Under the pieces are notes generated by a model. The model did no database searches, was not told the DNA's origin, and worked only from the letters and a program-made list of their open reading frames with translations. A DNA stretch of 64,000 nucleotides from NCBI RefSeq assembly GCF_028622875.1, contig NZ_CP117709.1, forward strand, positions 372,001 through 436,000. The letters are read 5' to 3'. The DNA comes from Streptomyces sp. MMBL 11-1 (GTDB lineage: Bacteria > Actinomycetota > Actinomycetes > Streptomycetales > Streptomycetaceae). Both the position numbers and the translations under genes were made by a program. This document shows positions 1-64,000 of the stretch, one piece after another (positions within the stretch are counted from its first letter, which is position 1; every line of letters begins with the position of its first letter).

Positions 1-558
1 GACGGCCACGACCCACGCGGTGACGAAGCCCTCCTGCGTCCAGGGCGCGGCCCTGTCGTCGTCCGGCGGCAGCCATCGGTACAGCCAGTGGGAGACCAGG
101 ACGTGTCCGGCCCACAGCCCGCCCAGCGACCACCAGGCGGCCTTCCGGTGCCCGGCGACGATCGCGCTGAAGCAGCCGACGGCGACGGCGACGAACACCG
201 GCCCGTACGGATAGCCGGCCGCGAGATAGGCCAGGGTCGCCGCGCAGGTGGTGGCCACGGCGACCACGGGGCGGCGGTGGCGGAGGAGCAGCGCGACGAC
301 CGCGACGAACAGCAGCAGCCGCGCGGCCGGGTCCAGGGGCCGGCGGTCCTGTCCGTGCTCGGCGAATCCCGAGCCGACCATGACGAACACCAGGAGGACG
401 GCCGTCGACACCCAGGGCAGCCCGGCGGCGGTCCGCGAGCGCGCGCCGGACAGCCACGCGGGCGGACCGCCCCGCCGGCCCGGCCGTCCGGGAGGCCGGG
501 GGTCCGGGAAGCCGCAGGGGTGACCACCGCCCCGGATCGGCGGTCGCTGTTCGTCCAT
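1..558 (-). CDS. Sensor histidine kinase, N-terminal part (runs off left edge)
   Basis: Reading the minus strand from an ATG at 558 gives an open frame to the window edge (186 codons). A Pro/Arg/Gly-rich cytoplasmic N-terminus of about 50 residues is followed by several hydrophobic segments separated by short Arg-rich loops (RHRR, GHRK). This is the usual shape of the membrane sensor part of Streptomyces two-component histidine kinases with a HisKA_3 domain. The dimerisation and ATPase domains would lie to the left of the window, so the kinase assignment rests only on the N-terminal architecture. A small palindromic element lies immediately upstream of the start. Confidence 0.55.
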   Translation of the reverse strand, partial: MDEQRPPIRGGGHPCGFPDPRPPGRPGRRGGPPAWLSGARSRTAAGLPWVSTAVLLVFVMVGSGFAEHGQDRRPLDPAARLLLFVAVVALLLRHRRPVVAVATTCAATLAYLAAGYPYGPVFVAVAVGCFSAIVAGHRKAAWWSLGGLWAGHVLVSHWLYRWLPPDDDRAAPWTQEGFVTAWVVAV

Positions 559-569
559 GGCGGCCACGC

Positions 570-735
570 TAAGGGCTGTCCCGTGATTCCCGGTGGATGA
601 GCGCGCGGCGTCAGATGCGGTGCATCGCAAGGCGGAGGGACGTCCGCATACTGGATGTATGTGGACGTTCCGACAACGCGGCGAGGTGCCGTAGCTGTCG
701 TCGCGCGCCCGCCGGGAATTGCGGGACAGCCCTTA
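570..735. mobile_element. MITE-like palindromic element with TA flanks
   Basis: Near-perfect terminal inverted repeats (AAGGGCTGTCCCGTGATTCC on the left; the right end reads the same in reverse complement with two changes) bound a segment of about 162 bp. Each end is flanked by TA, consistent with a TA target duplication. The interior is also imperfectly palindromic around a short centre near 650, so one strand could fold into a long hairpin. It has no convincing coding frame. I recall very similar short repeats scattered between Streptomyces genes. It is probably mobilised in trans by a transposase with matching ends. Confidence 0.7.
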
Positions 736-825
736 GACAACGGACGGGTGCGGGGGCGTCCGCCGTGCGTGGTGGTCACCCGTACTCCGTGGGGAGTACG
801 CCGTCGGGGACGCGGTGCGCCGCCG

Positions 826-1536
826 TCAGGCCGTACGGACGCCGGGCAGGCCCACCGAGCGGGCCAGCTCACCGGCGGCCTGCCGGAACAGTGGCTCGCG
901 CGCCTCGACGACCCGGTTGAACTGGCCGAACAGCTCGAAGGAGATCAGGCCGAACAGCTGGGCCCAGGCGGCGACCAGGGCCGCCACGGCGGCCGGAGGC
1001 ACGTCCGGGGCGAACTCGGCGGCCATCCGCTCGGCATCGGAGCGCAACTCCGGCGCGAGGGAGGGGACGGCGAGGTCCTCGGACCGGAACGCGGTACGGA
1101 CGATGTCGATGAAGACCAGGCCCACCCGGGAGGCGGGGCCCACCGTGTCCATCGGGGCGATGTAGCCGGGCACGGGCGAGCCGTAGATCAGGGCGTACTC
1201 ATGGGGGTGGGCGAGCCCCCACTCCCGTACGGCGCAGGCCACCGCGATCCAGCGCTCGGCGGGCGGGACGGTTCCGGCCCGCTCCCCCGCCGCCCGTTCC
1301 GCGACCGAGCCGATCGCGTCGAACGCGTCGACGATCAGCGCGGTGAGCAGATCGTCGCGGCTGGGGAAGTAGCGGTAGAGCGCGGAGGAGACCATGCCCA
1401 GCTCCCGGGCCACGGCGCGCAGCGAGAGCTTCGCCGCACCCTCCTCCGCCAGCTGCTTCCTCGCCTCGTCCTTGATCGCCGCGGTCACTTCGATGCGGGC
1501 GCGTTCCCTGGCCCCTCGGATGGTGCTCATGCGCAT
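826..1536 (-). CDS. TetR/AcrR family transcriptional repressor
   Basis: This 236-residue protein has an N-terminal TetR helix-turn-helix. The recognition-helix region reads LSLRAVARELGMVSSALYRY followed by FPSRDDLLTALI, the standard TetR signature. The C-terminal part (from about residue 90) is a helical ligand-binding domain of the WHG type. Starts at 1536 or 1530 are both possible and neither has a strong ribosome site. The gene is divergent from the deazaflavin-dependent oxidoreductase at 1657. Two near-palindromic GAGAGCA...TGCTCT-type boxes lie between them, so it probably represses itself and that neighbour in response to a small molecule. The ligand is unknown. Confidence 0.88.
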   Translation of the reverse strand: MRMSTIRGARERARIEVTAAIKDEARKQLAEEGAAKLSLRAVARELGMVSSALYRYFPSRDDLLTALIVDAFDAIGSVAERAAGERAGTVPPAERWIAVACAVREWGLAHPHEYALIYGSPVPGYIAPMDTVGPASRVGLVFIDIVRTAFRSEDLAVPSLAPELRSDAERMAAEFAPDVPPAAVAALVAAWAQLFGLISFELFGQFNRVVEAREPLFRQAAGELARSVGLPGVRTA

Positions 1537-1571
1537 CAGTCTGTCATGTGCAGGGAGCACCGACCACCGAT

Positions 1572-1586
1572 GAGAGCAGTGCTCTT
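1572..1586. promoter_or_regulatory. Palindromic operator candidate 1 for the TetR repressor
   Basis: GAGAGCAGTGCTCTT is an almost perfect palindrome 36 bp upstream of the TetR start. It is repeated as a close copy at 1624-1638. Confidence 0.5.
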
Positions 1587-1623
1587 GCTTGGCGGCGCCA
1601 TTCCGTGCACACTGATCACAAGC

Positions 1624-1638
1624 GAGAGCACCGCTCTC
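1624..1638. promoter_or_regulatory. Palindromic operator candidate 2 for the TetR repressor
   Basis: GAGAGCACCGCTCTC is the second copy of the box at 1572. It ends 18 bp before the ATG of the oxidoreductase, a position where bound repressor would block that gene. The spacing between the two centres is 52 bp, about five helical turns. Confidence 0.5.
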
Positions 1639-1656
1639 CAAATCGCGGGAGTCACC

Positions 1657-2112
1657 ATGTCGCAGCAGACCTACTACCTCCGGGCGAGCGCCTCCGCCGC
1701 CCGCCTCAACCGCATCGTCGGATGGCTGGCCCGGCACGGCATCAGCCTGATGGGGTCGGCCGAGCTGTCCGTGCGCGGACGCAGAAGCGGGCAGATGCAG
1801 CGCATCCCGGTCAATGCCCACGCCTTCGAGGGCGAGCGGTACCTCGTCTCGGCCCGGGGCCACTCCCAGTGGGTGCGCAACATGCGCGTCGCGGGCGGCG
1901 GAGAGCTGCGGCTGGGGCGCAGGGTCAGCCGCTTCACCGCCGTGGAGATCGCCGACGACGCGGCGAAGGCCCGGATCATCCGGGCCTATCTGGAGCGGTG
2001 GGGCTGGGAGGTCAACCAGTACTTCCAGGGGATCACGGCGAAGGCCACGGACGCCGAGCTGCTGGCGGCCTGCCCGGACCACCCGGTCTTCCGCATCACG
2101 GTCGAGGACTGA
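1657..2112 (+). CDS. Deazaflavin (F420)-dependent nitroreductase/quinone reductase family protein
   Basis: This 151-residue protein fits the Ddn-like split beta-barrel family that uses F420H2. It shows the family core GRRSGQMQRIPVNAHAFEG, then a hydrophobic YLVSARG strand and WVRNMRVAGGGELR, the region that lines the cofactor site in Ddn homologues. Its length matches the family (about 140-160). Members reduce quinones, nitroaromatics or other electrophiles and are often induced by toxic compounds. Divergent control by the adjacent TetR gene fits a detoxification role. The substrate cannot be told from sequence. Confidence 0.85.
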   Translation: MSQQTYYLRASASAARLNRIVGWLARHGISLMGSAELSVRGRRSGQMQRIPVNAHAFEGERYLVSARGHSQWVRNMRVAGGGELRLGRRVSRFTAVEIADDAAKARIIRAYLERWGWEVNQYFQGITAKATDAELLAACPDHPVFRITVED

Positions 2113-2185
2113 CCCGCCCCGTGCGATGCCGGGGCGCCGCCGCCCGGGTCGGGCGGGGCGGCCCCCCGGGGAGCACGGTGGGAGC

Positions 2186-3400
2186 TCAGCGGTCCATCGC
2201 GGACAGCGCCCGCTGCGCCAGCGGGTGCGTACGGACCAGCTCGGCCAGCGACGTCGTCCCCCGGGTGATTCCGGCGAACGCCTTCCACGCCGGGCGGAAG
2301 CCGGTCAGCGCCGCGTGCAGCAGCCCCGGACGGCGCTCGAACAGCTTGAGCATGCGGCGGCCGACACCCATCTCCACGCCGAGACCGGCCTTGACGGCGA
2401 AGGCGTAGTTGAGGGCCTGACGGCGGGCGTCCACCGCGTCGTGCGACTCGGCGATCCTGACGGCCCACTCCCCCGCGAGGCGGCCCGAGCGCAGCGCGAA
2501 GGAGATGCCCTCGCGGGTCCACGGCTCCAGCAGTCCGGCCGCGTCCCCGCAGACCACGACCCGGCCGCGCGACAGCGGCGAGTCGTCGCTGCGGCAGCGG
2601 GTGAGATGGCCCGAGGAGACGGCCGGCTCGAATCCGGCGAGGCCGAGGCGGGCGATGAAGTCCTCCAGATACCGCTTGGTGCCCGCACCGTCGCCGCGCG
2701 CCGAGATGACACCCACGGTGAGGGTGTCCCCCTTGGGGAACACCCAGCCGTAACTGCCCGGCATCGGGCCCCAGTCGATGAGCACCCGGCCCGCCCAGTC
2801 CTCCGCGACGGTCGCCGGGACCGGGATCTCCGCCTCCAGGCCGAGGTCGACCTGGTCGAGCTTCACCCCGACATGAGCTCCTATCCGGCCCGCGCTGCCG
2901 TCCGCGCCGACGACCGCCCGCGCCAGCACCGTCTCACCACCGGTCAGCACCACGGCGACCGTCCGCCGGTCGGGCACGGCCGGACCGTGCTGCTCGACCC
3001 GCGCCACCGACGCCCCGGTGCGCAGTTCGGCCCCGGCCTTCTGCGCCTCCTCGACCAGACCGGCGTCGAACTCCGCGCGGTTGATGAGCCCGAAGAGCAT
3101 GCGCCGGGAGCGGCGGGTGCGCGACAGCTTGCCGTTGAGCGAGAAGGTGACCGCGTGGATGCGGTCCTTCAGGGGCAGTTCGAACCCCGGCGGCAGGGAG
3201 TCCCGCGAGAAGCCGATGATTCCCCCGCCGCAGGTCTTGTAGCGCGGCAGTTCCGCCTTCTCCAGCAGCAGGACTCTTCGCCCCGCCACGGCCGCCGCGT
3301 ACGCCGCCGATGCGCCGGCCGGTCCGGCGCCGACGACGACGACATCCCACACGGACGACTCTTCCGGCTCACGTCCGGCGTCTGCGTTCTCGCTGCTCAC
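2186..3400 (-). CDS. Geranylgeranyl reductase family FAD-dependent oxidoreductase
   Basis: This 404-residue flavoprotein starts with GTG. The FAD dinucleotide-binding motif VVVGAGPAGASAAYAAA lies at residues 20-36, followed by the CGGG element of the family near residue 58. A second FAD motif (VVVCGDAAGLLEPWTREGIS) lies near residue 285. This matches the geranylgeranyl-reductase-like group of actinobacterial flavoproteins that reduce isoprenoid double bonds, for example on menaquinone side chains. It is encoded divergently from the M20 peptidase, with 195 bp between the starts. The isoprenoid substrate is inferred from family only. Confidence 0.87.
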   Translation of the reverse strand: MSSENADAGREPEESSVWDVVVVGAGPAGASAAYAAAVAGRRVLLLEKAELPRYKTCGGGIIGFSRDSLPPGFELPLKDRIHAVTFSLNGKLSRTRRSRRMLFGLINRAEFDAGLVEEAQKAGAELRTGASVARVEQHGPAVPDRRTVAVVLTGGETVLARAVVGADGSAGRIGAHVGVKLDQVDLGLEAEIPVPATVAEDWAGRVLIDWGPMPGSYGWVFPKGDTLTVGVISARGDGAGTKRYLEDFIARLGLAGFEPAVSSGHLTRCRSDDSPLSRGRVVVCGDAAGLLEPWTREGISFALRSGRLAGEWAVRIAESHDAVDARRQALNYAFAVKAGLGVEMGVGRRMLKLFERRPGLLHAALTGFRPAWKAFAGITRGTTSLAELVRTHPLAQRALSAMDR

Positions 3401-3595
3401 GATGTGCTTCTGCTCCTGATCCGACCAGTGGCCCCAAGCTGCTCACGGCATCCTACGGCGCGTTCCGGCCAAGCCCTCCTGTGGGAGGATCGGCCGTGCT
3501 TTCGTCGTACAAGCGTCGCCGCACCCACGGCGTCGCACACGGTCGCGTACACACCGCGCCCTACCCATAACGTCGCACCCACGAGGAGCGTGCCC

Positions 3596-4960
3596 ATGAC
3601 CGCCCGTCCGATTCCCGAGACCGTCGCCTCGCTGATGCCCCGCGCCCGGGAGGAGCTGGCCGAGCTGGTGGCGTTCCAGTCGGTGGCGGACCCGGCGGTG
3701 TTCCCGAGGAGCGAGTGCGAGGGCGCGGCGAGGTGGGTCGCCGACGCGCTGCGCGCCGAGGAGTTCACGGACGTCGCCCTGCTGGACACCCCCGACGGCA
3801 CGCAGTCCGTCTACGGGTTCCTGCCCGGCCCGGCCGGGGCCCCGACCGTGCTGCTCTACGCGCACTACGACGTGCAGCCGCCGCTGGACGAGTCGGCCTG
3901 GATCTCCCCGCCGTTCGAGCTGACCGAGCGCGACGGCCGCTGGTTCGGCCGGGGCGCGGCCGACTGCAAGGGCGGGTTCATCATGCACCTGCTCGCGCTG
4001 CGCGCCCTCAAGGCGAACGGCGGCGTCCCGGTCTCGGTGAAGGTGATCGCCGAGGGCTCCGAGGAGCAGGGCACCGGCGGTCTGGAGCGGTACGCGGAGG
4101 CGCACCCGGAGCTGCTGGCGGCCGACACGATCGTCATCGGCGACACCGGGAACTTCCGGGTCGGGCTGCCGACGGTCACGGCGACGCTGCGCGGGATGAC
4201 GATGCTGCGGGTGCGGCTGGACACCCTTGAGGGGAACCTGCACTCGGGGCAGTTCGGCGGCGCGGCCCCGGACGCGCTGGCCGCGATGATCCAGCTGCTG
4301 GCCTCGCTGCGTGCCGAGGACGGGACGACCACGGTCGACGGGCTGACGGGCGACGCCGACTGGGACGGGCTGCAGTACCCGGAGGCGGAGTTCCGGCGGG
4401 ACGCCAAGGTGCTGGACGGGGTGGAGCTGATCGGCACGGGCACGGTCGCCGACCGGATCTGGGCCCGCCCCGCCGTCACCGTCATCGGCATCGACTGCCC
4501 GCCGGTCGTCGGCGCGACGCCGTCCGTGCAGGCGAGCGCGCGGGCGCAGATCAGCCTGCGGGTGCCGCCGGGCCAGGACGCCGCCGAGGCGACGAAGCTG
4601 CTCACCGCCCACCTGGAGTCCCACGCCCCCTGGGGTGCGCGGGTCCGGGTGGAACAGGTGGGCCAGGGCCAGCCGTTCCGCGCGGACATGACCAGCCCGG
4701 CGTACACGGCGATGGCGGACGCGATGCGGGACGCCTACCCGGGCCAGGAGATGCAGTCGTCCGGGATGGGCGGCTCCATCCCGCTGTGCAACACGCTGGC
4801 GGGCCTCTACCCGGAGGCGGAGATCCTGCTGATCGGGCTGAGCGAGCCCGAGGCGCAGATCCACGCGGTGAACGAGAGCGTCTCGCCCGAGGAGCTGGAG
4901 CGGATGTCGGTCGCCGAGGCGCTGTTCCTGCGGAACTACGCGGAGTCGAAGAAGGCCTGA
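3596..4960 (+). CDS. M20 family metallopeptidase (dipeptidase)
   Basis: This 454-residue protein starts at an ATG preceded by GAGGAG. M20 dizinc motifs are in order: LYAHYDVQP (metal His and Asp), GRGAADCKGG (bridging Asp), AEGSEEQGTGG (catalytic base and metal Glu) and a C-terminal IHAVNES metal His. A lid/dimerisation domain occupies roughly residues 200-330. It is most like the dipeptidase subgroup (PepV/CNDP-like, about 450 residues) annotated in Streptomyces as dipeptidase. It is cytoplasmic, with no signal peptide. It would hydrolyse dipeptides or N-acyl amino acids. Confidence 0.92.
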   Translation: MTARPIPETVASLMPRAREELAELVAFQSVADPAVFPRSECEGAARWVADALRAEEFTDVALLDTPDGTQSVYGFLPGPAGAPTVLLYAHYDVQPPLDESAWISPPFELTERDGRWFGRGAADCKGGFIMHLLALRALKANGGVPVSVKVIAEGSEEQGTGGLERYAEAHPELLAADTIVIGDTGNFRVGLPTVTATLRGMTMLRVRLDTLEGNLHSGQFGGAAPDALAAMIQLLASLRAEDGTTTVDGLTGDADWDGLQYPEAEFRRDAKVLDGVELIGTGTVADRIWARPAVTVIGIDCPPVVGATPSVQASARAQISLRVPPGQDAAEATKLLTAHLESHAPWGARVRVEQVGQGQPFRADMTSPAYTAMADAMRDAYPGQEMQSSGMGGSIPLCNTLAGLYPEAEILLIGLSEPEAQIHAVNESVSPEELERMSVAEALFLRNYAESKKA

Positions 4961-5069
4961 CCTCCGGAGACCCTCCCAGGGGCGGCCGGGGCAGCCGCTA
5001 CGCCTTCGGCGAAGTCGCCCGCAGCAGAGATCCGTGTGGCGGACGTCCGCCGCCGCGTACGTTCGCCGC

Positions 5070-5759
5070 ATGGATCTCGTCGAGGTGACTCCCCAGCTGC
5101 ACATGTTCCGCTTCCGGATCGGTCAGGCCCATCTCTGGCGCGACGGGACGGATCTGACCCTGATCGACGCGGGTGACGTCGATTCGGCCGCCGCGATCGA
5201 GGACGCGATCCGCACCCTGGGCCTCGCCCCGGCCGGGCTCCGCCGCATCGTCGTCACCCACGGCCACCGCGACCACTACGGGGCCGCGCAGGAGCTGGCG
5301 GACCGGCACGGCGCCGAGATCATCGCCCACGCGCTGGACGCCCCGGTGGTACGGGGTGAGCGCCCCGTACCGGAGCCGGACCTGCTGGACTGGGAACTGC
5401 CGCTGTGGGAACACGGGCTGACGTGCCCCGACGCCCCGCCCACCCGGGTCGACCGCGAGGTGACCGGCGGCGAGGTGCTGCCGTTCGGCGACGGCGCGCG
5501 GGTGGTCCACGCCCCCGGTCACACGGCGGGCTCCATCGCCCTCCATCTGCCGCTCCACGGCGTGCTGTTCACCGGGGACAGCGTCGCCTCCGTGGAACGG
5601 CGGGTGATGCTCGGCGTGTTCAACGTGGACCGTGCCGGGGCGGCGGCCACGTTCCGGCGACTGGCCGCGCTCGCGCCCCGTACCGTCTGCTTCGGTCACG
5701 GCGACCCCCTCACCGAGAACGCCGCCGCGTTGATGGAGGCGGCGGCGAACGGCGCGTGA
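5070..5759 (+). CDS. MBL-fold metallohydrolase
   Basis: This 229-residue protein has the metallo-beta-lactamase fold. The zinc motif THGHRDHYG lies near residue 66, HAPGHTAGS near residue 148, GDS near residue 170 and a final GHGDP near residue 210. All metal ligands are visible. It resembles the glyoxalase II-like group of stand-alone MBL hydrolases, which cleave thioesters or lactones. It follows the M20 peptidase by 109 bp and may be co-transcribed with it. The substrate is unknown. Confidence 0.88.
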   Translation: MDLVEVTPQLHMFRFRIGQAHLWRDGTDLTLIDAGDVDSAAAIEDAIRTLGLAPAGLRRIVVTHGHRDHYGAAQELADRHGAEIIAHALDAPVVRGERPVPEPDLLDWELPLWEHGLTCPDAPPTRVDREVTGGEVLPFGDGARVVHAPGHTAGSIALHLPLHGVLFTGDSVASVERRVMLGVFNVDRAGAAATFRRLAALAPRTVCFGHGDPLTENAAALMEAAANGA

Positions 5760-5803
5760 GCGCCGCCCGCGTGGAGGCCGGCCCCGAAGTCCCGGTCCGC
5801 CGG

Positions 5804-6841
5804 TCAGCCCACCGGCACCCCCGCCTCCAGGTTGAGCACCGTCGACCGCTCGCGCGCCCGCAGGGCCCAGCGCAGCCTCTCGTACCGGGTGGGCGGCAGC
5901 AGCCCCGCGGCCTCCTCCTCGGTGACGAAGCGCCAGCCGCGCAGCTCGGAGCCGGGCAGCAGCAGCCGTCCCGCGTCCTCGGAGCGCAACAGGCCGCCGT
6001 CGAAGAGGAAGCGCAGACCGCCGTAGCCGGGCGGGCGGGGCGACTCCCAGTCGACGAGCAGCAGGGTGGGGACCCGGTCGAGGCGCAGGCCTATCTCCTC
6101 GGCGACCTCACGGATCCCGGCCCGCGCGGGAGCCTCGCCCGCCTCCACGACCCCGCCGGGGAACTCCCACCCCGGTTTGTACGTGGGGTCGACGAGCAGC
6201 ACCCGGTCCTGCTCGTCGAAGAGCAGCACCCCGGCGGCCACCGTCTCGGCGGTCGGCTCCGGGCTCTGGACGATCGGGCACGGCGCGGCGTTGCCGGTGC
6301 GCACGGCGTCCGCGATCCGCTCGGCGGTCTCCCGGGGCGTGAGGGCGCTGTTGTCGACCACATGCGCGTCCTCGGTGATCCAGTCGAGGGCGTCGCGGTA
6401 CGGGCCGATGTGCTCGTACGCCCATCTCCGCACCCGTTCGCTCTGCTCCTCGTCGCCGGGAAACTCCTCGCGGCCCGCGATCCGGCGTCGCAGGATCGTT
6501 TCCTCCGGTGCGAGCGCCACATGCCGGACGGGAATGCGCCGGGAGGCGAGCCCTCCGAAGATCTCGTCGCGGTACTCCTGTCGCAGCAGGGTCATCGGCA
6601 CCACCAGCACCCCGGGCACCTCGGCGAGCAGCGCCGCCGCCGTGTCCACCACGAGCCGCCGCCAGATCGGCAGATCCTGGAAGTCGGTGACCTCGGCGAG
6701 CCGCTTCTGCGGCAGCAGGCCGCGCAGCCCCGCTCCGGTGATCTCCGGGTCGTACAGCGTGCTGTTCGGGATCAGATCGATCAGTTCGCCCGCGGCGCTG
6801 GTCTTGCCCGCACTGAACGCACCGTTGATCCAGACGATCAC
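5804..6841 (-). CDS. P-loop kinase-like ATPase fused to a Nudix hydrolase
   Basis: This 345-residue protein has two domains. Residues 1-170 form a small P-loop kinase-like domain with Walker A GAFSAGKTS and a lid region rich in Arg (ETILRRRIAGREEF). Residues 200-345 form a Nudix domain with a complete Nudix box starting GGVVEAGEAPARAGIREVAE. The Nudix part would hydrolyse a nucleoside diphosphate derivative, and the N-terminal part resembles AAA-type nucleotide or tunicamycin-resistance-like kinases. Both active sites look intact. The fusion suggests sequential action on one nucleotide or a nucleotide-pool cleaning role. The substrate is unknown. Confidence 0.88.
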   Translation of the reverse strand: MIVWINGAFSAGKTSAAGELIDLIPNSTLYDPEITGAGLRGLLPQKRLAEVTDFQDLPIWRRLVVDTAAALLAEVPGVLVVPMTLLRQEYRDEIFGGLASRRIPVRHVALAPEETILRRRIAGREEFPGDEEQSERVRRWAYEHIGPYRDALDWITEDAHVVDNSALTPRETAERIADAVRTGNAAPCPIVQSPEPTAETVAAGVLLFDEQDRVLLVDPTYKPGWEFPGGVVEAGEAPARAGIREVAEEIGLRLDRVPTLLLVDWESPRPPGYGGLRFLFDGGLLRSEDAGRLLLPGSELRGWRFVTEEEAAGLLPPTRYERLRWALRARERSTVLNLEAGVPVG

Positions 6842-6976
6842 GGTTCCCCCTCTTCCGTAGCCCCCTGTGGCTTGCCCGCAACACCCTGCCGCGGAAACCC
6901 CGCGGCGGCGACGGCGTTGACCGGATGCGGCCGTCCGGCGCGATCGGGGGCCGGGTACGACGCCCGGAACGTGACC

Positions 6977-7013
6977 CAGGGGGCGCCCGGCCTGACGAAC
7001 CGGGCGCCCCCTG
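6977..7013. terminator. Hairpin terminator downstream of the ROK kinase
   Basis: CAGGGGGCGCCCGG at 6977-6990 pairs perfectly with CCGGGCGCCCCCTG at 7000-7013 across a 9-base loop. It lies just past the stop of the minus-strand ROK kinase gene (7034). There is no U-run, as is usual in Streptomyces. Confidence 0.75.
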
Positions 7014-7033
7014 GAAGCTGCTGCGGGGGTTCG

Positions 7034-7963
7034 CTAGCGAAGCGCGATGGCCGCCGCCGCGGCGCCGACCAGACCCGCGTCGGTGCCCATCACGGCGGGC
7101 GCCACGGTCAGCCGCCGGAGGTAGGAGAGCGTGGCGTAGTCGCGCAGGCTGCGGCGCAGCGGCACGAAGAGCACGTCGCCGGCCCCGGCCACTCCCCCGC
7201 CGACCACCGCGATGTCGAGGTCCGCCAGGGTGGCGGTGGCGGCGATGCCGGCCGCCAGCGCCTGGGCGGCACGCTCGTAGGAGGCGATGGCGACCGGGTC
7301 CCCCGCGCGGGCGGCGACGGCCACCGCCGCGGCCGTCGCGTCGCCGTCCGGGCCGGGCCGCCAGCCGTTCGCCAGCGCGCGGCGGGCGATGTTGGGGCCG
7401 CTGGCGATGCCCTCGACGCAGCCGCGCGCACCGCAGGGGCACGGGTCGCCGTCCAGGTCGACGCTGATGTGGCCGATGTGCCCGGCGTTGCCCGAGGGAC
7501 CGGGCCGCGGGGTGCCGCCGAGGACGAGCCCGCCACCGACGCCCGTCGACACGACGAGGCACAGCGCGTTGTCGTAGCCCCGGGCCGCACCGAGCCAGTG
7601 CTCGGCGGCCGTCATCGCGACCCCGTCGCCGACCAGCGCGACCGGCAGTCCGCCCGCCGTCTTGTGCACCCGCTCCACCAGCGGGAAGTCCCGCCAGCCG
7701 GGGACGTTGACCGGGCTGACCGTGCCGGCGGCGGCATCCACCGGACCGGCGCTGCCGATGCCGACGGAACCGGCGCGGCCCCACAGGGGCGAGGCCATCA
7801 GCTCGCCCAGCACCTCGTCCACGGCGCCCATGACCGCCTCGCCGCCCTCCCGGGCGGGCGTCGGCCGCTGTGCCCGTACGAGGAGGGATCCCTCGCCGTC
7901 CACGAGCGCGCCGGCGATCTTGGTGCCGCCGATGTCGAGCGCGGCGACGAGGTCGGTATGCAT
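7034..7963 (-). CDS. ROK family sugar kinase (glucokinase-like)
   Basis: This 309-residue protein begins with the ATP phosphate-binding motif ALDIGGTKIAGALVD at residues 8-22. The ROK zinc motif CPCGARGCVE lies near residue 172, after GNAGHIGHISVDLDG, and includes the conserved catalytic and zinc His. It would phosphorylate glucose or a related hexose with ATP in the cytoplasm. It is divergently transcribed from a LacI-type repressor, with a LacI-like palindrome between the two, which suggests sugar-responsive control. The exact sugar is not determined. It is not the Streptomyces repressor-type ROK, because there is no N-terminal HTH. Confidence 0.9.
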   Translation of the reverse strand: MHTDLVAALDIGGTKIAGALVDGEGSLLVRAQRPTPAREGGEAVMGAVDEVLGELMASPLWGRAGSVGIGSAGPVDAAAGTVSPVNVPGWRDFPLVERVHKTAGGLPVALVGDGVAMTAAEHWLGAARGYDNALCLVVSTGVGGGLVLGGTPRPGPSGNAGHIGHISVDLDGDPCPCGARGCVEGIASGPNIARRALANGWRPGPDGDATAAAVAVAARAGDPVAIASYERAAQALAAGIAATATLADLDIAVVGGGVAGAGDVLFVPLRRSLRDYATLSYLRRLTVAPAVMGTDAGLVGAAAAAIALR

Positions 7964-8038
7964 CGGTGTGGGCTCTCCGGATCGGTGAAGGGGCGGGACC
8001 TGCGGGTTCCGACCGTAGTCTGCACAGTCTCCATTCTG

Positions 8039-8054
8039 TTGACAACGTTGTCCA
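8039..8054. promoter_or_regulatory. LacI-type operator candidate
   Basis: TTGACAACGTTGTCCA contains the perfect 12-bp palindrome GACAACGTTGTC with a CG centre, the hallmark of LacI/GalR operators. It sits between the divergent ROK kinase and LacI genes, about 80 bp from the kinase start and 107 bp from the LacI start. Confidence 0.65.
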
Positions 8055-8160
8055 GGGCCTATGCTCGACGCCACAGCTCCCGCTCACCCCCGCGGCGCCC
8101 CGCTCGGGGCCGACGGGAGCACCGCAGCCCCGCCCGTAATCCGACGACAGGACAGCGCAC

Positions 8161-9189
8161 GTGGACCGGACCGCCCGTCATTCCGAGACCCGATACGGCA
8201 ACCGGCCGACCATGAAGGACGTGGCGGCCCGCGCCGGAGTCGGCCTGAAGACGGTCTCCCGGGTGGTGAACAGCGAGCCCGGCGTCACGCCGGACACCGA
8301 ACGCCGCGTACAGGAGGCGATCGACGCGCTCGGTTTCCGCCGCAACGACAGCGCCCGTGTACTGCGCAAGGGGCGTACGGCATCCATCGGACTGGTCCTG
8401 GAGGATCTGGCGGACCCGTTCTACGGTCCGTTGAGCCGTGCGGTGGAGGAGGTCGCCCGCGCGCACGGCGCGCTGCTGATCAACGGCTCCAGCGCCGAGG
8501 ACCCGGAGCGGGAGCAGGAGTTGGTGCTGGCGCTGTGCGCCCGCCGGGTGGACGGTCTGATCGTGATCCCGGCGGGCGACGACCACCGTTATCTGGAGCC
8601 GGAGATCAAGGCGGGCATCGCCACGGTCTTCGTGGACCGCCCCGCGGGCCACGTGGACGTCGACATGGTGCTCTCCGACAGCTTCGGCGGGTCCAGGGAG
8701 GGCGTGGCGCACCTCATCGCGCACGGCCACCGCAGGATCGGGTTCATCGGCGACCAGCCGCGGATCCACACGGCCACCGAGCGACTGCGCGGCTATCACG
8801 TCGCCATGCGGGACGCGGGCATCACCGTCGAGGACGGCTGGGTCTCCCTCGGTTCCACCGAGCCGGAGCGGGTGCGGGCCGCCGCCGAGGAGATGCTCTC
8901 CGGGCCCGAGCCGGTCACCGCGCTGTTCGCGGGCAACAACCGGGTGACGGTGACGGCGGTCCGGGTGATCGCGGAGCGGGAACGGCCGGTGGCACTGGTC
9001 GGGTTCGACGACATCGAGCTGGCCGACCTTCTCGGCATCACCGTGATCTCGCAGGACGCGGCGGCGGTCGGCAGGACCGCCGCCGAGCACCTCTTCCGCC
9101 GTCTCGACGGGGCGGACCACGCCACGGCGCGGGTGGAACTGCCGACACGGCTGATCCCGCGCGGCTCGGGCGAACTGCCCCCGGGCTGA
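8161..9189 (+). CDS. LacI family transcriptional regulator
   Basis: This 342-residue protein starts with GTG, with AGGA about 9 bases upstream. The LacI HTH is at residues 18-42 (MKDVAARAGVGLKTVSRVVN), followed by the hinge helix (RRNDSARVLRKGRT). A periplasmic-binding-protein-like sensor domain then runs to the end (IGLVLEDLADPFYG at the first subdomain and ALVGFDDIELADLL near residue 280). It most likely regulates the divergent ROK kinase and itself through the palindrome at 8041-8052. The effector is presumably a sugar. A downstream start at 8212 would remove 17 residues before the HTH. Confidence 0.92.
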   Translation: MDRTARHSETRYGNRPTMKDVAARAGVGLKTVSRVVNSEPGVTPDTERRVQEAIDALGFRRNDSARVLRKGRTASIGLVLEDLADPFYGPLSRAVEEVARAHGALLINGSSAEDPEREQELVLALCARRVDGLIVIPAGDDHRYLEPEIKAGIATVFVDRPAGHVDVDMVLSDSFGGSREGVAHLIAHGHRRIGFIGDQPRIHTATERLRGYHVAMRDAGITVEDGWVSLGSTEPERVRAAAEEMLSGPEPVTALFAGNNRVTVTAVRVIAERERPVALVGFDDIELADLLGITVISQDAAAVGRTAAEHLFRRLDGADHATARVELPTRLIPRGSGELPPG

Positions 9190-9321
9190 TACCTGCCGGG
9201 CGCGGCCCGTACGAGGGCACGGGCCCGCCCGAGGACGTGGGGCGCCGCGCGGGAGAGTGAGGTCGCGATACGAGGGCGTCGGGCCGCAGGCCGGGGCGCC
9301 GCCGCCCGAGGGGCCTCGGTT

Positions 9322-10155
9322 TCAGGCCCCCGGGCCGGCCGGCCGGAAGTCCCGGGTCAGCAGGGCCAGCAGCTGCGCGGGGGCGTCCTCCTGCACCGTG
9401 TGGCCCGCGTCTTCGATCCAGTGCAGTTCGGAGTGCGGGATCAGCGCGTGCAGCTGCTCGGCGAAGTGCGCCGGCAGGAACCGGTCCTCACGCCCCCAGA
9501 TGATCCGGGTCGGCACCGGAACGTCCCCCAGCAGGTGCTGGAACGCGTCGGTCGCGGCCTGGTCGGCCTGCCGGTACTGGCGGTAGTACGCGGCCCGGCC
9601 GCGCTCGCCGCGCCACGGATCGGCATGGGCGGCCAGGACGTCCGCCCGGTAGCCGGTGTGCGTGGCGTGGCGCAGATGGCTCTCGACCAGCGCCTCGTGG
9701 GCGTAGCCGGGGAGCTGCTCGAAGAGGTCCGCGTTCTCCCTGATGAGCCGGAAGAGCCCGGTGCCCCAGTCCCCGCAGGCCACCGCGTCCACCAGGGTGA
9801 GGTCTGCGTACCGCGCGCCGTCCAGGAGCAGGGGCCGCAGGGCCACGGCGCCTCCGATGTCGTGGGCGATCACACGCGGGCGTTCCAGCCCCCAGTGCTC
9901 CAGGAGCCGGGTGAAGACCTTCGCCTGGGCCGCCGGGCCGACGTCCTGCCCGTCGCGCTGCTCCGACTGCCCGAACCCGAGCAGGTCCCAGAGGTAGACG
10001 CGGTGGTCGCGGGCGAGGGCCGGGGCGATGTCGCGCCAGATGAGCGAGGAGAACGGGGTGCCGTGCAGCAGGACCACCGGCTTCCCCTCCCCCAGCACGT
10101 CCCAGCGGACCGCCCCGTCCGGAGTCTCGAACGTCCTGGTCAGCTTCCCTTTCAC
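9322..10155 (-). CDS. Alpha/beta hydrolase, haloalkane dehalogenase/epoxide hydrolase type
   Basis: This 277-residue protein starts at a GTG preceded by AGGAGG. The oxyanion segment is VVLLHGTPFSS. The nucleophile elbow reads IAHDIGGAVAL, so the nucleophile is Asp rather than Ser, as in haloalkane dehalogenases and epoxide hydrolases. The acid is probably in GREDRFLP and the base His in EDAGHTVQEDAP. It would open C-halogen or epoxide bonds through an ester intermediate. Divergent from the CGNR regulator gene, with which it shares a 100-bp promoter region carrying a GTTACC/GGTAAC inverted repeat. Confidence 0.87.
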   Translation of the reverse strand: MKGKLTRTFETPDGAVRWDVLGEGKPVVLLHGTPFSSLIWRDIAPALARDHRVYLWDLLGFGQSEQRDGQDVGPAAQAKVFTRLLEHWGLERPRVIAHDIGGAVALRPLLLDGARYADLTLVDAVACGDWGTGLFRLIRENADLFEQLPGYAHEALVESHLRHATHTGYRADVLAAHADPWRGERGRAAYYRQYRQADQAATDAFQHLLGDVPVPTRIIWGREDRFLPAHFAEQLHALIPHSELHWIEDAGHTVQEDAPAQLLALLTRDFRPAGPGA

Positions 10156-10208
10156 GGTGTGCCTCCTGGCTCGCGGTTGGGAGGGGGGACCCCCGCCGGA
10201 CCATCGAC

Positions 10209-10237
10209 GTTACCAGCTAAGGCCTATTGTCGGTAAC
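10209..10237. promoter_or_regulatory. Inverted repeat between the hydrolase and CGNR genes
   Basis: GTTACC (10209-10214) and GGTAAC (10232-10237) form an inverted repeat in the divergent promoter region. It is a plausible binding site for the CGNR protein encoded alongside, but the arms are short. Confidence 0.35.
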
Positions 10238-10255
10238 CTTGCTACAGTGGCGATC

Positions 10256-10804
10256 ATGCGACGGAACCCTGCGCCCGCGGAGCTCGAACTGGTCGAGGAC
10301 TTCTGCAACACGGCCACTCATCTCCATGGCGAGGACGATCTCGCCCGGCCGGAGACGGCTGCCCGGTGGCTCGGCGCGCGCGGCTTCCCGGCACCGGCCG
10401 ATCAGGGAGAGCTGGACTCGCTCACGGAGGCGCGGGAGACCGTGCGGGCCTTTCTGGTCGAGCGGACCTCACCGGAGGCGGTCGACGCCCTCAACCGGCT
10501 CATCGCCTCGGTCGCGGGTGCTCCCGCCGTGCGCCCCGACGGGGCGCTCACCCTGCGGCCGGCCTCCGGCGGGGCGGTGGCGGAGGTGGTGCGCCAGGTG
10601 CTCGAAGCCCTCCTGATCCACGGCCTGACCGGGCGTCACGCCACCCGCCTCAAGGCCTGCGCGGCCCCGGAGTGCCGCTGGGTCTTCTACGACCGGGCAC
10701 CGTCGTCGAACGGCCTCTGGTGCGACATGGACGTGTGCGGCGCACGGCACAAGATGCGCGCCTACCGCGCCCGCGGCGGGGCCGCCGCACGCCGGGGCGC
10801 CTAA
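10256..10804 (+). CDS. CGNR zinc finger / ABATE domain putative regulator
   Basis: This 182-residue protein starts at an ATG 100 bp from the divergent hydrolase. Residues 1-120 form an ABATE-type domain beginning ELELVEDFCNT. Residues 135-175 carry the CGNR finger: CAAPECRWVFYD, then NGLWCDMDVCGARHKMRAYR with four zinc-binding Cys and the CGxRxK element. Proteins of this family are putative stress-responsive regulators in actinobacteria, with little direct evidence. The stop codon TAA is part of a sequence identical to the terminal repeat of the element at 570 (TAAGGGCTGTCC). Confidence 0.85.
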   Translation: MRRNPAPAELELVEDFCNTATHLHGEDDLARPETAARWLGARGFPAPADQGELDSLTEARETVRAFLVERTSPEAVDALNRLIASVAGAPAVRPDGALTLRPASGGAVAEVVRQVLEALLIHGLTGRHATRLKACAAPECRWVFYDRAPSSNGLWCDMDVCGARHKMRAYRARGGAAARRGA

Positions 10805-10816
10805 GGGCTGTCCTGC
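10802..10816. repeat. Solitary end of the MITE-type terminal repeat
   Basis: TAAGGGCTGTCCTGC shares its first 12 bases with the terminal repeat of the element at 570-735 and supplies the stop codon of the CGNR gene. No matching second end is visible within 200 bp, so it is a decayed or partial copy, or a chance match. Confidence 0.4.
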
Positions 10817-10851
10817 GGGGCGCGTTTCGTCTGATCACGTCGGGCACACGG

Positions 10852-10891
10852 GAGCGCCCCGGCGGGAGGTCCGTCCCACCGGGGCGCGCTC
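10852..10891. terminator. Bidirectional hairpin terminator
   Basis: GAGCGCCCCGG at 10852-10862 pairs with CCGGGGCGCGCTC at 10879-10891 with one bulge. It lies between the convergent CGNR and citrate-lyase-like genes. Confidence 0.6.
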
Positions 10892-10905
10892 TTCACCGAG
10901 GCCCC

Positions 10906-12204
10906 TTACGGAGCCGTGACCGTCAGGTCGCCCCGGCGCGGCGAGGCGAAGGCCTCCAGGTCCGCGCGGGTCAGGCCGGTCAGCCGGGCCACCTCGGCGG
11001 TGTCCAGCGCGCCGCAGTCGATGCCGCGCAGCAGGTAGCCGCTGAGGGCCTTGGCGGTGGCGGGCTCGTCCATGACGTCGCCGCCCGCCCTGGCCACGTA
11101 GGCGGCGAGCCGGGCGGCGGCCGGCTCCAGGCCCTCCCGGTAGAAGGCGTAGACGGCCGCGTAGCGCGTCGGCAGGTGGGCGGGGTGCATGTCCCAGCCC
11201 TGGTAGTACGCACGGGCGAGAGCGCGGCGGGTGAGGCCGTAGTGGAGCCGCCAGGCCTCGTGGACCCGGTCGGCCGGGCCCACCGGCAGGACGTTGGTCG
11301 AGCCGTCGGAGACGCGTACGCCGGTGCCCGCGGCGGCGACCTGCATGACGGCCTTGGCGTGGTCGGCGGCCGGGTGGTCGCTGGCCTGGTAGGCGGCGCT
11401 GACCCCGACGCAGGCGCTGTAGTCGAAGGTGCCGTAGTGCAGCCCGGTCGCACGGCCCCGTGCCGCGTCGATCATGCGGGCGACGGCGGCGGTCCCGTCG
11501 GCGGCGAGGATCGACTGGCTGGTCTCGATCTGGATCTCGAAGCCGATGCGTCCGGCGTCCAGGCCGTGCGCCTTCTCGAAGGCTTCGAGGAGCTGGACGA
11601 AGGCGGTGACCTGCTCGGGGTAGGTGACCTTCGGAAGGGTCAGCACGAGCCCTTCGGGCAGGCCTCCGGCGGCCATCAGCCCGCTGAGGAAGACGTCCGT
11701 GGTACGGATGCCGCGGTCACGGACGCCGGCCTCCATGCACTTCATCCGGATGCCCATGTACGGGGCCGCGGTGCCGTTCGCGTACGCCTCCGAGACCAGC
11801 CGGGCGGCGCGGGCGGCGGCCTCGTCCTCCTCGGCGTCCGGGCGGGGGCCGTAGCCGTCCTCGAAGTCGATGCGCAGGTCCTCGACGGGCTCGCGCTCCA
11901 GCTTGGCGCGTACGCGGTCGTGGACGGGCCCCGCCAGCTCCTCGGGGATGCCGAGGACGGCGGCGAACGAGGAGGCGTCGGGGGCGTGTTCGTCGAGGGC
12001 GGCCAGCGCCTGATCGCCCCAGGAGCGCAGGGTGCCGGGCTCGAAGACATCGCCGGGCACGTAGACGGTGTGCACGGGCTGGCGGGTGCCGGGATCACCC
12101 GGGTAGCGGCGGGCGAGTTCCGCGTCGACCGCCGTGAGGGAGGCGCTGATCTCCTCGCTGACCGCACCGGCGAGGCTCGTTGCCACCTTCTCCTGCTGAC
12201 CCAT
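10906..12204 (-). CDS. HpcH/HpaI aldolase/citrate lyase-like protein (DUF6986 type)
   Basis: About 432 residues; the start at 12204 is chosen because GGAGGG lies 8 bases upstream (12210 is the alternative). The TIM-barrel citrate lyase/aldolase features are a metal- and CoA-associated LRIDFEDGYGPR segment near residue 115, RMKCMEAGVRDRG, and FEIQIETSQSI with the metal-binding Glu. I recall this family as DUF6986 in actinobacteria. The likely reaction is retro-aldol or C-C lyase chemistry on a 2-keto or CoA substrate, unproven. An AT-rich segment at 12249-12280 upstream contains TATA-like boxes and is the likely promoter. Confidence 0.75.
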   Translation of the reverse strand: MGQQEKVATSLAGAVSEEISASLTAVDAELARRYPGDPGTRQPVHTVYVPGDVFEPGTLRSWGDQALAALDEHAPDASSFAAVLGIPEELAGPVHDRVRAKLEREPVEDLRIDFEDGYGPRPDAEEDEAAARAARLVSEAYANGTAAPYMGIRMKCMEAGVRDRGIRTTDVFLSGLMAAGGLPEGLVLTLPKVTYPEQVTAFVQLLEAFEKAHGLDAGRIGFEIQIETSQSILAADGTAAVARMIDAARGRATGLHYGTFDYSACVGVSAAYQASDHPAADHAKAVMQVAAAGTGVRVSDGSTNVLPVGPADRVHEAWRLHYGLTRRALARAYYQGWDMHPAHLPTRYAAVYAFYREGLEPAAARLAAYVARAGGDVMDEPATAKALSGYLLRGIDCGALDTAEVARLTGLTRADLEAFASPRRGDLTVTAP

Positions 12205-12368
12205 GACCATACCCTCCACGCTCTCGCTGTTTCCGCTTCCCGGAATCAACAATCCGTATAGTGAAGTTATAAGGCCGCTTGATCCCCGTCAATGCTCGCC
12301 CGGAACGGCCGCGGGCCGCGCGGTGGGGTTCACCGTGCGGCCCGGGGCGGGGGGTGTTCGCCGGGGGG

Positions 12369-13331
12369 TCAGCCCTTGCGGGTGTTGATCTCCTCGGTGA
12401 GCTGGGGCACGACGGCGAAGAGGTCGCCGACGACGCCGTAGTCGACGAGTTCGAAGATCGGGGCCTCGGCGTCCTTGTTGATCGCGACGATCGTCTTCGA
12501 GGTCTGCATGCCCGCCCGGTGCTGGATCGCTCCGGAGATGCCCGAGGCGATGTACAGCTGCGGGGAGACGGACTTGCCGGTCTGCCCGACCTGGGAGGTG
12601 TGCGGGTACCAGCCCGCGTCGACCGCCGCACGCGAAGCGCCCACCGCCGCCCCCAGACTGTCCGCGAGAGCCTCGATGAGCGGGAAGTTCTCCGCGCCGT
12701 TGACGCCCCGGCCGCCCGAGACGACGATCGCCGCCTCGGTCAGCTCCGGGCGCCCCGTCGACTCACGTGCCGTCCGCGAGACCACCTTCGTACCCGAGGC
12801 CGTCTCGCCGAACGACACCGTCAGCGCCTCGACCGTGCCGGCGGCGGCGGCCGGCTCGACGGGGGCGGAGTTCGGCTTGACCGTGATCACCGGAACACCC
12901 TTGGAGACCCGGGACCTGGTGGTGTAGGAGGCGGCGAACACGGCCTGCGTCGCCACCGGACCCTCGTCCCCGGCCTCCAGATCGGTGGCGTCGGTGATGA
13001 TGCCCGACCCGATCCGCAGCGCGAGACGAGCGGCGATCTCCTTGCCCTCGGCCGAGGACACCACCAGCACCGCCGCGGGGGAGACGGCGTCGAACGCGGC
13101 CTGCAGCGCGTCGACCTTCGGCACCACCAGGTAGTCCGCGAACTCCGGGGCATCGGAGGTGAGGACCTTCACCGCACCGTGCTCACCCAGCACACCCGCA
13201 GTGCCCCCGGCACCCGCGCCCAGGGCCACCGCGACCGGGTCACCGATCCGACGCGCCAGCGTCAGCAACTCCAGCGTCGGCTTACGGACCGCACCGTCCA
13301 CATGATCGACCAGAACCAGAACTTCAGCCAT
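12369..13331 (-). CDS. etfA: Electron transfer flavoprotein alpha subunit
   Basis: 320 residues, the normal length for EtfA/FixB. The C-terminal FAD-binding domain carries [20 protein letters not shown] near residue 195. It continues with [20 protein letters not shown] and ends with [13 protein letters not shown]...IVAINKD. These are classic EtfA signatures for FAD and the domain interface. With EtfB it passes electrons from acyl-CoA dehydrogenases to the membrane quinone pool. It lies 72 bp downstream of etfB on the same strand, so the pair is an operon. Confidence 0.96.
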
Positions 13332-13403
13332 GACAACGCACTCCAGACAGACGAGAGAAGAGAAGGAGAAAAGAGAGGGAGAGGGAGGACCGGCCGTGCG
13401 GGA

Positions 13404-14189
13404 TCAGATGAACTTCTGGCCCGCGAGGAACTCGGCGAGCTGCTTACCGCCCTCACCCTCGTCCTTCACGACCGTGCCCGCCGTGCGCGCCGGACGCTCC
13501 GTCGCGGAGTCGACCGCCGTCCACGCACCCGCCAGACCGACCTCGTCCGCGTCCAGCTCCAGGTCCTCCAGATCCAAGGACTCCACCGGCTTCTTCTTCG
13601 CCGCCATGATCCCCTTGAACGAGGGGTAACGCGCCTCACCCGACTGGTCGGTCACCGACACCACCGCCGGCAGCGACGCCTCCAACTGCTCCGAAGCGGT
13701 GTCACCGTCACGCCGCCCGGTCACCACACCCCCGGCCACCGACACCTCGGACAGCAGCGTCACCTGCGGCACACCCAGCCGCTCCGCCAGCAGCGCGGGC
13801 AGCACACCCATCACCCCGTCGGTGGAGGCCATCCCGCAGATCACCAGGTCGTACCCGGTCCTCTCGACCGCCTTCGCCAGCACCAGCGACGTGCCCATCA
13901 CATCACTGCCGTGCAGATCGTCGTCCTCGACGTGAACCGCCTTGTCCGCACCCATCGACAACGCCTTGCGCAACGCGTCCTTGGCATCCTCCGGACCCAC
14001 CGTCACCACGGTGATCTCCGCATCGTCCGCCCCGTCCGCGATCTGCAACGCCTGCTCGACCGCGTACTCGTCCAGCTCCGACAGCAGACCGTCGACATCC
14101 TCACGGTCCAGCGTCAGGTCATCGGCGAAACGCCGGTCACCGGTCGCGTCGGGCACGTACTTCACACAGACAACGATCCTCAAGCTCAC
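13404..14189 (-). CDS. etfB: Electron transfer flavoprotein beta subunit
   Basis: This 261-residue protein starts with GTG (VSLRIVVCVKYVPD). Typical EtfB elements are DEYAVEQALQIAD, the AMP-binding region and VVSVTDQSGEARYPSFKGIM near residue 180. It forms the heterodimer with EtfA and is upstream of it in the same transcript. A long intergenic region upstream (14190-14385) probably holds the promoter. Confidence 0.96.
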   Translation of the reverse strand: MSLRIVVCVKYVPDATGDRRFADDLTLDREDVDGLLSELDEYAVEQALQIADGADDAEITVVTVGPEDAKDALRKALSMGADKAVHVEDDDLHGSDVMGTSLVLAKAVERTGYDLVICGMASTDGVMGVLPALLAERLGVPQVTLLSEVSVAGGVVTGRRDGDTASEQLEASLPAVVSVTDQSGEARYPSFKGIMAAKKKPVESLDLEDLELDADEVGLAGAWTAVDSATERPARTAGTVVKDEGEGGKQLAEFLAGQKFI

Positions 14190-14385
14190 GCCGGCTCTCC
14201 TACTGCATCGTCATTTCCGGGCTGCCTTGTTGCACGCAGCATAGGCGCCTTGTCGGGCCGGATCCGGTCAGGACGACCGAGGCTCCGAGCCCGATATTAC
14301 TCGCCAGTACACCCAGACTGTTACCCCTGAGCAAGCGCATCGCACTGTGACCTTGCCAACGCGGCAGACCCGTGCGTGCGTGACC

Positions 14386-14895
14386 TCAGTCTCGCAGAGC
14401 CGTGAACCGTCCCTGGTGGTAGACCAGTGGGCGACCGGCCCCCGAGGGCGAGCCTGCCACGGCTTCGGCGATGACGATGCGGTGGTCCCCCGCCGGAACG
14501 CGGGACACGACCCGGCAGACCAGCCAGGCGGACACGTCCGCCAGCAGCGGAACGCCTTCGGGGCCGCTGCTCCAGTCGGTCGACGGGCCGAAGCGGTCGG
14601 CTCCGCTGCGGGCGAAGGTCGCGGCCAGTTCCCGCTGGTGCTCGCCGAGTATGTGGACGCCGACGTACGCGGCTTCGGACAGCACGGGCCAGCTGGAGGA
14701 GGACGTACCGACACCGAAGGAGATCAGCGGAGGTTCGGCGGCGACGGAGGTCAGCGAGGTGGCGGTGAAGCCGACCGGCCGCTCGCCCGCGGCGGTGATC
14801 ACGGCCACGCCCGCGGCGTGGCGGCGGAAGACGGAGCGGAAGAGTTCGGGGGTGGCGGCCGTCGGGGCAGGGGCGAGATCGCGCGTTGCCGTCAT
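14386..14895 (-). CDS. Flavin reductase family (FMN-binding split barrel) protein
   Basis: This 169-residue protein has the flavin reductase-like FMN-binding fold. FRRHAAGVAVITA near residue 25, VGFTATSLTSVAAEPPLISF (FMN phosphate loop) and a C-terminal DHRIVIAEAV are the conserved blocks of the HpaC/NADH:flavin oxidoreductase family. Such proteins supply reduced flavin to partner monooxygenases or act alone. No partner oxygenase lies next to it. A CGTCA/TGACG dyad at 15022-15034 lies 127 bp upstream. Confidence 0.88.
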   Translation of the reverse strand: MTATRDLAPAPTAATPELFRSVFRRHAAGVAVITAAGERPVGFTATSLTSVAAEPPLISFGVGTSSSSWPVLSEAAYVGVHILGEHQRELAATFARSGADRFGPSTDWSSGPEGVPLLADVSAWLVCRVVSRVPAGDHRIVIAEAVAGSPSGAGRPLVYHQGRFTALRD

Positions 14896-15091
14896 GGCTG
14901 TGTCCTTCCGCGGAAGTGGCGTACGGGTCCGTGGGTGCTCAGACACCCGGACAACGCGCACTCGCATGGCGGGCGAGGTCCCCATGGGCCCGGCCGTGAA
15001 GAAGGAGTTCTGACGACATAACGTCAGACTGACGATGCTGAGTGGGCGCAGTCAAGAGCGTCCCGGATTGTGGGAGATGCGTCACGCCCCG

Positions 15092-15418
15092 TCACATGGC
15101 GTGCCCCAGCGCCGCGACGACGTCGACGGTGCGGGGCTGGCCGGATGCCCGGCGGACCACCTCGCCCTCGGCGTCGAGCACCAGGACGGTCGGCGTCTTC
15201 GTGATGTCCAGCCGCCGCACCAGCGCGAGATGGGCCTCGGCGTCGACCTCGATGTGGGCGACCCCGTCGACCATCCCGGCCACGTCGCCGAGGGTGCGGC
15301 GGGTCGCCCGGCACGGCTGGCAGAAGGCGCTGGAGAACTGGACGAGTGTCGCGCGCTCCCCGAGTTCCGCGCCGAGTTGGGATGCGTCGAGCCGCTGTCC
15401 GGTTGTCCGGCGGTCCAC
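15092..15418 (-). CDS. Thioredoxin-family protein
   Basis: This 108-residue protein starts at a GTG with AGGAGG 6-7 bases upstream. The active site FCQPCRAT (CxxC) is near residue 30, and the cis-Pro loop KTPTVLVLDAEG is near residue 75. It has no signal peptide, so it should act in the cytoplasm as a thiol-disulfide oxidoreductase. CQPC differs from the CGPC of housekeeping thioredoxins, which usually indicates a specialised partner. Confidence 0.88.
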   Translation of the reverse strand: MDRRTTGQRLDASQLGAELGERATLVQFSSAFCQPCRATRRTLGDVAGMVDGVAHIEVDAEAHLALVRRLDITKTPTVLVLDAEGEVVRRASGQPRTVDVVAALGHAM

Positions 15419-15645
15419 GTGTGCCTCCTGATCAGAGTTCTTCCCCAGAGGTAGCACCGGCCGTCGCCCGCGCATTCCCCGCGGCCCCGGGGGCATACGC
15501 ACGTGACGAGAATCTCGCGCCCCGCGTCCGTCGGGACTGGCCAGGGGCTCGCGCATGGGGCACCATCGCCACAATGCCGAAAACCTACGGCTGCGTAACT
15601 TCCGCCGGGAGAACCACCCAGGCGCTGAAGAAGGGTCTTCTCCAG

Positions 15646-16368
15646 ATGGCAGAACTCGTCTATCGACCGGTCATCGGCGCCGCTCGCACCCTGTTCAAGG
15701 CGCTCGACCTGAAGATCGACACTCAGGGTTCGGAGCACATCCCGAAGACCGGTGGTGCGGTGCTGGTCAGCAACCACATCAGTTATCTCGATTTCATCTT
15801 CACCGGCCTCGGCGCTCTGCCGCAGAAGCGGCTGGTGCGGTTCATGGCGAAGGAATCGGTCTTCCGGCACAGGATCTCCGGTCCGCTGATGCGGGGAATG
15901 AAGCACATCCCGGTCGACCGTGACCAGGGCGAGGACGCGTACGCCCACGCGCTTCGGTCGCTGCGTTCCGGTGAGATCGTCGGAGTGTTCCCCGAGGCCA
16001 CCATCTCGCAGTCCTTCACCCTGAAGAGCTTCAAGTCGGGCGCCGCGCGCCTCGCCCAGGAGGCCGGGGTCCCGCTGATCCCGATGGCGCTCTGGGGCAC
16101 GCAGCGGATCTGGACGAAGGGGCGGCCGCGCAATTTCCAGCGCAGCCACATCCCGGTCACCATCCGCGTCGGCGAGCCCATGGAGGCACCTTCCGACCAG
16201 TACGCCGGCGCCATCACCCGGCGGCTTCGGGAGCGGGTCCAGGAACTGCTGGAGGCCGCGCAGCGGGCCTACCCGGTGCGTCCGAAGGACGCGAGCGACA
16301 CCTGGTGGGTGCCGGCCCATCTCGGCGGTACGGCCCCGACGCCCGCCGAGGTGCGCGAGCTCGGCTGA
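15646..16368 (+). CDS. 1-acyl-sn-glycerol-3-phosphate acyltransferase-like protein
   Basis: About 240 residues from the ATG at 15646; an upstream ATG at 15573 would add 24 residues. PlsC family motifs are VSNHISYLDF (NHxxxxD, catalytic), GEIVGVFPEATIS (FPEG-like, here FPEA) and VPLIPMALWG. It transfers an acyl chain to lysophosphatidate or a related acceptor at the inner face of the membrane. The G to A change in the FPEG block is seen in some actinobacterial paralogues. Confidence 0.87.
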   Translation: MAELVYRPVIGAARTLFKALDLKIDTQGSEHIPKTGGAVLVSNHISYLDFIFTGLGALPQKRLVRFMAKESVFRHRISGPLMRGMKHIPVDRDQGEDAYAHALRSLRSGEIVGVFPEATISQSFTLKSFKSGAARLAQEAGVPLIPMALWGTQRIWTKGRPRNFQRSHIPVTIRVGEPMEAPSDQYAGAITRRLRERVQELLEAAQRAYPVRPKDASDTWWVPAHLGGTAPTPAEVRELG

Positions 16369-16436
16369 CGGCCGGCCGTGACGGCCGCCCGCCTCACTGC
16401 TCGGCCCGGTGCGGTGGTGCGGGGCGGCGGGCGGGT

Positions 16437-17036
16437 TCAGAGGCTCCCGGGGAGGTTCCGCCAGAGCTCCGAGCGGTCACGCGCGCCCCTCAGCGCGCGG
16501 AAGATCACCTCGGGTGGCGCGCCATGGACCACGGGATAGTCGACTTCACCGAACTCTTCGCGCGCCACCCACGCCAACCGCTCCCCCTCCAGGGAGAACT
16601 GCGCGTCGATGCCCGGCTTGTTACCCCGGGGGTCCACCCGCTTCCAGCGCCCGGACCCGGGAAGCCGCAGGGCGACCAGTCCATGGACCATCGGGTTCGT
16701 CCCGTCGTCGTCGGCGAGCCGCTGGTAGCAGAGGCCGGCCGGGATGGAGCGGGCCCGCAGCAGGGCCACGAGCGCGATCGACTTCGCGTGACAGATGCCG
16801 GTCCGGGCGGCGAGCACCTCGGAGGCGCGCCAGGTGACGCGCGGGTCCCCCGAGTCGGCGGAGTGCGCAATGGTGTCGCGGACGTACTCGAAGGCGGCCC
16901 GCGCGTATGCGTATGCGGTGTCGGCGTCGAGCGCGAGGCGGGTCATTGCCTCCCGGACCCGGGGATGCTCATGGTCGATGGCCTCGTCGGCGGCCAGATA
17001 AGCGTCGATGTCGGGGGACTGCTGTGTCAGCTCCAT
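16437..17036 (-). CDS. Transglutaminase-like cysteine protease family protein
   Basis: This 199-residue protein carries the catalytic triad of the transglutaminase-like fold: Cys in AARTGICHAKSIALVALLR near residue 81, His in MVHGLVALR near residue 117 and Asp in VDPRGNKPG near residue 135. It has no signal peptide. Bacterial members are usually peptidases or amidases rather than cross-linkers. The substrate is unknown. Confidence 0.85.
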   Translation of the reverse strand: MELTQQSPDIDAYLAADEAIDHEHPRVREAMTRLALDADTAYAYARAAFEYVRDTIAHSADSGDPRVTWRASEVLAARTGICHAKSIALVALLRARSIPAGLCYQRLADDDGTNPMVHGLVALRLPGSGRWKRVDPRGNKPGIDAQFSLEGERLAWVAREEFGEVDYPVVHGAPPEVIFRALRGARDRSELWRNLPGSL

Positions 17037-17054
17037 GACCGGAGAGCGTACGAA

Positions 17055-17092
17055 GCGGCCGACCGGAAGTCTATCGATTTCCGGTCGGCCGC
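17055..17092. terminator. Perfect 14-bp hairpin terminator
   Basis: GCGGCCGACCGGAA (17055-17068) pairs perfectly with TTCCGGTCGGCCGC (17079-17092) around a 10-base loop, 20 bp past the stop of the threonine aldolase gene. It ends the three-gene operon that starts at 20362. Confidence 0.75.
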
Positions 17093-17112
17093 ATAGTCAT
17101 GCAGGGGTCGCG

Positions 17113-18174
17113 CTATCGGGCCATCTCTTCCTTGAGCGCCTGGAGGAAGGCGTCGACGTCGTCCTCGCCGGTGTCGAACGCGCACATCCAGCGGACGTCG
17201 CCGGCCGCCTCGTCCCAGAAGTAGAAGCGGAAGCGCTTCTGGAGCCGCTCGCTGACCGCGTGCGGCAGCCGGGCGAACACGGCGTTGGCCTGGACCGGGT
17301 AGAGGATCTCCACCCCGTCGATCGCCCGCACGCCCTCGGCGAGCCGCTGGGCCATGGCGTTGGCGTGCCGGGCGTTGCGCAGCCACAGGTCCTTGGCGAG
17401 CAGGGCCTCCAGCTGGACGGAGACGAAGCGCATCTTGGAGGCGAGCTGCATGGAGAGCTTGCGCAGATGCTTCATCGCCCGGACCGCGTCCGGGTTCAGC
17501 ACGACGACGGCCTCGCCGAAGAGGGCGCCGTTCTTGGTGCCGCCGAAGGACAGCACGTCGACGCCGACCGCGTTGGTGAACGTCCGCATCGGCACGTCGA
17601 GCGAGGCGGCGGCATTGGCTATCCGGGCCCCGTCGAGGTGCACCTTCATGCCGCGCTCGTGGGCGTGGTCGCAGATCGCGCGGATCTCGTCGGGGGTGTA
17701 GACGGTTCCCAGCTCGGTGTTCTGGGCGATCGAGACGACCTGCGGCATGGCCCGGTGCTCGTCGTCCCAGCCGTACGCCTGCCGGTCGATGAGTTCCGGG
17801 GTGAGCTTGCCGTCCGGTGTGGGGACGGTGAGGAGCTTCAGCCCGCCCATCCGCTCGGGCGCGCCGCCCTCGTCGACGTTGATGTGGGCGGACTCGGCGC
17901 AGATGACGGCGCCCCAGCGGTCGGTGAGCGCCTGCAGGGCGACCACGTTGGCTCCGGTGCCGTTGAAGGCGGGGAAGGCCTCGGCGGTGGGGCCGAAGTG
18001 GCTGTGCATGACGCGCTGGAGGTGGCCGGTGTAGTCGTCCTCGCCGTAGGCGACCTGGTGGCCGCCGTTGGCCAGCGCGATGGCCGCGAGGACCTCCGGG
18101 TGCGCGCCGGCGTAGTTGTCGCTGGCGAAGCCGCGCACCTGCGGGTCGTGGTGACGCCGAGCGTCGGTCCTCAC
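17113..18174 (-). CDS. Low-specificity threonine aldolase (beta-eliminating lyase family)
   Basis: This 353-residue PLP enzyme is of fold type I. RGFASDNYAGAHPEV opens the protein and HLDGARIANAAASL carries the PLP-binding Asp. The PLP Schiff-base Lys is in SFGGTKNGALFGEAVV. This matches threonine aldolases that split L-threonine or L-allo-threonine into glycine and acetaldehyde. It starts with GTG overlapping the stop of the SDR gene (GTGA), so translation is coupled. It is the last gene of the DUF6421-SDR-aldolase operon. Confidence 0.92.
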   Translation of the reverse strand: MRTDARRHHDPQVRGFASDNYAGAHPEVLAAIALANGGHQVAYGEDDYTGHLQRVMHSHFGPTAEAFPAFNGTGANVVALQALTDRWGAVICAESAHINVDEGGAPERMGGLKLLTVPTPDGKLTPELIDRQAYGWDDEHRAMPQVVSIAQNTELGTVYTPDEIRAICDHAHERGMKVHLDGARIANAAASLDVPMRTFTNAVGVDVLSFGGTKNGALFGEAVVVLNPDAVRAMKHLRKLSMQLASKMRFVSVQLEALLAKDLWLRNARHANAMAQRLAEGVRAIDGVEILYPVQANAVFARLPHAVSERLQKRFRFYFWDEAAGDVRWMCAFDTGEDDVDAFLQALKEEMAR

Positions 18175-18938
18175 GTTTGCGGGGTCAGCCACAGGCGCTT
18201 TCCGTTCACTTCGAGGGCGGGCTTGTCCCAGACGCCGGCGATGGCCTCGGCCAGCTCCGTGACGTCGGTGAAGCCCGCGAACTTCGCATTCGGGCGTTCG
18301 GCGCGCATGGCGTCGTTCACCAGTGCCTTGACCACCAGGATCGCAGCAGCAGCCGCCGGTCCGTCCTCGCCCCCCGACTTGCGGAAGGCGTCGCCGAGCG
18401 CGAGGGTCCACGCCTCGGCGGCGGCCTTGGCGGAGGAGTAGGCGGCGTTGCCCGCGGTGGGCTTGCTGGCCCCGGCCGCGCTGATCAGGAGATAGCGACC
18501 CCGGTCGCTGCGCTCCAGGGCCTCCTGGAAGGCCAGCGAGGTCGACTGGACGGTGCGGATGAGCAGCTTCTCCAGGGCGTCCCAGTCGGACAGCACGGTC
18601 TCCTGGAACGACTTGCTGCCGCGCCAGCCGCCGACGAGGTGGACCAGGCCGTCGATGCGGCCGAACTCCGCCTCGGTGCGCTTGGCCCAGTCGCGGGTGG
18701 CGTCGAGGTCGAGCAGATCGACGGTCTCGCCGGTGACGGTCGCGCCCCCGTGGGCGTACCGGGCGGCGTCCACCGCCTCGGCGAGCCGTTCGGGGTTCGC
18801 GTCGCACCCGACGACCGTCGCGCCCGCCTCGGCGAGCCGCAGCAGCGTCGCCCGTCCGGCGGGGCCGGCCGCTCCGGCGACCGCGACCACGGCTCCTTCG
18901 AGCACACCGGTCCCCTCGCCCGTACCGTTCGCGTTCAT
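18171..18938 (-). CDS. SDR family NAD(P)-dependent oxidoreductase
   Basis: About 255 residues. The start at 18938 is chosen because GAGGAGG lies 8 bases upstream; a GTG at 18968 overlapping the DUF6421 stop is possible. The Rossmann motif is VVAVAGAAGPAGRATLLRLA and the active-site segment is LISAAGASKPTAGNAAYSSAKAAA, split here for length at Ser and YxxxK, both of which are present. The glycine motif is GAAGPAG rather than the usual GxxxGxG. It lies between DUF6421 and the threonine aldolase, and I recall this gene order as conserved in Streptomyces. Confidence 0.9.
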   Translation of the reverse strand: MNANGTGEGTGVLEGAVVAVAGAAGPAGRATLLRLAEAGATVVGCDANPERLAEAVDAARYAHGGATVTGETVDLLDLDATRDWAKRTEAEFGRIDGLVHLVGGWRGSKSFQETVLSDWDALEKLLIRTVQSTSLAFQEALERSDRGRYLLISAAGASKPTAGNAAYSSAKAAAEAWTLALGDAFRKSGGEDGPAAAAAILVVKALVNDAMRAERPNAKFAGFTDVTELAEAIAGVWDKPALEVNGKRLWLTPQT

Positions 18939-18964
18939 GGCCACCGCCTCCTCGGGAGAATGGT

Positions 18965-20362
18965 TCACGCGGCTGCCCGCTCGTCGTTCGCCGCGGTGAT
19001 TCCCTTGGTGGAGGCAATCACGTTCTTCAGCTTCTTGGCGAGCGCCTCATAGAACATGCTCAGGGGAAACTCGTCCGGAAGCACGTCGTCGACGAGCTTG
19101 CGAGGAGGAAGTGTGAGGTCCAGGGCGTCGGGGCCCTTGGCCCAGCGGGATCCCGGATGCGGGGCGAGGTAGGTCGAGACGAGGTCGTAGGCGGCGAACC
19201 AGTGGACCAGCTTGGGGCGGTCGATGCCGTCGCGGTAGAGCTTCTCGATCTCGGCGCAGAGCTGGTTGGTGACCTGCGGGGCACGGTCCCAGTCGATCTT
19301 CAGGGTGTTGTCGGTCCAGCGGACGACGTCGTGCTTGTGCAGGTAGGCGAAGAGCAGCTGGCCGCCGAGGCCGTCGTAGTTGCGGACGCGCTCGCCGGAG
19401 ACGGGGAAGCGGAACATCCGGTCGAAGAGCACCGCGTACTGCACGTCACGGCCGTGGGCGTTGCCCTCGGACTCCAGCTTCACGGCCTCCTTGAAGGCGG
19501 TGAGGTCGCAGCGCAGCTCCTCCAGCCCGTACATCCAGAACGGCTGGCGCTGCTTGATCATGAACGGGTCGAACGGCAGGTCGCCGTGGCTGTGGGTGCG
19601 GTCGTGGACCATGTCCCACAGGACGAACGCCTGCTCGCAGCGCTGCTGGTCGCCGATCATCTCGCGGATGTCGTCGGGCAGCTCCAGGCCGAGCAGGTCG
19701 ACGGAGGCCTCGGTGACGCGGCGGAAGCGGGCGGCCTCGCGGTCGCAGAAGATGCCGCCCCAGCTGAAGCGCTCGGGGGCCTCGCGCACGGCGATGGTCT
19801 CCGGGAAGAGCACCGCGGAATGGGTGTCGTACCCGGCGGTGAAGTCCTCGAAGGTGATGCCGCAGAAGAGCGGGTTGTCGTAGCGGTCCGCCTCCAGGTC
19901 GGCGAGCCACTCGGGCCAGACCATCTTCAGCACGACCGCTTCGAGGTTGCGGTCCGGGTTGCCGTTCTGCGTGTACATCGCGAAGACGACGAGGTGCTGG
20001 AGACCGTCGGTCCGGTCCTTCGCGGGCTGAAAGGCCAGCAGCGAGTCCAGGAAGTCGGGGACGCCGAAGCCGTCGGCGGCCCAGCGGCGCAGATCGGTGA
20101 GGAGCGCACGGTGGTAGGCGGCGTCGTGCGGGAGGAGCGGGGAGAGTTCCCCGATCGCTCCGGTCACCCGGTCCAGGACCCGTTCGACGACGGCCGGGGA
20201 CGGGGCGCCCTCGGCCTCGAAGTCGATGGATCCGTCCTTCGACTGCCAGGGGCGGATCTCCTCGACGGCATCCTTGAGCACAGGCCAGGCCGGGTGCTCG
20301 ACCACCCGCTGGGCCGTAGCTATCGTGCCGTCGACTGCGTCGTGCACAAGAATTTCCGTCAT
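18965..20362 (-). CDS. DUF6421 family protein
   Basis: 465 residues, preceded by GGAGGA. I recognise it as the actinobacterial DUF6421 family by its regular co-occurrence with an SDR and a threonine aldolase. The sequence is rich in conserved Trp/His/Asp blocks (FSWGGIFCDREAARFRR, VLWDMVHDRTHSHGDLPFDP). The HDRTHSHGD cluster looks like a metal site. No signal peptide or membrane segment is seen. Function is unknown; the operon suggests amino-alcohol or hydroxy-amino-acid metabolism. Confidence 0.85.
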   Translation of the reverse strand: MTEILVHDAVDGTIATAQRVVEHPAWPVLKDAVEEIRPWQSKDGSIDFEAEGAPSPAVVERVLDRVTGAIGELSPLLPHDAAYHRALLTDLRRWAADGFGVPDFLDSLLAFQPAKDRTDGLQHLVVFAMYTQNGNPDRNLEAVVLKMVWPEWLADLEADRYDNPLFCGITFEDFTAGYDTHSAVLFPETIAVREAPERFSWGGIFCDREAARFRRVTEASVDLLGLELPDDIREMIGDQQRCEQAFVLWDMVHDRTHSHGDLPFDPFMIKQRQPFWMYGLEELRCDLTAFKEAVKLESEGNAHGRDVQYAVLFDRMFRFPVSGERVRNYDGLGGQLLFAYLHKHDVVRWTDNTLKIDWDRAPQVTNQLCAEIEKLYRDGIDRPKLVHWFAAYDLVSTYLAPHPGSRWAKGPDALDLTLPPRKLVDDVLPDEFPLSMFYEALAKKLKNVIASTKGITAANDERAAA

Positions 20363-20656
20363 AACACTTCCTCCACGGGAGAACCTCGCGTGGATTCACC
20401 GTAGCCGTGCGGGGCTCCTCCCGACAAGTGGAGGTCTGGAAATTATCCTGCGTACCCCCCATGGTCACCGCTGTTTTTCCTGCCGTATCCCGAGTAGGCG
20501 CATAGTTCCCGCAGTCGCTGCGGGATCCGTCCGACCCGGCCCGCACGGCTCGGGACATCGCGGGCCCCGGCCGCTACCCTCCCCAGTGCCGTATCGCCGT
20601 ACCTCCGCGCGGGCAGGAGCAGTCGACGGACCACCGCCGACGGAAACGAGGTCGCC

Positions 20657-21340
20657 TTGTCATTTCTCACCCTGGGTCATCGCGGAGTGATGGGCGTCGA
20701 GCCCGAGAACACCCTGCGCTCCTTCGTCCGCGCCGAGGCGTCGGGAATGGACGCCATCGAGCTGGATCTCCATCTCAGCAAGGACGGTGCGCTCGTCGTG
20801 ATGCACGACGCGGACGTGGACCGCACCACGGACGGGACCGGACCGATCGCGGCCAGGACCCTGGCGGAGCTGCGCGAACTCGACGCCGGTCGGGGCGAGC
20901 GGATCCCCGTCTTCGAAGAGGTGCTGGAGGCCGTCTCCTCCCCGCTCCAGGCGGAGATCAAGGACGTGGCGGCGGCCCGCGCGCTGGCGGACGTGATCCG
21001 GGAGCGTGACCTCGTCGGCCGGGTGGAGGTGTCCTCGTTCCACGACGAGGCCGTCGCCGAGATCGGCCGGCTGGTGCCGGGCGTACGCACGGTGCTGATC
21101 GCCAGCCGCTGGGGCGCGGACGTGGTGGACCGGGCGAGGACGGCGGGCGCGGCGACGCTCGCGCTGAACATCCGCCGCCTCACCCTGGAGGTCGTGGAGC
21201 GGGCGCACGCCGAGGGCGTGAAGGTGATCGGCTGGGTGGTGAACACCCAGGACCACCTGCGTCTCGCACGGGCACTGGGCCTGGACGGCGCGACGACCGA
21301 CTTCCCCGAGATCCGTCGCGCCGGGCGCTTCACCGCCTGA
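20657..21340 (+). CDS. Glycerophosphodiester phosphodiesterase
   Basis: This 227-residue protein starts at a TTG with an upstream AACGAGG. GDPD motifs are complete: GHRGVMGVEPENTLRSF, ELDLHLSKDGALVVMHD (metal Glu and Asp, catalytic His) and DVDRTTDGTG. It hydrolyses glycerophosphodiesters to glycerol-3-phosphate and an alcohol. No signal peptide, so it is cytoplasmic. It is at the short end of the family and convergent with the GNAT gene 12 bp away. Confidence 0.92.
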   Translation: MSFLTLGHRGVMGVEPENTLRSFVRAEASGMDAIELDLHLSKDGALVVMHDADVDRTTDGTGPIAARTLAELRELDAGRGERIPVFEEVLEAVSSPLQAEIKDVAAARALADVIRERDLVGRVEVSSFHDEAVAEIGRLVPGVRTVLIASRWGADVVDRARTAGAATLALNIRRLTLEVVERAHAEGVKVIGWVVNTQDHLRLARALGLDGATTDFPEIRRAGRFTA

Positions 21341-21352
21341 GCGCGGGCGTCA

Positions 21353-21928
21353 TCAGACGCCTTCCCCGGTGCCGCCCCCCTTCAGGTTCTTGACGAGCAG
21401 TTCGAAGGCCAGGTCGTCGCGGAGCGGGATCCCGAAGCGCTCGTCGCCGTACGGGAACGGGGTGAGCCGTCCCGTACGGCGGTAACCTCGGCGCTCGTAC
21501 CAGGCGATGAGGTCCTCGCGCACCGAGATCACCGTCATATGCATCTCGCCGACGCCCCAGCCCTCCCTGACGGTGCGCTCCGCCTCGGCGATGACCGCCT
21601 TGCCGAGTCCGCCGCCCTGGAGCCCCGGCCGCACCGCGAACATGCCGAAGTAGGCCGCGTCGCCCCGGTGTTCGAGCTGGCAGCAGGCGACGAGCTCTCC
21701 GCCGTGCTCGACCGTGAGGAGGCGGCCCGCCGGAGCGTCGAGGACCTCGCGCACACTCTGTTCGTCGGTCCGCTGTCCCTGGAGGATGTCGGCCTCGGTG
21801 GTCCAGCCCGCGCGGCTGGAGTCACCGCGGTAGGCGGACTCGATGAGGGCCACCAGCGCGGGTACGTCGTCCCCGGTCGCGTCGCGGAAGGTCAGCCGGG
21901 CCGCGTCGGGGGGCGTGGCGGTGTCCAT
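21353..21928 (-). CDS. GNAT family N-acetyltransferase
   Basis: About 191 residues from the ATG at 21928 (GGAGCA upstream). The GNAT fold is shown by FGMFAVRPGLQGGGLGKAVI (motif A, acetyl-CoA pyrophosphate loop) and the C-terminal WYERRGYRRTGRL (motif B). The acceptor is unknown. Direct repeats of ACAGAAGC-type sequence are visible upstream (21950-22010). Confidence 0.9.
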   Translation of the reverse strand: MDTATPPDAARLTFRDATGDDVPALVALIESAYRGDSSRAGWTTEADILQGQRTDEQSVREVLDAPAGRLLTVEHGGELVACCQLEHRGDAAYFGMFAVRPGLQGGGLGKAVIAEAERTVREGWGVGEMHMTVISVREDLIAWYERRGYRRTGRLTPFPYGDERFGIPLRDDLAFELLVKNLKGGGTGEGV

Positions 21929-22213
21929 GGCGGGTGCTCCGTTTCTCTGCTGTACACGCTTCGGTGCTGCCGTACAGGCTTCTGTGCTGCCGTGCGCGCT
22001 TCTCTGCTGCCTCACGTACGGTCGCGGTCGTCGCGGTCGTCGCGGTCTCCGCCGTCGCCCGTGCGGTCGAGAGTAACGCGACCCGGAGCGCCCCCGGTGG
22101 GCCCCGGCGCACCCCCTTCACACCCCCGCGCGCCGGATTCGGCGGCGGCCGCCCGGGCATCGATGGGACGACCCGCAACAGTGCCGTACGTCCGACCCGG
22201 GGGGAGGCGCGCC

Positions 22214-22822
22214 GTGCACGGAGGGGCCCTGGCAGGCTGGCTGCTGATGGCGTTGTGCGCGGTGAGCGGCGCCTACTGCCTGCTGCGCTCCCGTGTGGGG
22301 ACGCCGCGGGAGCGCAGCACCGCGCGCTCGGAGGCGCTCATGGGTTTCGGCATGGCGGCGATGGCCGTCCCGGCGGCGGTGCTGTCGCCTCCCCACTGGG
22401 CCTGGGCGGTGTACGCGGTGCTGTTCGGCACGGCCGCGCTGCGAGCGTTGCGGCCCGCCCTGCGCGGCGGCCACCATCTGCACCATCTCGTCGGCTCACT
22501 GGCCATGGTCTACATGGCCGTTGCGATGGCCCCCGCGGTCACCGGGAGCGGCGGGGGCGGGCATGCCGGGCACGGGGCGACCGCGGGCGCCGGGGGCGTC
22601 CCTCTCCTGACCGGGGCGCTGCTCGTCTACTTCGCGTTCTACGTGCTGGGCTCGGCCGGCCGCCTGCTGCCCGGGACCGCCATGGCCCCGGCCGGCGGCA
22701 CGGGTCTCGACGCCCGGGACCCGGGAGGATTCGGGGGCGGAACGGACGGCCGGCCCGAGCTCACGACGGCCTGCCGGATGACGATGGGCATCGGCATGTT
22801 CGCCATGCTGCTCACCCTGTGA
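22214..22822 (+). CDS. DUF5134 domain membrane protein
   Basis: This 202-residue protein starts at a GTG with GGGGGGAGG 6-7 bases upstream. Five hydrophobic segments (about residues 5-22, 45-62, 66-80, 100-118, 140-160) and a final one make it an integral membrane protein. His/Gly clusters lie in loops (GGHHLHHL, GGGGHAGHGATAGAGG). I recognise this pattern as DUF5134, commonly next to an M56 peptidase in Streptomyces. The His clusters suggest metal contact. Confidence 0.78.
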   Translation: MHGGALAGWLLMALCAVSGAYCLLRSRVGTPRERSTARSEALMGFGMAAMAVPAAVLSPPHWAWAVYAVLFGTAALRALRPALRGGHHLHHLVGSLAMVYMAVAMAPAVTGSGGGGHAGHGATAGAGGVPLLTGALLVYFAFYVLGSAGRLLPGTAMAPAGGTGLDARDPGGFGGGTDGRPELTTACRMTMGIGMFAMLLTL

Positions 22823-22920
22823 GACGGGAAGTGGGACAGACCCCCCGGCAAACCGTGGTCTACGTCACTTGCCGGTCGAGGCCGTACCCCCGGCCGGCCG
22901 GCCCCTCCTAAGCTGGGACC

Positions 22921-23856
22921 ATGCTGGTCTCCCTCGCGCTGCTGCTGCTCGGTGCATTGACCGCCCTGGTGACCCCCCGCGTCATGGCGCGCGCCCGGTG
23001 GCCGGAGCGCGAGCCGGTCGTGGCCCTGTGGGTCTGGCAGTGTGTGGTGGCCGGGGTCCTCCTGTCGTTCGCCCTGTCCATGACGTTGAGCGCGGCCGCC
23101 GCCTGGCAGGCGGTGCGCGGCCATGTCTTCGCCCCCGCGCCGCACGCCGTCGTCGAGGCGTACGCCCTGGCGGCGTACGGGCCGTGGTCGGCCGTCATCG
23201 CGGTACTGCTGGCGCTGGGCGGACTGTGGACCGGAGCGATGCTCCTGAGGGAGATCCGGCGGGCGCGGCGTCGCCGCGAGCAGCGCCGGGCGGAACTGCT
23301 GGTGCGTTCCCCGCTGATGCCGGGCGAGGAGCCGGGCGCCGACCGTCTCGTGGTGCTGGAGGGCGAACGCCCCGACGCCTGGTGGCTGCCCGGCACGGCT
23401 CCGCAACTCGTCATCACCACCGCCGCGCTGGGCCGCCTGAAAGGCCGTCAGCTCGATGCCGTGCTCGCCCACGAGCAGGGGCACGCCCAGGCCCGGCACG
23501 ACTGGCTGCTGCACTGCTCGTCGGCGCTGGCGATCGGCTTCCCGCAGATCCCGGTGTTCGCCGCGTTCCGCGACGAGATGCACCGGCTGGTCGAACTGGC
23601 CGCCGACGACGTGGCGTCACGTCGCTTCGGCCGTCTGACGACCGCGCTCGCCCTGGTCGGACTCAACGAGGACCGCGGGGTGTTCGGCCCCTGCCCCACC
23701 CCGCAGGCCCAAGTGCCCCTCCGGGTGAACCGGTTGCTGGCTCCGGTCGAACGGCTGACGGCGGGCCGCAGGATCCGGCTGACGGCCGCCGCCGCGCTGG
23801 TCCCGGTCGTCCCGGTGTTCGTGGCCTTCGTCCCGGGTCTCCGCGCGCTGGGTTAG
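22921..23856 (+). CDS. M56 family membrane metallopeptidase
   Basis: This 311-residue protein has N-terminal membrane segments (residues 2-20, 38-58, 85-108). A zinc protease motif AVLAHEQGHAQARHDW (HExxH) lies near residue 182 and ELAADDVASRRFG supplies the third ligand. BlaR1/MecR1-like M56 proteases cleave BlaI-type repressors, but no BlaI gene lies adjacent here. It follows the DUF5134 gene by 98 bp and the two probably work together. Confidence 0.9.
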   Translation: MLVSLALLLLGALTALVTPRVMARARWPEREPVVALWVWQCVVAGVLLSFALSMTLSAAAAWQAVRGHVFAPAPHAVVEAYALAAYGPWSAVIAVLLALGGLWTGAMLLREIRRARRRREQRRAELLVRSPLMPGEEPGADRLVVLEGERPDAWWLPGTAPQLVITTAALGRLKGRQLDAVLAHEQGHAQARHDWLLHCSSALAIGFPQIPVFAAFRDEMHRLVELAADDVASRRFGRLTTALALVGLNEDRGVFGPCPTPQAQVPLRVNRLLAPVERLTAGRRIRLTAAAALVPVVPVFVAFVPGLRALG

Positions 23857-23957
23857 GGCGTCTCCGGCGGATCAGGAGCCGGGGGCGCGACGTCCGGCAC
23901 ACCCTTGGTCATGCCCCACGTTGGCCTTGGGGCGGTGTCCTCCGCGAGGATCACCCC

Positions 23958-24671
23958 ATGCCCTCCCCTCACTTCCGCCTCCGTTCACCGGATCGCTCTT
24001 CCCGCGCCGCGCCCGCGCCGTGGACCGGAGCCGTCGTCGGCGTGGCCGCTCTCGTGCTGCTCGTGCTGGTGGCGGTGCGCTGGTCGCCGCTGATGTCCCT
24101 GGACCGGACGGTCGCCGACGCACTGCACCGGCACGCGGTGGCCGACCCCGGTCTGGTGCGGGTGAGCCGGGTGCTGACGGACTGGGTGTGGGACCCCTGG
24201 ACCATGCGTGCCCTGATCGCGGTGACCGTGGTCGCCCTGTGGTGGCGGGGCGCGCGCCGGCTCGCCCTCTGGGTGGCCGCGACCAGCCTGGTCGCCTCTC
24301 TCCTCCAGCAGGGGCTCAAGGCGGCGGTGGGCCGGGAGCGTCCGCGGTGGCCCGATCCGGTGGACTCGGCCCACTACGCGGCCTTCCCCTCCGGGCACGC
24401 CATGACGGCCGTCGTGACCTGCGGTCTGCTCGTCTGGCTGCTGCGGCTGTACGGCGCGGGCCCCGGCGTCCGGGGCGCGGCGGTGGCCGTGGCGGTGGTC
24501 TCGGCGGTCGGTGTGGCGGCGACCCGGGTGTACCTGGGGGTTCACTGGCTGACCGATGTCGTGGGCGGCGCGCTGCTGGGGGCGGCCGTGGTGGCGTTGA
24601 GCACCGCGGGGTACGCCCGGTACGCGGCGGCCCGCGAGGACGCTCTTGTCGGCGCGGGGACGGACCGGTAA
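23958..24671 (+). CDS. PAP2 superfamily phosphatase
   Basis: This 237-residue integral membrane protein contains the three PAP2 motifs: KAAVGRERPRW (KxxxxxxRP), PSGHAM and TRVYLGVHWLTDVVGG. Catalytic His residues are in the second and third motifs. It dephosphorylates a lipid phosphate such as phosphatidate, undecaprenyl pyrophosphate or a decaprenyl phosphate. Six hydrophobic segments are visible. It is followed 11 bp later by the HAD gene. Confidence 0.93.
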   Translation: MPSPHFRLRSPDRSSRAAPAPWTGAVVGVAALVLLVLVAVRWSPLMSLDRTVADALHRHAVADPGLVRVSRVLTDWVWDPWTMRALIAVTVVALWWRGARRLALWVAATSLVASLLQQGLKAAVGRERPRWPDPVDSAHYAAFPSGHAMTAVVTCGLLVWLLRLYGAGPGVRGAAVAVAVVSAVGVAATRVYLGVHWLTDVVGGALLGAAVVALSTAGYARYAAAREDALVGAGTDR

Positions 24672-24682
24672 GGATCACGTCC

Positions 24683-25378
24683 ATGGTGATCGAAGGCGTG
24701 CTGTTCGACTTCTCCGGAACCCTGTTCCGTATCGAGCCGGTCCGCGACTGGTTCGCCGCCGTACTGCGCGAGGAGGGCCTCGACGTCACCCCGGAGGACT
24801 TCGAGCGGTACGTGAGGGGGCTCACGGCGGCCGGCGCGCTCCCGGGCGGCCCGCCCCCGGTCCGGGTCCCCGACCGGCTGGCCGGGGCGATGTCCCGCCG
24901 GGATCTGAGCCCCGCTCTGCACCGGGAGGCGTACACGGGTCTGGCCCGGGGCGTCGCCCTGCCCGATCCGGGGCTGTACGACGCGCTGTACGACCGCCAT
25001 ATGCGGCCGGAGGCCTGGCGGCCCTATCCGGACGCCGCGGAGGTGCTGGCGGGGCTGCGGAGGGCGGGGATCGCGGTGGGTGTGGTCAGCAACATCGGGT
25101 GGGACCTGCGCCCGGTCTTCCGCGCGCACGGGCTCGACTCCCTGGTCGACGCCTACGTCCTGTCCTTCGAGCACGGCCTCCAAAAGCCCGACGCGGGTCT
25201 GTTCCGCATCGCCTGTTCGCTGATCGGCCGGGACCCGGCGGACGTGGTCATGGTCGGTGACGACCGGGGCGCGGACGGTGGCGCGGCCGCCCTGGGCTGC
25301 GGGGTCCGCTTCGTGGACCACCTGCCGGTGGCGGAACGGCCCGACGGACTGCGTTCGCTGGGTCTCGTGCCGGAATGA
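24683..25378 (+). CDS. HAD family hydrolase with a DxS nucleophile motif
   Basis: This 231-residue protein has the HAD fold. Motif I is VLFDFSGTLFR: nucleophile Asp present, but the second Asp of DxDGT is Ser. Motif II is GVVSNI, motif III is around HGLQKPDAG and motif IV is VMVGDDRGADGGAAA. The remaining HAD motifs look intact. The DxS change removes the usual general acid/base of phosphatases, as in phosphonatase-type and some dehalogenase-like HADs. The substrate is unknown. It may be co-transcribed with the PAP2 gene. Confidence 0.88.
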   Translation: MVIEGVLFDFSGTLFRIEPVRDWFAAVLREEGLDVTPEDFERYVRGLTAAGALPGGPPPVRVPDRLAGAMSRRDLSPALHREAYTGLARGVALPDPGLYDALYDRHMRPEAWRPYPDAAEVLAGLRRAGIAVGVVSNIGWDLRPVFRAHGLDSLVDAYVLSFEHGLQKPDAGLFRIACSLIGRDPADVVMVGDDRGADGGAAALGCGVRFVDHLPVAERPDGLRSLGLVPE

Positions 25379-25473
25379 GCCCACCGCGAACGGAGGAGAT
25401 CGGTGCGGAGTGTGAGGCATATCCCGCCGCGAATGGGGTAGTGGCAGGCGCTCGTGGTCGTAGCCTGGTGGGC

Positions 25474-25650
25474 ATGTCCCCGATGCCGTCGTCCGTGTCA
25501 GCGCGTTCCGCAGCCGAGGTCAACGCGGAGATCCGCGACCTGTGGCAGCGTTCGGGCGGGTGCCTGACGCCGCAGGAAGAGGCAAAGTACCAGCGGCTGC
25601 TGGTGGAGTGGGCCGCTGCCGCCGGCGGAAGCGTCCGCACCGCCGCCTGA
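25474..25650 (+). CDS. Small conserved actinobacterial protein (58 aa)
   Basis: An ATG at 25474 opens a 58-residue frame rich in G/C third positions. The protein has a helical, charged centre (AEVNAEIRDLWQR, EEAKYQRLLVEWAAA). It resembles small hypothetical proteins I have seen in Streptomyces genomes, but I know no function. It lies 95 bp downstream of the HAD gene. Confidence 0.6.
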   Translation: MSPMPSSVSARSAAEVNAEIRDLWQRSGGCLTPQEEAKYQRLLVEWAAAAGGSVRTAA

Positions 25651-25957
25651 CGTCCGTATCCGCCGCGCGCCGGTGCCGGGAACCGGTGCGGAGATCGCGC
25701 CCGATCCGGCGATCCCCCGCGTCGCCGGATCCAGGCGCACCCTCGGCGTACCCCGTGGGACACGGCCGCGGACCGCGTCGGGGACCGGAGGTGCCAAGGC
25801 CGCCGTCGCAGGGATCCAGCATGTCCCCACCCGGCTCATCGGTCAATGAATTTCCGGCGGCACACGCGGCGGGGCCGGTGTCTCCCGAACGGGCGAACGC
25901 CCGGGAGACACCGGCCCCGCATGCGGAAAGGCGTCGGCTACCGGACCCGCTGACGGA
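25651..25957. other. Gene-free stretch between convergent genes
   Basis: The 307 bp between the 58-residue protein and the LVIVD protein contain only the strong hairpin at 25871-25918. No coding frame with convincing codon use or ribosome site was seen. Confidence 0.5.
25871..25918. terminator. Perfect 17-bp hairpin terminator
   Basis: GGGGCCGGTGTCTCCCG (25871-25887) pairs perfectly with CGGGAGACACCGGCCCC (25902-25918) across a 14-base loop. It lies 40 bp past the stop of the minus-strand LVIVD gene and also serves the plus-strand genes. Confidence 0.85.
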
Positions 25958-27448
25958 TCAGCGGGCGAAGTAGTCCGGCTGGGTCTGCGCGTTGAGCTCG
26001 TCCAGCTTCACCCGCTCGGCCGGTGCGGTGCGCCGGTCCTTCAGCTTCAGCACGTCGAAGCCCTTGGCGATGTCGCTGGAGTAGATGTGACCGTTGTAGT
26101 AGTACGCCGACCAGGGGCCGGCCGTGGTGACCTGGTCGAGCGTGACCGGGCCGCGCTCGAAGAAGGCGATCTCCTCGGGCTTCGCCGAGTCGGTGAAGTC
26201 CCATACGGAGATGCCGCCCTGGTACCAGGCCTGGACCATCAGGTCGCGGCCCTTCACCGGGATGATCGAGCCGTTGTGGGCGACGCAGACCTCGGCGTCG
26301 GCCTGGTGGCGGTCGATCTTGAAGTAGCTGCGGAAGACCAGCTTGCGCTGGTCGCCCTTGCCGACGATGTCGTAGATGCCGTCGGCGCCCCGCTCGGGCC
26401 CGATCTCCTCGTTGCAGGTGGCCGCGCCGCCGCCACCGAGCTCGTCGGTGAAGACGACCTTGTTCGCGCCCTGGTTGAAGGTGGCCGAGTGCCAGAACGC
26501 GAAGTTCTCGTTGTCCTGGACGCGGTCGATGATCTTCGGCTGCTCCGGGTCCTCGATGGAGAACAGCAGACCGTCACCCATGCAGGCGCCGGCCGCGAGG
26601 TCCTTGGACGGCAGCACGGTGATGTCGTGGCAGCCGGTCGTCTTGGAGACACCGGGGTTCTCCGGTGCTCCGGGGTTGCCGCCGTCCGGGAAGAGCACCG
26701 GGAAGTTGACGATCCGGGCCTTCTGGGGCGCCTTGAGGGGCACCTTGATGATGGAGATCCCGTCGTGCGGCGGCTTGCAGTCCGGGAACGCCTCGTTGGG
26801 CGAGTACGAGGAGACGTACACGTACACGTTCTTGCCGTCCGGCACCAGCGTGTGCGTGTGGGAACCGCAGGCGGTCTCCACGGCGGCGATGTACTTCGGC
26901 TGCCGCTTGTTGCTGATGTCGAAGATCTTCATGCCCTCCCAGGAGGACTTCTCCGTGGCGGGCTGGGAGGTGCTGGAGCAGGAGTCGTCGCTGCGCGAGG
27001 AGTCCGTCGACAGGAAGAGCAGGTTCCCGGAGACCGAGATGTCGTTCTGCCCGCCGGGGCAGAGGACCTGGGCGACCGTCCTGGGCTTCTTCGGCTTGCT
27101 GATGTCGTAGATGACGAAGCCGTCGTAGTTGCCGACGTACGCGTACTTCCCCTGGAACGCGAGGTCCGTGTTGGTGCCCTTGAGGGCGTCCTTCGGCACG
27201 TTCGTCAGGTGCTTGATGTTGGGGCTGTGGACGATCTCGTCCACGCCGGGTATGTCGCCACCGGTGATCGCGGCCCTGGCCTCGGCCTGCTCGCTCTTGG
27301 TGACGGAACCGCGCTCGGCCGGGGCGTCGCCCGGGTCGGGGGTGGCGGCCGCTGTGGTGGCCGTCAGCAGCGTGGCGAGAAGTCCGGCCGCGGCTGCCAC
27401 CGCGCCCAGACGTCTGCGCCGCACGCGGGTGGTGTGCAACGAGGTCAC
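25958..27448 (-). CDS. Secreted LVIVD-repeat beta-propeller protein
   Basis: This 496-residue protein starts with GTG, with GGGAGGA upstream. The N-terminus has an Arg-rich stretch (RVRRRRLG) then a hydrophobic core and ATAAA-type cleavage region, a signal peptide. The mature part holds repeated blade-like units with YVGNYDGFVIYDISKPKKP, GMKIFDISNKRQPKYIA and GISVWDFTDSAKPEEIA, which are LVIVD repeats. Several Cys pairs and conserved His residues (GSHTHTLVPDG, FAFWHSATFNQG) suggest a disulfide-stabilised, possibly metal-binding extracellular propeller. It is divergent from the DUF305 lipoprotein gene. Function is unknown. Confidence 0.88.
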   Translation of the reverse strand: MTSLHTTRVRRRRLGAVAAAAGLLATLLTATTAAATPDPGDAPAERGSVTKSEQAEARAAITGGDIPGVDEIVHSPNIKHLTNVPKDALKGTNTDLAFQGKYAYVGNYDGFVIYDISKPKKPRTVAQVLCPGGQNDISVSGNLLFLSTDSSRSDDSCSSTSQPATEKSSWEGMKIFDISNKRQPKYIAAVETACGSHTHTLVPDGKNVYVYVSSYSPNEAFPDCKPPHDGISIIKVPLKAPQKARIVNFPVLFPDGGNPGAPENPGVSKTTGCHDITVLPSKDLAAGACMGDGLLFSIEDPEQPKIIDRVQDNENFAFWHSATFNQGANKVVFTDELGGGGAATCNEEIGPERGADGIYDIVGKGDQRKLVFRSYFKIDRHQADAEVCVAHNGSIIPVKGRDLMVQAWYQGGISVWDFTDSAKPEEIAFFERGPVTLDQVTTAGPWSAYYYNGHIYSSDIAKGFDVLKLKDRRTAPAERVKLDELNAQTQPDYFAR

Positions 27449-27624
27449 TGCGTCCTCCCTTGTCTCCGTTCGGGGTCGAACGGTTCATGAACCCCCGGCA
27501 GTATCGTCCCTCCCATGTACACATCAACAGATGGCAACACAGATGTAATAAAAGTTTCTGATCTTCGCCCGGTGGAAGCGTGTTAGGACGGTCTGCGACA
27601 AACCATGTGGCACAGGAGGTCGCC
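27449..27624. promoter_or_regulatory. AT-rich divergent promoter region of the LVIVD and DUF305 genes
   Basis: The stretch 27515-27560 is clearly less GC-rich than its surroundings (ACATCAACAGATGG, GATGTAATAAAAG). It lies between two divergent starts, each with a strong ribosome site, so promoters for both directions are expected here. Exact -10/-35 boxes are not assigned. Confidence 0.5.
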
Positions 27625-28293
27625 GTGTTGATCCATCGTCGGTCCGCAGCTCTGCGCTCAACCGCTCTGGCGGCGACGGCGGTTGCCGCCGTGCTCGTCC
27701 TGGGAGCCTGTGAGTCGGGCAGCGGTGACGGAACGTCGGACCGGGCCAAGGACGCGGATCCGGGCGTGGTCGCGCCCGGCAGACCGGGCGAGCCCGCCCG
27801 GACGCTCTCCGCCGAGGAGGCCATCAAGGAGGCCGGTCAGGACACCGCCAACTCAGCCGATTTCCGCTATACGCGGATGATGATCGAACATCACGGCCAG
27901 GCGCTCGTGATGACCGGACTCGTCCCGGAACGGGCCTCCGCCGACACCGTCAAACGGCTCGCGGATCGCATATCGGCCGGCCAGAAGCCGGAGATCGGCG
28001 CGATGGAAGGATGGCTGAAAAGGAACGGCGGCGACCGGCGCACGGAGCACCACGACCACGCCACGATGCCCGGCATGGCGACCGATGCCCAGCTCGAAAA
28101 GTTGCGCGCCGCCAAGGGCAAGGCCTTCGACAAGCTCTTCCTGGAGCTGATGATCACCCACCACCAGGGAGCAATCACCATGGCCACGGAGGCGCTCACC
28201 GAGGGCAACGACGTCATCGTCGAGGAGATGGCGAGCGACGTCGTCGCCCAGCAGACCGTGGAGATCAACCGGATGCGCGGGCTGATGGACTGA
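27625..28293 (+). CDS. DUF305 family lipoprotein
   Basis: This 222-residue protein starts at a GTG with AGGAGG 5-6 bases upstream. The lipobox is VLVLGACESG, so the mature protein is lipid-anchored outside the membrane. Two DUF305 blocks each carry a His pair in a Met-rich helix: MMIEHHGQALVM and LMITHHQGAITM. A linker reads HHDHATMPGM. This is a ferritin-like four-helix fold with probable copper or other metal binding. Divergent pairing with the LVIVD protein suggests a joint extracytoplasmic metal-related job. Confidence 0.9.
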   Translation: MLIHRRSAALRSTALAATAVAAVLVLGACESGSGDGTSDRAKDADPGVVAPGRPGEPARTLSAEEAIKEAGQDTANSADFRYTRMMIEHHGQALVMTGLVPERASADTVKRLADRISAGQKPEIGAMEGWLKRNGGDRRTEHHDHATMPGMATDAQLEKLRAAKGKAFDKLFLELMITHHQGAITMATEALTEGNDVIVEEMASDVVAQQTVEINRMRGLMD

Positions 28294-28376
28294 GACACGC
28301 GGCCGGCCGTGCACGCGGCGGTGCGGTTCGGCCGTGCGGTGCCATCCTGGAGGAAACCTCCGGGAAGAGGTGCGCC

Positions 28377-29756
28377 GTGCTCTCCGTCGCCGTCGTCGGT
28401 TCCGGTCCCAGCGGGGTCTACACCGCTCAGGCCCTGCTGCGGCAGTCGCTCGTGCCCGATGTGCGCGTGCACGTCCTGGACCGGCTGCCCACCCCGTACG
28501 GACTCGTGCGGTACGGGGTGGCTCCCGACCACGAGAAGATCAAGTCGCTGCAGGACAGTCTGCGGGCGGTGCTGGAGGACGACCGGGTCACCTTCGTGGG
28601 CAACGTCGGCGTCGGCGGGGCGGAAGGGGTCTCCCCCGCCCGGCTGGCGGAGCTGTACCACGCGGTCGTCTACTGCGTCGGAGCACCGGCCGACCGGGCG
28701 CTCGCGGTGCCGGGCGAGAGTCTGCCCGGCAGCTACTCCGCCACCCGCTTCGTCTCCTGGTACAGCGCCCATCCGGACGTCGGCGCCGACCCGTTCGTCC
28801 TGGACGCCCGCTCGGCCGTCGTGATCGGCGTGGGCAACGTGGCGGTCGACGTGGCCCGGATCCTGGCGCGCGGCGCCGACGAACTGCGGACCACCGACGT
28901 GCCCCGTGCGGCGCTCAGCGCGCTGGAGGACAGCCGGGTGCGCGACGTGCACATCGTGGGCCGCCGGGGCCCCTCCCAGGCCCGGTTCACCACCAAGGAG
29001 CTGCGGGAGCTGGGGGCGCTGCCCGGGGCACGGGTCGTCGTCGACCCGGCGGAACTCGCGCTCGACCCCGCGTACGCCGCTGCGGACGGACTGCCGGGAG
29101 CGCTGCCGCTGCCCGCCGTGGTGCGGCGGAACCTGGAGGTCCTGCGCGCGTGGTCGGCGGCCGGGGAGCCGACGGCGGCCGATGCCGGGCGCCGTGTCCG
29201 GCTGCGTTTCTACCTGCGGCCGGTGGAGCTGCTGGAGCGCGACGGGCGGGTCGCCGGGGTGCGGTTCGCCCGGACGGCTCCGGACAGCGGGGGCGGGGTG
29301 CGGGACACCGGCGCGTACGAGGACATCGAGGCGCAACTGGTCCTGCGCGCGGTCGGCTATCGCGGGGTGGAGCTGCCGGGGCTGCCCTTCGATCCGGCGC
29401 GCGGCACGGTGCCGCACGCGGCGGGCCGGGTGCTGCGGGACGGGGCGCCGGCGCCGGGTGAGTACGTGGCGGGATGGATCAAGCGGGGGCCGACCGGGGT
29501 GATCGGCTCCAACCGCTCCTGTGCCAAGGAGACAGTGACCTCGCTCCTGGAGGACGCGGCGGCGCTGAGGAGCCGCCCGGCGGCGGACGATCCGCTGGCC
29601 GTGCTGCGGGAAGGAGGGCTGCGGCCGGTGGAGTGGTCCGGCTGGCTGTCGATCGAGCGTGCGGAGGCGGAGCTGGGCCGTTCGCTGGGGCGCGGCCCGG
29701 TGAAGATCCCCGACTGGCCGGGGCTGCTGGCGGCAGCCCGGGACGAGGACCGGTGA
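28377..29756 (+). CDS. Ferredoxin-NADP+ reductase-like flavoprotein (FprA/adrenodoxin reductase type)
   Basis: 459 residues starting with GTG. FAD motif VAVVGSGPSGVYTAQALL at the N-terminus is followed by DRLPTPYGLVRYGVAPDH, the signature of FprA/adrenodoxin reductases. The NADP motif VIGVGNVAVDVARILAR is near residue 145, and the C-terminus has AGWIKRGPTGVIGSNRSCA. It moves electrons between NADPH and ferredoxin, and could serve P450s or other iron-sulfur-dependent enzymes. It is a general chromosomal gene 8 kb from the cluster P450, so a link is only possible. Confidence 0.93.
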   Translation: MLSVAVVGSGPSGVYTAQALLRQSLVPDVRVHVLDRLPTPYGLVRYGVAPDHEKIKSLQDSLRAVLEDDRVTFVGNVGVGGAEGVSPARLAELYHAVVYCVGAPADRALAVPGESLPGSYSATRFVSWYSAHPDVGADPFVLDARSAVVIGVGNVAVDVARILARGADELRTTDVPRAALSALEDSRVRDVHIVGRRGPSQARFTTKELRELGALPGARVVVDPAELALDPAYAAADGLPGALPLPAVVRRNLEVLRAWSAAGEPTAADAGRRVRLRFYLRPVELLERDGRVAGVRFARTAPDSGGGVRDTGAYEDIEAQLVLRAVGYRGVELPGLPFDPARGTVPHAAGRVLRDGAPAPGEYVAGWIKRGPTGVIGSNRSCAKETVTSLLEDAAALRSRPAADDPLAVLREGGLRPVEWSGWLSIERAEAELGRSLGRGPVKIPDWPGLLAAARDEDR

Positions 29757-29772
29757 ACGGCTCCCCGCGCCG

Positions 29773-30501
29773 TCACTCCCGGGTCGCGACCACCAGCCGG
29801 GCACGGGGGCTGCCGTCGGGGCGCGGGCCCAGTTCGGTCAGCGGCAGCAGCCGCACGGCGAATCCGGCCTGCGTCAGGTCCTCCAGCACGTCGCCGAGCG
29901 GGAACGTGCGGTAGTACATGACGAACCGCGGGCGCCACAGGGCGTTGCGCACCCGCATCGCCGCGTCGAAGCCGAACAGCGACCAGTAGGCGCGCGATCC
30001 CACCGGGGGCGGTGCGCCGAGCGGGAAGACGAACTGCCCGCCCGGCCGGAGGGAGCCGTACACCTCGGCGAAGAGGCCGAAGCGTTCGGCGGGCAGGAAG
30101 TGACCGAACGCGCCGAAGCTCAGGGCGAGGTCGAAGGCGGGCGCGAAGGGCAGGGAGCGGGCGTCGGCCCGCACCCAGTGCACCGTCGGCCCCTCGCCCC
30201 CGGGCGGGAAGGCGGCACGGGCCTCGGCGAGCATGCCGGCGCTGAAGTCGACGCCGACCGCGCGCTCCCGGCACAGCTTCCGGAGCACGCCGACCCCCGC
30301 GCCGGTGCCGCAGCAGACGTCGAGTCCGGCGTCGAAGGGTCCGAGGTCGCGTACCGCCCGGGTGACGGCGTCGAGCACGCGGTCAGGGGTGCGGTAGGGC
30401 GTCTGGTCGAACTTCGGGGCGAGGAGGTCGTATCCGCGCTCGGTCGAGGAAAGCGCCTGAACGGCCAGTTCGCGCACGGTGGGGCCCTGTTTGGTGAACA
30501 T
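29773..30501 (-). CDS. Class I SAM-dependent methyltransferase
   Basis: 242 residues. Motif I is LDVCCGTGAGVGVLRKL near residue 61, the motif II acid is in AVGVDFSAGML, and motif IV is FDLALSFGAFGHF. The C-terminal region has a hydrophobic substrate-binding segment. Convergent with the ferredoxin reductase gene. The substrate is unknown. Confidence 0.87.
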   Translation of the reverse strand: MFTKQGPTVRELAVQALSSTERGYDLLAPKFDQTPYRTPDRVLDAVTRAVRDLGPFDAGLDVCCGTGAGVGVLRKLCRERAVGVDFSAGMLAEARAAFPPGGEGPTVHWVRADARSLPFAPAFDLALSFGAFGHFLPAERFGLFAEVYGSLRPGGQFVFPLGAPPPVGSRAYWSLFGFDAAMRVRNALWRPRFVMYYRTFPLGDVLEDLTQAGFAVRLLPLTELGPRPDGSPRARLVVATRE

Positions 30502-30590
30502 CACGGGTCACCCTACCGACGCGGCGCACCCGCTGGGACCGGTCATGGCGGCCGTGCGGGCCCGGGCGGGGGGAGGGCGGGGCGGGAGCG

Positions 30591-31025
30591 TCAACGTCCT
30601 TCGGAAAGTCGCCGCTTGAGGGTGATGGCGGTATCGGCGGCGTACGCCTGGGTCCAGCTGCGGCCGGCTCCGGACTTCCAGGTGACGTGGACCGTGGAGC
30701 CGTCGGTCCGGGCGTTCTCCACGGTCATGGACCGGTCGCCGTCGCGGACGTCGCCCCGGCGCAGTTCGCCCGCCTCGACCGTGACGGGACGCTCCCCCGG
30801 CGCCTTCTCGGTCTCCTCGGCGGCCCGGAGAAGTGCGGCGGCCAGCTCGCGGGCCGCCCCGGGGGTGCAGGACCAGACGAGCTCGCCGCGCGGGGACGAG
30901 AGCCGTACGCCGACGCGGGGTCCCTGGTTCGCCCCCGGCTCGGCGACCGCGACCGGCGCGGGCTCGCCCGCGGTGACCGTGACCGGCACCGGGTGCCCGT
31001 CGGCGTCCGTGATCCCGCTGCCCAT
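30591..31025 (-). CDS. Conserved hypothetical protein (144 aa)
   Basis: An ATG at 31025 with GGAGA upstream opens a 144-residue frame with good third-position GC. The protein is acidic to neutral, has no membrane segment and contains beta-rich segments (VGVRLSSPRGELVW, GSTVHVTWKSGAGRSW). I do not recognise the family. Confidence 0.6.
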   Translation of the reverse strand: MGSGITDADGHPVPVTVTAGEPAPVAVAEPGANQGPRVGVRLSSPRGELVWSCTPGAARELAAALLRAAEETEKAPGERPVTVEAGELRRGDVRDGDRSMTVENARTDGSTVHVTWKSGAGRSWTQAYAADTAITLKRRLSEGR

Positions 31026-31404
31026 CGTCGTCTCCTCGGTGTCGCTGTGCCCGGCCGTGTCCAGGCCGTCGCCGGGCCGACGCGCGGCCTCCGCCAGCAT
31101 GGCAGCACCCGGTAGCGGGGGCCGCGAGCGGGGCGGGGGCGTACGGGTGTCGGTCGAAGGCCACCACGGGAGCTCCTGGGTCTCGGCGGCACACGGGCCG
31201 CGCGGGCACACCGCACCGGCCACCCCGCAAGCGCTTTCTACGGCAGCTGAACGCTGGGTCCTGTCGTCAAACTGCCGTCGTCGCCCGTAGGGCGCCCGCG
31301 CGGCGGCGCGACCGGGGAGGCGGGCGTGTGCGCGGGCCGCTGTCAGTGGCCGGGTGCAGACTGGCACTGTTCCGGCACAACGGCGTTTCGGGAGGTCCAG
31401 GACC
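31026..31404. other. Gene-free divergent region
   Basis: The 379 bp between two divergent genes show no convincing coding frame. It should contain the promoters of the hypothetical protein at 31025 and the BNR protein at 31405. I see no clear operator or hairpin that I would assign. Confidence 0.45.
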
Positions 31405-32490
31405 ATGACCGACGTATTGCTCACCGCAGGCACCCGCAAGGGTCTCTTCATCGGCCGCAGGCGCGGCGGGGCCTGGGAGATCACGGGCCCGCACTTCAAC
31501 GCGCAGGCGATCTACTCGGTCGCCGTGGACACCCGGGGGGACACCCCCAGAATCCTGGTCGGCGGGGACAGCGCGCACTGGGGGCCGTCCGTCTTCCACT
31601 CCGACGATCTGGGCGAGACCTGGACCGAGCCGCGGCAGCCCGCGGTGAAGTTCCCCCAGTTCACCGGAGCGTCGCTGGAGCGCGTCTGGCAGCTGCATCC
31701 CGCAGGACCGGAGGCGCCGGATGTGGTCTACGCGGGCACGGAGCCGGCCGCGCTGTTCCGTTCCGAGGACCGGGGCGAGTCGTTCGAGCTCGTCCGTCCG
31801 CTCTGGGAGCACCCGACCCGCTCCCGGTGGGAGCCGGGCGGCGGCGGTGAGGGACTGCACACCGTCCTGACCGACCCCCGGGACGCCAAGGCCGTGACCG
31901 TGGCGGTGTCGACGGCCGGCGTGTTCCGGACGAAGGACGGCGGTGCGAGCTGGGCCCCGTCGAACAAGGGCGTCTCCGCGGTCTTCCTCCCGGACCCGGA
32001 CCCGGAGTTCGGCCAGTGCGTGCACAAGGTCGCCCGGGACGCCGCCGACCCGGACCGGCTCTATCTGCAGAACCACTGGGGCGTGTTCCGCAGCGACGAC
32101 GCCGGGGACCACTGGAGCGACATCGGCGCCGGCTTGCCCTCCGACTTCGGGTTCGCCGCCGTCGCGCACCCGCACCGCGGTGACACGGCGTACGTCTTCC
32201 CGATCAACGCCGACGCCGACCGGGTCCCGGCGGAACACCGCTGCCGGGTGTTCCGCACGACCGACGCGGGACGCACCTGGGAGCCGCTCACCGAGGGCCT
32301 GCCGGACGGCGCGCACTACGGCACGGTGCTGCGGGACGCGCTGTGCACCGACAACGCGGATCCCGCCGGGGTCTACTTCGGCAACCGCAACGGCGAGTTG
32401 TACGCCAGCGCGGACGACGGGGACAGCTGGCGGCAGCTCGCGTCGCATCTGCCGGACGTCCTGTGCGTGCGCGCGGTGGTGCTCGGCTGA
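31405..32490 (+). CDS. BNR/Asp-box repeat beta-propeller protein (sialidase-like)
   Basis: 361 residues with GGAGG 9 bases upstream of the ATG. Six Asp-box motifs are evenly spaced: [40 protein letters not shown] and SADDGDSW. This gives a six-bladed propeller of the BNR/exo-alpha-sialidase-like fold. The arginine triad needed for sialidase activity cannot be recognised. No signal peptide is present, so it is probably cytoplasmic and not a true sialidase. Confidence 0.88.
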
Positions 32491-32534
32491 CGGCAGTTGA
32501 TCGGAGTGGTCGTATCAGCAGTAGAGTGCGGGCC

Positions 32535-33212
32535 GTGGCAGCAAGACCGTTGAAAGAGATCATCGAGCCGGGGTGGGCGGACGCCCTCGAACCCGTCGCC
32601 GAACGCGTCGCCGCTATGGGCGACTTCCTCCGCGCGGAGATCGCCGCGGGACGCACGTACCTGCCCTCCGGGGCTCATGTACTGCGGGCGTTCCAGCAGC
32701 CGTTCGAGGAGGTGAGAGTGCTGGTCGTCGGCCAGGATCCGTATCCCACCCCGGGGCACGCGATCGGGCTGAGCTTCGCGGTGGCACCCGACGTCCGGCC
32801 GCTGCCGGGCAGTCTGGAGAACATCTTCCGGGAGCTGCACGCGGATCTGGGGCTGCCCAGGCCGTCCAACGGCGATCTCACACCGTGGACTCGGCAGGGG
32901 GTGCTGCTGCTCAACAGGGCGCTGACCACCGCGCCGCGACGGCCTGCGGCCCACCGGGGCAAGGGCTGGGAAGAGGTGACCGAGCAGGCGATCAAGGCGC
33001 TGGTCGCCCGGGGCAAGCCGCTGGTGTCGGTCCTGTGGGGGCGCGACGCCCGCAATCTGCGCCCGCAGTTGGGCGACTTCCCCGCGATCGAGTCCTCGCA
33101 CCCCTCCCCCATGTCCGCGGACCGGGGCTTCTTCGGCTCGCGGCCGTTCAGCCGCGTGAACGAACTGCTGGAGCGCCAGGGGGCGCAGCCTGTGGACTGG
33201 CGGCTGCCGTGA
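32535..33212 (+). CDS. ung: Uracil-DNA glycosylase, family 1
   Basis: 225 residues starting with GTG. The water-activating motif is [20 protein letters not shown] (Asp present; Ung usually reads GQDPYH, here PYP). The motif 2 region is [10 protein letters not shown] and the DNA-intercalation motif is [17 protein letters not shown] (HPSPLS-like). It removes uracil from DNA in base excision repair. Its stop overlaps the GTG of the next gene, so the two are coupled. The His to Pro change in the first motif is worth noting but occurs in actinobacterial Ung2-type copies. Confidence 0.93.
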
Positions 33213-34312
33213 CCCGTCCCCCGGTGGCGCCCGGCGCGGCCGGACCGGGCGCCTACGTCCTCGGGGTGGACTCCGGGGGCTCCGGTCTACGGGTGGCGCT
33301 CGGCCGGGTGGGGCTGCCCGGCCCCCTCTCGACGACGCTCTGCGCGGAGCCGGTGCGGACGGGGCCCGGCGGCATCGACGCCGGACATCTGCTGGATCAG
33401 CTGCTGCCCGCCGCCCGGGAGTTGCTGGACCGGGCCGCCGCCTCCGCGACCGACGAGGCCCCTGCCGGTGGAGTCGCGGCGCTGGCGATCGGGGCCACCG
33501 GCATGGCCACGCTGGGCGATCGGTTGCGTGCGGAGCTGCCCGGTGCGCTCGCGGACGCGCTGGGGGTCCGTCGGCTGGCGCTGGCCGCCGACGCGGTGAC
33601 GGCCTACGCGGGCGCGGTGGGACAGCGTCCCGGGGCGGTCGTCGCGGGCGGCACGGGCATGATCGCCCTCGGTACGGACCTGATGGAGTGGCACCGGGCC
33701 GACGGGTGGGGTCATCTTCTGGGTGACAGTGGCGGCGGCGCGTGGATCGGCCGTGCCGGGCTGGACGCGGCGATGCGGGCCCACGACGGGCGGCGTGGCG
33801 GCTCCCCCGCCCTGCTGGACCGGCTGCGGGCCGTGTTCGGACCGGCCGAGGCGTTGCCCGGGCTGCTCTATCCGCGCTCCGACCGGCCGGCCGCGCTGGC
33901 CTCGTTCGCCCCGGAGGTGGCGGCGTGCGCCGGAGCGGACGCGGTGGCCGCCGGCATCCTGCGGCAGGCCGCCGGACATATCGCCGAGGCGGCGGCGGCC
34001 GTGTGCCCGACGCCTGCGGGAAAGGAGTCCGAGCGCGGCGAGAGCGGCGAAGTGGCTCTGACCGGTGGCCTGTTCAAGATGGGCGAACCGCTGATCGCCC
34101 CCCTGCGCGAGGAGCTGGCACGGCTGCTGCCGGGGGCCCGGGTGACGTCGGCGGAGGGCGATCCCCTGACCGGCGCACTCCGGATCGCGCGCGCCCTGGC
34201 AGCCGGGGATCTGCGCCTGCCCGCGCACCCGACGATGTTGTTCGTGCCCGGGAAGCACGGAAGCGGTCGGCCCGGCGGAACGGCGGCGCCCGACGGACCC
34301 CGGACGAGGTGA
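33209..34312 (+). CDS. BadF/BadG-type ATPase, N-acetylglucosamine kinase-like
   Basis: 367 residues with a GTGA overlap with ung. Phosphate-1 motif [15 protein letters not shown] at the N-terminus, [15 protein letters not shown] near residue 150, [11 protein letters not shown] near residue 175 and [14 protein letters not shown] near residue 285 mark the acetate-kinase/HSP70-like ATPase fold of the N-acetylglucosamine kinase group. It likely phosphorylates an amino sugar recovered from cell-wall turnover. Confidence 0.86.
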
Positions 34313-34476
34313 CGGTCGGCGGGACGGAGGAACGCGGGCGGAGACCGGCGGGACAACGACCCGACAGACAGGGATACTCCGGCGGTACATCACTCATCGG
34401 ACATAAGCGGATAGTTAACGCTCGACCGGACCCTCCCCGAACGGAGGGGGAGGCAAAACCAGTAGCATGCGGCGCC

Positions 34477-35400
34477 ATGAGCACCCCCACTGGGCCCGCT
34501 TCCGGCCTGCCTGTACGAATGCCGCGACCTCGCCAGTCCGGACGGCACCGCCGCCCGGAGCCCGTGGTCGCACCCGAGGGCGCTGCCGCGCTCGTTCTCG
34601 CCGTTCCCGGTACCCCCTCCTCGGCCACGCGCAGCCTGGCCGAGGAGGTGATCAGCATTGCCCGTTCCGAGCTGCCCGGCCTCAACGCCCGGATCGGCTA
34701 CCTCGACGGCGACGATGCCGAGTACCCGACCCTTGCCACCGTTCTCGCCCACACCGCCGCCGAGCGCGTCGCGCGCTTCGAGCAGGCCATCGCCGTCGGT
34801 CGTGAGGTCGCCGAGCCCGCGGGTCCGCCCGCCGTCGTGGTCCCGCTGCTCGCGGGTCCCGACAGCGCGCTGATCCGGCGGATACGGCAGGCCGTGATGG
34901 ACAGCGGTACGCAGGCCGAGCTGACCGATGTGCTCGGCCCGCACCCGCTGCTCGCCGAGGCCCTGCACGTACGGCTGTCGGAGGCCGGGCTGGCGCGCGC
35001 CGACCGCGCCAGGCTGTTCACCGTGGCCACCGCCGCCGACGGCATCGTGCTGGTCACCGTGGGCGGCGAGGAGGCCGTGCAGGCCGCCGGGATCACCGGC
35101 ATGCTGCTGGCCGCGCGGCTCGCCGTGCCGGTGATGGCCGCCGCGCTGGACGTGGAGGGCTCGGTCGCCTCGGTCGCGGAGCAGCTCCAGGGCTCCGGCT
35201 CCGCGCAGCTGGCGCTGGCTCCGTACCTGGTGGGCCCGGAGGTCGACCCCGGCCTGCTGGACGCCGCCGCGAAGGAGGCGGGCTGCGCGACGGCCGAGCC
35301 GCTGGGCGCCTACCCGGCGATCGGCAAGCTCGTGCTGTCCCTGTACGCCACGACGCTGGGCATCACGCCGGCGACACCGCAGGGGGCTCAGGCTCACTGA
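34477..35400 (+). CDS. CbiX/sirohydrochlorin chelatase-like protein
   Basis: 307 residues. Two related halves have the chelatase pattern: LVLAVPGTPSSATRSLAEEV and VVVPLLAGPDSALIRRIRQAV. The second resembles the LPLLLGPGxHxxxDI segment of CbiX, but its catalytic His is not evident. Genes of this family in Streptomyces are annotated as sirohydrochlorin chelatase-like with little evidence. True chelatase activity is uncertain. Confidence 0.65.
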   Translation: MSTPTGPASGLPVRMPRPRQSGRHRRPEPVVAPEGAAALVLAVPGTPSSATRSLAEEVISIARSELPGLNARIGYLDGDDAEYPTLATVLAHTAAERVARFEQAIAVGREVAEPAGPPAVVVPLLAGPDSALIRRIRQAVMDSGTQAELTDVLGPHPLLAEALHVRLSEAGLARADRARLFTVATAADGIVLVTVGGEEAVQAAGITGMLLAARLAVPVMAAALDVEGSVASVAEQLQGSGSAQLALAPYLVGPEVDPGLLDAAAKEAGCATAEPLGAYPAIGKLVLSLYATTLGITPATPQGAQAH

Positions 35401-35436
35401 CCGGACGCCGTCGCCGCGGGGCGGCGGCTCGGGAAG

Positions 35437-35500
35437 CCGGACAGCGCGGCGGGCCCGGACCGGGAGGAGATCTCCGGTCCGGGCCCGCCGCGCTGTCCGG
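35437..35500. terminator. Very strong 27-bp perfect hairpin, bidirectional terminator
   Basis: A 27-base arm at 35437-35463 (beginning CCGGACAGCGCGG) pairs without mismatch with 35474-35500 around a 10-base loop. It lies between the convergent CbiX-like and lactonase-like genes. Confidence 0.85.
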
Positions 35501-35511
35501 GACGGTCGCCG

Positions 35512-35592
35512 TCCGACGCGCCGCCCCGGGTGGTCGCCTCCGACGCGCCGTCCCGGGTGGTCGCCTCGGACGCGCCGTCCTGGGTGGGCGCT
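35512..35592. repeat. Three 27-bp direct tandem repeats
   Basis: Units at 35512-35538, 35539-35565 and 35566-35592 share TCCGACGCGCCG then CCCGGGTGGTCGCC, with three or four changes in the last unit. They are noncoding on current evidence, lying between the terminator hairpin and the stop of the lactonase gene. Unit length is a multiple of three but no gene reads through. Confidence 0.8.
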
Positions 35593-35622
35593 GTCGGGCG
35601 CGCCGTCCGTCCCGGGCCGCTG

Positions 35623-36684
35623 TCAGACGAGGACGACGCAGGAGGCCGCCGGGACCTCGACGGAGCCCGCGTGCCGCGGGACGCCCGTCTCGGCGTCCAC
35701 GGCGAACCAGCTGACGTTCCCGGAGTGCTCGTTGGCCGCGTACAGCCACTGGCCGCTCGGGTCGAGGGTGAGGTCGCGCGGCCAGCGGCCGCCGCAGCCG
35801 ACGGTGGCCACCAGGGCCGCCTTCTCGCCGCTCTCGTCGAGAGTGAGCACGGAGATGCTGTCGTGGCCCCGGTTGGCGGTCCACAGGAACCGCCCGTCGT
35901 GCGCGACGACCACCTCGGACGGGTAGGTGCGCGCCGCGTCGTCGGCCGCCTCGTGCTCGGGCAGCACCGGCGTCTCGCCGAGCACGTCGAGGCGGCCGGC
36001 CGCCGCGTCCCAGCGGCATACGGTGAGGGTCGGTTCCAGCTCGCCCAGGACGTAGGCGAACAGGCCCGAGGGGTGGAAGGCCAGATGGCGCGGGCCGACG
36101 CCCGGGCGCAGAGCCGTCTCACCGTGCAGGCGCAGGGCGCCGGTGGCGGGGTCCAGGGCGCAGACCCGTACCGAGTCGGTGCCGAGGTCCACACTGACCA
36201 CCCAGTTCCCGGAGGGGTCGGCGAGCACCTGGTGGGCGTGCGGGGCCTCCTGGCGGTCGGTGTCCGGGCCGCTGCCCTCATGCCGGAGCACCGAGGCCGC
36301 CGCTCCGAGCGATCCGTCGGGGAGGACCGGCAGGGCAGTGATGCTGCCGGAGGTGTAGTTGGCCGTGACCAGGTGGTTCGCGGCAAGCGCGAGGTGGGTG
36401 GGCGCATCGCCGTCGACGGCGCGGACGGTGCCCAGGAGGGCTGGTACGTCGCCGTCGAGCGCGAAGGCGGCCGCGACGCCCGGGGCGCTCTCGCCGACCG
36501 CGTACAGGGTCGTGCCGGACGCTCCCGGGCCGGTCGTGAGGAACGACGGGTCGGGCACGGCGTCCGTGGATCCCAGCACCGTCAGCGCTCCGGTGTCCCG
36601 GTCCACGGCGGCGGCGGTGATGCCGCGCCCGCCCGCCGAGGTGAACGACCCCATGAATGCCCGCCCGGCGCTGTTGCCGATCAT
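35623..36684 (-). CDS. Lactonase family protein (6-phosphogluconolactonase-like beta-propeller)
   Basis: 353 residues with GAGGGG upstream. Seven propeller blades are visible, with typical segments THLALAANHLVTANYTSG, PHAHQVLADPSGNWV, GPRHLAFHPSGLFAYVLGE and RDLTLDPSGQWLYAANEHS. These match the YbhE/Pgl cytoplasmic lactonase family. The likely reaction is hydrolysis of 6-phosphogluconolactone or another sugar lactone. It marks the last recognised ordinary gene before the biosynthetic cluster. Confidence 0.9.
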   Translation of the reverse strand: MIGNSAGRAFMGSFTSAGGRGITAAAVDRDTGALTVLGSTDAVPDPSFLTTGPGASGTTLYAVGESAPGVAAAFALDGDVPALLGTVRAVDGDAPTHLALAANHLVTANYTSGSITALPVLPDGSLGAAASVLRHEGSGPDTDRQEAPHAHQVLADPSGNWVVSVDLGTDSVRVCALDPATGALRLHGETALRPGVGPRHLAFHPSGLFAYVLGELEPTLTVCRWDAAAGRLDVLGETPVLPEHEAADDAARTYPSEVVVAHDGRFLWTANRGHDSISVLTLDESGEKAALVATVGCGGRWPRDLTLDPSGQWLYAANEHSGNVSWFAVDAETGVPRHAGSVEVPAASCVVLV

Positions 36685-36688
36685 CGCG

Positions 36689-36898
36689 CTACCCCTCTTC
36701 ACCGTCGCCGTGATCTTCACGGCCGACGGTAGCAGGCAGCCTGTCGCGGTCCAGACCAATGTGCGCCTCGACCGTCCTGCCGCGCTCGCGCCGGGAAGCC
36801 TCGATCGGCCCGGCCCACCACACCCGGAGGACCTTGGGCGACGTATGCCTGGTCACGTTCCCCCGATCCGTCGCGTCCTCCAGCGGAGACGAGGTCAT
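36689..36898 (-). CDS. Possible small protein or gene remnant at the cluster boundary
   Basis: A 69-codon frame from an ATG at 36898 ends 4 bp before the lactonase start. Its third codon positions are G or C in over 80 percent of codons, as in real genes here, and it includes a WW-containing block (VWWAGPIEASRRERGRTVEA). I do not recognise it. It could be a small coupled gene, a truncated remnant or a chance frame in the promoter region. It also runs to within 5 bp of the P450 stop. Confidence 0.3.
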   Translation of the reverse strand: MTSSPLEDATDRGNVTRHTSPKVLRVWWAGPIEASRRERGRTVEAHIGLDRDRLPATVGREDHGDGEEG

Positions 36899-36902
36899 GG
36901 GC

Positions 36903-38024
36903 TCATGGAGGGGTGAAGGTGACCGGGAGTGCCTGGGGGCCGCGGAACGTCGGGGCGTAGCCCCAGTCGACCTCGCCGCTCGGGATGTCCAGGGTCAGGT
37001 CCGGCAGGCGGCCGAACAACGTGGTGATCGCGATCTCCGTCTCCAGCTTCACCAGGTGGCTGCCCAGACAGGTGTGCGCGCCGTGGCCGAACGCCAGGTG
37101 CGGTCGGGCGTCACGGGTGAGGTCCAGGGCGCCGGGGTCGGGGAACCGGTTCGGGTCGCGGTTGGCCGCGGCCAGCGACAGCAGCACCACGTCGCCCTCT
37201 CCCACCTGGGCGTCCGCGATCGTCATGTCCTCGCTCGCGTACCGGTACTCCGCCACGTGCGACGGCGAGTCCAGGCGCAGCAGCTCGTTGATCGCCCGCG
37301 ACCAGTCGATCTCGCCGCCGAGGAGGGCGGCTCGCCGGCCGGGGTGGGCGAGCAGACGCAGGACGGTGGTACCGAGGAACTGGATCGTGGTGATGTGACC
37401 GGCCCCGATCAACGTCATGACCATCACCTCCAGCTCGTCCCCGGTCAGCGCGCCCGACTCGATCAACCGCGTCAGCAGGTCGTCCCCCGGGTGCGATCGT
37501 TTGTAGGCCACCAGCCTCCGGACGTAGTCCAGCACCTCGGCCAGCTTCGCCTCGTCCCGCGGCTGCTGGAACTTCGCGCGGTACCACAGGTCCAGGACGT
37601 CGGCGGCGGGCGCGCGCTCGGTTTCCGGGACGCCGAGCAGGTCGTGCATGACGGCGACCGGGACCTCCCGGGTGTATTCGGCGACGAGGTCCGCGCGCCC
37701 CCGCCCGGCGAACGACTCGACGGCGTGCGCGCAGGTGCGGGCGGTGCGGTCGCGCAGGCGGGACACCGCGGCGGGAGTGAACGCCGCGGCGACGAGCCGG
37801 CGCAGCCTGGTGTGCCCGGGATCGTCGAGGTGGGACAGACCGGGCGGGTGCGGGTCGGGGTTGACCGGGGCGGCGCTGCCCAGGCGGCGGTCCGCCAGGC
37901 AGGCGCGGACGTCGTCGTACCGGGTCACCAGCCACATACGGCCCGGGACGTGCGGGCCGCCGACGGGGCAGACCGGGTCGTGCTCGCGCAGCCAGGCGTA
38001 TCCCGGGTACGGGTCGGCGGTCAC
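36903..38024 (-). CDS. Cytochrome P450 of the NRPS operon
   Basis: 373 residues from a GTG that overlaps the methyltransferase stop (GTGA). The protein starts directly at the conserved DPYPGYAWLREHDPV block, so it is about 20-30 residues shorter than usual at the N-terminus. P450 landmarks are ELLRLDS (ExxR), the heme loop FGHGAHTCLGSHL with the Cys ligand, and an I-helix reading GAGHITTIQF. The usual acid before the I-helix Thr (AGxET/DT) is Ile, while the Thr remains. It is the last gene of the minus-strand operon and probably hydroxylates or couples the NRPS product or a carrier-bound amino acid. Confidence 0.93.
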   Translation of the reverse strand: MTADPYPGYAWLREHDPVCPVGGPHVPGRMWLVTRYDDVRACLADRRLGSAAPVNPDPHPPGLSHLDDPGHTRLRRLVAAAFTPAAVSRLRDRTARTCAHAVESFAGRGRADLVAEYTREVPVAVMHDLLGVPETERAPAADVLDLWYRAKFQQPRDEAKLAEVLDYVRRLVAYKRSHPGDDLLTRLIESGALTGDELEVMVMTLIGAGHITTIQFLGTTVLRLLAHPGRRAALLGGEIDWSRAINELLRLDSPSHVAEYRYASEDMTIADAQVGEGDVVLLSLAAANRDPNRFPDPGALDLTRDARPHLAFGHGAHTCLGSHLVKLETEIAITTLFGRLPDLTLDIPSGEVDWGYAPTFRGPQALPVTFTPP

Positions 38025-39004
38025 GACGGCCGGCCGGCGATCAGCAGCTTCTCCAGCGGGGAGGCGGCGAGCGGCGCGACGCGCGTCTCGGTGAGCCCGG
38101 CCTCGGCCAGCCATGCCGCGAGGTCGGCGTAGCGGTGGACGCCGCCGCCGTGGCCCTGCCACAGGGTCAGGTCGAACATGCCGAGGAACCCTGCCGCGGC
38201 GGGTCCCAGTCCGGCCGGTGGTTCCCGGTCGTGGTCGAGGATGGCGATGCTTCCCGTGGGGGACAACGATTTCGCCGCGCGCCGGAACAGCTCGCGGCAT
38301 TCTTCGGGGCGGTGGCCGTGCAACACGTTGAACAGCAGCACCAGGTCGTGCCCGGAACCCAGGTCGTCGGTGAGGTAGTCGCCCGCCCGGACCGTCACCC
38401 GGTCCGGCGGGGCGTCTTCACGGAGGGCCGTGACCGTCTCGGGCAGGTCGAAGACGGTGACCCGCACGTCCGGGCGACGGCGGCACAGTTCGACGGTGTG
38501 GTCGCCGTGGCCGCCCCCGATGTCCAGGACGGTCGCCGCGGGAGGCAGCGCGGCGGCGATGTCGTCGGCCAGGTCCGCGGCGGCGCCGGCGAGCATCCGG
38601 CGCAGGCGGGCCGAGGTGGCGGGGCGCTCGCGCAGCCAGGTGTAGAAGCCGCGGCGGGGCGTGCCGGTACGGATGGTGTCCTCGACGTCGGCCCAGTGCT
38701 CGAACAGGACCTCGTGCCAGAACAGTTCGACGTCCTCCGGGCCGGGCTTCGCGGCGGTCGTGACGCCGCCCTCGTCGTACCGCAGGTAGCCGAAGGTCAC
38801 CAGGACGTTCACCAGGCTGCGCACGCCGGCCGGGTCACCGCCGATCGTGGTGGCCAGCTCCTCGACGGACAGCGGGCGGGCTTCCAGCGCGGTGAACACC
38901 CCGAGGCGGACACCGGCGATCATGGCCCGGTACCCGGCCGCGCCGAGCCGGTCCACCACCGGAGCGGGGACACCAGAGGATTCTTCGGGCAGGGGCATGG
39001 TCAT
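38021..39004 (-). CDS. SAM-dependent methyltransferase, O-methyltransferase (dimerisation-domain) type
   Basis: 327 residues; the ATG overlaps the NRPS stop (ATGA). An N-terminal winged-helix dimerisation domain (about residues 10-95) precedes a Rossmann methyltransferase domain with VLDIGGGHGDHTVEL near residue 175, FDLPETV as motif II and a late HDREPP segment. This is the plant-type/antibiotic O-methyltransferase fold. In pyrrolobenzodiazepine pathways, SibL-type members methylate 3-hydroxykynurenine. Co-occurrence with a kynurenine monooxygenase-like protein makes a similar aromatic substrate plausible here, by inference only. Confidence 0.88.
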   Translation of the reverse strand: MTMPLPEESSGVPAPVVDRLGAAGYRAMIAGVRLGVFTALEARPLSVEELATTIGGDPAGVRSLVNVLVTFGYLRYDEGGVTTAAKPGPEDVELFWHEVLFEHWADVEDTIRTGTPRRGFYTWLRERPATSARLRRMLAGAAADLADDIAAALPPAATVLDIGGGHGDHTVELCRRRPDVRVTVFDLPETVTALREDAPPDRVTVRAGDYLTDDLGSGHDLVLLFNVLHGHRPEECRELFRRAAKSLSPTGSIAILDHDREPPAGLGPAAAGFLGMFDLTLWQGHGGGVHRYADLAAWLAEAGLTETRVAPLAASPLEKLLIAGRPS

Positions 39005-42000
39005 CCACTTCCGGAAAGCACGCCGGCACCGGTGAGGAAGTCCAGGTGCCTGCGCAGCATTCGCTCGTCGGCCGGGGGGAACCCCACCCCCGCCCCGGCC
39101 GCGGCGGACCAGGTGCGGGAGCAGTCGAACCGCGGGTGCGGGCGGGGGTGTTCGGGCAGGGAGAAGGCGAGCGGGGCGAAGGGCCCGGCCGGGTCGGCGA
39201 GCATCCGCTCCCGCCATCGGTGGTACGGCACCACCTCGGTCGGGTGACCGGCCGAGGTGAGGGCGGCGGCGAGGGCGGCACGGGTGAGGCCGCCGTCGCC
39301 GTGGTAGTGGTGGTCCCGGCAGAGCTGGTCCGGGGCCTGTGAGAGCGCGACGATCGCCGCGGCCACCGTGTCCACGGGCACCATGTCCAGCACCTCGGTG
39401 GTGTCCGGGACGGCGCCCGCGGCGACGCATCCGGTCAGCCAGCGGCTGAACGCGGAGCGCGGGTCGGCGGTGCCGGTGGCGGTGTCGCCGACGATGGCCG
39501 CGATGCGGTGGATCGAGACGGACAGGCCGTGGCCGCGGGCGGCGGCGGCCATGGTGTCGGCCACCCACTTGCTGAGGTCGTAGCCGCTGGTGAGGCCGCT
39601 CGGGTCGGTGGGAGGGTCGGCCTCGGTGACGACGCGGCCGTCGTAGGCGTCACCGAGGAAGACGCCGAGGGTGGAGATCAGGTGCAGCGGGGCGTTGCTG
39701 TCGCCGGCCAGGCGCAGGATCGCGGCGGTGGCGTCGACGTGGGCGGGTTTGAGGGCGTCGTACGGCGCGGCGAAGTGCGGCACCGCGGCGTTGTGGTAGA
39801 TCGCGTCCACGGTCGTGAGGGTGTCGTGGTCCTCGGTGGACAGACCGAGGCCGGGCGCGGCCAGGTCGCCGGGGACCGGGATCACGCGGTCGGTGACCGG
39901 CAGCCGTTCGATCGAGCCCGGGCGGACGAGGCAGTGGACGTCGGCGTCGGTCCAGGCCAGGAGCTGAGCGAGGAGGTGGCGGCCGAGGAAGCCGGTGGCG
40001 CCGGTGAGCAGGATGCGGCGCGGCGTGCCGACCGGGGGGACGCCCGGTGGGGGGAGGGTGCGGAGACGTATCTCGGGTGGGGGGACGGCGTCGGCGCGCA
40101 ACCGGTCGATCGTGGGCAGGTCCGCCGAGGCACCGTCGTCGATGGCTGCGGCGAACGCCGCCACGGTGGGGGCGGTGAACAGGGTGCGCATCGGCACCGT
40201 GACGCCGAGGCGGTCGCGGACGGCGGCGAGGACGTGGGCGGCGATGAGCGAGTGCCCGCCGACAGCGAAGAAATCCGCGGTGCGGTCCACGTCGGACCGG
40301 TCGAGAACGGCGGCCCAGATGGCGGCTACGGCTCGCTCCGTGGCGGTCCGGGGCGGATCCGCCGGGACGGAGGGGGTGGCGGGGGGTTCGGGGAGGGCGG
40401 TGGTGTCGACCTTGCCGGTGCTTCGGGTGGGAAGGGCGTCGAGGACGACCACGACGTCCGGCACGAGGTGGGCGGGCAGGCGGTCGGCGCAGAAGGCGCG
40501 CAGGCCGGAAGCGTCCGGGACGGCGGCCCGCGAGTTGGGGGTGGCCGGGACGCCTACCCCCGAGTCCGGAGCTGCCGGGGTGGCGGCCCGGGGGTCCGGA
40601 GCTGCCGGGGCCGGTGCGTTCCGGGCGGGCGTGGTCGAGGTCCGGGTGCCGACGTAGCCGATGAGGCGGTCGCCCCTGGCCACCACCACGGCCTCCGCGA
40701 CGGCCGGGTGCCCGGCGAGCACGGCCGCCACCTCCCCCGGCTCCACCCGGTTGCCGCGGACCTTGACCTGGTCGTCGGCCCGGCCGACGAACTCCAGCGT
40801 GCCCTGCGGGTTCAGCCTCGCGAGGTCACCGGTCCGGTACATGCGGGCGCCGGGGTGGGCGCCGTACGGGTCGGCGAAGAACGCCGCGGCGGTCGCGGCC
40901 GGGTTTCCCCGGTACCCCCGGGCGGGCGCCGTCCCTCCGATGTAGACCTCACCGACCACGCCGACGGGCACCCGGCGCAGAGCCCGGTCGAGAAGGTGGA
41001 CACGGACGTGTCGCAGCGGGCGGCCGATCGGCAGTCGGGTGGGGTGCTCGCGGCCGTCGACGGTGCGATGGCTGGTCGCGCAGACGGTGGCTTCCGTCGG
41101 GCCGTAGTGGTTGTGGAGGGGAATGCCGTGCTTCGCCCACGCGCGGACGGCCGCCGCCGGGACGATGTCGCCGCCGACCATCATGATCTCCAACGGGAGG
41201 CGTTCCCCGGCGAGGTCGGCCACCCAGCGCTGCCAGAGGGGAGCCGCCGTGTCCACCGCGGAGAGGCGGTGCTCGACGCAGAGCCGGAGGAGGTCCGGTC
41301 CGGTGAGGCTGCCCGGGTCGGGGTGGATGACCAGGGTGGCCCCGGCCGCGAGGACCGGGAAGATGTCGCCGAACGCGGCGTCGAAGTGCGGGGGCGGGAC
41401 CATAAGGAGGCGGTGCGCGGCGGTGAGACCGTGTTCGGCGATGAACGCGGTGGTGAGGTTGAGGAGGGTGTCGTGCTGAACTGCGACGCCCTTGGGCTCG
41501 CCGGTGGAGCCGGAGGTGTGGACGACGTAGGCGAGCTGGAACGGGTGGATGGGCACGGGTTCGTGGTGGCCGGTGGCGGGGAGGGCGTCGCGGGTCAGGA
41601 CGGTCCTCGCGCCGCTGGCGGTGATCAGGGCGTGTTGGCGGGAGGGCGGCTGGGCGGGGTCGATGGGGACGAAGCATCCGCCCGCCTTGAGCACGCCGAG
41701 GATCGCGATGATCGCCTCGGCGCCGGACGGGATGGTGATCGCGACCGGGTCCTCGCTCCGGATGCCGGTTTCGCGCAGGCGGCTTGCGACGGCTGAGGAT
41801 CTGCGGTCCAGGTCGCGGTAGGTGAGGGGAGCGGCGGCGAGGTCGAGGACGGCGGTGGCGTCGGGGGTCCGGGCCGTCCGGGCCGCGATCAGGTCCAGTA
41901 CGGTCGTGGCCGCCGGCCGCGTGGGGACGGCCGGGCCGGGGGACGGCGCGTCCGGTGCGCCGGGGCAGGCTGGTGCGGACCGGGCGCCGAGGGCGGTGTG

Positions 42001-45000
42001 GACGGCTCTGTCGGCCGGGGACAACAGGTCCAGGTGGGACAGGGGAAGACCGGGGTGGCGGGTCACGGCCTCCATGACCGCCAGTACCTGGTCGGCGATC
42101 CTGGTGATCGTGTCCGCCTCGTACCGGTCGGTGCGGTAGTCGATGAGGGCGGGCCAGTCGCCCTCGCGTTCCCTGATGTGGAGGGTGAGGTCGAAACGGC
42201 TGGTGGCGCGGTCGATCGGCAGCGGGGTGGTGGTCAGGCCCGGGAAGGAGACGGGGTCCGTTTCGCGGTTGAGGACCAGCATCGTCCGGAACAGGGGGTG
42301 GTCCTCCCGTGGGGCGGGGACCGTGGTGAGGATGTCGGCCAGGGAGATGTCGGCGTGGTCCATCGCGTCGGCCACCACTCCGGTGGCGTCGGCGAGCAGG
42401 TCGCGGGGGGTGGCTCGACGGTTCGTGCGGAGCCGGAACGGGAGGGTCGTGACGAACATGCCGATCACGTCGTCCGCCCCGGCCGGGCGGGTACTGACCG
42501 GGGCACCGACGACGAGGTCGTCACCACCGTCCCGGGTGGAGGAGACGATGGCGAGGACGGCGAGGAGACCGGCGAAGGCGGTGGCCCGCTCGCTCCTGCA
42601 CCAGGTGGTGAAGCGGCGGACGAGCCCGGCCGGGACGGTGAACCGGTGGGTGGCGCCGGGGGCGGCGTCCGCGCGGCGGGGGTGAGCCGGGTCCCGGCCG
42701 GATTCCGGGGGCGGCGATCCGCCCGGCGTGGGGGCCAGGGCAGTGCCGTACGGGTGGTCCGGCGAGGGGCCGGAGGCAGGCGGGGCGTCACGGAGTGTTT
42801 CGGCCCAGAACTCGACGGTCCGTCGCCGTGGACCCACGGCCGCCGGTGCGAGGACCGGAAGGTCCGGTGCGGGGGCCGGAAATCCCCGGGCGGGGCCCGG
42901 AAGTCCCCGGGCGGGGGCCGGAAGGTCCGGGGTGCTGGTCTTCGTGCTGAGCGCGGCCCTCGGCCCCTGGACGGCCGTGGCGCCGGACCGGGGCGCGGAG
43001 ATCGGATCCATGGTGGTCAGGGCCGTCAGCAGGATCGATATCGACAGGTCGTCGCAGATGATGTGGTGCGCGGTGATCGTCAGGAGATGCGTCGTGGGGG
43101 CGGTTCTGATCAGGTGGGCTCGCACCAACGGGCGCCGGGTCAGGTCGAAGGGGTGGTCGGCGTCCCGGGCGGCCAGGCGTTCGGCCTCCGGCCAGGGGTC
43201 CGCGTGAGCGCTCAGATCGGTGGTGTGCCAGGCCTTCGCCGGCAACGCGTCCGTGCAGGGCGCCGCGCTCAGCCGCGGGACGCCGTCATGGACGAGGATC
43301 GCCGACCGCAGGACGGGGTGGGCGGCCAGAGCGGCGGCGAACCTGGCGCGCAGGTCCGCCTCGTCGAGCGCGCCGTCGAGCCGGAACGCGGAGTGCACGA
43401 CGTAGGCGCCGTTGTCCCGGCCCGCCTGGTGCAGGATCCACAGTCCGTGCTGCGGGCCGGACAGCCGTCCCGGTGGAGCGGGCACGGCCCCCGGCATGCC
43501 CGGGCCGTCGGAAATCTCCGCAGCACCGGAATCGCTCCCCCGGCCCCCATCGATCGCGGCGGCCAGGGCGGCGACGGTGGGGTGGGCGAACAGGGTTCTG
43601 ATCGTCACCTCCGCGCCGACCGTCGCCCGGATCCTGGCGACGGCCTTCACCGCCGCGAGGGAATGGCCGCCGGACAGGAAGAAGTCGTCGTCGCGGTGCA
43701 CCGGGCGAGCCAGCAGACGCGCGAAGATCTCCGCGATCGTGGTCTCCAGACCCGGAAGGGGATCCGCGGCGGCGGCGTCCTCCGCCGGTGGGGGCAGAGC
43801 GCGTACGTCGAGCTTTCCCGAGCTGGTCAGCGGGAACGCGTCCACGGACACCATCGCCGACGGCACCAGATAGGCGGGGAGGACACGGCTCAGCCGCTCC
43901 CGCACCCCGGGCCGGCGGGGCCGCCCGGCGGCCGGGATCACGTAGGCCACCAGACGGTCGCCGTCACCGGCCACGCGGGCGTCTGCGACCTCCGGGTCCG
44001 CCCGCAGCGCCGCCTCCACCTCGGCCGGTTCCACCCGGTGGCCGCGCACCTTGAGCTGTGCGTCCACCCGCCCGACGAACTCCACGACACCGCCCGGCCG
44101 ACGTCGCGCCAGGTCGCCCGTCGCGTACATGCGCGCGCCGGGGAGCGGTGAGAAGGGGTCGGCGACGAACCTCGTCGCCGACCGGCCGGGCGCGCCGAGA
44201 TAGCCGCGCGCCAGCGGGAAGCCGCCCAGGTACACCTCGCCGACCACGTCGTCGTCGACCGGTCGCAGGCCCGCGTTCAGCAGATACACGGCCACGCCGT
44301 CGAGCGGGTCGCCGATGCCGAAGCGGCCGCCGCGGCGCACCCGCCCGGCGGTCGACCAGATCGTCGTCTCGGTCGGGCCGTACGCGTTCCACAGCTCGGC
44401 TCCGCCCAGCGACGCGGCCAGCTCCGGGCTCAGCGCCTCCCCGACCGACACCCGCACCCGCACGCACTCCGGCACGCCCCCGGCCGCCACCAGCACCGCC
44501 CACACCGACGGGGTGACCTGGACGACCGTGACCGCCTCGGCCGTCAGACGTCGCGCCAGCGCGGGGCCGTCCACCACCAGCTCGGGCTCCATCGCGACCA
44601 CCCGGGCGCCCACCGTCAGCGGCGCCACCAGTTCCCACACCGAGATGTCGAACGCGGGGGAGGTCATGGCCGCCACCACGTCGTCGGCGCCCAGCCCCAC
44701 CAGCGCCGTCGACCGGGCCAGCATCCCGGCCACCGCGCGGTGCGGCACGCCCACCGCCTTCGGGCTGCCGGTCGACCCGGACGTGTGGAGCACGTACGCC
44801 AGTGACTCGGGAGTGAGGAGGGGATCGACGCGCTCGAACTCCTCCGGCAGGTCAGGGATCCCGCTCAGCACGACGCGGGCGGCCTCCGTGACGGCCCGGC
44901 GCCTCGGCTCGGGCCACAGGGGTTCCACCGGCACGTACACCGCGCCCGCCCGCCAGATCCCGAGGATGGCCACCACCAGGTCCGGGCCGCGCGGCAGGTC

Positions 45001-46431
45001 CACCGCGACCCATGCCTCCGGCCCGGCGCCCCCGGCCCGCAGCACCGAGGCCAGCGCCGCCGAACGGCGCTCCAGCTCGGCGTAGGTCAGCTCCCCCACC
45101 GCGAGGCCGTCCGCGCCGAACCGGATCAGCTCCAGTACGGTCTTCGGCTCCGGAGCACCGGCCGGCCCGGCCGCAGGCCCGGCCTCCGCCGAAGGCCCTG
45201 CGGTCAGCGCCGACAACCGGAGGTCGGGGCCGGCGCACGCCCGGTCCAGGAGGGCCAGGAGCCGCCCGGCGACACCGTCGACCGTCGCACCGTCGAACAG
45301 GTCCGTGTCGTGCTCGGTGACCACGGCCATCTCCGCGCCGCCGGACTCCACCATCACGGTGAGGTCGACGTCGGCCGTGCCCGTGTCCGGCAGCATCCGC
45401 TCGGCGCGCACGCCGGGGAGCGCCATCGCGGGTGGGTCCTGCATCACGAGGTGCGCCTGGCACAGCGGCGCGTGGCTCGGGTCCCGGGAGGCGCCGACCG
45501 CCTCGACGATCCGGTCGAACGGGACCGCCGCGCCGGCCAGGCCCGCCGCGACCGCGCGGCGGGCCCTGGCCACCAGCTCGCGGAACGTCGGATCACCGCC
45601 GATCCCCACCCGCAACGGCACCGGGTTCACGAACATCCCGACGGCGCCGGCGAACTCCGGCCCCGGCCGCCCGGACACCAGGGTGGCGACCACGACGTCG
45701 TCCTGACCGGCCGTCGTGCCCAACGTGGCGGCGTACGCGGCATGCAGCACGACGAACCGGGTGGCACGGGTGGCGCGGGCGAGCGCGTCGACCCGCGCGG
45801 TGAGACCGTCGGGGACGGCGTGGCGGCGCAGCTCCCCCCGGAAGGCGCGCAGCCTCGGGCGGGGCCGGTCGGTGGGCAGGGTGAGCAGGTCCGGCACACC
45901 GACCAGATCGCAGGCCCGGCGAGACGGGTCGTGGTCGATGACGGCCGGCGGCGCACCAGGATCCGGCAGTGGCCGGGCCGGGTCGGCGTACAGGGCGCTG
46001 ATCTCCCCGCACAGCACCGACAGTGACCTGCCGTCGACGACCGCGTGATGCGTGTTGATCACCAGGATGTGGTCGGTCGGCGTGATCCGGCCCAGACGGA
46101 TCCGGAACAACGGCCCGGTGCGCAGGTCGAACGGCTCCCGTGCGGCCCGCGCCGCGAACGCCTCCGCGTCGGCGGCGGGCACCGTCAGCACCACGACGTC
46201 CGCGGCGCCCACCGGGCCCACCCGTCCGACCGGTTCGCCGTCGGCCTCGTCGCATGTGGTGCGCAGCACCGGGTGCCGGGCCACCACCAGATCCGCCGCG
46301 CGCCGGAGCGCGTCCACCGACACGGGGCCGGCCAACCGGAACACCGCCGGGTTGTTGTGCAGCGGTGCGCCGTCGGCGAACGCCTCGAGGAACCACAGCC
46401 GTCGGGCCCCGGGCGGGAGCGGGATCGTCAT
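39001..46431 (-). CDS. Two-module nonribosomal peptide synthetase, C-A-T-C-A-T-reductase
   Basis: 2476 residues. Order: C1 with HHAVVDG near residue 127; A1 with HTSGSTGSPK near 552; T1 with GGHSL Ser near 924; C2 with HHIICDD near 1122; A2 with HTSGSTGEPK near 1642; T2 with GGHSL near 2062; and a thioester reductase with GATGFLG near 2144 and SGYDLSKW (YxxxK). My reading of the A-domain pocket gives roughly D-I-W-Q-V-V-A-I-W for A1 and D-A-G-T-M-V-H-V-C for A2. Neither matches a code I can name with confidence. The reductase should release an aldehyde (or alcohol) using NAD(P)H. Both C domains have the catalytic His, and there are no epimerase or methyltransferase inserts. C2 contains a Pro/Ala-rich insert with four 21-bp repeats. 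The upstream A-T protein should supply the first residue. Start and stop overlap both neighbours (ATGA). Confidence 0.95.
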   Translation of the reverse strand: MTIPLPPGARRLWFLEAFADGAPLHNNPAVFRLAGPVSVDALRRAADLVVARHPVLRTTCDEADGEPVGRVGPVGAADVVVLTVPAADAEAFAARAAREPFDLRTGPLFRIRLGRITPTDHILVINTHHAVVDGRSLSVLCGEISALYADPARPLPDPGAPPAVIDHDPSRRACDLVGVPDLLTLPTDRPRPRLRAFRGELRRHAVPDGLTARVDALARATRATRFVVLHAAYAATLGTTAGQDDVVVATLVSGRPGPEFAGAVGMFVNPVPLRVGIGGDPTFRELVARARRAVAAGLAGAAVPFDRIVEAVGASRDPSHAPLCQAHLVMQDPPAMALPGVRAERMLPDTGTADVDLTVMVESGGAEMAVVTEHDTDLFDGATVDGVAGRLLALLDRACAGPDLRLSALTAGPSAEAGPAAGPAGAPEPKTVLELIRFGADGLAVGELTYAELERRSAALASVLRAGGAGPEAWVAVDLPRGPDLVVAILGIWRAGAVYVPVEPLWPEPRRRAVTEAARVVLSGIPDLPEEFERVDPLLTPESLAYVLHTSGSTGSPKAVGVPHRAVAGMLARSTALVGLGADDVVAAMTSPAFDISVWELVAPLTVGARVVAMEPELVVDGPALARRLTAEAVTVVQVTPSVWAVLVAAGGVPECVRVRVSVGEALSPELAASLGGAELWNAYGPTETTIWSTAGRVRRGGRFGIGDPLDGVAVYLLNAGLRPVDDDVVGEVYLGGFPLARGYLGAPGRSATRFVADPFSPLPGARMYATGDLARRRPGGVVEFVGRVDAQLKVRGHRVEPAEVEAALRADPEVADARVAGDGDRLVAYVIPAAGRPRRPGVRERLSRVLPAYLVPSAMVSVDAFPLTSSGKLDVRALPPPAEDAAAADPLPGLETTIAEIFARLLARPVHRDDDFFLSGGHSLAAVKAVARIRATVGAEVTIRTLFAHPTVAALAAAIDGGRGSDSGAAEISDGPGMPGAVPAPPGRLSGPQHGLWILHQAGRDNGAYVVHSAFRLDGALDEADLRARFAAALAAHPVLRSAILVHDGVPRLSAAPCTDALPAKAWHTTDLSAHADPWPEAERLAARDADHPFDLTRRPLVRAHLIRTAPTTHLLTITAHHIICDDLSISILLTALTTMDPISAPRSGATAVQGPRAALSTKTSTPDLPAPARGLPGPARGFPAPAPDLPVLAPAAVGPRRRTVEFWAETLRDAPPASGPSPDHPYGTALAPTPGGSPPPESGRDPAHPRRADAAPGATHRFTVPAGLVRRFTTWCRSERATAFAGLLAVLAIVSSTRDGGDDLVVGAPVSTRPAGADDVIGMFVTTLPFRLRTNRRATPRDLLADATGVVADAMDHADISLADILTTVPAPREDHPLFRTMLVLNRETDPVSFPGLTTTPLPIDRATSRFDLTLHIREREGDWPALIDYRTDRYEADTITRIADQVLAVMEAVTRHPGLPLSHLDLLSPADRAVHTALGARSAPACPGAPDAPSPGPAVPTRPAATTVLDLIAARTARTPDATAVLDLAAAPLTYRDLDRRSSAVASRLRETGIRSEDPVAITIPSGAEAIIAILGVLKAGGCFVPIDPAQPPSRQHALITASGARTVLTRDALPATGHHEPVPIHPFQLAYVVHTSGSTGEPKGVAVQHDTLLNLTTAFIAEHGLTAAHRLLMVPPPHFDAAFGDIFPVLAAGATLVIHPDPGSLTGPDLLRLCVEHRLSAVDTAAPLWQRWVADLAGERLPLEIMMVGGDIVPAAAVRAWAKHGIPLHNHYGPTEATVCATSHRTVDGREHPTRLPIGRPLRHVRVHLLDRALRRVPVGVVGEVYIGGTAPARGYRGNPAATAAAFFADPYGAHPGARMYRTGDLARLNPQGTLEFVGRADDQVKVRGNRVEPGEVAAVLAGHPAVAEAVVVARGDRLIGYVGTRTSTTPARNAPAPAAPDPRAATPAAPDSGVGVPATPNSRAAVPDASGLRAFCADRLPAHLVPDVVVVLDALPTRSTGKVDTTALPEPPATPSVPADPPRTATERAVAAIWAAVLDRSDVDRTADFFAVGGHSLIAAHVLAAVRDRLGVTVPMRTLFTAPTVAAFAAAIDDGASADLPTIDRLRADAVPPPEIRLRTLPPPGVPPVGTPRRILLTGATGFLGRHLLAQLLAWTDADVHCLVRPGSIERLPVTDRVIPVPGDLAAPGLGLSTEDHDTLTTVDAIYHNAAVPHFAAPYDALKPAHVDATAAILRLAGDSNAPLHLISTLGVFLGDAYDGRVVTEADPPTDPSGLTSGYDLSKWVADTMAAAARGHGLSVSIHRIAAIVGDTATGTADPRSAFSRWLTGCVAAGAVPDTTEVLDMVPVDTVAAAIVALSQAPDQLCRDHHYHGDGGLTRAALAAALTSAGHPTEVVPYHRWRERMLADPAGPFAPLAFSLPEHPRPHPRFDCSRTWSAAAGAGVGFPPADERMLRRHLDFLTGAGVLSGSG
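42857..42940. repeat. Four 21-bp tandem repeats inside the NRPS gene
   Basis: Units start at 42857, 42878, 42899 and 42920, each beginning GGAA. They encode a seven-residue Pro/Ala/Gly repeat (PARGLPG-like) in a linker within C2, between its two lobes. Confidence 0.8.
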
Positions 46432-47000
46432 CGTTCCGCTCCTCGGTCGCCGAACCTGCGCCGGTACGCCGCCAGATGCTCCGGGTCCGCCCGCAGGAAC
46501 GGCGCGTCGGCGGACACCATGTGCCGCACCGCCAGCAACGGCAGTGGGCTGCGCATCGGCCGGAAGTCCGCGTTCCACAGACCGGGCGAGGACGGCGGTC
46601 CCGGGTGGAACTCACCGATCATCAGGCCGCGTTCCACGAAACCTGGCTTCAGCTCCCGCTGCGTGCGGTCGATCTCCCCGGGCGTGACGTCCGGCAGCAC
46701 CACCAGGACGGTCCGGAACCGGGCCCCCGGCCCCTCACGCGGCGGCAGGTCGGGGAACCAGTCGCGGTAGGCGGTCATCACCGCCCGCAGGTCCGGCCGC
46801 CCGGGGTGCAGGGCGAGGAAGAGCCCGCCCCGCTCCAGGGAGAGGGCCGTGTACGGGCAGACGTCGCCGCCCCGTCCCAGATCGGGATGCGGTCGGCACA
46901 GGTAGGACCGCGCCCACGCCAGCACCACCTCGGCGGGGGCAGGCAGATCCGGGTGGTCCGGCTCGAACAGCGCGACGTCACCCGCCGGGTGGCTCAGCAT
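46428..47000 (-). CDS. DUF6875-type protein of the NRPS operon
   Basis: 190 residues. The most conserved-looking block is CRPHPDLGRGGDVCPYTALS near residue 38, which fits the motif I remember for DUF6875 domain proteins (RPHPxLGRxGxVCPF). A second block reads GLMIGEFHPGPPSSPGLWN. Two Cys and several His could bind metal. It has no signal peptide or membrane segment. It overlaps the stop of the flavoprotein gene and the start of the NRPS gene, so it is translated with them. Function is unknown; such proteins recur in biosynthetic operons. Confidence 0.7.
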   Translation of the reverse strand: MLSHPAGDVALFEPDHPDLPAPAEVVLAWARSYLCRPHPDLGRGGDVCPYTALSLERGGLFLALHPGRPDLRAVMTAYRDWFPDLPPREGPGARFRTVLVVLPDVTPGEIDRTQRELKPGFVERGLMIGEFHPGPPSSPGLWNADFRPMRSPLPLLAVRHMVSADAPFLRADPEHLAAYRRRFGDRGAER

Positions 47001-48262
47001 CCCCCGCTCCGCTTCCGCAGCGCCGCGGCGAGCAACGTCGCTCCGCCGAGCCCGGCGAGCCCACCGAGGAGGCGGTTCTGCCGGCGGGCCCGGGCGAGCG
47101 CGTCGCCGTACGGGAGGCTGCTGTGGCTGATCATCGCGTACAGCGTCCGCCACCCCGGTACCAGGCTGCCGAGCGCGAAGTCGATCCGTCTGCGGGCCAG
47201 GAACACCGGTGACCGCACCCGGTCGCGCAGCTCCACGAAGTTGCGCGCGGACAACTCGGCCAGCACGTCGGTGTGCGGGCGGCGGCGGGCCTCGAACGCG
47301 GCGAGCGCGTCGCCCGGGGCGTGCTCGGCGAGACACGCGTCGAGCACCGCGCAGTCCTCGAACGCGGCGTTCATCCCCTGTCCGTAGAACGGGAACACGG
47401 CGTGTGCGGCGTCGCCGACGAGGACGACACGGTCGTGCTGCCACGGCGCGGTGCGCACCGAGACCAGGCTGCCCGGTTCGTGTGCGAGGAACTGCGTGAC
47501 CAGGTCCGGCACCAGGTCGGTCAGGTCGCCGAACTCCTCGGCCAGGAACGCCCCGGCCCGCGCCGGGTCGCGCAGCCCCGAGAACCCGGTGTCGCCGTCG
47601 AACGGCAGGAACACGGTGCCGGTCAGCGATCCGTCCGGGTTGGGGTGTGCCACCACCAGTCCCCGCCGGCTCGGCCACACGTGCAACGCCTCCGGTCGGT
47701 CGACGGCCGGGATGGTGAACTCCCGGTAGCCCCAGTCCAGGTGCGTCCGGTGGAACTCGCCGCGCACCCGGCGGTGCAGGTGCGTGCGCACGGTCGAGTA
47801 CGCGCCGTCCGCGCCCACGACGAGATCCGCCGGGAACGTCCGGGCCGGGGTCCGCACCTCGGTGCCGGCCAGGCCGGTGACACGGTGCCCGAACCACAGC
47901 CGCACTCCGGGAACCGATGCGGCGGCGTCGAGGAGGGTGAGGTTGAGGTCGTGGCGGCGGACCGAGTGGAGCACCTCGGTGTCATCCGCGCCGTAGGGCT
48001 GGTAGGTGACCCGGCCGCTGTGGTGGACGGCCCGCCCCCGCATGGGGACGGCTCTGGCCAGGGCCTCCTCCAGGAGGCCGATGTCGCGCAACGCCGCCCG
48101 CCCGCGTTCGGAGAGCCCGATGCTGATCGACACGGCTTCCGGGCCCCCCGTACCGCGCGGGTCTCCGCGCCGCTCCACCACGTCCACCCGGTGGCCCCGG
48201 CGGGCCAGCCGGATCGCCAGCATGGTTCCGGCCATGCCCGCTCCGACGACGACGACGTTCAT
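46994..48262 (-). CDS. Kynurenine 3-monooxygenase-like FAD hydroxylase
   Basis: 422 residues. The FAD motif [20 protein letters not shown] is at the N-terminus. [19 protein letters not shown] and [20 protein letters not shown] near residue 300 are the specific blocks of kynurenine monooxygenase, as opposed to general PHBH hydroxylases. The C-terminus has a hydrophobic stretch ([18 protein letters not shown]), as in membrane-associated KMOs. It would hydroxylate kynurenine or another carrier-bound or free aromatic amino acid next to an amino group. No tryptophan dioxygenase or kynureninase gene is in the window. It is coupled to the A-T gene (ATGA). Confidence 0.88.
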
Positions 48263-49983
48263 GTCCGGCCCCTGGCCGGGTCCACCGAGGCCACCGGGTC
48301 CGTCGGAGCCACCGGGTCCGTCGTGGACAGGGCCCGGGCGAGATCGGCGGGGGTGGAGGCGTCGAACACGGTGGCCACGGACGCGTCCACGGCCAGTTCG
48401 ATCCCGATCCGGCTGACCAGCGCGGTGGCCATGAGCGAGGTGCCTCCGAGGGCGAAGAAGTCGTCGTCCGGCGCGACCGCGTCCACCGACAACACCTCGG
48501 CGAACATCCGGGCGAGGTCGTCGGCGAGCGTGCCCGACGTCCGCGGCGCGGGCTCGGCGAACGCGGCCCGGTCGAGCTTTCCGTTGGGGGTCAACGGGAA
48601 GTGCCCGACCACCTCGATCAGGTCGGGGACGAGGTGGGCCGGCAGCCGCTCGGCGAGGTACGCGCGCAGGTCCGGCACGCTCGCCCCGCTCGGCACCACG
48701 TAGCCCACCAGGTAGGCGCCGAGCGGTCCGGAGCGGGCGACGACCGCCGCCCGCGCCACCGCCGGGTGAGCTCCGAGCGCGGCCTCCACCTCGGCCGGTT
48801 CGACCCGGTGGCCGCGGATCTTCACCTGGTCGTCCGCCCGGCCGAGGAACAGCAGGTCGCCGCCCGGCCCCACCCGGACCAGGTCGCCGGTGCGGAACAT
48901 GCGCGACCCGGGCGGGCCCCACGGGTCGGCGACGAACCGCTGCGCTGTCGGCCCGGGGCGGCCCAGATAGCCGCGCGCGACCCCGGCGCCGCCGATGTAC
49001 AGCTCGCCCTCGGCGGCCGGGGCGCACGTCCCGTCCAGCACCCGTAGTTCGGTGCCGGGGATCGCCGCCCCGATCGGGACCACCGGGCCGTCGGTGAGCG
49101 GCGCGCTCATGGTGGCGCACGCGGTCGTCTCGGTCGGGCCGTAGGCGTTGATCATCCGGCGGCCTGCGGACCATCGGGCGACGAGGCCCGGGTCCAGCAC
49201 CTCCCCCGCGACGATCAGACAGGCGACCGAAGGCAGCGCCATGTCCGGCTGGGTGGCGAGCGCACTCGGTGGCATGCACACGTGGGTGACGCCGTGCTCG
49301 GCGACGAACCGGGCGAACGGTTCGCCGGGCGGGAGTCCCCCGGCCGGCGCGAGTACGAGCGTGGCCCCGGTGAGCAGCGCCATGCACAGGTCGGCGACGG
49401 CCACGTCGAAGCCGACCGACGCGTACTGCAGCACCCGGGCCCCGGGGCGGGCACCGAAGCGTTCCCGTTGCGCCGCGACGAGACGGGCGATCCCCGCGTG
49501 GGGAACGACCACGCCCTTGGGTGTCCCGGTCGAACCGGAGGTGTAGATGACGTAGGCGGCGCACGCCGGATCGGGTTCCGCCGCCGGGACGGCGGACACC
49601 GCCGCGTCCTCCAGCGCCCGCAGCTCCCCCGGTGTCAGCACCAGGGCGGGGCGGGCGTCGGCGAGCACGGCGGCCACCCGGTCGGGCGGTTGGGCGGAGT
49701 CGACCGGCAGGTACGCGGCTCCCGCGGCGAGCACGGCGACGACGGCCACCACCATGTCCGCGCCGCGCGGGATCGCGACGGCGACGATGTCGTCCGGCCC
49801 GATCCCGCGGTCCCGCAGCCCGCCCGCCACCGCGCCGGCGCGGGTGTCGAGCTCACCGTAGGAGAGGGTGCCGTCAGCGGCGACGACCGCGATCGACTCC
49901 GGGGCCCGGGCGACCTGGTGGCGGAACATCCCGACCATCGTCCCGGCCGTTGAGGAATTCACCGTATCTATTCGCGCGTCCAC
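48259..49983 (-). CDS. Stand-alone NRPS loading protein, adenylation-thiolation (A-T)
   Basis: 574 residues starting with GTG; a weak GGAG lies 12 bases upstream. The adenylation domain covers about residues 15-490 ([34 protein letters not shown]). The carrier domain is at about 500-560 with [15 protein letters not shown]. The pocket reads roughly D-V-A-C-I-A-A-A-C-K. The Asp indicates an alpha-amino acid, and the A-A-x-C end resembles Phe/Tyr-type codes. With no condensation domain, it is the natural starter module for the downstream C-A-T-C-A-T-R protein. It is the first gene of the operon. Confidence 0.92.
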
Positions 49984-50302
49984 TGCGGTTTCACACTCCG
50001 TGACCCACGAAAATCTATGAGAGGGAACGGGGGGAACTCTGTCCCATGACGCGGATCGGTGTCAACGAGATCGACGAGGCGGTCACTTCGGAACTCATCC
50101 GGTGTGCGGCCCGTAATGGCAATCGTGAGAACTTGCTCATGGAATCTTTGTCCCGCCGGTCTGTTCGGTGCCATAACCTGGCCCGTATCTCGTCAGTCGT
50201 TTCCTGGCTTGTCAGCCGCCTCCCTGGACCTGCTCGGTCACGCATTGCCGAGCGTGACCAGGTCGTGCCCGGAAACGGGTTGGCCCATCTGGAGGAGTTC
50301 GG
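49984..50302. promoter_or_regulatory. Divergent control region of the NRPS operon and the StrR-type activator
   Basis: This 319-bp region separates the A-T gene from the activator. It must carry the promoters of the biosynthetic operon and of the regulator. I looked for the published StrR/NovG-type site (GTTCRACTG-N11-CRGTYGAAC) and do not see it. The clearest dyad is at 50236-50259. Confidence 0.6.
50236..50259. promoter_or_regulatory. 8-8-8 inverted repeat upstream of the activator
   Basis: GGTCACGC and GCGTGACC are perfect 8-base inverted arms separated by 8 bases, so the half-site centres are 16 bp apart. It ends 43 bp before the activator ATG, a position suited to autoregulation. Confidence 0.5.
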
Positions 50303-51307
50303 ATGAGCGGGACATCGCTGGGTTCGCAGCCGAGGGACACGCCACCGGCGTTCGTGCCGGTCGACCAGGTGACCGAGACGTGTCTCGTGCGGGTCGCCGG
50401 CTCGAGTCCCGACCACGTCAGCGCGCTCGCGCAGTGCCCGGACGACCTCCCGCCGATCCTCGTGCACCGGCCGACCATGCGGGTGATCGACGGCGCGCAC
50501 CGCCTGCGAGCGGCCAAGCTGCGCGGGGACGCCACCATCGCCGTGCGGTTCGTCGACGGCACCGAGGAGGACGCGTTCGTCCTGGCCGTGAGCGTCAACG
50601 TGACCCAGGGGCTGCCCCTGACGCTGGCCGACCGTACCGCCGCCGCCTCCCGGATCCTCGCGTCGCACCCGCACGTGTCGGACCGCCTGATCGCGTCGAC
50701 AGCCGGATTGTCCACCAAGACCGTGGCCGCGCTCCGGCGGCGTGCAACCGGGGAAATACCTCAGTTGCACACCCGCCTCGGCCGCGACGGGAAAGTGCGG
50801 CCGCTCGACGCCTCCCACGGGCGCACGATGGCGAGTCAGGCGATTTCGAACAATCCAGATCTTTCGTTGCGGGCGATCGCCCGCATCGCCGGAATATCGG
50901 TCGGCACCGCCAGGGACGTCCGGGAAAGAATGCGCCGCGGCGAGGATCCCATTCCGCCGCGGTATCGCCTTTCCACCGGAAACCGTACGGAGAACAACGC
51001 GCCGGAAAGCAGCGCGCCGGGCCGGAAAACCGGCGGAGACAACGGCGCCGACGGCCCGTCCCGCGCCGAACGGGACCGGTTCCTGCTCTCGCTGCGCACC
51101 GATCCGTCGTTGCGGTTCTCCGAGGTCGGCCGGGCGCTCCTGCGGCTGCTCGACGCCAACACCCTCGACGCCGCGCAGTGGGACCGCCTCGCCGCCGCCG
51201 TCCCCCAGCGCTGGTCACCGGTGGTCGCCGACCTCGCCATGGACTGCGCGGCCGACTGGTCGGCGCTCGCCTGCCGGGTCCGCGGCCAGGTCCGCGCCAG
51301 CGCGTGA
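50303..51307 (+). CDS. StrR/NovG-type pathway-specific transcriptional activator
   Basis: 334 residues with GGAGG 8 bases upstream. The N-terminal ParB-like region contains MRVIDGAHRLRAAKLRGDAT, FVLAVSVNVTQGLPLTLADR and SHPHVSDRLIASTAGLSTKT. GRDGKVRPLDASHGR and a helix-turn-helix LSLRAIARIAGISVGTARDV follow near residue 195. This matches the StrR family that activates streptomycin, novobiocin (NovG) and glycopeptide clusters. It probably drives the minus-strand NRPS operon and perhaps the operon at 53895. Its last 93 bp overlap the end of the transporter gene on the other strand. Confidence 0.92.
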   Translation: MSGTSLGSQPRDTPPAFVPVDQVTETCLVRVAGSSPDHVSALAQCPDDLPPILVHRPTMRVIDGAHRLRAAKLRGDATIAVRFVDGTEEDAFVLAVSVNVTQGLPLTLADRTAAASRILASHPHVSDRLIASTAGLSTKTVAALRRRATGEIPQLHTRLGRDGKVRPLDASHGRTMASQAISNNPDLSLRAIARIAGISVGTARDVRERMRRGEDPIPPRYRLSTGNRTENNAPESSAPGRKTGGDNGADGPSRAERDRFLLSLRTDPSLRFSEVGRALLRLLDANTLDAAQWDRLAAAVPQRWSPVVADLAMDCAADWSALACRVRGQVRASA

Positions 51308-52570
51308 GTCCGGCGCGCACGCCACGGCGATCGCCGCCACCCCCTGGACCACGGCGAACAGCGCGACCACCGGAAGCAGCGCCGACGAGCCGCCGGTGAC
51401 CGCCACCGCGACCAGCGGCCAGAAGCTGGAGATCGTGACGCCCACCTGGTAGGTCACGGCGATCGCGGAGAACCGCACCATGGTCGGGAACAGGTCCACC
51501 AGGAACGCCGCCAGGCCACCGTAGATCGCTCCGTGCGCGATGGTCAGCGCGGGAAGGAACACCAGGGCGACCAGTACCGGATCGCCCGAGGACAGCCAGG
51601 CGCCCGCCGGGACCATCGCCGCCACCGAGACCACGTAGCCGAAGATCATGACCGGCCGGCGGCCGAACCGATCGGACAGCGCGCCGAACACCGGCAGGGT
51701 CACGCACTCCCCCAGGGCCGCGATCATCAGCCCGGTCAGCACGGCCGACCGCACCTGCGGCCCGGCCTCCGCCGCGTGCGCCACCAGGAACACGGTGAAC
51801 ATCGCGATCACCGACCCGGTGCCGAGGGAGGCGAGGATGCCGATCACCACGCGGCGCGGCCACTGCCGCAGCACCGTGGCCACCGGCACCCGGGCGGCGC
51901 GGTTCTCCGCCCGGCCGCGCACGAACTCCGGTGTCTCCTCGATCCCCAGCCGGACCCAGATGCCGATGCCGACCAGGACGATCGACGCCAGGAACGGCAG
52001 CCGCCATCCCCAGGTCAGGAAGGACTCCTCGGGCAGCTCGGAGATCAGCACGAAGGTCAGGTTGCTGGCGAACAGCGCCAGCGCGAAGCCCATCGCGGGC
52101 CAGCTGCTGAAGAAGCCCCGGCGTCCGGGCGGGCCGTGTTCGGTGCTGAGCAGCACCGCGCTTCCCCATTCGCCACCGATGCCGATGCCTTGGGCGACGC
52201 GCAACGTCACCAGCAGGACGGGCGCGAGGACGCCGGCCGTCTCGTAGGTGGGCAGCAGGCCGACGCCGAACGTGGCGATGCCCATGACGAGCAACGTCCA
52301 CACCATCATCGACTTGCGGCCCACCCGGTCGCCGAAGTGGCCGAACAGCAGGCCGCCCAGCGGGCGCGCGACGAAGCCGGCCGCGTAGGTGGCGAACGAG
52401 GCGAGCACACCGCCGGCGGCCGACGATCCGGGGAAGAACAGCGGGCCGAACACCAGCGCGGACGCCGTCGCGTAGAGATAGAAGTCGTACCACTCGATGG
52501 CGGTGCCGATCGTGCTCGCGATCAGCACCCGGCGGGCCGAGCGGGGGGCCGAGGTCACCCCTGCCGTCAT
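51215..52570 (-). CDS. MFS transporter of the metabolite:H+ symporter (ProP/ShiA-like) family
   Basis: 451 residues, about 12 membrane segments. IGTAIEWYDFYLYATASALV opens the protein, the loop 2-3 motif is GHFGDRVGRKSMMV, the family mark is AQGIGIGGEWGSAVLL, and the loop 8-9 motif is DRFGRRPVMI. Members usually import organic acids or osmolytes, though in clusters they can export products. It starts within the stop of the sulfatase-like gene (ATGA), so the two are translated together. Its C-terminal tail is hydrophilic and overlaps the activator gene antisense. Confidence 0.93.
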   Translation of the reverse strand: MTAGVTSAPRSARRVLIASTIGTAIEWYDFYLYATASALVFGPLFFPGSSAAGGVLASFATYAAGFVARPLGGLLFGHFGDRVGRKSMMVWTLLVMGIATFGVGLLPTYETAGVLAPVLLVTLRVAQGIGIGGEWGSAVLLSTEHGPPGRRGFFSSWPAMGFALALFASNLTFVLISELPEESFLTWGWRLPFLASIVLVGIGIWVRLGIEETPEFVRGRAENRAARVPVATVLRQWPRRVVIGILASLGTGSVIAMFTVFLVAHAAEAGPQVRSAVLTGLMIAALGECVTLPVFGALSDRFGRRPVMIFGYVVSVAAMVPAGAWLSSGDPVLVALVFLPALTIAHGAIYGGLAAFLVDLFPTMVRFSAIAVTYQVGVTISSFWPLVAVAVTGGSSALLPVVALFAVVQGVAAIAVACAPDSRAGADLAADPAGERRPVGRAVHGEVGDHR

Positions 52571-53721
52571 GCGTCCTCATCGGACACGAGAACCCGCCCG
52601 CCGAGCTCGTCGGGATCGGCGGCGAGGTCATAGGCCCACACCTGCCGCCCGTCCGCCTCCCAGATCACCTTCCGCCCGTCCGCCCGCACGGCGTGCAGCG
52701 CCTTCAGGTCCGGGTAGTCGTCCGAGGCGGCGGCCCGTTCCTGCGGGAAGTAGGTCTCCGAGTACGCCTCGCGGGACGCCCCGGTGCCGTCCGCGAAGAA
52801 CTCGGTCAGCGAGGCGCCGTCCGACGACAGCGGGTCCAGCCCGAGATGGTCGAGCACGGTCGGCATGATGTCGACCAGCCGGACCTGGCTGTCCACGCTC
52901 GTCCCCTCCGGCACCCCGGGTCCGCTGATGACCAGCGGCACGTGCTGGGTCGCGTCGAACAGCAGGCAGCCGTGACCCTCCTCGTACGGGTGGCCGAGGT
53001 CGCCGGCGTGGTCGTTGGGGTACCACCCGGCCAGGTCCTCCCCGTGGTCGGAGAAGCACACCACCAGCATCGACTCGACGTCGTGGCCCATCTCGGCGAT
53101 GCGGCGCAGCAGGAGCTGCACGTAGTGGTCGGTGTAGGCGATCTCGCCCTCGTACGGGTTCGCCACCTCGACGCCGACGTCCTCCGGCGGCTCGTACGGC
53201 CAGTGCGCGTCGAAGAAGTGCGCGAACAGGAAGAACGGGCCGGTGCCGTCCAGCGACCGGAGCCAGTCGGTGGCGCGTTCGACCACCAGCGGGGCGCGCT
53301 TGAGTGCCAGCCCGCGCAGCTTCACGTCGCCGACCGACAGCGGGTCCCGGCCGTCGGGCAGCAGCGGGATCTCGTCGTCGTAGAAGTCGAACCCGCGGTC
53401 CATCCCGTACCACTGGTTCAGGCCGGGGCAGGAGACCACCGCGCCGGTCGTGTACCCGGCCGCCGACAGGCGCTCCGCCAGGGTCGGCACCCGCTTGTCC
53501 AGCGTTTCGCGGAAGAGGTGTCTGATCCCGTGGCGGGGCGGCTGGAGCCCGGTGAACACCGTGGCGTGGCTGACCGGCGTCAGGGGGCACGACGAGATCG
53601 CCTGCGTGAAGCTGACCCCGCTCGCGCGCAGTCGCTCGATGCCGGGGTACTTCCCCGAATAGGCCACGTCGGCGCGCACGGTGTCCAGGGAGATGAACAG
53701 GATGTTCGGCTGTGCGGTCAC
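52567..53721 (-). CDS. Alkaline phosphatase/sulfatase superfamily hydrolase
   Basis: 384 residues starting with GTG (AGG 8 bases upstream). Metal-site blocks are ILFISLDTVRAD at the N-terminus and CFSDHGEDLAGW near residue 225, followed by a GHPYEEGH segment. The nucleophile region reads PLTPVSHATVFTG: the position of the formylglycine Cys of true sulfatases (CxPSR) is Thr. That points to a Thr-nucleophile phosphatase, phosphodiesterase or phosphotransferase-like member rather than a classical sulfatase. No signal peptide, so it is cytoplasmic. It is encoded with the transporter and near two sulfotransferases. Confidence 0.85.
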   Translation of the reverse strand: MTAQPNILFISLDTVRADVAYSGKYPGIERLRASGVSFTQAISSCPLTPVSHATVFTGLQPPRHGIRHLFRETLDKRVPTLAERLSAAGYTTGAVVSCPGLNQWYGMDRGFDFYDDEIPLLPDGRDPLSVGDVKLRGLALKRAPLVVERATDWLRSLDGTGPFFLFAHFFDAHWPYEPPEDVGVEVANPYEGEIAYTDHYVQLLLRRIAEMGHDVESMLVVCFSDHGEDLAGWYPNDHAGDLGHPYEEGHGCLLFDATQHVPLVISGPGVPEGTSVDSQVRLVDIMPTVLDHLGLDPLSSDGASLTEFFADGTGASREAYSETYFPQERAAASDDYPDLKALHAVRADGRKVIWEADGRQVWAYDLAADPDELGGRVLVSDEDA

Positions 53722-53894
53722 CGGGATACCTCGGTATTCCTCTGTCGACTCCAGCGGCCCCGAAAGGTAACAACGAGCTCGCGGCGTACGACAACGACGC
53801 GTTGTGCGACCTGAACACCCGTGCTGAACAGGCCATCCGGCTCCTACAGTTACGCGGCGGAGACTCCACGACCGTGAAGCGAGGGAGCATTCAC
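53722..53894. promoter_or_regulatory. Divergent promoter region between the sulfatase-like gene and the radical SAM operon
   Basis: 173 bp. Two dyads are visible: GGGATACC/GGTATTCC at 53723-53740, overlapping the ribosome site of the minus-strand gene, and ACAACG-ACG-CGTTGT at 53791-53805. Either could bind a regulator. No StrR-type consensus was seen. Confidence 0.45.
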
Positions 53895-55559
53895 ATGGCG
53901 CGCAAGTTGTCCCTGGCACTGGAGCTGTATGCCGACGCGAACGGCACCGTCGACCAGCGTTACATCGATCAGATGCGCGACCAGGACGCCGAACCGGTGC
54001 CGGTCGATCCCACCTTGCCGAGGTTCACCCTCGTCGTCGGGCCCTCGCCGTTCACCATGCCGCGCGGCTGGGAGTTCTTCCTCACCTCTCCGTACGAGGG
54101 TGCGACGTACATCTCGACCGTGCTGCACAACGCCGGCTATCCGGTGCGCATCGTCGACGTCCGCTACACCCCGAACCCGTTGCAGGCGGCGTACGAGCAG
54201 ATCATCGAAGGCACCGACGTGCTCGGGGTGTGCACGTTCGAGGACAACTTCCCGTTCTGCCGGGCGCTGATGGCGATGGTCCGCGCGTCGCACCCGGACA
54301 TACCGATCATCTGCGGTGGCTCGCTGGTCACTTCGGCTCCGTCGGTGTTCATGTCGGACACCGACTGCGACATCGCGGTGATCAGCGAGGGCGAGATCAC
54401 CATCCTGGAGCTGATGGAGAGTTACACCCGCGGCTCGTGGAAGCAGGACCTCCCGACCGTCAAGGGCATCTGCTACCGGGACGAGAAGGGCAACGCCCGC
54501 CGCACGCCGCCGCGCGGCCAGATGATGGATCTCGACGCGCTGCCCCGGATGCGGCTCGACCTGTGGCCGCAGGCGCGGTCGCCGCTCGGCATGCAGCCCC
54601 AGGTGATCTCGTCCTACAGCCGCGGCTGCAAGATGGACTGCTCGTTCTGCTACCGCACCACCCCGCAGGTGCGGGCGAAGTCGCCGGAGAAGATGGACCG
54701 CGACCTCGACTGGCTGAAGACCCAGTACGGCGTGGAATTCTGCTTCTTCGTCGACCTCACGTTCAGCTCGCACCGCGGCCAGACCATCGAGATGTGCGAC
54801 GTGATCTCCCAGCACGATCTGCGGTGGACCTGTCTGACCCGGTGCGCCGACATGGACGTACCGCGCATCGACGCGATGCGGGAGGCGGGCGCGGACATCA
54901 TCCTGTACGGCGTCGAGTCGCTGGGCCGCGAGGTGTTGCGCGAGGCCCGCAAGGGCAGCAGCGAGAACCTGACCGTCCGCGCGATGCGCACCACGTTCGA
55001 GGGCGGCGTGCGGTTCGGCTCGCTGCTCATCGTCGGTCTGCCGAACGAGACCGAGGAGTCCCTGGCGGACATGGTGCAGTTCGCCGAGCAGTACAACCAC
55101 GTGACCCGGGTGAAGTACCTGTCGGCCATGCCCGGCACGACGGTGTACCAGGACGCGGTGCGGAACAAGGTGATCCGCACCGAGGTCGACCACCTGAACT
55201 GGCTGTCGGTCGAACAGGCCCTGCACGAGGACGAGTTCCTGAACGTGAGCGGGCTGCCCGAGCAGGTCTGCCGGGACGCGTACAAGCGGGTGTACGACGC
55301 CTATCAGCCCGGCCCGGTGATGGACTTCCAGCACTGGCCGGAGCACTTCCAGTACTTCCACCCGCAGCCGGCCGACGGGACCGAGCGGTCGACGTCGTAC
55401 GCCGGTACCGGCTGGCGCGCGCAGTGGAGTTCGGCCGCCGCGCCCCTGGTGCCCGGGTCCGAGCAGTACACCTTGGACAAGGTGGCCGACCCGGAGGTGG
55501 CCGCGGTCGGGAGCACGCTGATGGACTGCGGCGCGAAGAAGCTCGCGGTGGGGGGCTGA
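53895..55559 (+). CDS. B12-binding-domain radical SAM enzyme
   Basis: 554 residues; the ATG at 53895 is preceded by GAGGGAG. An N-terminal cobalamin-binding-like Rossmann domain (about residues 35-175; TSPYEGATYISTVLHNAG, VLGVCTFEDNF, IPIICGGSLVTSAP) precedes the radical SAM core. The cluster motif is YSRGCKMDCSFCYRTTP (CxxxCxxC) near residue 255, with downstream LYGVESLGREVLREARKG and LIVGLPNETEESLADM. It belongs to the BchE-like class that often C-methylates unactivated carbons, though not all members do. First gene of the plus-strand operon; the next gene starts 3 bp after its stop. Confidence 0.93.
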   Translation: MARKLSLALELYADANGTVDQRYIDQMRDQDAEPVPVDPTLPRFTLVVGPSPFTMPRGWEFFLTSPYEGATYISTVLHNAGYPVRIVDVRYTPNPLQAAYEQIIEGTDVLGVCTFEDNFPFCRALMAMVRASHPDIPIICGGSLVTSAPSVFMSDTDCDIAVISEGEITILELMESYTRGSWKQDLPTVKGICYRDEKGNARRTPPRGQMMDLDALPRMRLDLWPQARSPLGMQPQVISSYSRGCKMDCSFCYRTTPQVRAKSPEKMDRDLDWLKTQYGVEFCFFVDLTFSSHRGQTIEMCDVISQHDLRWTCLTRCADMDVPRIDAMREAGADIILYGVESLGREVLREARKGSSENLTVRAMRTTFEGGVRFGSLLIVGLPNETEESLADMVQFAEQYNHVTRVKYLSAMPGTTVYQDAVRNKVIRTEVDHLNWLSVEQALHEDEFLNVSGLPEQVCRDAYKRVYDAYQPGPVMDFQHWPEHFQYFHPQPADGTERSTSYAGTGWRAQWSSAAAPLVPGSEQYTLDKVADPEVAAVGSTLMDCGAKKLAVGG

Positions 55560-55562
55560 CCC

Positions 55563-56582
55563 GTGTCCGCTCAGGACGGCCCGATCCTGATCATCGGGAC
55601 CGAACGCTCCGGATCGAACCTGCTGCGGCTGGTGCTCGACGCGCACACGCGGATCGCGGTCCCGCACCCGCCGCACTTCATGCGGTACCTGTCCGGCATC
55701 CCGTACGACGGTGATGTCGACGCGATGGTGGGCGACGCGATGCGGCTGCTGCGCGATCACATCCACCCGTGGCCGCACGTGATCGACCGGGCCGCGGTGA
55801 CCGAGGCGGCCGGCCCGTCGCTGTTCGGGGTGGTGTCGGCGATCTACGACCAGTACCGCGTCGCGGAGGGCGCGGCCCGGTGGGGGTGCAAGAGCACGTT
55901 CATGGTCGAGCACGTCGACGAGGTGCTCATCACTCTCCCGCACGCCCGGTTCCTCTGGCTGGTGCGTGATCCCCGCGATGTGGCCGCGTCCGCGAAGCGG
56001 GCCGTGTTCGGCCACTGCCACCCGTACCGGATGGCGCTGCGGTGGAGGGCCGAACAGGAGCTCGCCCGCGCGGCCCTGGAGCGGTGGGGGCCGGAGGTGG
56101 TGCACCTGGTGCGGTACGAGGACCTGGTGTCCGAGCCCGAGCGGGAGATCCGGGCGATCTGCGACTTCATCGGGGAGGCGTTCGAGCCCGCGATGCTGGC
56201 GCACCATCTCGGTGGCAACGCCCGGGTGACCGCGTCGCTGTCGGCGTCCTGGCGCACGGCGGGCGACCCGATCACCACGGCCCGGATCGGCGCCCACCGG
56301 CGGGGGCTGTCCGACCGGGAGCGGCGGGAGGTCGAGAGCGTGACCGCGCGGGCGATGGAGAAGCTTCGCTACCCGTGCGACCTGGCCTCACTGGACGAAC
56401 CGGCTCCCGGCCCGCTCGGCGTCGCGCTGCGCGGGTTCGCGGTCCGGATGGCGGTGGAGGCGCGATCGCTGCGCACCGACCGCAACCACTTCCGGCGCTG
56501 GCGGCGCGACGCCACCGTCCGCCGGCTGCGCCGCCGCGCGAAGCACCGCCGCACCCTTGTTCCGGCAGGAGAGAGCAGATGA
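55563..56582 (+). CDS. PAPS-dependent sulfotransferase 1
   Basis: 339 residues starting with GTG. The 5'-phosphosulfate loop is IIGTERSGSNLLRLVLDAH at residues 10-28, and the 3'-phosphate site is FLWLVRDPRDVAAS near residue 140. It would transfer sulfate from PAPS to a hydroxyl or amine. The C-terminus is rich in Arg. Its stop overlaps the methyltransferase ATG. It differs clearly from the second sulfotransferase of the operon, so the two are not a recent duplication. Confidence 0.9.
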   Translation: MSAQDGPILIIGTERSGSNLLRLVLDAHTRIAVPHPPHFMRYLSGIPYDGDVDAMVGDAMRLLRDHIHPWPHVIDRAAVTEAAGPSLFGVVSAIYDQYRVAEGAARWGCKSTFMVEHVDEVLITLPHARFLWLVRDPRDVAASAKRAVFGHCHPYRMALRWRAEQELARAALERWGPEVVHLVRYEDLVSEPEREIRAICDFIGEAFEPAMLAHHLGGNARVTASLSASWRTAGDPITTARIGAHRRGLSDRERREVESVTARAMEKLRYPCDLASLDEPAPGPLGVALRGFAVRMAVEARSLRTDRNHFRRWRRDATVRRLRRRAKHRRTLVPAGESR

Positions 56583-57322
56583 ACGAGACGGGAAGCGTCC
56601 GCACGCACTTCGCCGACCGGGCGAGCACCTACGACCGGTCCAGTTCGTGGTGCACCGACGACGCGCTCGGCGAGCTGATGCTGTCCGCGGCCGCGCCCCG
56701 GCCGGGCGACGCGGTCCTGGACGTGGCGTGCGGCACCGGACTGGTGTCGAGGCTGTTCGCCGGGCGGGTGCGGCGGCTGACCGGCGTGGACATCACGCCG
56801 GAGATGGCCGAGCAGGCGCGCGACGTGCTCGACGAACTGGTGATCGCCCCGGCGGAGGAGCTGCCGTTCGACGACGGCACGTTCGACCTCGTGGTGTGCC
56901 GTCAGGGGATCCAGTTCATGACGCTGCCCGACGCGGTGCGGGAGATGGTGCGGGTGACCCGGCCGGGTGGGCGGGTCGTACTGACCCACCTGTGCGCCTA
57001 CGGGGACGACGACCGCGACGAGTACGCGGAGATCCTGCGGCTGCGCAACCCGGCCCGGCGGCACTTCTTCCGGCCCGGCGACGTCGAGGCCCTGCTCACC
57101 GGCGCGGGGTGCGACCCGGTGCGGTCGCAGCGGTACGTGTCGGCGGAGGACGTGGACGTCTGGTCGGACAACGGCGCGATCGGCGAGGACGCGCGGGAGG
57201 CCATCCGGGACCGCTACCGGAAGGCGTCGCCCGCGTTCCGCGCACGGCACGCGGTGGCCGAGGCGGACGGGCGGATCACCGACCGGATGCTGTTCGTCGT
57301 CGCTTCGGGAACGAGGGTCTGA
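56579..57322 (+). CDS. Class I SAM methyltransferase (paralogue of the fused one downstream)
   Basis: 247 residues; ATGA overlap with the sulfotransferase. Motif I is VLDVACGTGLVSRLFAGRV near residue 44, VDITPEMAEQAR is motif II and FDLVVCRQGIQF is motif IV. It shares with the C-terminal half of the protein at 57773 the entry segment S-W-x-T-D-(D/E), DV(A/C)CG(T/S)G, GVD/GLD(I/L)TPEMA and the same overall length. They are paralogues within one operon and may act on related positions or form a dimer. Confidence 0.9.
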   Translation: MNETGSVRTHFADRASTYDRSSSWCTDDALGELMLSAAAPRPGDAVLDVACGTGLVSRLFAGRVRRLTGVDITPEMAEQARDVLDELVIAPAEELPFDDGTFDLVVCRQGIQFMTLPDAVREMVRVTRPGGRVVLTHLCAYGDDDRDEYAEILRLRNPARRHFFRPGDVEALLTGAGCDPVRSQRYVSAEDVDVWSDNGAIGEDAREAIRDRYRKASPAFRARHAVAEADGRITDRMLFVVASGTRV

Positions 57323-57323
57323 C

Positions 57324-57776
57324 ATGGAACCGGACCAGTCCCCCGCCGACGGCGTGCGGGCCGCGTTCCTCGCCGAGGCGGCCACCGCCGCGCGGTACAC
57401 CTACTTCGCGCAGGTCGCCGGGATCGAGGGCCACACCGAGGCGGCCCGGGTGTTCGGCGAGCTCGCCGAGAGCGTGGCCTGCGCCGCCCACGGGCACCTG
57501 GACGTGCTGCGCGACCTGCTGGGCGGCGACGACCCGGGCACCGGCCGCACGCTCGGCGACACCCGCCGCAACCTCGCCGCGGCGATCAGCGGCGACCTCG
57601 GGGAGGCCACCGAACGCTACCCCGGCCTGGCCGCGCGGGCCCACATGGACGGCATGGCCGATCTGGCGAGCTGGCTGGAGACGCTGTGCACGCTGAAGAA
57701 GACGCACGTGGACCGGCTGGAACAGGCCCTCACCGGGCTGGACGAGCCGCGGTTCGCCGGGAACGGAGCGCCATGA
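57324..57776 (+). CDS. Rubrerythrin/ferritin-like protein with altered diiron ligands
   Basis: 150 residues with the four-helix pattern of rubrerythrin's ferritin-like domain: FLAEAATAARYTYFAQVAGIEG, then FGELAESVACAAHGH, then GEATERYPGLAARAHMDGM, then LCTLKKTHVDRL. E18, H56, E94 and H128 are in place. The Glu of each ExxH motif is replaced (C53 in CAAH and K125 in KKTH). There is no C-terminal rubredoxin zinc site. The standard diiron centre is therefore unlikely to form in the usual way. It may be a repurposed oxidase, a structural partner or a metal-free scaffold. ATGA overlap with the next gene. Confidence 0.8.
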   Translation: MEPDQSPADGVRAAFLAEAATAARYTYFAQVAGIEGHTEAARVFGELAESVACAAHGHLDVLRDLLGGDDPGTGRTLGDTRRNLAAAISGDLGEATERYPGLAARAHMDGMADLASWLETLCTLKKTHVDRLEQALTGLDEPRFAGNGAP

Positions 57777-59704
57777 CCACCGACTACGACGCCGAGGCGA
57801 TCACCGTCTACTCCGGGCTGGAGGCGGTGCGCCGCAACCCGTCCATGTACGTCGGGTCGACCGGCCCGGACGGCGCCCACCACCTGGTGCTCGAACTGGT
57901 CGACAACGCCGTGGACGAGGCCGCCGCCGGGCACTGCGGCGCGATCTCGGTGGAGCTGTACGACGACGGCTCCTGCTCGGTCACCGACGACGGCCGGGGC
58001 ATCCCCACCGCCCCGCACCCGGAGGCCGGGATCCCGGCGTGCGAACTCGTGCTCACCACACTGCACTCGGGGGGCAAGTTCGACCACTCCTCGTACGCGA
58101 CGTCGGCCGGGCTGCACGGTGTCGGCCTGGCCTGCGTGAACGCGTTGTCGGAGTGGTTGCGCCTGGAGGTGTGGCGCGACGGCGCGCACCACAGTGAGTC
58201 GTTCGTCCGGGGCTCGGTCGAGACCCCGCTCAAGCGGGGCGGTGACAGCGACCGCCGCGGCACCCGGGTGTGGTTCCGCCCGGACCCGGAGATCTTCTCC
58301 TCCTGTGTGCTCGACGCCGAAGTGCTGCACGCCCGGCTGCTCGACATCGCGTATCTGCACCCGGGCCTGCGCGTCGACCTCATCGACCACCGCACCGGGC
58401 GGGACGAGTCGCTGTACGAGATGACCGGGGTGCGGGGCCTGCTCACCCACCGCGCCCGCGACACCGAGAAGGTGCACGCCGAGCCGGCCACCTTCACCTG
58501 GGCGGGCGACGGGTGCGTGATCGACGCCGCCGTCCAGTGGACCGAGGGGTACGCGGAGCAGATCTTCAGCTACGTCAACACCATCCGCACCGACCTGGGC
58601 GGGTCGCATGTGGACGCCCTGCGCCGGGCGCTGGCCGGGGTGGTGGCCGAACATCTCGGCCCGGCCGCGGACAAGATGACCGTGGTCGACATCCTGGAGG
58701 GGCTGACCGCGGTGATCGCGATCCGGATCCCGGACGCGCGGTTCGACGGCCAGACCAAGCGCACCCTGCGCAACGAAGCGGCGGGCGCCCGCGTGTTCGA
58801 CGTCGTCACCGAGCAGGCGCGGCGGGCGCTGGCGGCCGACCCGGAGCTGGCCCGCCGTATCGCCGAACGGGCCATCGACGCCAGTCGGGCCCGGCTCGCC
58901 GCGCGGCTGGCCGGGCGGACGGCCCGCTCCCGGCCCCGGGCCGTCGAGGTCGACTACGCGGTCTACCAGCGGCAGTTCGGGATCCGGTCGAAGGACTGGC
59001 ACGACTCGTGCTCGTGGCTCACCGACGAGGACCTGCTCGGCAAGCACGCGGAGCTGTGCGCGGTGCCGCCGGACGCGCGGATGCTGGACGTGTGCTGCGG
59101 CAGCGGTGTCGTCGGCGGCGCGTTCCGCGGCCGGGTCGGTGAGATGGTCGGGCTGGACCTCACCCCGGAGATGGCCGCGCTCGCCGCCACCCGGCTGGAC
59201 GTGGTGCACCAGGGCACCGTCTACGACCTGCCGTTCCCCGACGCCAGTTTCGACCTGGTGGTCACCCGGGAGGTGCTGCATCTGCTGCCCCGGCCGGAGC
59301 TGCCGGTGTCGGAGATCTTCCGTGTGCTGCGGCCCGGCGGACAGTTCATCGTCGGGCAGATCGTGCCGTACGCGGACGTGGACGCGTTCTGGATGTTCCG
59401 CGTGTTCAAGAAGAAGCAGCCGCTGCTGTACCAGATGTTCCGTGAGGAGGACTTCCGGGCGCTGCTCACCGGTGGCGGCTTCACCGATGTGCGGATGGAG
59501 GAGTACTTCCTGTGGGAGTCGATCGACCGGTGGATCGACACCCACGAGACGACACCGGCGAGCCGGCAGGAGATCTACCGCCTCTACTACGACGCGCCGC
59601 GCGAGGTGCGCGCCGTACACCCCTTCGAGGTGCTGCCGGACGGCTCGGTGCGCGACCGGTGGCGGTGGTGCGTGTACTCGGTGCGGAAGCCCGGCCATGC
59701 CTAG
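57773..59704 (+). CDS. GyrB-type ATPase/transducer region fused to a SAM methyltransferase
   Basis: 643 residues. Residues 1-386 align throughout with the 43-kDa N-terminal region of DNA gyrase B. E41 and N45 are in LELVDNAVDEAAAGHC and D73 in TDDGRGIP. LHSGGKFDHSSY, the ATP lid SAGLHGVGLACVNAL, R135 (equivalent of the aminocoumarin-contact Arg), GGSHVDALRRAL and the transducer QTK at 327-329 follow. ATP binding and hydrolysis residues are intact. Where TOPRIM should begin, after the ARLAARLAGRTAR helix, a methyltransferase starts (about 395-643; MLDVCCGSGVVGGAF, GLDLTPEMAALAA). There is no TOPRIM or tail, so it cannot be a topoisomerase. The sequence is continuous, with no frameshift. It could be a self-resistance binding module, an ATP-driven clamp or a scaffold. 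Confidence 0.93.
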   Translation: MTTDYDAEAITVYSGLEAVRRNPSMYVGSTGPDGAHHLVLELVDNAVDEAAAGHCGAISVELYDDGSCSVTDDGRGIPTAPHPEAGIPACELVLTTLHSGGKFDHSSYATSAGLHGVGLACVNALSEWLRLEVWRDGAHHSESFVRGSVETPLKRGGDSDRRGTRVWFRPDPEIFSSCVLDAEVLHARLLDIAYLHPGLRVDLIDHRTGRDESLYEMTGVRGLLTHRARDTEKVHAEPATFTWAGDGCVIDAAVQWTEGYAEQIFSYVNTIRTDLGGSHVDALRRALAGVVAEHLGPAADKMTVVDILEGLTAVIAIRIPDARFDGQTKRTLRNEAAGARVFDVVTEQARRALAADPELARRIAERAIDASRARLAARLAGRTARSRPRAVEVDYAVYQRQFGIRSKDWHDSCSWLTDEDLLGKHAELCAVPPDARMLDVCCGSGVVGGAFRGRVGEMVGLDLTPEMAALAATRLDVVHQGTVYDLPFPDASFDLVVTREVLHLLPRPELPVSEIFRVLRPGGQFIVGQIVPYADVDAFWMFRVFKKKQPLLYQMFREEDFRALLTGGGFTDVRMEEYFLWESIDRWIDTHETTPASRQEIYRLYYDAPREVRAVHPFEVLPDGSVRDRWRWCVYSVRKPGHA

Positions 59705-60950
59705 CCGCGCCGTGGATCACCCGGTCGCCGAGGTCGTGCGCGGGCTGGAGGTGCTGCGGCCGCTGCGGGGCACGCCGGTGGACGGCTTCCGCGCGAAGGT
59801 GCGCGATCTCGTGGTCGTCGCGTCCAGTTCGCGGGGCGGGTCGAGCATGCTCGCCGAGCTGCTGCGGGCCTCGCCGCACCTGCTGCACCTGCGCGGTGAG
59901 CTGAATCCGTTGCTGCGGCTGGTCGGCCTCGACCACCCGCACAGTGGCACCGGATCCGACGTGCTGGAGGCGGCGCACTGGCACGGGCTCCCACCACGGT
60001 CCCGGGCGTTGTTCGAGGCGGAACTGGCACTGGACGCGGGCTCTCCCGGCACCGGCGTGGAGAACCTGGCGGCGGACGCGGTGTGGCGGCTTCTCGTGCA
60101 GTGGCCGGATCGTGGTCTCGATCCCGTCGATCTGATGCGGACCGCCGAGGCGTTGCTGGACCATGATCTCCCCCGGTTCGCACGGGCGCTGATCGGCAAG
60201 GCCGGCGTGGACCCGCGGTACTACGACCTTCCCGGGCGGTCGCCGGGACCACGACCGGCCGGGCCGCCCGGCGACGTACTGCTCGAAGAGCCGCCGTTCG
60301 TCCTCCCCCGTCCCTGGCGGCCCGCGGACGAACACGATCTCGCCACGAAGCCCCTGGTGATCAAGACGCCGGGCAACGCCTACCGACTCGGCTTCCTGCG
60401 GGCGGTGTTCCCCCACGCACGGCTGCGGGTGCTGCACCTGACCAGGAACCCGGCCGCGTCGGTCAACGGCCTGATCGACGGGTGGCTGCACCACGGGTTC
60501 CACGCGTACCGGCTGGACGAACCGCTGCGCATCGCCGGATACGCCGATGTGCGGCCGGCCGACCGGCACTGGTGGAAGTTCGACCTGCCACCCTGCTGGC
60601 CCGCGTACACCGCCGCCGCCCTGCCCCGGGTCTGCGCCCACCAGTGGTGGTCGAGTCACCGTGCGGTGCTCGCGCACGGGGCGGACCACACGGTGCGGTT
60701 CGAGGACCTGATCAGCACTCCGCGCGGGCGCGCGGACGCCGTCGAGCGGGTCGCGGACTGGCTGGGGATCCCGTTCGACGGGCGGCTGAAGCGGGCCGCG
60801 ACCGACGGCATCGCCGCCACGGTGTCCACCGCCGCGCCCCGCCCCGGCCGGTGGCGGGCGCGGGAAGAGGAAGTCAGATCGGGACTGAGCGCCGACGTGC
60901 TCACGATGGCGGAGAGGCTCGGCTATGCCCGTGACGACGACTGGATCTGA
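59697..60950 (+). CDS. PAPS-dependent sulfotransferase 2
   Basis: 417 residues, starting 8 bp before the end of the fusion gene. The 5'-phosphosulfate loop is VVVASSSRGGSSMLAELLRA near residue 40 and the 3'-phosphate site is LRVLHLTRNPAASVNGLIDG near residue 248. A long central region (about 75-215) without close counterpart in sulfotransferase 1 suggests a different or larger acceptor. It overlaps the next gene by 26 bp. Confidence 0.87.
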   Translation: MPSRAVDHPVAEVVRGLEVLRPLRGTPVDGFRAKVRDLVVVASSSRGGSSMLAELLRASPHLLHLRGELNPLLRLVGLDHPHSGTGSDVLEAAHWHGLPPRSRALFEAELALDAGSPGTGVENLAADAVWRLLVQWPDRGLDPVDLMRTAEALLDHDLPRFARALIGKAGVDPRYYDLPGRSPGPRPAGPPGDVLLEEPPFVLPRPWRPADEHDLATKPLVIKTPGNAYRLGFLRAVFPHARLRVLHLTRNPAASVNGLIDGWLHHGFHAYRLDEPLRIAGYADVRPADRHWWKFDLPPCWPAYTAAALPRVCAHQWWSSHRAVLAHGADHTVRFEDLISTPRGRADAVERVADWLGIPFDGRLKRAATDGIAATVSTAAPRPGRWRAREEEVRSGLSADVLTMAERLGYARDDDWI

Positions 60951-61878
60951 GCTGAGCACCCACGGGGGCCCGGGGTGGGTGCCCCGGGCGGCGTCGCATG
61001 TGGACGAAGTCGCGGCCGGGGAGGTGTGGGCGCCGTGCGGGTACCGGTCGGAGACGGCCGCGCTGCGGTCGGTGCTGCTGGTCCGCCCGCCGGACAGCAT
61101 CGCTGCGGTGCGACGGCCGGGGGCCTCGCTCATGCTCGGGCCGGTGGACCTCCCGGCGATGCGGGCGCAGTACGACGCGCTGGCGGACCGCCTGCGGGGC
61201 CACGGGGTCGAGGTACACCTGGCCTCCCCCGCGGCGACGCCGAACGTGGTGTTCGCACGCGACCTGTTCTGGATGACCCCGGCCGGGGCGGTGGTGGCGC
61301 GGATGGCGTCGGCGCAGCGGGCCGGCGAGGAACGGCATGCCGCGCTCGCGCTGGCCGGGGCGGGGTTCCCGATCCTGCGCACGGTCTCCGGCACCGCCGT
61401 GTTCGAGGGCGCCGACGCCCTGTGGATCGACCCGTCGACGGTGGTCGTCGGTACCGGGTTCCGCACGAACGCGGCCGGTGCGGCCGAGGTCGCCTCGGCG
61501 GTCGCGGGGCTGGGGGCGCGGGTGGTGACGGTGCCGCTGGCGCCGGGTGTGCAGCACCTGCTGGGGACGGTGGTGTTCCTCGACCCGTCCACCGCCGTCG
61601 TCCACCGGGCGGCGAGCCCGCCGGAGCTGACGGCGCTGCTCGCCGAGTACGGCTATCGGGTGATCGCGCTGCCGCCGGACGAGGAACTGCTGGTGGGGCG
61701 CGGGATGAACCTGCTGGTACTCGCACCGGGGCGGGTGCTGATGCCCGCGGGCTGCCCGGGAATCCGGCGGACGCTGGAGCGGGCGGGGGTGGCCGTCGAC
61801 GCGATCGACATCGGCGCGTACCTGCGGGCGGCCGGCGGCATCGGCTGCGTCACGGGGGTGGTGCGCCGTGAGCACTGA
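60925..61878 (+). CDS. Arginine deiminase/amidinotransferase superfamily enzyme
   Basis: 317 residues. The guanidino-modifying fold is shown by ATPNVVFARDLFWMTP (R112, D113), TAVFEGADALWID (E161), GVQHLLGTVVFLDP (H211) and the nucleophile GGIGCVTGVV (C308), so the Cys-His-acid set is complete. Length and pattern are nearest dimethylarginine dimethylaminohydrolase and bacterial arginine deiminase-like enzymes, and shorter than arginine deiminase (about 400). It could hydrolyse or transfer an amidine group from an arginine-derived unit, free or in a peptide. Confidence 0.88.
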   Translation: MPVTTTGSELSTHGGPGWVPRAASHVDEVAAGEVWAPCGYRSETAALRSVLLVRPPDSIAAVRRPGASLMLGPVDLPAMRAQYDALADRLRGHGVEVHLASPAATPNVVFARDLFWMTPAGAVVARMASAQRAGEERHAALALAGAGFPILRTVSGTAVFEGADALWIDPSTVVVGTGFRTNAAGAAEVASAVAGLGARVVTVPLAPGVQHLLGTVVFLDPSTAVVHRAASPPELTALLAEYGYRVIALPPDEELLVGRGMNLLVLAPGRVLMPAGCPGIRRTLERAGVAVDAIDIGAYLRAAGGIGCVTGVVRREH

Positions 61879-61897
61879 GAGCCGGCCGCCCGACCGG

Positions 61898-62308
61898 TCA
61901 CTGGGGCGGGTACACCGTGGGATCGTCCAGCGGCACCTTCAGCCAGGAGATCATCTGCCGGAGCTGGTGGTACGCCGCGAGCCGCTGCTCGTCGGAGTCG
62001 GCCTCCTCCGCCGCCGCGATCGGCTCCCACAGGCGGGGCACCATCACCGGCCCGAGTTCGAGCAGGCCGCCGCTGCCGCCGGTGGCCCACTTCGCCAGCA
62101 CGTACCGGACGATCGCGCCGACCGGGATGTCCAGGTTCCGGGACATCCCGCGCACGGTCTCCAGCGGATCGAGGAGCCCGTAGTCGACCACCTCGGCCTT
62201 GAAGTTGGCATGCGGGTCGTCCGGTGGCCAGCACCGTTCCCACTGGCGCAGCCGAACCGTCGGCGTACCGGTCACGTCGAGGGCCAGGTCATCCATGTCG
62301 CCGTCCAT
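61898..62308 (-). CDS. Unknown 136-residue protein encoded antisense within the operon
   Basis: A compact acidic protein with no membrane segment or signal. Recognisable blocks are LETVRGMSRNLDIPVGAIVRYVLAKWATGG and WLKVPLDDPTVYPPQ; the first has the look of a short helix-turn-helix-like segment. I recall small DUF families (DUF6027-like) of this appearance in actinomycete clusters, but I cannot assign it. Good GC third positions support a real gene. It faces the peptide gene with a 74-bp gap between starts, so the peptide gene probably has its own promoter. Confidence 0.65.
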   Translation of the reverse strand: MDGDMDDLALDVTGTPTVRLRQWERCWPPDDPHANFKAEVVDYGLLDPLETVRGMSRNLDIPVGAIVRYVLAKWATGGSGGLLELGPVMVPRLWEPIAAAEEADSDEQRLAAYHQLRQMISWLKVPLDDPTVYPPQ

Positions 62309-62382
62309 ACCGCCACCCTAGGGCGGCACCGAGCTTGTCCGACCGGGCAGGGATGAACACCGAAGTCAGGAAAGGAGAACCA

Positions 62383-62514
62383 GTGAACGAGAACCTTCGT
62401 GAGGAGCACGTCGCGCTCATTCCGACCGACTCGGGGGCCGCGGCCAGCGGCACCGCCACGGCCGACGACGAGGCGATCCGTCAGCAGCTGCGCAGCCTCG
62501 GCTACCGCATCTGA
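62383..62514 (+). CDS. 43-residue peptide, possible RiPP precursor
   Basis: GTG at 62383 with an excellent AAGGAG 7 bases upstream. The peptide has a charged N-terminal part (NENLREEH), a small-residue middle ([14 protein letters not shown]) and a C-terminal tail [13 protein letters not shown] with Arg33, Arg37, Tyr41 and Arg42. It has no Cys or signal peptide. Its size, its lack of similarity to known small proteins and its location just upstream of an MbtH gene and a radical SAM gene are what one expects of a ribosomal precursor peptide. A longer start at 62353 (53 residues) is less likely. It could instead be an accessory protein. Confidence 0.7.
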
Positions 62515-62660
62515 CCCAACCGCCCCGGTCCTCCCGCACGGGCGGGCCGGGGCGTCCCCGCCTGAGAGTCCGGGCAGGCCCGCCAGGCACGCGCCGAGCT
62601 CCTGGCGGGAGTGTTGACCGCCCGGCGGCGACTTGTAGTGTGCGGCGACCTGGAGACGGC

Positions 62661-62885
62661 ATGACTGAGACGACCAACCCGTTCGACGACGACAACGGAG
62701 TGTTCCGGGTGCTGCGCAACGACGAGGACCAGCACTCCCTGTGGCCGGAGTTCGCTCCGGTGCCCGCCGGGTGGCACGTGGTGCACGGCCCGGACGGCCG
62801 GGCGGCGTGCCTGGCCTACGTCGAGGAGCACTGGACCGACCTGCGTCCCGCCTCCCTGCGCCGCGCCATGGACGGCCGCGGTTGA
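62661..62885 (+). CDS. MbtH-like protein
   Basis: 74 residues with all family signatures: [38 protein letters not shown], and a C-terminal [15 protein letters not shown], with the conserved Trp residues. MbtH proteins bind and activate NRPS adenylation domains. No other MbtH gene is in the window, so this one probably serves the A-T and C-A-T-C-A-T-R proteins at 39-50 kb. This ties the plus-strand operon to the NRPS operon. Confidence 0.95.
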
Positions 62886-62976
62886 ACGTCGGAGCCGGTG
62901 GGCCGACCGCCGCACCCGGCGCAGGGCGTGCAGCGCCCGGGGGAACCGTGCGGCCCGGCGGCATAGGGGCGGAACA

Positions 62977-64000
62977 GTGAGTCAGTCCGTACTTCCGTCA
63001 CCACGACGACGGCCACGTTCACGGGAGAAGCGCGGGCGGGCGCTGATCGTGCAACAGGGCGCCTGGGACATGCCCCAGCAATCGATGCCGCTCGCCGCCG
63101 GCTACCTGACAGCCGCGGCACGGGCCGATCCCGTGGTGGGGCCCGAGTTCGCCGTGGGAATACAGAACTTCCGCGGTGGCGAATCGCTCGGCTCGATGGC
63201 ACGCACGATCTTCTCCGGGACCCTTCCGGACGTGCTGGCGTTCTCGGTCCTCGGCTGGAACTTCAACCAGTTCGGCGCGCTCGCCGAGACCTACAAGTCG
63301 GTGCGCCCGGACGGCTGGGTCGTCTTCGGCGGAACGCACGTCGCCCACCAAGCGGAACGCGTCTTCCGGCGCTTCCCCGAGGTCGACGTCGTCGCCAACG
63401 GCGAGGGCGAGTTCACCTTCCGCGACCTGCTGCTCGCCTTCCTCGAGGAGAAGTCGCCGCACGACCTCGCGCAGGTGCCGGGCATCTCCTACCGCGACGA
63501 GGAAGGCACGATCCACACCACTGCCGAGGCACCGCGCATCGACGACCTGGACATCATTCCGTCGCCGTTCCTCACCGGGGCCATCCCGCTCCTCGACCAC
63601 CATGGCCGGTTCCCCTACGACGTCGCGCTGATGGAGACCAACCGCGGCTGTCCGTACAAGTGCTCGTTCTGCTACTGGGGTGGCGCGGTCGGTCAGAGAA
63701 TGCGCGACTTCTCCCGCGAGCGGCTGCGCGCGGAACTCGACGTCTTCGGCTATCACCAGGTTCCGACGGTGGTGTTGTGCGACTCGAACTTCGGCATGCG
63801 ACAGCCGGACGCGGAGTTCGTCGAGGACCTCGTCCGAACGCGTGAGAAGTACGGGTTCCCGCAGTCGTTGGAGACCTCGTGGGCGAAGAACAAGTCGAAG
63901 ACGTTCCACAACATCATCCGACGGATGAAGGCCGAGGGGTTCAAGAGCTCGTTCACCGTGGCGCTGCAGACACTGGACGACACGGCGTTGCGGGACATGG
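62977..64000 (+). CDS. Second B12-type radical SAM enzyme, truncated by the window edge
   Basis: Open from a GTG at 62977 to the window end (341 codons). An N-terminal cobalamin-binding-like domain (LPDVLAFSVLGWNFNQ, WVVFGGTHVAHQAERVF, VVANGEGEFTF) is followed by the radical SAM cluster motif NRGCPYKCSFCYWGG (CxxxCxxC) near residue 227. It is not a close duplicate of the enzyme at 53895. The substrate and whether it methylates are unknown. A bare Arg-rich N-terminal stretch (SPRRRPRSREKRG) precedes the domain; a later start is possible. Confidence 0.88.
   Translation, partial: MSQSVLPSPRRRPRSREKRGRALIVQQGAWDMPQQSMPLAAGYLTAAARADPVVGPEFAVGIQNFRGGESLGSMARTIFSGTLPDVLAFSVLGWNFNQFGALAETYKSVRPDGWVVFGGTHVAHQAERVFRRFPEVDVVANGEGEFTFRDLLLAFLEEKSPHDLAQVPGISYRDEEGTIHTTAEAPRIDDLDIIPSPFLTGAIPLLDHHGRFPYDVALMETNRGCPYKCSFCYWGGAVGQRMRDFSRERLRAELDVFGYHQVPTVVLCDSNFGMRQPDAEFVEDLVRTREKYGFPQSLETSWAKNKSKTFHNIIRRMKAEGFKSSFTVALQTLDDTALRDM

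Follow-up and report, generated by a model that had tools for sequence, protein, structure and literature searches.

The window analysed here, a stretch of 64,000 nucleotides from Streptomyces sp. MMBL 11-1, carries a gene in which a GyrB43-like ATPase-transducer module is fused to a SAM methyltransferase (Table 1). This gene is very probably an orthologue of NucP/AcmP within a nucleoside-sulfamate (nucleocidin/ascamycin-type) cluster, and its protein would contribute to the formation of the sulfamoyl moiety (-O-SO2-NH2). We consider it fairly probable that, as the best overall explanation of the data, this orthologue acts in sulfamoyl formation as an ATP-gated clamp. The initial annotation knew of no described enzyme with such an architecture, which was incorrect, as the NucP/AcmP family had already been recognized. 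The window protein is a member of this known, genetically essential and biochemically unexplained family, and thus the finding turns into a question of mechanism. What is new here is the wide distribution of the family and its conserved partner gene, NucQ.

Table 1. The fusion gene, its parts and the neighbouring genes (positions within the window).
Feature	Position	Strand	Remarks
NucP/AcmP homologue, GHKL ATPase and transducer fused to class I SAM methyltransferase, 643 aa	57773..59704	+	
ATPase-transducer part, GyrB43-like	57773..58927	+	residues 1-385
Methyltransferase part	58955..59701	+	residues 395-643 (domain about 395-640)
NucQ/AcmQ homologue, pseudo-rubrerythrin	57324..57776	+	3' end overlaps fusion-gene start by 4 bases
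NucL/AcmL homologue, SAM methyltransferase	56588..57322	+	paralogue of the fused methyltransferase
NucK/AcmK homologue, sulfotransferase	55563..56582	+	
NucJ/AcmJ homologue, radical SAM with B12-binding domain	53712..55559	+	true start may be further in
NucO/AcmO homologue, divergent sulfotransferase	59697..60950	+	
NucN/AcmN homologue, arginine-deiminase/amidinotransferase fold	60925..61878	+	
Sulfatase-superfamily protein, NucI-like by size (inferred)	52567..53919	-	start uncertain (frame also taken as 52567-53712)
MFS transporter	51215..52570	-	kept in the 8 closest loci
DUF6027 protein, 136 aa	61898..62308	-	AcmM (142 aa) may be the counterpart
Putative HTH-type regulator	50303..51307	+	HTH_24 match is weak (22.1 bits); 50% identity to the S. 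calvus counterpart

The fusion protein is encoded by a single open gene of 643 codons. The match of a gyrase B profile stopped at 391 of 639 (380 bits vs 882.4), and a Pfam search found no TOPRIM domain in the protein. Its C-terminal half was assigned by Pfam to Methyltransf_11, a class I SAM methyltransferase with the SAM-binding motif. The structural neighbours listed for the full model came from the gyrase half, and the methyltransferase half was therefore modelled and searched separately; the fold agreed with the Pfam assignment. The open frame and the Pfam and profile searches thus bore out the initial proposals that an intact GyrB43-like module is joined to a SAM methyltransferase in one gene and that the methyltransferase replaces TOPRIM. 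The predicted monomer had a pTM of 0.59 and a low-confidence linker (380-389), so that no fixed geometry between the two domains is predicted. The ATP-site and transducer residues are common to the fusion and the 43-kDa N-terminal fragment of DNA gyrase subunit B or topoisomerase IV ParE, whereas neither TOPRIM nor a DNA-cleavage core was found in the fusion. The methyltransferase half resembled YcgJ/BH2331-type class I methyltransferases (1xxl, 1vl5) at 22-25% identity, and the titles of these entries say putative methyltransferase and nothing further.

The window fusion was 65% identical over 636 aa to the copy of Streptomyces calvus T3018 (locus L017), where the radical SAM, sulfotransferase, methyltransferase, rubrerythrin-like and amidinotransferase-like genes matched the window neighbours at 51-78%. 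It combines GHKL, transducer and C-terminal methyltransferase without TOPRIM, is similar to the family over its full length, and has neighbours of the J, K, L, N, O, Q and I types. The same architecture is found in NucP of the nucleocidin cluster (S. calvus, S. virens), whose neighbours nucJ, K, L, N, O and Q plus a sulfatase have similar genes beside the window fusion. Two differences were observed: the NucN-like gene lies upstream in S. calvus, whereas it directly follows the fusion in the window, and S. calvus has a 478-aa sulfatase without an orthologue in the genome of the window. In the ascamycin cluster of Streptomyces sp. JCM9888, compared through the published table, AcmP is a 658-aa protein annotated as 'DNA topoisomerase II' beside the AcmQ rubrerythrin, with acmQ, O, N, M, L, K and J adjoining it (PMC4257720, Table 1); that cluster additionally has PAPS and alanyl-tRNA synthetase-like genes (PMC4257720). 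In S. calvus, the nucleocidin producer, sulfamylation but not fluorination is lost when nucI, G, J, K, L, N, O, Q or P is deleted, and complementation in trans is described in the legend of Figure 5 (PMC10946740). According to the same article, the sulfamate requires nine genes of the cluster plus two PAPS genes, and what NucP does is not settled there (PMC10946740). The neighbours in the window being sulfamylation genes, the earlier view that the module sits within a tailoring-gene cluster held. No mechanism for the fusion was found in the literature searched for either, and no report of ATPase or methyltransferase activity of the NucP family in the nucleocidin and ascamycin literature searched.

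A departure from S. calvus concerns the sulfatases. An orthologue of its 478-aa protein (Pfam Sulfatase), which we took as NucG by size, was absent from the window and from the genome that contains it, where a single match of 20.5 bits was obtained. In the fetched stretches of the eight closest loci (L009-L013, L019, L029 and L058), this protein gave just 24-26% matches to their other sulfatase. Because S. calvus needs nucG, the window cluster may specify a variant product or may yield none. The sulfatase-superfamily protein of the window shared 70% identity with the 389-aa member of the S. calvus pair. At the active-site motif it reads CPLTPVSHATVFTG, where Thr seems to occupy the key position, and the 478-aa protein reads YTAAAHG, again with Thr seemingly at that position. 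Classical sulfatases have a modified Cys/Ser there, and because of this replacement both proteins may be phosphodiesterase-type enzymes or transferases rather than sulfatases. Among the other neighbours, C308 and H211 of NucN were kept in all 27 sequences aligned. Eleven cluster genes contained one TTA codon in total, in the NucJ homologue, and S. calvus nucJ also has one (PMC7017864); bldA-type control of the cluster may therefore be conserved.

Families were compared in alignments comprising the window protein and 28 loci for NucQ, 26 for NucN (37 ORFs found), 28 for NucO (41 found) and 22 for NucL (37 found). The fusion was tightly paired with NucQ. A tblastn search with the window protein detected it at 54 of 62 fusion loci, in all 54 directly upstream of the fusion and on the same strand. 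A profile built from 29 NucQ sequences raised the count to 58 of 62; since L055, L063 and L069 start inside the fusion gene and could not be evaluated, NucQ lay directly upstream at 58 of 59 evaluable loci, L028 being the sole true exception. The profile matched rubrerythrins and sulerythrin (best E 2.8e-45). Nevertheless, the diiron ligands E53, H56 and E126 were kept in only 1, 1 and 0 of 29 rows, respectively, and no row had all three. Position 126 was Lys or Arg in 28 of 29 rows, and E20 and H129 were kept in 24 and 27. We take E20, H56 and H129 to be rubrerythrin/sulerythrin diiron ligand positions, and the ligand role of E53 and E126 comes from the title of a structure entry. Loss of two iron-binding residues in S. 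calvus NucQ is reported in PMC10946740.

NucL is another possible partner. The fused methyltransferase is its full-length paralogue, with R105, D143, E188, D191, W193, D195, H222 and D234 (domain positions) common to 10 of 10 rows (five pairs). One metagenomic protein of 900 aa (P0065) contains NucP followed by NucL in one chain, the NucL part being 66% identical over 241 residues. By length it was the sole NucP-NucL fusion among the best 120 homologues of 5861 matches, and as a single metagenomic sequence it may be an assembly error. NucL directly followed NucP at its 3' side on the same strand at four loci (L054, L057, L061 and L063) and on the opposite strand at two (L035 and L043), a count from which L058 (broken fusion) and L069 (cut fusion) were dropped.

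The ATP and SAM sites of the fusion were both strongly conserved. E41, N45, D48, E49, D72, R75, G76, G116, G118, Q327 and K329 were identical in all 58 fusions aligned (window included) and in 10 of 10 gyrB/parE-type references; the initial statement that the ATP-site residues and the transducer lysine are present was therefore confirmed. Other GHKL positions varied among the 58 rows (T164 kept in 57; Y5, R135 and T328 in 53 each). The identity of the eleven residues speaks for NucP truly binding and turning over ATP. In the methyltransferase part, the SAM-site residues D439, C441, C442, G443, G445 and D462 were invariant in both the 58-row and a 34-row alignment, and the stretches KKKQPL, WE--D-W, HP and D-WRW in its C-terminal region were invariant in 34 of 34 rows. 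The mean column identity was 73% for this part (34 rows) vs 60% for the whole protein (58 rows).

In gyrase B, the ATP-bound dimer closes through the GHKL-transducer domains. By analogy, two NucP copies would bind ATP and close in the same way, and the clamp so formed would grip NucQ and/or the NucL methyltransferase, not DNA. Cycles of ATP binding and hydrolysis would position both methyltransferases, the fused one and NucL, on an intermediate of the sulfo or guanidino type, which would be handled by the sulfotransferases NucK and NucO and by NucN with its amidino-transfer fold. This specific mechanism, in which a dimeric clamp gated by ATP acts together with NucQ and NucL, is put forward tentatively. 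An ATP-gated clamp had been among the initial proposals and is the form we favour; it accounts for the retained dimerizing ATPase, the pairing with NucQ and the fusion to NucL. On the other hand, the known cluster products bear no added methyl group, and thus any methylation would concern a protein or a cofactor, or would be transient. The lack of a NucG orthologue, the variable GHKL positions, the low-confidence linker of the model, the possible misassembly of P0065 and a genome with NucN and NucO and without NucP (see below) also count against the overall explanation.

A rather unlikely alternative, akin to the scaffold proposed initially, is that NucP is a scaffold or chaperone, whose ATP-driven opening and closing assembles or matures the B12-radical SAM protein NucJ or NucQ, with the methyltransferase domain merely binding. 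The tight pairing with NucQ and the loss of iron-ligand positions in that protein are in line with this idea, whereas the methyltransferase part and its SAM site are conserved beyond what mere binding would seem to need. It is still less likely that the GHKL pocket is no longer an ATPase and serves as a nucleoside receptor, in which an adenosine-type substrate (a sulfated adenosine) is held ready for the methyltransferase or the sulfotransferases. Although GHKL pockets bind adenine nucleotides, as established for the fold, and the known products are adenosines, E41, Q327, K329, G116 and G118, which serve triphosphate binding or hydrolysis and would be unneeded for a nucleoside, belong to the residues identical in every fusion.

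The initial annotation had also suggested a decoy or guide for a gyrase-targeting product. Despite the retained GyrB-type ATP pocket, a role in self-resistance or as a decoy was rejected as highly improbable: the nucP deletion in S. calvus removes a biosynthetic step (PMC10946740), and the known products hit other targets. Dealanylascamycin hijacks aminoacyl-tRNA synthetases, as shown in Plasmodium (PMC12262901), and nucleocidin is a protein synthesis inhibitor (PMC9113183); the word 'gyrase' is absent from the main texts of PMC9113183, PMC12945691, PMC8694150 and PMC7017864. Since nucP deletion abolishes sulfamylation and the neighbours are sulfamylation genes, the fusion gene appears to be biosynthetic.

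An assembly or annotation artefact, the refutation initially envisaged for the junction, can be dismissed with near certainty, since the fusion was present at 62 fetched loci and in 12 of 392 genomes of the genus (its own included). These loci (L009-L070) were obtained by scanning named genomes with methyltransferase motifs as seeds, whereby 78 loci were kept and the other 16 matched the methyltransferase alone; three of the 62 (L055, L063 and L069, the last with residues 380-639 only) were cut by a contig end and L058 had a broken frame. The protein search scored 7999 candidates, and presumably its matches include true gyrases; the best 120 all had gyrase and methyltransferase Pfam domains, the window's own being first. 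On the basis of unchecked record titles, the fusion loci belonged to Streptomyces, Sinosporangium, Micromonospora, Nonomuraea, Mangrovihabitans and Azospirillum, and to MAGs of Proteobacteria, Deltaproteobacteria, Desulfobulbaceae, Myxococcota, Bacteriovorax, Gemmatimonadetes, Acidobacteriaceae, Armatimonadetes, Elusimicrobia and Wallbacteria. In a phylum-wide sample, 1 of 396 genomes, that of the window, had the fusion. Judged by frame length, none of the 12 genus genomes with the fusion contained a split form. Phage or plasmid carriage was not found either: a viral scan seeded on methyltransferase motifs gave two loci (27% identity, residues 434-529 only), and none of 223 plasmid records with a match covered 80% of the query.

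NucN and NucO accompanied NucP in all 24 genomes searched as a whole (weakest best E 1.9e-60 and 4.0e-87, respectively), although these are in large part MAGs with possible binning errors. They comprised two positive controls (L048 and L070) and 22 of the 24 genomes whose fetched locus lacked NucN, L055 and L063 being left out. In one of them (L043), NucN and NucO were each split over two matches. Among the 392 genus genomes, NucN was found in 13, the 12 with NucP and one more (G222); it should be noted that at least three genus genomes were also among the 24 (identical coordinates), so the two counts are not independent. The 44 loci outside two actinomycete groups, whose stretches were often cut short, contained the radical SAM gene (32), NucQ (36 in the first count), NucO (23), NucN (24), NucK (21), NucL (23) and a sulfatase-like gene (20).

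In G222, NucN and NucO were adjacent, yet no NucP-level match was present in the genome, which indicates that the pair can exist apart from NucP. It may possibly serve a different sulfo/amidino pathway or product. The pair (L102, G222:C10:8000-27900; 14192-16488, - strand) adjoins a glycosyltransferase and an MFS transporter, and no match to other core genes was found within 37 kb. The same genome has a free-standing 386-aa GyrB43-like protein (L110, 12730-13890, + strand) 32% identical to the window ATPase part. In its 20-kb stretch no core gene except a weak methyltransferase match was detected, and it was not counted as a split form of the fusion.

When the ATPase part was placed in a quick maximum-likelihood tree, the 58 fusions fell on one side of a branch separating them from 10 gyrB/parE-type rows (SH-aLRT 99); the tree has long branches, 24 of 65 inner branches open and few references, one of them unannotated. 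Derivation from the host's own gyrB was therefore unsupported. The one-sided branch and the wide taxonomic spread fit one fusion event, followed by transfer.

It is conceivable, if short of probable, that NucP represents a novel type of enzyme, an ATP-gated clamp descended from gyrase in which DNA cleavage was swapped for methyl transfer and which, together with the iron-site-less NucQ and with NucL, performs the unsolved sulfamate step in an old pathway spread horizontally in many phyla (by the unchecked titles). If so, sulfamate natural products would be far commoner than the few known Streptomyces compounds. The biological route to sulfamate is unsolved in the literature although the needed genes are known (PMC10946740), and sulfamates are studied as synthetase-hijacking inhibitors (PMC12262901). 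Specific mutants and protein partners for testing follow from the conservation of the ATP and SAM sites, from the pairing with NucQ, from the fusion of NucP to NucL and from the set of genes shared across phyla, which also points to uncultured bacteria as possible sulfamate makers.

Some individual loci deserve mention. Three MAGs titled Bifidobacterium breve or Klebsiella pneumoniae (L051, L057 and L067) bear the cluster, and their titles look doubtful; L051 and L067 have the gene order sulfatase-like, radical SAM, NucQ, NucP, the order at loci titled Deltaproteobacteria such as L048. The two Bacteriovorax MAGs L047 and L060 had the lowest fusion identity among near-full-length loci (43-44%); their NucN and NucO were 26-31% and 26-28% identical, respectively.
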